Part shown: positions 1 through 17,390 of the stretch, one piece after another
How the letters are laid out: each line of letters opens with the position of its first letter
Numbering within the stretch: the first letter of the stretch is position 1
Assembly (NCBI GenBank): GCA_016839845.1
Contig: JAEOTL010000462.1
Location: 1-17,390 of the forward strand
DNA: 17,390 bases
Direction of reading: 5' to 3'
Source of the DNA: Promethearchaeota archaeon
GTDB lineage: Archaea; Asgardarchaeota; Lokiarchaeia; Sigynarchaeales; SOKP01
Notes under the pieces: generated by a model
The model's input: only the letters and a program-made list of their open reading frames with translations
What the model was told of the DNA's origin: nothing
The model's database searches: none
Program-made: the position numbers and the translations under genes

Positions 1-19
1 ATTGGAAGTGAATATGGAG

Positions 20-3000
20 TTACGAATTTTTTACAATCGTACCACACTGAGGGCAAAATTTCGCTGTCTTATTTAGTTTCATCCCACAGAATTTGCAGAA
101 TATTGGTATTTTCTTTGGGCTCTCAACTGGTGATGGAGGTGCTTCTTCAATTATAGGTTCTGGAATCTCTTCTATTGGCGGTTCTTCAGGTTTTTCCGGA
201 ATTGGTTCAAGTGGTTGTGGCTCTTCAATCATTTCTTTTATGTCTTCTTCTTGTATGGGTACTTTTTCCTCCTCTGGAGGAACGAGTGGTATAGGCTCCA
301 ATTCTTCAACTTCCGCACGGGATATTTCTATCTCTGCTATTTCCTTTTCTTCTATTAAAATTAATGGCTCCGGGAGTGTTTCTTCTTCTGGCGGTATCAC
401 AAGTTCCTCTTGAGGTTCTAATTCTTCAGGTTTCTGAACCAAATCTGATATAGGTGGAAACATTGGTTGTTGATCTTCAGAGATTTTTTCTTCCTGTTCA
501 CTTTCTAAAGTTGTTTCCCCACATTTAATACAAAAATTTGCTTTAATAGGCAATTCTTGACCACACTTAGTACAGAATTTTGTTTCCTTTTGTTCTTTCT
601 CCATTACTCTCGGCTCCTCAAGTTTATCGAGCCATTTTCTTATAGTATAGATACTTGTATTTTGGTCTTGTGCAATTTGATAAAGTGTTTTCTTTTGATC
701 ATAGTATTGAGCTTTTAACCAATCTGGATTCATATATTCCTTCTTTTCCACTTTCTGAGCATATTGATATCTAGGTTTGGTATATTTCGGCACTGATGGC
801 ATCCTTCTCCTAGAAGCAATCACTGCAGATACGATTATTATTACAATGATGACTACTAGAACCACTACTATAGCCGTAATTACAGTAGGAAATTGAGGTT
901 TCGGTGCCACGATTTCCTCGATATCTACACCATTATTGTTAAAGATATTGTTTGAAATTTGATTATTAGAAGAGTAGTAAACATAAATACCAAAATTATG
1001 GAATTGAATAGTGTTTCCCACAACTGTATTAAGGTTACTTCGACCTAAATATATTCCGCGGTCTATATTTTGACTTATAAAATTATTTATAATATCGATG
1101 TTATCAGATTCATATAAATAAATTCCGGTTAACGAGTTCCCACTTATTATATTGCCTGTAATTATGTTGGAATATCCGTATATCATATAGATCCCATAAT
1201 CAAAATTATTATTCAGATTGTTATCTAAAATGCTATTATAATAATTGCCAGATGATAAATAAATTCCTGGACCATTATTGTCGTATACTGTATTATCTTC
1301 AATAAGATTGTAATCACCTCCATTTATGTATATCCCACGATGATTGTTGCTTATATCATTGGATACTATGTCGTTGTAATGGCTGTAATACAAATAGATC
1401 CCTTCATCTGCGTTGTTTGATATGATATTGTCGGTAAAGTCGTTAATGTCACTATAGTATAAATAAATCCCGATATCTAGGTTATTTCTTAATCTATTAT
1501 TCAAAATTTGGTTTCTATCGCTATAATCTAAATAAATTCCTGCTTGATAATTAGCCTCTAAAGTGTTGTTCCTTATTACACTATCGAAGCAATTAGTCAG
1601 GAATAGCCCTCCTAATGAGTTATCACTTATGAGGTTGTCTAAAAACCTATTAAAAGAACCGTAATCTGAAATGATTCCCCACCCAACGTTATTAGATACA
1701 TTGTTTACTAAAACATAATTATCATCACTATAAAACAAGTAGATCCCTGTCGAACTGCTGTACTCTACGCGATTTGCTTCAATAGTATTATTATCACTAT
1801 CCGTACCGAAATATATTCCAATGTTATTATCCCATGCGAAATTTCCCTCAATTTTATTAAATTTACTGTCTGAATAAAGGATAAATCCTATGTCATTATT
1901 GCTAGCATTATTTCCTATGATGTCATTTCCATCACTAAAGACTAGATGTATACCATCAAAATTATTATTCAATACTGTATTGGAGGAGATGTTGTTATTA
2001 TTGCTATATTGAATGTATATTCCATAATCGTTATTACTTACAAGATTCCCCTCAATTAAGTTATTCTCACCGTATTCTATATTTATCCCAAAATCGTCAT
2101 TTGTCATCGCGAAATTGCCTAAAATTAAATTATTACTACTATTTATCAATTCTATTCCTCCTCTAATATTGTTATTTACATTGTTTCCTGTGACGTTATT
2201 AAAGTTGCTGTGCATCAGTGAAATTCCGATTTGTTCATTATCGTTTGCAGTATTCTCTATCAATTGCCCATTACTCACATTAACTAATTGGACACCTCCA
2301 TTATATAATGTGCAATTTTCAATATTAAAGTAGATATCAGAATTTTCAATGGTTATGCATTGTCCCAACACTTCGCTATCTATTACTAAATCTTCAATTA
2401 CATATGGATTGGAAATTGTTCCTTGACCAGTACATTTATTAGCGCTTCTAAAATATAGCCATTCTCGATTGCCATCTAAATGAATAGTTTGAGGGGCTAG
2501 TGAGCTATTCTGCGTTACTCCATAAAAACTTAATTTACCCAATGGATTCGATTGAAATCCAATAATATGACTTCGAAAAGCATCATACCTATGTGAAACA
2601 ATACCATAAGCCCAAGGTATATCTTCTTCTACAAGAATCTGTTGAATTCTATCATAGTACGCCTCCCTAATAGTCTGATTGGTCTCGAATGATGCATTTT
2701 CAATTAATAATTGTGCATTGTCCCATAGATCATAGGGATTTCTCCCAGATTCGATGGCAGCTTGGTATCCGTCGTAAAAAGCCGTATTAAATAGTGAAGA
2801 TCTGTTAGAAAATAAAAAATTAAGTGCACTAGCAGGATCATTATAATCAGAATAGAAACCTAACCAAACCAGCTCCCACATATCCCAAGTGTACCCACTT
2901 CTTTGATAAAATATATCGTAAAATTCTGAAGAACTAACTCCCGCATCTGTTATTTCGATTCCAATTTTATCAAGATTATCCTGCAACAGAAAAAGGAGAT

Positions 3001-4855
3001 TTTCCCTAAATGTGTTTCCGGTGTCATAACTATAATTGAAAGTAGCAAATGTTATACTCGACCAGTTTACTTCAGAGGTCCCAGGAAATGTTGTGTCCCA
3101 TCCAGTTCCGAATCCCATACTTTGCATGATACCTCTGGCTTTGGTGATATTAAACGTAGCTGTATCAAGCGACCAGTTAGCGAATAACAGATCCTCTAGT
3201 AGAGGAGACATTAATCTATCGGCCGGACTTTCACATAATGTATTAATTATATGAGAGTAGTTAATTGCATAAGAGATTGCTTTTCTATAAGTACTGTTAA
3301 TTTTTTTGGTATTCATACTAAGATATTCAGTGACTGAGCTATGTCCCGCATCTTGGAGCGTGATATCTGGATCTGCATTAAGAGTAGGAAACATTGAGGG
3401 TTGCGGATCAGTAATAATATCAACATCTCCAGCTATCAATGCGAGATTTTTAGGATCGACATCTTTTAAATACCCATAGATCTTTACCTCATCAAAAGCA
3501 AAATCGTTGTAAAAATTTGTTCCCCCCACTACTACCCTAAATCTAATTTTTAAATCGTCATTTTCCAAGGCAGTAAAATCGTATGGACCTCGAGCAGTAA
3601 AGGTTGTAATACTATCTCCTGCCCAATCGTCTCTAATTTCCCAACTATCTCCATCCCAGTATTCAAAATACATGTGTCCTGCTGGGTCACCCTGCATGCA
3701 TGTATCGAATGTCACGTAAATTCCATGAAGACGTGTATCTATTGCCTCTGTATCTGATAATGTCGCGATATATACGTCTCCAACTTCTGTGGGTGATGAT
3801 GTTTCTGGATAAATACAGGATATCCCACTTGGTGGCCCTGTAGGGTCGGATGGTGTCCCACTATCAGTCCAACACCAATATTGGTACGTTCCTCTATCTG
3901 CTACTGAATGATAACCTATATCAGTATTCCAATATTCCCAACTTCCGTCGTTAGCTTCATTTAGAGTATTAAAACTATAAGTTTTATCGTAAGCAGTATA
4001 TGTTTCTGAAATAATATCAAACTTTAGAATCGTAATATTGGCTCTTCCTGCCCAATAATCATCGTAAGCATGGAATAGCACCTCATCATCTGAGATGTAA
4101 TGATCAAAAACAAATGGACCTGTACCAACTAAATCTCCAGTAACAGTATCTATAAGATCATATTGGGGTGTAGACATTGGAGATAAGATATACGAAGAGG
4201 GAAAACAGAGAAGTGCTTCAAAAGGTCCGTACAGTTTATTTAATTCAAAACGAACGGTATATTCATCAATAATTACTGTTTGTTTGATTATAAGTTTGAC
4301 TATATCAACATCTGGATCATAATACTCATAAAGAAAACTTGCCATTGCCATAGAATTATTGATTAAATATGCCAAACGATCAAACGTAAACTTTACGGCA
4401 GTTGCATTAAATTTTGACCCATCGTGGAATGATACATCAGATCTTAGTGAAATGGTATACCAAGAATCAGTACTATTAATTAACCATGTTCCCTTACTGA
4501 GTGCTAGATTCGGAATAATTGAAAAAGAGGGATCGCTTAGATTATAAGTATACAATCCTTCGCACACTTGATTAATCACATCAAAAGAATCAGAGTTTAA
4601 GCTATTTTGAGGATCGAGATTTGTTGGACCTGAATCAGCACCATAGATTAATCTAAATATCTCTTCTCCTTGACTGCTAAGAATGAGGTTTTGGTCTAAG
4701 ATTATTTGATCTTTTTCAATGGGTAGATATACCTCTTTGTCAAAATTTATTAAATAAATTGAGAATAGTGATGCAACGATGAAAAAAAGTAATAAAATTC
4801 CCTTTAAATTAAACTGCTTTCTTAATTTAATTGATTTATGAGATTTTCTGACCAT
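20..4855 (-). CDS. Membrane receptor-like protein: solute-binding domain, NosD-type beta-helix, membrane helix, HTH-like segment and two zinc ribbons
   Basis: 1611 residues, ATG start. Residues 19-37 form a hydrophobic signal or anchor helix with no lipobox. Residues about 63-775 resemble an SBP_bac_5 oligopeptide-binding domain (early 'GPTNLDPQ', 'VSFHDGSKFNATAVKFTFDR', 'GTGPFVF', 'ALIAGDVDII'). They are interrupted at about 284-464 by a Trp- and Asp-rich probable beta-sandwich. Residues about 795-1315 are an Asn-rich parallel beta-helix. Residues 1324-1347 are a strong membrane helix followed by Arg-rich sequence, which places the tail in the cytoplasm. The tail has an HTH-like stretch (1376-1412), zinc ribbon 1 (C1428/C1431/C1442/C1445), a Pro/Glu-rich acidic linker (about 1449-1580) and zinc ribbon 2 (C1587/C1590/C1601/C1604). 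No permease or ABC ATPase gene is adjacent, so uptake is not implied. Ligand sensing or surface binding coupled to a cytoplasmic partner is my inference. Domain calls are confident; the function is not. Confidence 0.88.
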   Translation of the reverse strand: MVRKSHKSIKLRKQFNLKGILLLFFIVASLFSIYLINFDKEVYLPIEKDQIILDQNLILSSQGEEIFRLIYGADSGPTNLDPQNSLNSDSFDVINQVCEGLYTYNLSDPSFSIIPNLALSKGTWLINSTDSWYTISLRSDVSFHDGSKFNATAVKFTFDRLAYLINNSMAMASFLYEYYDPDVDIVKLIIKQTVIIDEYTVRFELNKLYGPFEALLCFPSSYILSPMSTPQYDLIDTVTGDLVGTGPFVFDHYISDDEVLFHAYDDYWAGRANITILKFDIISETYTAYDKTYSFNTLNEANDGSWEYWNTDIGYHSVADRGTYQYWCWTDSGTPSDPTGPPSGISCIYPETSSPTEVGDVYIATLSDTEAIDTRLHGIYVTFDTCMQGDPAGHMYFEYWDGDSWEIRDDWAGDSITTFTARGPYDFTALENDDLKIRFRVVVGGTNFYNDFAFDEVKIYGYLKDVDPKNLALIAGDVDIITDPQPSMFPTLNADPDITLQDAGHSSVTEYLSMNTKKINSTYRKAISYAINYSHIINTLCESPADRLMSPLLEDLLFANWSLDTATFNITKARGIMQSMGFGTGWDTTFPGTSEVNWSSITFATFNYSYDTGNTFRENLLFLLQDNLDKIGIEITDAGVSSSEFYDIFYQRSGYTWDMWELVWLGFYSDYNDPASALNFLFSNRSSLFNTAFYDGYQAAIESGRNPYDLWDNAQLLIENASFETNQTIREAYYDRIQQILVEEDIPWAYGIVSHRYDAFRSHIIGFQSNPLGKLSFYGVTQNSSLAPQTIHLDGNREWLYFRSANKCTGQGTISNPYVIEDLVIDSEVLGQCITIENSDIYFNIENCTLYNGGVQLVNVSNGQLIENTANDNEQIGISLMHSNFNNVTGNNVNNNIRGGIELINSSNNLILGNFAMTNDDFGINIEYGENNLIEGNLVSNNDYGIYIQYSNNNNISSNTVLNNNFDGIHLVFSDGNDIIGNNASNNDIGFILYSDSKFNKIEGNFAWDNNIGIYFGTDSDNNTIEANRVEYSSSTGIYLFYSDDNYVLVNNVSNNVGWGIISDYGSFNRFLDNLISDNSLGGLFLTNCFDSVIRNNTLEANYQAGIYLDYSDRNQILNNRLRNNLDIGIYLYYSDINDFTDNIISNNADEGIYLYYSHYNDIVSNDISNNHRGIYINGGDYNLIEDNTVYDNNGPGIYLSSGNYYNSILDNNLNNNFDYGIYMIYGYSNIITGNIISGNSLTGIYLYESDNIDIINNFISQNIDRGIYLGRSNLNTVVGNTIQFHNFGIYVYYSSNNQISNNIFNNNGVDIEEIVAPKPQFPTVITAIVVVLVVIIVIIIVSAVIASRRRMPSVPKYTKPRYQYAQKVEKKEYMNPDWLKAQYYDQKKTLYQIAQDQNTSIYTIRKWLDKLEEPRVMEKEQKETKFCTKCGQELPIKANFCIKCGETTLESEQEEKISEDQQPMFPPISDLVQKPEELEPQEELVIPPEEETLPEPLILIEEKEIAEIEISRAEVEELEPIPLVPPEEEKVPIQEEDIKEMIEEPQPLEPIPEKPEEPPIEEIPEPIIEEAPPSPVESPKKIPIFCKFCGMKLNKTAKFCPQCGTIVKNS
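923..2230 (-). repeat. About 19 tandem 22-24-residue beta-helix coils inside the receptor-like gene
   Basis: Within the 1611-residue protein, residues 876-1311 break into consecutive coils. They begin near residues 876, 899, 922, 945, 968, 990, 1013, 1037, 1060, 1083, 1106, 1129, 1152, 1174, 1197, 1221, 1244, 1267 and 1289. The consensus is roughly G-I-Y-L-x-Y-S-x-x-N-x-I-x-x-N-x-[IV]-x-x-N-N. Gly-Ile starts each coil and Asn occupies the turns, as in NosD/PbH1 right-handed beta-helices. The repeat is protein-level: codons differ between coils, so the DNA copies are not near-identical. Residues about 795-875 hold less regular capping coils. Confidence 0.85.
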
Positions 4856-5133
4856 AGAAACGCCCTTTTTGTAATTTGAATTTCATTTTTACCAAGAAAA
4901 ACATCATTAATAAATCTTGATAATGATCTAAATGTGAAATTTCGATATTTTATATTATAAAATTAGAAGAGATTTGTTTATAAAGTTATATATCTCCTTA
5001 TTTTTTTCACAAATCAGTAAAACCAATGGCTAGGAAAGTGATAGGAATAATACATTTAATTGATTTTTACAAAAAAGTGTAATTATGAAAAAATTCTAGA
5101 TAAAAGAGAGGTTATAATAGAAGTTTGAAAAAC
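4856..5133. promoter_or_regulatory. AT-rich intergenic region, probable promoter of the receptor-like gene
   Basis: This 278-bp gap separates the stop of the redox fusion gene from the start of the receptor-like gene, both on the minus strand. It is very AT-rich and contains several TATA-like stretches, including a perfect 17-bp palindrome at 4947-4963 (ATTTTATA-T-TATAAAAT) and another run at 4976-4993. Any of these could serve minus-strand transcription into the receptor gene. The start codon is preceded by a weak purine stretch (AAAAAGGGCG on the minus strand). I see no tRNA or convincing RNA structure. An 18-codon frame on the plus strand is discussed among the findings. Confidence 0.35.
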
Positions 5134-7896
5134 CTATATCAAAAATAGTAATTTTCCGAGAAAACTCATGAGATCCATGACTTTCAATTTATCTTTCAAT
5201 TCTCGATTCTCATTTAAATAACAATTTAAATGAGCTGTACATTTTGGACATGCCGTAATTAGATATTCCGCACCAGTTTCAATTGCTTGCTTGACTTTTT
5301 TTTCTTGTAATTTTTTAGAGTTCTGGTCACAAGAGATGTATGATGAGACTCCACAACATTCGGCATCTTCTTTTGAATATTCCATCTCAACTAAACCAAC
5401 GGAAGGGATTAATTCCAAAACTTGGCGAGGTGCATCAAAGACTTTACTCATTCTCCCTAATCTGCATGGATCATGGTAAGTGACCTTAATTTTATCCAAG
5501 TTAGGAAAAGATATGTCTTCTAATAGCTTTTCTTTTAAAATATATTCTGAAATGTGATATATCTCGAAATCAAACTCATCCTTACCTTTAAAGAGATTTT
5601 TGTAGTCATGTTTCCATGTATAATAGCCTTCCGCACAATTAAAGATCAACGTTTTTACCCCTGCTTCTTTAAAGAGTTTTATATTATATTCTGCTAAAAT
5701 TTTAAAGGTTTCAGTGTCTCCTCGCCAAAGAGCATCATGTCCACAACATTTTTCATCTGGTAACACAACTGGAATTATGTCATTTTGATTTAAAAGCCCA
5801 ATTACACTTTTTGGGATTTCCAAATAATCAGGTGCATTCAGAGAACTCCAATTATCTTGATTCCCATAATTAGCTATCATGACACCAGAAGCATCCAGAG
5901 CTTTTTCGAAATCTTCGGGAAGTTGATCAGAATTACAGCAGCAATTACAGTTTAAGCATCTATTCGCTTCTTTTTTTGCTTGCTCATCTGTATAACCCAA
6001 TTCCATTTCATCAAAACAGATCAGCCGCTCATTACCAGGCATAAAATTCATTTCCTGACATGAATTAGATTGGATATATTTCTTAGGGATTGTAGATCGT
6101 TTTAGGTCGCTTTTGACAATTCTTCCTTCTCTTAAATCAAGACCTCTAATATATCTATCAATTGTGAAGGCTGCTTCTCGTCCGTCACCAATTGCGTCAA
6201 CAGCACACATTAACGAACTATAAATAATATCACCACCAGCAAACACACCAGGGATGCCTGTTTCATAAGTTAATTCATCAACTACAATTTTTCCTCTTTC
6301 AATTTTTAGTTTGCTCTCCGTTGCAGTATTAATAGGTACAGGATCAAGTCCTTGACCAATAGCAATTACAATGTGATCGACGACGATTTTAAATTCTGAG
6401 CCTTCTACTTTATTTAAGGGTCTTCTCCCAGTCTCAGGATCTGAATCACCCCATTGAATTTTATAACAATTTAGGGCTAATTTTCCATCAGGTTCTTGGG
6501 TAATATTCGCAGTTGACGTTTCAAAATGATACTCCATTACTTCTCTTTCAGCTTCATGTAAATCCTTGAGTACATTTTTTAAGGCTTCTTCAGATAAAAT
6601 ATCAACAAGATCAGCTTTAATAGCTCCTAACCGAATCGCAGTTTCCCCAGCATCTACGGCAACAGCGCCTCCTCCGATGATTCCAAATGTTTTACCTTTA
6701 AATTCTTCTGGATTTTCAGCACATTTATACTTTCTATCTACAAGAAAATCAAGTGCAACATGGACATTTGGGAGATCTTCTCCTTCAAGTCTAAGAGTTT
6801 TTGGTACATACAAACCGACGGCAATAAAAACTGCTTTAAATCCTTCCTTCCAGATATCTTCCAATGTAAAATTGGCCCCAAACTCTTTATTTAAAACTAT
6901 TTCAACACCCATGGACTTTATAAACTCTACGTCATGATCAAGAGCCTCATCAGAAAGACGGTATTGAGGTACCCCATATCTCACTACCCCACCCGTTTTA
7001 TCTCCTTTCTCAAAAATGGTGGGTTTATATCCCATTCTGGCAAGAAAATATGCGGCAGATAAACCTCCTGGTCCTGCTCCGATAATCGCAACTTTTTCTT
7101 TGGTTTGTGGAACTGGTTTAATTTTACTCTGACCTGGATGGGCAGCTTCATAATCTGACACAAATCGTTTAAGTTCTCTAATGGCTACTGGATCATCAAA
7201 GTTTTGGCGATTGCAGTTCAATGCACACTGAGCAGTACAAATTCTTCCACACAAGTATGGTAACGGATTTTTATCTCGTATCAGATCAATAGACTCTTGA
7301 AATTTTCCCTCAGATATCAATGATACATAGCCTTGAACGTCAACTCCCGCAGGGCATCCAACAACACAAGGAGCTGTACCAGATAAAAAGGGAACGCATC
7401 CCATAAAATACCCAACTTCTCCTTCATTAGCTATTTTTAATCCTGTACCTTCAAGAAATCCTGTTTTATTTGTAAATTTAATTTTATCTTCAGCCATTAA
7501 TTTAGGTAGGCTAGAATAAACCCGTTCGTGATTACAGCTCTGTAATCCCTCCATCAATGGTTCATACTCTGAAGCTAACGAGCGGAGATCTTTAATAATT
7601 TTAGTAAAGTTAACTCCAATCTCTTCCTTCGTCATTGGGCAATAAACAGAACATAACCCACAAGTAAGACATTTCCAAATGTCATTATTTTCTAACGCTT
7701 CTTCAGGTGTTAAAAATGTAAGATCCATGATTAAACTACGAGGATAAAATACATCAAGAAAAGCAGTTGGGCAAACATTGTTGCATCGATTGCATGAATA
7801 GCAATAATTTGCAGCAGTATTTACTCGTTTAAGTAACTCAATTGACTCAGTGCTCGTAATTTTTTCTTCAGCTTCTTTTTGATCAGATTCAGTCAT
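5134..7896 (-). CDS. HdrD-like iron-sulfur protein with embedded GltD/NfnB-like FAD-NAD(P)H oxidoreductase module
   Basis: 920 residues, ATG start, no signal peptide, so cytoplasmic. Residues 32-42 and 76-86 carry two CxxCxxCxxxC ferredoxin motifs in an HdrC/GlpC-like arrangement. At 161-167 'VGYFMGC' opens a CCG domain. Residues about 174-680 are GltD-like: an N-terminal cluster region (C177, C181, C216, C220, C224, C228), FAD loop GAGPGG at 273-278, a second dinucleotide loop GGGAVA at 408-413, and 'FAGGD' near 552-556. The CCG domain then resumes (C717-C718). A second, intact CCG domain follows with C811, C847-C848 and C883/C886, matching C-x35-CC-x34-CxxC. HdrB/HdrD domains of this kind bind non-cubane 4Fe-4S clusters and act on disulfides or relay electrons. 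The likely role is transfer of electrons between NAD(P)H and a thiol/disulfide or ferredoxin-type partner. Substrate and partner are unknown. No other hdr or hydrogenase genes are adjacent. Confidence 0.9.
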   Translation of the reverse strand: MTESDQKEAEEKITSTESIELLKRVNTAANYCYSCNRCNNVCPTAFLDVFYPRSLIMDLTFLTPEEALENNDIWKCLTCGLCSVYCPMTKEEIGVNFTKIIKDLRSLASEYEPLMEGLQSCNHERVYSSLPKLMAEDKIKFTNKTGFLEGTGLKIANEGEVGYFMGCVPFLSGTAPCVVGCPAGVDVQGYVSLISEGKFQESIDLIRDKNPLPYLCGRICTAQCALNCNRQNFDDPVAIRELKRFVSDYEAAHPGQSKIKPVPQTKEKVAIIGAGPGGLSAAYFLARMGYKPTIFEKGDKTGGVVRYGVPQYRLSDEALDHDVEFIKSMGVEIVLNKEFGANFTLEDIWKEGFKAVFIAVGLYVPKTLRLEGEDLPNVHVALDFLVDRKYKCAENPEEFKGKTFGIIGGGAVAVDAGETAIRLGAIKADLVDILSEEALKNVLKDLHEAEREVMEYHFETSTANITQEPDGKLALNCYKIQWGDSDPETGRRPLNKVEGSEFKIVVDHIVIAIGQGLDPVPINTATESKLKIERGKIVVDELTYETGIPGVFAGGDIIYSSLMCAVDAIGDGREAAFTIDRYIRGLDLREGRIVKSDLKRSTIPKKYIQSNSCQEMNFMPGNERLICFDEMELGYTDEQAKKEANRCLNCNCCCNSDQLPEDFEKALDASGVMIANYGNQDNWSSLNAPDYLEIPKSVIGLLNQNDIIPVVLPDEKCCGHDALWRGDTETFKILAEYNIKLFKEAGVKTLIFNCAEGYYTWKHDYKNLFKGKDEFDFEIYHISEYILKEKLLEDISFPNLDKIKVTYHDPCRLGRMSKVFDAPRQVLELIPSVGLVEMEYSKEDAECCGVSSYISCDQNSKKLQEKKVKQAIETGAEYLITACPKCTAHLNCYLNENRELKDKLKVMDLMSFLGKLLFLI

Positions 7897-7979
7897 TTTA
7901 CATCAATGGACTAGTAAAGTTGTTAATAAAAAATATTGCTGTAATTTGAATATAACTATTATAGATTGGTAAGTGCAAA

Positions 7980-7988
7980 TTTATATAA
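7980..7988 (+). promoter_or_regulatory. TATA box of the sulfotransferase gene
   Basis: TTTATATAA is a good archaeal TATA box. Its centre lies about 39 bp before the TTG at 8023, predicting transcription from near 8010 and a very short leader. It sits in the 126-bp divergent spacer shared with the redox fusion gene, which has its own AT-rich run at 7924-7934 pointing the other way, about 33 bp before its ATG. Confidence 0.5.
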
Positions 7989-8022
7989 ACTTAATTGCCA
8001 CATAATTAACTAATAAGATTCA

Positions 8023-9156
8023 TTGGTGATAATCTTTAATCTCGAATCAATTGACTTTTCACGGATCGGTCCAATTTTTGGATTTTCTTTTCGGGATTCT
8101 TTAAAACTTATAATGTCAAATGGTTTCATCCCGGTAAAGCATTATATGCGTATTGTGTTTATTAATACAATCAGTATTGTTGGAATCTTATTCCGGATAC
8201 GCGAATATCTACTTTATGATAGGCATCTAAAGAATTATAAGTTACCCTCAGATCCTATTTTTATTATTGGTCATTGGAGAAGTGGTACAACCCATCTCCA
8301 TAACCTTCTCTGCCAAGATCCTCAATTCGGTTTCATAACCATGCTTCAAGCTTCATTTCCTAAGTCGTTCCTGAGCACTAGCTTTTTTAGCTTTTTTATG
8401 AGGACGTTTCTTCCTGAAACGCGTCCTATGGATAATATTCGAATGGGAGTTGAAGAGACTCAAGAGGATGAGATGGCTTTAGGTAATATTTTTCCATATA
8501 CTCTTTATAATGCATGGTATTTTCCTAAACGAATAATAGAATATTATCATAAGTACGTAAGATTCAAGAGGATATCCCCAAGAATTAAAAAAGCCTGGAA
8601 AAAGGGCTATAATTACTTACTAAGAAAAACTACCTTCAATATGGGAGGTAAACAGTTAGTTCTAAAAAATCCCGCTAATACAGCTCGTATAAAATTCTTA
8701 TTAGAATTATACCCTAATGCAAAATTCATTCACATCTTTCGGAATCCCTATACCATCTATTTATCAACCCGGTATTTCTATAAAAAAACGATGGAGAATT
8801 TCATGTTCCAAAATGTTTCAAATACCCTAATTGAGGATAGTATCATAAAGATATACAAGGATATGATGGAATGTTATTTCACTGAAAAGAAATTGATCCC
8901 TAAAGGAAATTTGGTTGAAATAAAGTTTGAAGATTTGGAAAAAGACGCTATTGGACAATTAAAAAGGATTTATGATATCCTAAATCTTCCTGGAATCGAC
9001 AATAGCAGATCGAGTATTGAAGATTATCTTGAGCAACAAAAAAATTACAAAAAAAATAAATTCCAGTTGTCAAAAGGTATAATAGATAAAATAGAGAAAC
9101 AATGGGGATTCACAATAAAGAAATGGGGTTATAAAATCCCTGAATCTACTTTTTAG
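8023..9156 (+). CDS. PAPS-dependent sulfotransferase family protein (Sulfotransfer_3-like)
   Basis: 377 residues. It would transfer a sulfuryl group from PAPS to an unidentified acceptor such as a lipid, glycan or small molecule. The 5'-phosphosulfate loop is visible at residues 81-90 (IIGHWRSGTT, followed by HLHNLL). A 'VLKNP' segment lies at 213-217, and the 3'-phosphate-binding region at 235-252 has the FRNP-x8-STR pattern. A Lys/Asn-rich 'KNYKKNKF' near 340-347 is typical of the C-terminus in this family. Residues 40-58 are hydrophobic and may associate with membrane. The start is TTG at 8023 or GTG at 8026; the first in-frame ATG (8113, residue 31) would remove part of the usual N-terminal region. 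The upstream TATA box position favours the TTG/GTG choice. The 3' end overlaps the convergent QueG-like gene by 11 bp. The family call is firm; the substrate is unknown. Confidence 0.88.
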   Translation: MVIIFNLESIDFSRIGPIFGFSFRDSLKLIMSNGFIPVKHYMRIVFINTISIVGILFRIREYLLYDRHLKNYKLPSDPIFIIGHWRSGTTHLHNLLCQDPQFGFITMLQASFPKSFLSTSFFSFFMRTFLPETRPMDNIRMGVEETQEDEMALGNIFPYTLYNAWYFPKRIIEYYHKYVRFKRISPRIKKAWKKGYNYLLRKTTFNMGGKQLVLKNPANTARIKFLLELYPNAKFIHIFRNPYTIYLSTRYFYKKTMENFMFQNVSNTLIEDSIIKIYKDMMECYFTEKKLIPKGNLVEIKFEDLEKDAIGQLKRIYDILNLPGIDNSRSSIEDYLEQQKNYKKNKFQLSKGIIDKIEKQWGFTIKKWGYKIPESTF

Positions 9157-10012
9157 GATGTCCAAGGGGACATACCTTCAAGCAATACGAACAATAGTTA
9201 TTATTCACCAGACTATCAATGCACTTTTTTCGATCAATATGAGTTATTGCCGGAGAGTTTTCATGATAAATTGGAGTTTCATATGTAGCTCCCCCTCTAC
9301 ATTCTCTTACACAAGCTCCACAATTCTTACAAAAATCCTCAAATTCCTTTAAATCCTTCCCAACTGAACCTGATATTTCTGCATCAGTTGTTATTATTCC
9401 CCATCTTTGACGTGGCCCATATTCAGGAGTAATTACAAGTCCGTTTCTCCCCATAAATCCTAAACCTGCTGCTACAGCATGAGGAGGGTATAACATTTTG
9501 CCACCAAATGGGTGATGTGCTTCACTTTTATAACCTTTACTTTTCAGATACTCTGTTAACTCTATAGTTATTTCCCCCAGTTCATAATAAACCCGGAAAG
9601 CTTCAATACCACAGTAAATACTAGGTGCTTCTTTAATCTGACTCCAATCCATTTCCATTCCTAAAATAATCGAGTTTTTTCCGTAGACTTTAAGATTGTA
9701 AAATACAAATTCTTCTCTAAGGGGAGTATAACCTATTAGATCCACACCCAGGTTCTTAGCTTTATCTTCAAATTCTTTCCAAAATGCAGGGGTAGTTTGA
9801 GTTTGGGTATTATTTTCGTTTCCGTGTTTTGTTTCTCTTCCCTTCTGAAATCCTTTAAATGTTTCTTGTAGATAAATACTGTATTTTTTTGACATTTCAG
9901 GGTCAACCTTATTATCAGATTTTGTTCTCATCCTAAAGAGTTCTGTGGGAACTACAAACTTAAGGTTTTCATTTTTACCAATATATGTTGGTTCTATCCC
10001 GATTTCAGACAA
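9146..10012 (-). CDS. QueG-like (epoxyqueuosine reductase/RdhA-related) double 4Fe-4S protein
   Basis: 288 residues. The core is recognisable from 'AAGLGFMGRNGLVITPEYG' at 181-199, a signature shared by QueG and related corrinoid iron-sulfur reductases. Two ferredoxin-like motifs follow: C228/C231/C234/C238 and C264/C274/C277/C281. There is no Tat signal, which argues against a respiratory dehalogenase. It ends directly after the second cluster and lacks the C-terminal HEAT-like extension of bacterial QueG. The first about 75 residues are polar and low-complexity and do not match QueG. The start is uncertain: the longest frame begins with TTG at 10012, just after an in-frame TAG and close behind an AGGA; in-frame ATGs occur at residues 28 and 40. 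It could be a redox enzyme on an unknown substrate. No queuosine gene is nearby. Confidence 0.78.
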   Translation of the reverse strand: MSEIGIEPTYIGKNENLKFVVPTELFRMRTKSDNKVDPEMSKKYSIYLQETFKGFQKGRETKHGNENNTQTQTTPAFWKEFEDKAKNLGVDLIGYTPLREEFVFYNLKVYGKNSIILGMEMDWSQIKEAPSIYCGIEAFRVYYELGEITIELTEYLKSKGYKSEAHHPFGGKMLYPPHAVAAGLGFMGRNGLVITPEYGPRQRWGIITTDAEISGSVGKDLKEFEDFCKNCGACVRECRGGATYETPIYHENSPAITHIDRKKCIDSLVNNNYCSYCLKVCPLGHPKK

Positions 10013-10082
10013 TTCCTAATCAACTCTAAAATAAAATACTAAAATTTTTAGTTTTCCTCATATTTAATATAATATAAAGATA

Positions 10083-13000
10083 ATGGTTACCAAGATTAAT
10101 CCTCTGAATTATAGATGCCCCTTTTGCGGTAACGAACTCACATCAAAGATTACTAAGTGTTTCAACATCTATTGTCGAGGACATAAATTCAATGTAGGAA
10201 ATTTAGTAATTAATAGGTTGAATCCTGATTTAGGGATAGGAAAGATAATAAGAATTATCGAGGTCCCTGTTTCTAAATCCCTTGATGATGAGGATACACA
10301 AATTCTGAAGAAGTATAAAGTGCTTTTTAAAAATAGTGTAATAAGAGTTCTCCATCCTATAGATCTAATTCATTATATTTATGAGGTTAATGACAAGATT
10401 GAGACCAAACAGGGGTTGGGTGTTATAAATTCAAAAGATTTTATTATCAAAGATGGAGCGATTTCTTATGAGTTTCTCAAAGAAAATGGCAAGAAGGTTC
10501 AACTTGATGAAACTGAAATATATGCGAAATACACTCCTAAAATCGAGACAATGATCTCACAGCAAAGAATTGATCCTCCCAGACAGTTCTTAATTAAATA
10601 TTGGGCAAATTTGTTTCATTCTTATTATACTTCCTATCAAATTAAATGTATTACTAATTCTCGTTTGTCATTGATGCAACACCAGATAAATGTGACTCAC
10701 AGATTATCTGAAGATTTCTTTCCTAGAATTATCCTCGCAGACGAAGTTGGCCTTGGGAAGACGATAGAAGCAGGTATTTATCTTAAAGAGATGATTGCAA
10801 GAAACCTAGCTGAAAGAGTTTTGATTATTGTTCCTGCTTCCCTCGTAAAACAATGGCAATTCGAGATGTCAAACAAATTTCATATTTCCTTTACGATTTA
10901 TGATGGAAAGAAGGTTAAAGAGTTACAGCGTGAAGGAAAATATACCAGTGCTGAGAAATTGCACAACCCCTTTTTATACGATAATTTTATTATCTGTTCT
11001 CTTCAATTTGCACGGAATAAAAAGTATATTGAGTTATTATCCGCAATCTCCTGGGATGTAGTTATCTTTGATGAGGCACATCACCTAAGAAGATATCTAT
11101 CCAATTCAACAACAGGGAGATACCGAGAAACTCTTAACTACGAATTAGCACGAAATCTGAGTTCCTCTTCAGAATGTATGCTACTTCTGACAGCAACCCC
11201 CTTACAACTCCATTCATTTGAATTACATTCTCTAATTGAATTAATACACCCCGAAGCGTTTGAGACATTTAGCGATTTCGAACATTTTCGTAAGAACATG
11301 CCATTCATAAATTTGTTAATTACTAACATAAAACAAATTGATAAACTTAATAATTTTGAAGTGAAGAATACTGTAAAATTGCTTAAAGATCTTCGGTATA
11401 TAGATAAAAATAAGAATACAGAGAAAGTTTTAATGGAAATTAAAAGTGAACCAATCCAGCAAAAAATACTAGAAAAAATCGAAAAAGATCACACACTTTC
11501 AAAATTTCTTATTCGGAATCGTAAAAAGAATGTATTTACAGAGGATCGTCTTAATAAGCGAGTCGTTCATACGATCATTGTAAATCCTACTCAGGAAGAA
11601 TTAAATATTTACAATGAAATACGGCTGTATCTTGCTCAAATCTATAATTCCTCACCAAGTAAAGAAAATGTAGGATTAGGTTTCGTTATAACGACCCTTC
11701 AGAAATTAATAACTAGCTCAAAATACGCTATTTTGAAGAGTCTTGAAAGAAGATTAGAGCAAATTGACCGTTATAAAGATATTTTTCTTGATTTGGATGC
11801 TTTTAAAGCGGAAGATCCAGAATTTTTCGAATTAGAGGTTGAAGAAGAATTTTTAGATTCGGATATCTTCGAAAAATATAAAGATGAATTAACAGAAGAA
11901 CAAATTGAGTACGGGGCAGATGTATTTAATCAAGAAAAAATTTTAAGAGAGTTTTATAATAAACTAAAAAAGATTCCTTATGATTCAAAATCAGATAGGT
12001 TATTGGAAGTTATTGAACAAATTCTTTCCCAAAATCCTAAAGAAAAAATAATAATTTTTACGCAATTTGTTGATACTCTCTTTTATTTAAAATATCTTTT
12101 AGAATCTCAAAAGAAGACCATATTGGTAGAAGTATTTTATGGGGGATTAGATAAAGACCAAAAAGATGAGGCTGTTGAAAGGTTTAAAAACAGTCAGGAA
12201 TGTTCAGTTCTCATCTCAACAGAGATAGGGGGAGAAGGGAGAAATTTTCAGTTTTGCAGAACACTCATAAATTTTGATTTACCTTGGAATCCTATGAAAT
12301 TAGAACAGAGAATAGGACGTTTGGATAGAATCGGGCAGGAGTCTCGAGAGATATTTATATATAACTTCTATATGGAAGGAACAGTTGAAACCGATGTTGT
12401 CTATGCCCTCATAAAGAGAATTAATTTGTTTGAAGAGTCAATAGGCATCTTAGAACCTATTATTGGACGAATTGAGAAGGATCTTAAGAATGTAATTTTC
12501 GCTGTAGATGATGGCAAGAGACGAAAACAACTTAATCAATTCTATCGGAGTCTTGATGAAGAGATTAAGAAAGCAAAAGAAATTGAAATGCAACTTGATG
12601 ACTTAATGATAGATAAACGATCCTTCCAAATGGACGGTTTAATTAGTTCTCTAGCATCCTGTATTGACGTTAAACTAACTCATGATGAATTATATTTACT
12701 TATGAGATATTTCTTTGACCTTAAAATTGAAAATTATGGTGATCTAAAAGATATAAAAGATCAGGAAGTTGTGTTAAAAGAACCTAATAAGTTTATTACT
12801 AAGATCATCATTAATGACGAATTACGTAGATCCTCAAAACACAAATTATCAGGACATGAGTTTACAGGAATCTTTGATTTAGATTATGCAAGAGAAAAAG
12901 AAAAATTCGATTTTTTCGCACTAGGTCATCCACTTATCAACACCGTCTTAGATTTTTGCAGAAACGATTCTTTTAAAGGAAAGTTTACATTGTTAAAATT

Positions 13001-13694
13001 AAAAAACAACGCAGAATTACAAGATTTAGGGATTCAAGATTCTATTAAGCAAGAGTTTTTTCTTTTTGTATTTGAAGTTAAATTCCAGGGATATATCATA
13101 GAAACCCAGATTATACCCGTTGTAATCGATGCAAAGGGAAACAAAATTGAGGAGTTAAAAAAATATATCCTAAATATTGAAAATTTTCATCAAATCTTTG
13201 ATATTAATGACCCTACAAATTTCAAGGCTTTTGATAAACAAGAAATTCTTAACTTGGAAACACATGCCAAAAGGATCGTAAAATCTAAAACATCTATTTG
13301 GAAAGATGAGATATTACAGCTAAATGATAAAATATTTGCAATGGAACAAGAGAAGAAGAAAAGAGTTTACAAGTACAACCGAAGAAGCTTAAGATTAAAA
13401 GCTGAATCAATTCACCAAATATTAGAGAGTAAAAAGAAAAACAAACCTACAGAGCGACAGCTCCAAAATATAAGAAATTTGACAGATAATTCTAAGAAAC
13501 AAGAACGAATAAGATCAATTGAGAAATTAAAAGAAGAGATACGATTCCTTGAAAAAGATGCTCAATCCATAGAAAAGAAACTCGATGAATTATCTTTTGA
13601 ATTTGAAGATCTAAAAAATGAGATGAAAAAAAGGAATCTTGGCAAATTTTATACCAATCTGCTCTCATTTGCAGTAATAATAATTCCTGATTAA
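10083..13694 (+). CDS. RapA/HepA-type SNF2-family ATPase with N-terminal zinc motif and C-terminal coiled coil
   Basis: 1203 residues, ATG start. A Cys4 motif (C12/C15/C26/C31) opens the protein, followed by two beta-rich segments (about 36-95 and 105-150) resembling the Tudor/KOW-like RapA N-domain. The SNF2 motor shows motif I DEVGLGKT (220-227), DEAHH (330-334), TATP (370-373), motif V ISTEIGGEGRNFQ (711-723) and motif VI QRIGRLDRIGQ (742-752). An acidic helical insert lies at about 560-635. Residues about 945-1016, starting 'GHPLINTVLDF', resemble the RapA C-terminal domain. Residues about 1065-1190 are predicted coiled coil. Bacterial RapA remodels stalled RNA polymerase; SNF2 proteins of similar layout also occur in defence loci such as DISARM. 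No drmA/B/C, methylase or nuclease gene is beside it here, so a transcription or chromatin remodelling role is the more neutral inference. It converges with the GTPase gene, 23 bp apart. Confidence 0.88.
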   Translation: MVTKINPLNYRCPFCGNELTSKITKCFNIYCRGHKFNVGNLVINRLNPDLGIGKIIRIIEVPVSKSLDDEDTQILKKYKVLFKNSVIRVLHPIDLIHYIYEVNDKIETKQGLGVINSKDFIIKDGAISYEFLKENGKKVQLDETEIYAKYTPKIETMISQQRIDPPRQFLIKYWANLFHSYYTSYQIKCITNSRLSLMQHQINVTHRLSEDFFPRIILADEVGLGKTIEAGIYLKEMIARNLAERVLIIVPASLVKQWQFEMSNKFHISFTIYDGKKVKELQREGKYTSAEKLHNPFLYDNFIICSLQFARNKKYIELLSAISWDVVIFDEAHHLRRYLSNSTTGRYRETLNYELARNLSSSSECMLLLTATPLQLHSFELHSLIELIHPEAFETFSDFEHFRKNMPFINLLITNIKQIDKLNNFEVKNTVKLLKDLRYIDKNKNTEKVLMEIKSEPIQQKILEKIEKDHTLSKFLIRNRKKNVFTEDRLNKRVVHTIIVNPTQEELNIYNEIRLYLAQIYNSSPSKENVGLGFVITTLQKLITSSKYAILKSLERRLEQIDRYKDIFLDLDAFKAEDPEFFELEVEEEFLDSDIFEKYKDELTEEQIEYGADVFNQEKILREFYNKLKKIPYDSKSDRLLEVIEQILSQNPKEKIIIFTQFVDTLFYLKYLLESQKKTILVEVFYGGLDKDQKDEAVERFKNSQECSVLISTEIGGEGRNFQFCRTLINFDLPWNPMKLEQRIGRLDRIGQESREIFIYNFYMEGTVETDVVYALIKRINLFEESIGILEPIIGRIEKDLKNVIFAVDDGKRRKQLNQFYRSLDEEIKKAKEIEMQLDDLMIDKRSFQMDGLISSLASCIDVKLTHDELYLLMRYFFDLKIENYGDLKDIKDQEVVLKEPNKFITKIIINDELRRSSKHKLSGHEFTGIFDLDYAREKEKFDFFALGHPLINTVLDFCRNDSFKGKFTLLKLKNNAELQDLGIQDSIKQEFFLFVFEVKFQGYIIETQIIPVVIDAKGNKIEELKKYILNIENFHQIFDINDPTNFKAFDKQEILNLETHAKRIVKSKTSIWKDEILQLNDKIFAMEQEKKKRVYKYNRRSLRLKAESIHQILESKKKNKPTERQLQNIRNLTDNSKKQERIRSIEKLKEEIRFLEKDAQSIEKKLDELSFEFEDLKNEMKKRNLGKFYTNLLSFAVIIIPD

Positions 13695-13717
13695 TCACAG
13701 CTAATTAGAGTAATTCT

Positions 13718-14254
13718 TTAGGAATTTTGTTCCCTCATTAGGTGTGTTAACTCGAGAAAAGCTTTCTCAACATTTTCTCCTGTTTTAGCAGAAGTTTCGA
13801 TATATATGCTATTTTCTTTCTCGGCTAGTGAATTTGGTTCATTTTTTTTTATCGTTTCTCCAACTTCTGAGATCAAATCAGATTTGTTGCCAATTATAAT
13901 TATAGGAATCCTCTCTTTAACCATACTCCGTAGATCTGAAAGCCATTTTTTCATACCAACAAATGTTTGTGATCTGGAAAGATCGAAGACCAATAATGCG
14001 CCATTAGTACCCTCAAAGAAACTACGCCGTAAAACCTTAAAGCGTTCTTGGCCACCCATGTCCCAGATTTGAAGTTTCGCATACTGACCCTCCTCATATT
14101 TGACATCTTTAGCTGAAATGTCTACACCAACAGTAAACTGATAAGTTTTTTCAAAGCAATTCTCTACAAATCTTCTCAAAAGGCTCGATTTACCTACAGC
14201 GCCATCACCGATAAGAACCACTTTGAAAGTAAAAGTGTGTATGTCTGTAGTCAT
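13718..14254 (-). CDS. Ras/Rab-like small GTPase
   Basis: 178 residues, a normal length for one GTPase domain. All G-boxes are visible: P-loop GDGAVGKSS (16-24), switch I threonine T41 in 'FTVGVD', G3 'WDMGGQERF' (64-72), G4 NKSD (123-126) and G5 ETSAK (153-157). Overall it is most like Rab/Ras (FEKTYQFTVGVDI, ERFKVLRRSFF), but G3 reads DMGGQ rather than the DTAGQ of most Ras/Rab proteins, so it is Arf-like at that site. The C-terminus (MREQNS) has no cysteine, so the prenylation anchor of eukaryotic Rabs is absent and membrane contact would need a partner. Such GTPases are abundant in Asgard archaea. It lies 38 bp downstream of the DUF364 gene on the same strand; an AT-rich run at about 14270-14290 could also give it its own promoter. 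No GAP or GEF gene is adjacent. Confidence 0.95.
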   Translation of the reverse strand: MTTDIHTFTFKVVLIGDGAVGKSSLLRRFVENCFEKTYQFTVGVDISAKDVKYEEGQYAKLQIWDMGGQERFKVLRRSFFEGTNGALLVFDLSRSQTFVGMKKWLSDLRSMVKERIPIIIIGNKSDLISEVGETIKKNEPNSLAEKENSIYIETSAKTGENVEKAFLELTHLMREQNS

Positions 14255-14292
14255 TGGGAAATACTTATCTTTAATTTTAAAAAAATAATATA

Positions 14293-15105
14293 TTATGCCT
14301 TTATTAAATTGTACTTTTTCCCATATTGTTTAAACAATTTTGTCCCTCCACCTTCTTGTATGACTCGTAGTGCTGATTCTGAGTCAAGAATTTCCATACC
14401 CCCAACAACGTCAACCCCGTATTTGAATAGGATATCTGGCAATGTACTAACAGATGGACCAATAATTACTATTTTTCCTGCTTTTTTTAAGAATAAATTC
14501 AATATAGATTCGATAGAATCGTTTATTAATGCAGTTCCAGTAGTGAACAACACATCTATGTTTAGTTCTTCAGGCTTTAATTGTTCTACCGTATTTTTAA
14601 AATGAAACTCTTTGAATTCTGCTGTAATATCGATTGAATCTTCTATTATAGTGATATTCGTTGTTCTTTTCTGAAGATTCCGGATAAACGGCTTCATTAA
14701 TCCAATTATTGTGACAGTGGTGCTTTTTTTAATATTTAAGTAATCTAGAATATCGCCTTTAACTTCCTGGTGTGTAGTTACTGTTTTGAATAAGTGTTGA
14801 GATGCGGCGTTCAGAGCAGCTATCCCAATTATTTTGTTTATACTAGGAGGACGATAACTCCAGCTCAGTAATTCTAAAAGAGGTTGATTAGCAAGATTTC
14901 CAGCAAAATTTATTTTACTACAATCTGTAGCGTTAATTATTTTAGTTAGAGTAGATGCCACTCCAAGGATTGTCTTATTCTCATGCGTAAAAATTTCCAC
15001 TCCGGTATAACCCAACCCAATTACTACTCTTGATACTTTGGGAATAGGTATCTCTTTATTATTATAGATCTGTTTAATTCGTTCAACAGTTTTTTCTAGT
15101 ATCAT
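14293..15105 (-). CDS. DUF4213/DUF364 family protein
   Basis: 270 residues, ATG start. The N-terminal about 110 residues resemble DUF4213 ('IGIAALNAASQ' at 93-103). The C-terminal part is the DUF364 Rossmann-like domain, with 'TVTIIGLMKPF' (130-140), 'FTTGTALIND' (187-196), 'GPSVSTLPD' (216-224) and a Gly-rich end near 250-254. Members are often found with corrinoid, metal-chelate or methyl-transfer genes and have been suggested to handle heavy-metal cofactors, but their reaction is unproven. None of those partner genes is nearby. It precedes the GTPase gene by 38 bp and may be cotranscribed with it. No signal or membrane segment is seen, so it is likely cytoplasmic. Confidence 0.85.
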   Translation of the reverse strand: MILEKTVERIKQIYNNKEIPIPKVSRVVIGLGYTGVEIFTHENKTILGVASTLTKIINATDCSKINFAGNLANQPLLELLSWSYRPPSINKIIGIAALNAASQHLFKTVTTHQEVKGDILDYLNIKKSTTVTIIGLMKPFIRNLQKRTTNITIIEDSIDITAEFKEFHFKNTVEQLKPEELNIDVLFTTGTALINDSIESILNLFLKKAGKIVIIGPSVSTLPDILFKYGVDVVGGMEILDSESALRVIQEGGGTKLFKQYGKKYNLIKA

Positions 15106-15129
15106 ATGAACAAGACAAGTTTAATATCG

Positions 15130-15137
15130 TTTAAATA
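15130..15137 (-). promoter_or_regulatory. TATA box of the DUF364 gene
   Basis: On the minus strand the sequence reads TATTTAAA, centred about 26-29 bp before the ATG at 15105. That spacing matches the archaeal TATA-to-start-site distance, so the transcript would be leaderless or nearly so. No Shine-Dalgarno sequence is present in between, which agrees with this. Confidence 0.45.
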
Positions 15138-15187
15138 ATAGAATTGCTTATTTTGAATTAAAAATTATTCTTAATCGTGAGTATCCC

Positions 15188-15565
15188 ATGGAATATATAA
15201 TTATTGAAAATGAAAAAATTGGCTCAGTTAAAGCCAAACTTCTTACTGATAAGAACCCTAAGACGTGTGAAGCAATATGGAATGCGCTACCCTTTGAAGT
15301 AAACCTTTCTCGTTGGGGAGAAGAACTCTATGGTGAAATCCCCGTCTCTCTTGGAGAAGAAAACTCTCAAGTTGATTGCGAAGTTGGCGATGTGGGATTT
15401 TGGCCTAGTGGTAACGGATTTTGTATCTTTTTTGGGCCTACACCTGCAAGTTCCGGAGAAAAACCAAAAGCAGCATCCCCAGTAAATATATTTGCTAAGA
15501 TTGAAGGTGACCCCAAAATATTTCTACAGTTTTCATCATTTGCGGGACAAGTGAAAAAGGGTTAA
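15188..15565 (+). CDS. Cyclophilin-like fold protein (TM1367 type)
   Basis: 125 residues, ATG start, no signal peptide. It matches the compact cyclophilin-like family typified by Thermotoga TM1367. Visible hallmarks are the 'KTCEAIWNALP' helix (25-35), 'WGEELYGEIP' (43-52), and the central 'VGDVGFWPSGNGFCIFFGP' strand pair (66-84), followed by 'TPAS' (85-88) and 'SPVN' (97-100). The fold is cyclophilin-like, but proline isomerase activity has not been established for this family, and the role is unknown. It is transcribed divergently from the DUF364 gene across an 82-bp AT-rich spacer without an evident Shine-Dalgarno site. An 'AATTAAAAATTATT' run around 15155-15169 lies at a suitable distance to act as its TATA region. 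Confidence 0.85.
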   Translation: MEYIIIENEKIGSVKAKLLTDKNPKTCEAIWNALPFEVNLSRWGEELYGEIPVSLGEENSQVDCEVGDVGFWPSGNGFCIFFGPTPASSGEKPKAASPVNIFAKIEGDPKIFLQFSSFAGQVKKG

Positions 15566-15589
15566 TATATCATCTACGTATATCTATTT

Positions 15590-15615
15590 TTTCGTGAAGG
15601 GGCTGTTTCACGAAA
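15590..15615. promoter_or_regulatory. Perfect inverted repeat: candidate operator or terminator hairpin
   Basis: TTTCGTGAA (15590-15598) and TTCACGAAA (15607-15615) are exact reverse complements around an 8-nt spacer GGGGCTGT. The repeat begins 25 nt after the stop of the cyclophilin-like gene and ends 43 nt before the ATG of the LLM oxidoreductase. An A/T-rich candidate TATA stretch (15613-15637) lies immediately downstream. It could be a terminator stem-loop, but no T-run follows on the plus strand. The position just 5' of a TATA region fits a dimeric repressor or activator site equally well. Confidence 0.5.
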
Positions 15616-15658
15616 TATAAAAATATTAATAATATATAGGGAATAAAGTAATAATATT

Positions 15659-16504
15659 ATGAAATTCATATTAGGTGGATTAGGAAACTGGTATAATGAT
15701 TTTTCCCGAACTGAAACAGCTGTCATAGAAGCAGATAAATATGATTTTGAAGGAGCTATATTTCCCGATCATTATATGTGGGGAGAACTACCATGGCATA
15801 AAAGGCCAGATAGCAATAAAACTCTGGATACTTGGATAACAATATCTTATTTACTAGGTAAGACTGAAAAGATAAAAATGGGCACTCTTGTTACTCCGAT
15901 ACCTTTTCGTCCCCCAGGTATGCTAGCAAAAATGATAACTACTGCAGACGTGCTGTCTGGGGGACGTACAATGGTTGGAGTAGGTGCGGGTTGGTCCCAA
16001 ACAGAGTTTGAAGGGTATAGTGAATGGAATGGTCCTAGTGTCAGGGTGGATAAAACCTATGAAGGCCTTGATCTGATGATCCAGCTATGGACGAAAGATG
16101 AAGTTAATTTCGAAGGTAACTATTATAATGCTAAGGGAGCTATATTAGATCCTAAGCCAATACAAAAACCATATCCTAAACTAATCTTTGGAAGTAGGGG
16201 CACGCGAATGCTTAAATTAGCAGGAAGATATGCAGATATTTGTTTTATTCCCCCGTGGCCAGGGAAAGATCCTGAAGAAATGAAGCAAATCGCAGTAGAA
16301 GAAGCAAAACTTCATAACCGTACTGAAAAATTAGTATTTATGGCAGGAACTATGGGGCCTACAGATATTGGAGAGTTTCCAAATAAAATCGAACAAGCTG
16401 TAAATTCTGGTTCTGGTTACTTTCTGGCGAGCTTTCAACGTACTCCAGAACTAGCCGAAACAATAAAAGAATTCGGTGAACAAATAATTCCCTCATTTAC
16501 ATAG
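15659..16504 (+). CDS. LLM-class (luciferase-like) flavin/F420-dependent oxidoreductase
   Basis: 281 residues, ATG start, cytoplasmic. It is a bacterial-luciferase-like TIM-barrel enzyme. Evidence includes the N-terminal strand 'MKFILGGLG', 'FPDHYMW' (35-41), 'MGTLVTPIPFRPPGMLAK' (74-91), the conserved 'LSGGRTMVGVGAGW' (99-112), and 'DPKPIQKPYPKLIFGS' (164-179) followed by 'AGRYAD' (188-193). Archaeal members commonly use coenzyme F420 for hydride transfer, but FMN use cannot be excluded from sequence, and the substrate is unknown. It is slightly shorter than many family members (about 300-350), with a reduced C-terminal region. It converges with the dehydrogenase gene 38 bp away. The inverted repeat at 15590-15615 sits in its upstream region and may regulate it. 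Confidence 0.88.
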   Translation: MKFILGGLGNWYNDFSRTETAVIEADKYDFEGAIFPDHYMWGELPWHKRPDSNKTLDTWITISYLLGKTEKIKMGTLVTPIPFRPPGMLAKMITTADVLSGGRTMVGVGAGWSQTEFEGYSEWNGPSVRVDKTYEGLDLMIQLWTKDEVNFEGNYYNAKGAILDPKPIQKPYPKLIFGSRGTRMLKLAGRYADICFIPPWPGKDPEEMKQIAVEEAKLHNRTEKLVFMAGTMGPTDIGEFPNKIEQAVNSGSGYFLASFQRTPELAETIKEFGEQIIPSFT

Positions 16505-16531
16505 AGCAGCCAAGATTCCTTTAAAGATTGT

Positions 16532-16557
16532 GATGAGAAGTACTACAAATTCTCATC
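16532..16557. terminator. Inverted repeat between convergent genes, possible bidirectional terminator
   Basis: GATGAGAA (16532-16539) and TTCTCATC (16550-16557) are exact reverse complements around a 10-nt loop. The hairpin lies after the LLM oxidoreductase stop and spans the last codons and TAG stop (16543-16545) of the convergent dehydrogenase gene. The position suits a shared 3' end structure. No long T-run follows on either strand, so intrinsic termination is uncertain. Confidence 0.35.
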
Positions 16558-17390
16558 CCTTACATTTATGATTACATTTCCAATTTTAGCTCCTGTTTCA
16601 ACATACCTATGGGCCTCTACAGTTTGTTCTAGAGGAAATCGCTTACCTATAACCGTTTTTATATCTCCCGCTTCAATGAGCTCTTTAAGGAAGAGTAAAT
16701 CTTCAATTTTTGGCTTAGCTGATCCAAATAATACTTTTTTGTTGTTTTTTTTTCTGGTGAATTTCCCACGAATCATCTGTGACAGCCCAGGGTTAGCTAT
16801 AAGATAACGTCCGTTTTGTCTTAAGGATTTTATACTACCTGTAAACGAACTCTTGCTTACCACATCGATAATAAAATCATATTTCTCACCGTTTTTAGTG
16901 AAATCTACCTGAGTATAATCAATAACCTGGTCTGTGCCAATAGAGCGTAACATATCTAGTTTCTCCGTGCTATCCACTGCAGTTACTTCGGCTCCAAAGT
17001 ACTTAGCAAGCTGCACTGCGAAAGGGCCTATAGTTCCTCCTGCCCCATTAATCAGAACCTTGCGGTCCTTCTGAATATTTCCTTGTCTAATAAAATGTAG
17101 TGCTTCTAGCCCCCCAACAGGAACAGCAGCAGCTTCCTCAAACGTCATATTGTTTGGTTTTGTTGTCAGTGCCCCGTCTTCAGGTTCTTCAGGCATACAT
17201 ATGTACTCAGCACAAGTACCCATACCAACAAAACCGGTAGATGCAAAGACTTGGTCACCTTCCTTAAATAGTTTTACATCTTTGCCCACTGATTCAATTA
17301 TCCCGGCTAACTCCATCCCTAATATAGTTATTCTCTTTGGTTTTCTAAAACCAATATATAGTCGCATGAGGAGACGGTACCAAATTTGCA
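16543..17390 (-). CDS. NAD(P)-dependent medium-chain dehydrogenase/quinone-oxidoreductase-like protein (5' end outside window)
   Basis: The frame stays open to the window edge at 17390. The ATG at 17365-17367 is probably internal: the upstream codons (ending Ile-Trp-Tyr-Arg-Leu-Leu) read like the catalytic-domain region that precedes 'KP-x5-ILGMELAG' in this family. Numbering from that ATG, 'ILGMELAG' is at 15-22, 'FKEGDQVF' at 34-41 and 'EEAAAVPVGGLEAL' at 77-90. The Rossmann motif 'INGAGGTIGPFAVQLAK' is at 106-122, and the substrate-domain end 'AHRYVETGAKIGNVI' at 252-266. No structural or catalytic zinc cysteines are seen, so it belongs with the zinc-independent quinone oxidoreductase/zeta-crystallin branch, likely using NADPH to reduce an alkene or quinone. 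The substrate is unknown. The C-terminal end converges with the LLM oxidoreductase gene. Confidence 0.9.
   Translation of the reverse strand, partial: QIWYRLLMRLYIGFRKPKRITILGMELAGIIESVGKDVKLFKEGDQVFASTGFVGMGTCAEYICMPEEPEDGALTTKPNNMTFEEAAAVPVGGLEALHFIRQGNIQKDRKVLINGAGGTIGPFAVQLAKYFGAEVTAVDSTEKLDMLRSIGTDQVIDYTQVDFTKNGEKYDFIIDVVSKSSFTGSIKSLRQNGRYLIANPGLSQMIRGKFTRKKNNKKVLFGSAKPKIEDLLFLKELIEAGDIKTVIGKRFPLEQTVEAHRYVETGAKIGNVIINVRDENL

What the first reader, a model, noticed from the sequence alone, without database searches (positions are those of the whole stretch)
20..4855. Single-chain candidate receptor linking an oligopeptide-binding domain and beta-helix outside to HTH-like and zinc-ribbon parts inside
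The order is signal/anchor, SBP_bac_5-like domain, beta-helix of about 19 coils, membrane helix (1324-1347), HTH-like segment (1376-1412), zinc ribbon, long Pro/Glu-rich acidic linker, second zinc ribbon. Seen directly: the domains, membrane segment and Cys patterns. Known: SBP_bac_5 binds peptides, NosD-type helices bind or present surfaces, and short zinc ribbons mediate protein or nucleic-acid contacts. Inferred: the protein senses an extracellular ligand and passes this to a cytoplasmic nucleic-acid or protein partner without an ABC transporter, as no permease or ATPase gene is nearby. This may be an undescribed archaeal surface-receptor class.
Basis: partly seen in the sequence, partly recalled or inferred. 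Interest (0 to 1): 0.7.

Follow-up and report, generated by a model that had tools for sequence, protein, structure and literature searches.

The report
Modular Asgard surface receptor, zinc-ribbon tail
An archaeon, probably of the Lokiarchaeia, encodes a single-chain surface protein that looks like a receptor, with a nutrient-binding clamp and a long stalk outside and a DNA-binding-like plus zinc-ribbon tail inside; relatives carry the same kind of outside part on quite different inside parts, including the TIR domain of immune receptors.

Summary
In detail: one 1611-aa ORF (20-4855, minus) encodes signal/anchor, SBP_bac_5, about 20 beta-helix coils, one membrane helix, an HTH-like segment and two zinc ribbons split by a Pro/Glu-rich linker. 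The protein is not a lone oddity: of 117 SBP-bearing relatives (a partly hand-picked set), 27 carry a long tail after a membrane helix: TIR 14, zinc ribbons 6, other 5, WD40 1, Ras-like GTPase 1. WD40 and zinc-ribbon tails sit on ectodomains 74% identical in the SBP part. In one genome scan, 6 of 51 Asgard and 0 of 29 bacterial SBP ORFs had such tails. The HTH is found in 2 of 6 zinc-ribbon members, is 81% identical between them and models as three helices, but stays below Pfam cut-offs. Best reading: a modular family of single-pass Asgard receptors; the window's member relays ligand binding to an HTH/zinc-ribbon adaptor. Function is inferred. Nine searches of an open-access library did not bring up a description.

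The parts
20..4855 (-). whole ORF, 1611 aa, candidate single-pass surface receptor
4742..4816 (-). N-terminal hydrophobic signal/anchor (residues 14-38)
   Evidence: hydropathy peak 20-38, basic n-region
4001..4687 (-). SBP_bac_5, first part (residues 57-285)
   Evidence: Pfam PF00496; model and Foldseek
3461..4000 (-). insert within the SBP domain (residues about 286-465), beta-rich, no Pfam match
   Evidence: motif found in P0001, P0002, P0003, P0005 only among proteins P0001-P0070; no Pfam hit; low-confidence strands
2477..3460 (-). SBP_bac_5, second part (residues 466-793)
   Evidence: own SBP profile spans 57-793
911..2353 (-). right-handed parallel beta-helix, 23-residue period, about 20 coils (residues 835-1315)
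   Evidence: NosD/Beta_helix, TIGR03804 with 14 stretches
815..886 (-). membrane helix (residues 1324-1347), followed by RRR
608..736 (-). HTH-like segment (residues 1374-1416)
   Evidence: 35 of 43 residues identical in P0070; three-helix model; structural neighbours mostly HTH DNA-binding domains; Pfam sub-threshold
506..586 (-). zinc ribbon 1 (residues 1424-1450)
   Evidence: Zn_Ribbon_1/DZR; 25 of 27 identical in P0070
110..505 (-). Pro/Glu-rich acidic linker (residues 1451-1582)
23..109 (-). zinc ribbon 2 (residues 1583-1611)

Best explanation
The gene encodes a member of a modular family of single-pass surface receptors of Asgard archaea, mainly Lokiarchaeia. Shown by sequence: an ABC-type solute-binding clamp (SBP_bac_5) and a beta-helix stalk on the N-terminal side of one membrane helix, and variable, conserved signalling-type domains on the other side. 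Inferred: binding of a small ligand (SBP_bac_5 relatives bind peptides, metal chelates or opines) closes the clamp or clusters the receptor, and this is passed through the single helix to the tail. In the window's protein the tail is an HTH-like segment, a zinc ribbon, an acidic Pro/Glu linker and a second zinc ribbon, which I take for an adaptor that recruits a cytoplasmic partner, possibly DNA or a transcription complex. In relatives the same kind of ectodomain is joined to a TIR domain (with an invariant Glu at what I recall as the position of the catalytic Glu of NAD-cleaving TIRs), a Ras-like GTPase or a WD40 propeller.
For: Domains and topology. SBP fold intact in the model: 5u4o E 5.8e-31, TM-score 0.88 by target length; peptide- and nickel-binding proteins follow. 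27 of 117 SBP-bearing relatives have a tail of 40 aa or more after a C-terminal helix, of several kinds. Tail difference at close range: P0001 and P0005 are 74% identical in the SBP part but zinc-ribbon/HTH versus WD40 inside. On the SBP tree the label ZnR needs at least 2 changes, TIR 3 and other tails 3 by starred branches (quick tree). Conserved islands in the tail against P0070: HTH 81%, zinc ribbon 1 93%, versus membrane helix 50% and juxtamembrane 54%. TIR segments found by my own profile: Glu 43 of 43, Ser 43 of 43. Same-scan control: tails in 6 of 51 Asgard and 0 of 29 bacterial SBP ORFs (the scan's two patterns came from Asgard proteins). No DppBCDF-like gene at 6 tail-bearing loci or in the window.
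Against: No ligand, signalling or localisation data. The HTH is below every Pfam cut-off, was modelled from two sequences (mean pLDDT 64.6), has no significant Foldseek match, and gave no match in 4 of 6 zinc-ribbon members. 50 of 117 relatives end within 40 aa of the membrane helix, so the ectodomain often works without any output domain. WD40 and GTPase tails rest on one protein each; a search with the GTPase tail found no second SBP fusion. At the syntenic place the nearest genome (G004) keeps only an ORF of beta-helix end + membrane helix + zinc ribbons without SBP or signal peptide, and two other genomes have no such gene there: the gene is dispensable or fast-turning.
Confidence: 0.6

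Rival explanations
1. It is a membrane-anchored capture protein: the SBP scavenges peptides or metal chelates for an ABC permease encoded elsewhere, the beta-helix is a spacer, and the tail is only an anchor or assembly handle.
For: 50 of 117 relatives have only a short anchor; ordinary members of the same SBP family sit in loci with BPD_transp_1 permeases: 6 of 20 ORFs without a C-terminal helix; the SBP fold is that of transport proteins.
Against: Tails hold independently named domains, can be more conserved than the ectodomain (P0017/P0032: SBP 43%, tail 69% identity), and differ in kind between close ectodomains. None of 6 tail-bearing loci has the permease, though neither have the 12 anchored ORFs.
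Confidence: 0.22
2. Membrane-tethered one-component transcription regulator: the HTH binds DNA directly and the zinc ribbons stabilise or dimerise it, as CadC/ToxR-type proteins do (recalled). This is a narrower form of the best explanation, not exclusive of it.
Confidence: 0.3
3. Defence or self/non-self receptor: the family senses phage, neighbour or peptide cues and triggers TIR-type NAD cleavage; the zinc-ribbon members are regulators in the same pathway. Not exclusive of the best explanation.
For: TIR tails in 14 of 117 (own TIR profile); PF13676 precomputed for 11 of the 64 hits and above cut-off in P0008, P0012, P0017 and P0043; invariant Glu; weak ThsB_TIR matches; tandem TIR proteins in L001 and L002.
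Against: Defence genes around them were not looked for (padloc not run); the window's protein has no TIR match.
Confidence: 0.15
4. Chimeric assembly or mispredicted ORF.
For: Single contig for the window's protein; a short contig (6.7 kb) for the WD40 relative P0005.
Against: P0070 is 62% identical from the SBP part through the tail; P0002 aligns over 99% of the window's protein.
Confidence: 0.02

Closest known systems
SBP_bac_5 proteins of ABC importers (DppA, OppA/AppA, NikA, CntA)
   Same: Domain (PF00496) and fold
   Different: Beta-helix, C-terminal membrane helix and signalling-type tail; no permease or ATPase linked in the part seen
Bacterial receptors with SBP-type sensor domains or activated by SBPs (PMC9602780, passages seen)
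   Same: Solute-binding fold used to sense
   Different: The passages name kinases, chemoreceptors, cyclases and transcription regulators as outputs; here TIR, Ras-like GTPase, WD40 or HTH/zinc ribbon, with one membrane helix and the SBP N-terminal
Membrane-bound one-component regulators (CadC, ToxR; recalled)
   Same: Sensor outside, possible DNA-binding part inside, one chain
   Different: Different sensor, opposite domain order, HTH of another type, zinc ribbons
Toll-like receptors (recalled; TLR passages in PMC11249213)
   Same: For the TIR-tailed relatives: ectodomain, one membrane helix, cytoplasmic TIR
   Different: No LRR found in the members scanned; TIR_2-type TIR with invariant Glu; the window's own protein has no TIR. 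Likely convergent in layout
TackOD1 archaeal output domain (PMC5847659, passages seen)
   Same: Cys-rich, double-zinc-ribbon-like output domain of archaeal signalling proteins
   Different: Below cut-off; four CxxC here instead of 11 conserved Cys

Membership tests
SBP_bac_5 domain family (PF00496) | Pfam match above curated cut-off | tested here: met
   185.1 bits against 32.4
SBP_bac_5 domain family (PF00496) | Two-lobed solute-binding fold | tested here: met
   Model pTM 0.69; Foldseek 5u4o E 5.8e-31
ABC importer solute-binding subunit | Encoded with its permease and ATPase | tested here: inconclusive
   None in the window, but only 19 bases are visible downstream; none at 6 tail-bearing relatives' loci
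NosD (TIGR04247) | Score above NCBIfam cut-off | tested here: not met
   104.6 bits against 300; the Pfam family PF05048 itself is met
HTH DNA-binding domain | Pfam match above cut-off | tested here: not met
   HTH_DeoR 14.6 against 21, HTH_23 14.1 against 24.6
HTH DNA-binding domain | Tri-helical HTH fold | tested here: inconclusive
Membrane-bound one-component regulator (CadC/ToxR type) | Tail binds DNA and regulates genes | not testable with these tools
   Needs biochemistry
TackOD1 (PF18551) | Above cut-off, 11 conserved Cys | tested here: not met
   17.9 and 13.8 bits against 32; four CxxC in the protein
Toll-like receptor layout (relatives) | Ectodomain, one membrane helix, cytoplasmic TIR | tested here: met
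   For relatives such as P0008, P0012, L120, L127; not for the window's protein
Toll-like receptor family proper | LRR ectodomain | tested here: not met
   No LRR family among the Pfam matches of the members scanned

The most novel reading that the evidence does not exclude
Lokiarchaeia carry an undescribed superfamily of single-pass receptors in which ABC-type ligand-binding clamps (SBP_bac_5, Peripla_BP_6/ANF-type), beta-helices and LVIVD repeats outside are mixed freely with TIR, Ras-like GTPase, WD40 and HTH/zinc-ribbon output domains inside: a receptor repertoire with the layout of animal innate-immune and Venus-flytrap receptors in the archaeal group nearest to eukaryotes. The window's protein is the branch that signals to a nucleic-acid or adaptor target through an HTH-zinc ribbon tail.
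Probability: 0.45. Interest if true: 0.87.

Novelty: new variant of a known kind. Interest (0 to 1): 0.7.

Why it matters
How Asgard cells sense their surroundings and feed their many small GTPases and other eukaryote-like domains is, to my knowledge, largely unknown. A family whose outside part stays alike while its inside part switches between TIR, GTPase, WD40 and HTH/zinc ribbons gives a direct, testable handle: one ligand-binding assay and a set of natural tail swaps. It also shows the Toll-like layout (ectodomain, one helix, TIR) in the archaeal group nearest to eukaryotes, which bears on whether that layout arises easily.

Tried and rejected
Chimera or assembly error: disfavoured by P0070 and P0002. 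NosD copper protein: below the NCBIfam cut-off. TackOD1: below cut-off. Identity of the SBP insert: no Pfam match, best PDB sequence match E 0.99; left open. The Foldseek search with the tail model gave no match with E <= 0.001, and its top rows by E are ribosomal L40e zinc ribbons. The window's own genome is not held. Searching 227 Asgard-phylum genomes with P0002 found no other zinc-ribbon receptor at E <= 1e-100 (3 of 227 genomes, matches in the SBP part and start of the beta-helix of two TIR-type proteins and one anchored protein); but at most 2 candidates per genome were scored there, 6 and 11, so absences in these searches are weak. A GTPase-tail search found no second SBP-GTPase fusion among 7988 candidates; P0071 carries the GTPase end on a many-helix membrane part instead. 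Nine literature searches on Asgard or Lokiarchaeota with TIR, receptors, sensors or SBP_bac_5 (one search listed 20 of 58, 18 of 19) brought up no title or abstract describing these proteins; one search was for TackOD1. In the Asgard defence survey PMC11291487 (passages only) TIR occurs twice, inside lists of defence-system names (one of them '2TM 1TM TIR'), with no receptor of this kind in the passages seen. PMC10732462 and PMC11237479 (passages) did not bear on the question. Not done: padloc scan of the TIR loci; full census of tails in the 227 genomes.

Full report
What is there. The ORF at 20-4855 (minus strand) encodes 1611 residues. Pfam places SBP_bac_5 (two stretches), NosD/Beta_helix and two zinc ribbons, all above curated cut-offs. 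At my threshold the only hydropathy peaks are at the N-terminus (20-38) and at 1328-1346; an RRR motif directly after the second predicts an inside tail. The beta-helix has a 23-residue period; 18 coil motifs were counted in 835-1322.

(a) The SBP domain is split by about 180 residues that match no Pfam model and no PDB sequence better than E 0.99. A motif of this insert occurs only in P0001, P0002, P0003 and P0005 among P0001-P0070 (P0070 lacks the N-terminal half). The SBP model (22 sequences, mean pLDDT 73.1, pTM 0.69) shows the insert as lower-confidence strands within a good SBP fold. (b) The stop codon ends at base 20, so nothing downstream can be judged. No gene like the oligopeptide-transporter permeases and ATPases of L005, L023 and L036 (seven of the eleven query genes checked by Pfam: BPD_transp_1, ABC_tran with oligo_HPY) is in the window.

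Relatives. A search of 5.8 billion proteins gave 64 hits at E <= 0.001, the query's own entry included, with 7996 candidates scored; those with an organism name are Asgard. A scan of one genome per species gave 68 loci. Among SBP ORFs in them, 26 of 51 Asgard ORFs had a C-terminal membrane helix and 6 of 51 a tail of 40 aa or more; of 29 bacterial ones none had either. The two search patterns came from Asgard proteins, and some ORFs are cut by contig ends. Pooling proteins and loci, including regions I chose for long frames, gave 118 different sequences, of which one pair is the same gene: 50 of 117 anchored with a short tail, 40 without a C-terminal helix, and 27 with long tails: 14 TIR, 6 zinc ribbon, 5 other, 1 WD40, 1 Ras-like GTPase. 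Pfam confirms TIR_2 (P0008, P0012, P0017, P0043), Ras (P0057), WD40 with seven stretches (P0005) and zinc ribbons (P0001, P0023).

Tail exchange. P0001 and P0005 are 74% identical in the SBP part but have HTH/zinc-ribbon and WD40 tails; P0001 and P0002 are 73% in the SBP part and 32% in the tail; P0017 and P0032 are 43% in the SBP part and 69% in the tail. Starred branches force at least 2 changes for ZnR, 3 for TIR and 3 for other tails; gain and loss are not told apart. P0002 and P0024 tails are 45% identical over 167 aa while their SBP halves are 50% and 38%, so shared descent of the whole protein is not excluded for that pair.

The same end elsewhere. A profile of the zinc-ribbon tails matched 13 of 227 genomes at E <= 1e-8, with at most 11 candidates scored per genome. 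Read by eye, L171 has an N-terminal part that resembles TPRs and L182:6047-7129 is a short membrane protein; both end in zinc ribbon, linker, zinc ribbon. That suits a docking module.

Synteny. The window's helicase-like gene is 72% identical to one in G004, the genome of Lokiarchaeota locus L004; this single gene is my basis for 'probably Lokiarchaeia'. At that place G004 has, next to the same 920-aa oxidoreductase gene (87%), a 259-aa ORF holding only the end of a beta-helix, a membrane helix and a zinc-ribbon tail; G007 and G003 have the oxidoreductase gene but no such ORF between it and the next gene. I infer that a receptor of this type sat there before the lineages split or arrived in both, and is readily lost.

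Wider picture. Of 67 genomes with the SBP family at E <= 1e-60 among 227 I searched 50 for TIR_2: 18 of 26 and 20 of 24 have it at E <= 1e-6. I fetched 20 regions picked for long TIR frames. Ectodomain + one membrane helix + TIR was seen, among others, in L119-L128, L133, L136 and L138, two of them (L127, L133) without an N-terminal signal at my threshold. Ectodomains scanned are beta-helices (L119, L120, L121, L124, L126, L136, L138), Peripla_BP_6 with beta-helix (L125, L127, L128, L133; ANF_receptor above cut-off in L127 and just below in L128) or LVIVD repeats (L123). Others (L126:4498-8172, L129:7762-11427, L130, L131, L132, L134) are TIR proteins without a membrane helix. 43 different TIR segments found by my own profile share an invariant Glu and Ser, at what I recall as the catalytic Glu position. 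In L001 and L002 the SBP receptor directly follows a beta-helix-TIR protein on the same strand.

Gene context. Permease genes lie in the locus for 6 of 20 SBP ORFs without a C-terminal helix (two in L005, one each in L019, L023, L028, L036), 0 of 12 anchored, 0 of 4 TIR and 0 of 2 other-tail ones, among L001-L042; flanks vary from 0 to about 18 kb. Because anchored forms also lack them, this alone does not show a signalling role.

Judgement. Receptor-like layout: well supported. Modular family with different output domains: well supported for TIR and zinc ribbons, single cases for WD40 and GTPase. Signalling by ligand: inferred. DNA as target of this protein: possible. Using a solute-binding fold as sensor is known in bacteria (PMC9602780, passages), so I rate it a new variant of a known kind; the set of output domains and the Asgard setting are what is new to me, and nine searches of the open-access library did not bring up a description.

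Noticed in passing
L120, L121, L124, L126, L127, L128, L133, L136, L138: Single-pass TIR receptors without SBP_bac_5: beta-helix or Peripla_BP_6/ANF-type ectodomains on a TIR tail.
   Followed up: partly
L001:7703-20695; L002:9791-17541: Tandem genes: a beta-helix-membrane helix-TIR protein directly before an SBP-TIR receptor; the L001 receptor is 3619 aa with two SBP domains.
   Followed up: partly
window 3461-4000: Beta-rich insert of about 180 aa inside the SBP domain, no known family found.
   Followed up: partly
L126:4498-8172, L129:7762-11427, L130:3964-7635: TIR proteins of about 1220 aa without membrane helix, with similar frame lengths in several genomes.
   Followed up: no
L139:2706-10970: 2754-aa ORF with several SBP matches in one chain.
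   Followed up: no
L181:8656-9435: Syntenic remnant-like ORF: beta-helix end, membrane helix and zinc ribbons, no SBP or signal peptide.
   Followed up: yes
window 8023-9156: Sulfotransferase-family gene with no counterpart in the syntenic stretches L181, L184 and L185.
   Followed up: no
window 5134-7896: 920-aa fusion of 4Fe-4S, Pyr_redox_2 and CCG domains, about 87% identical in three syntenic genomes.
   Followed up: no
P0071: The GTPase end of P0057 also occurs on a membrane protein with many helices.
   Followed up: no
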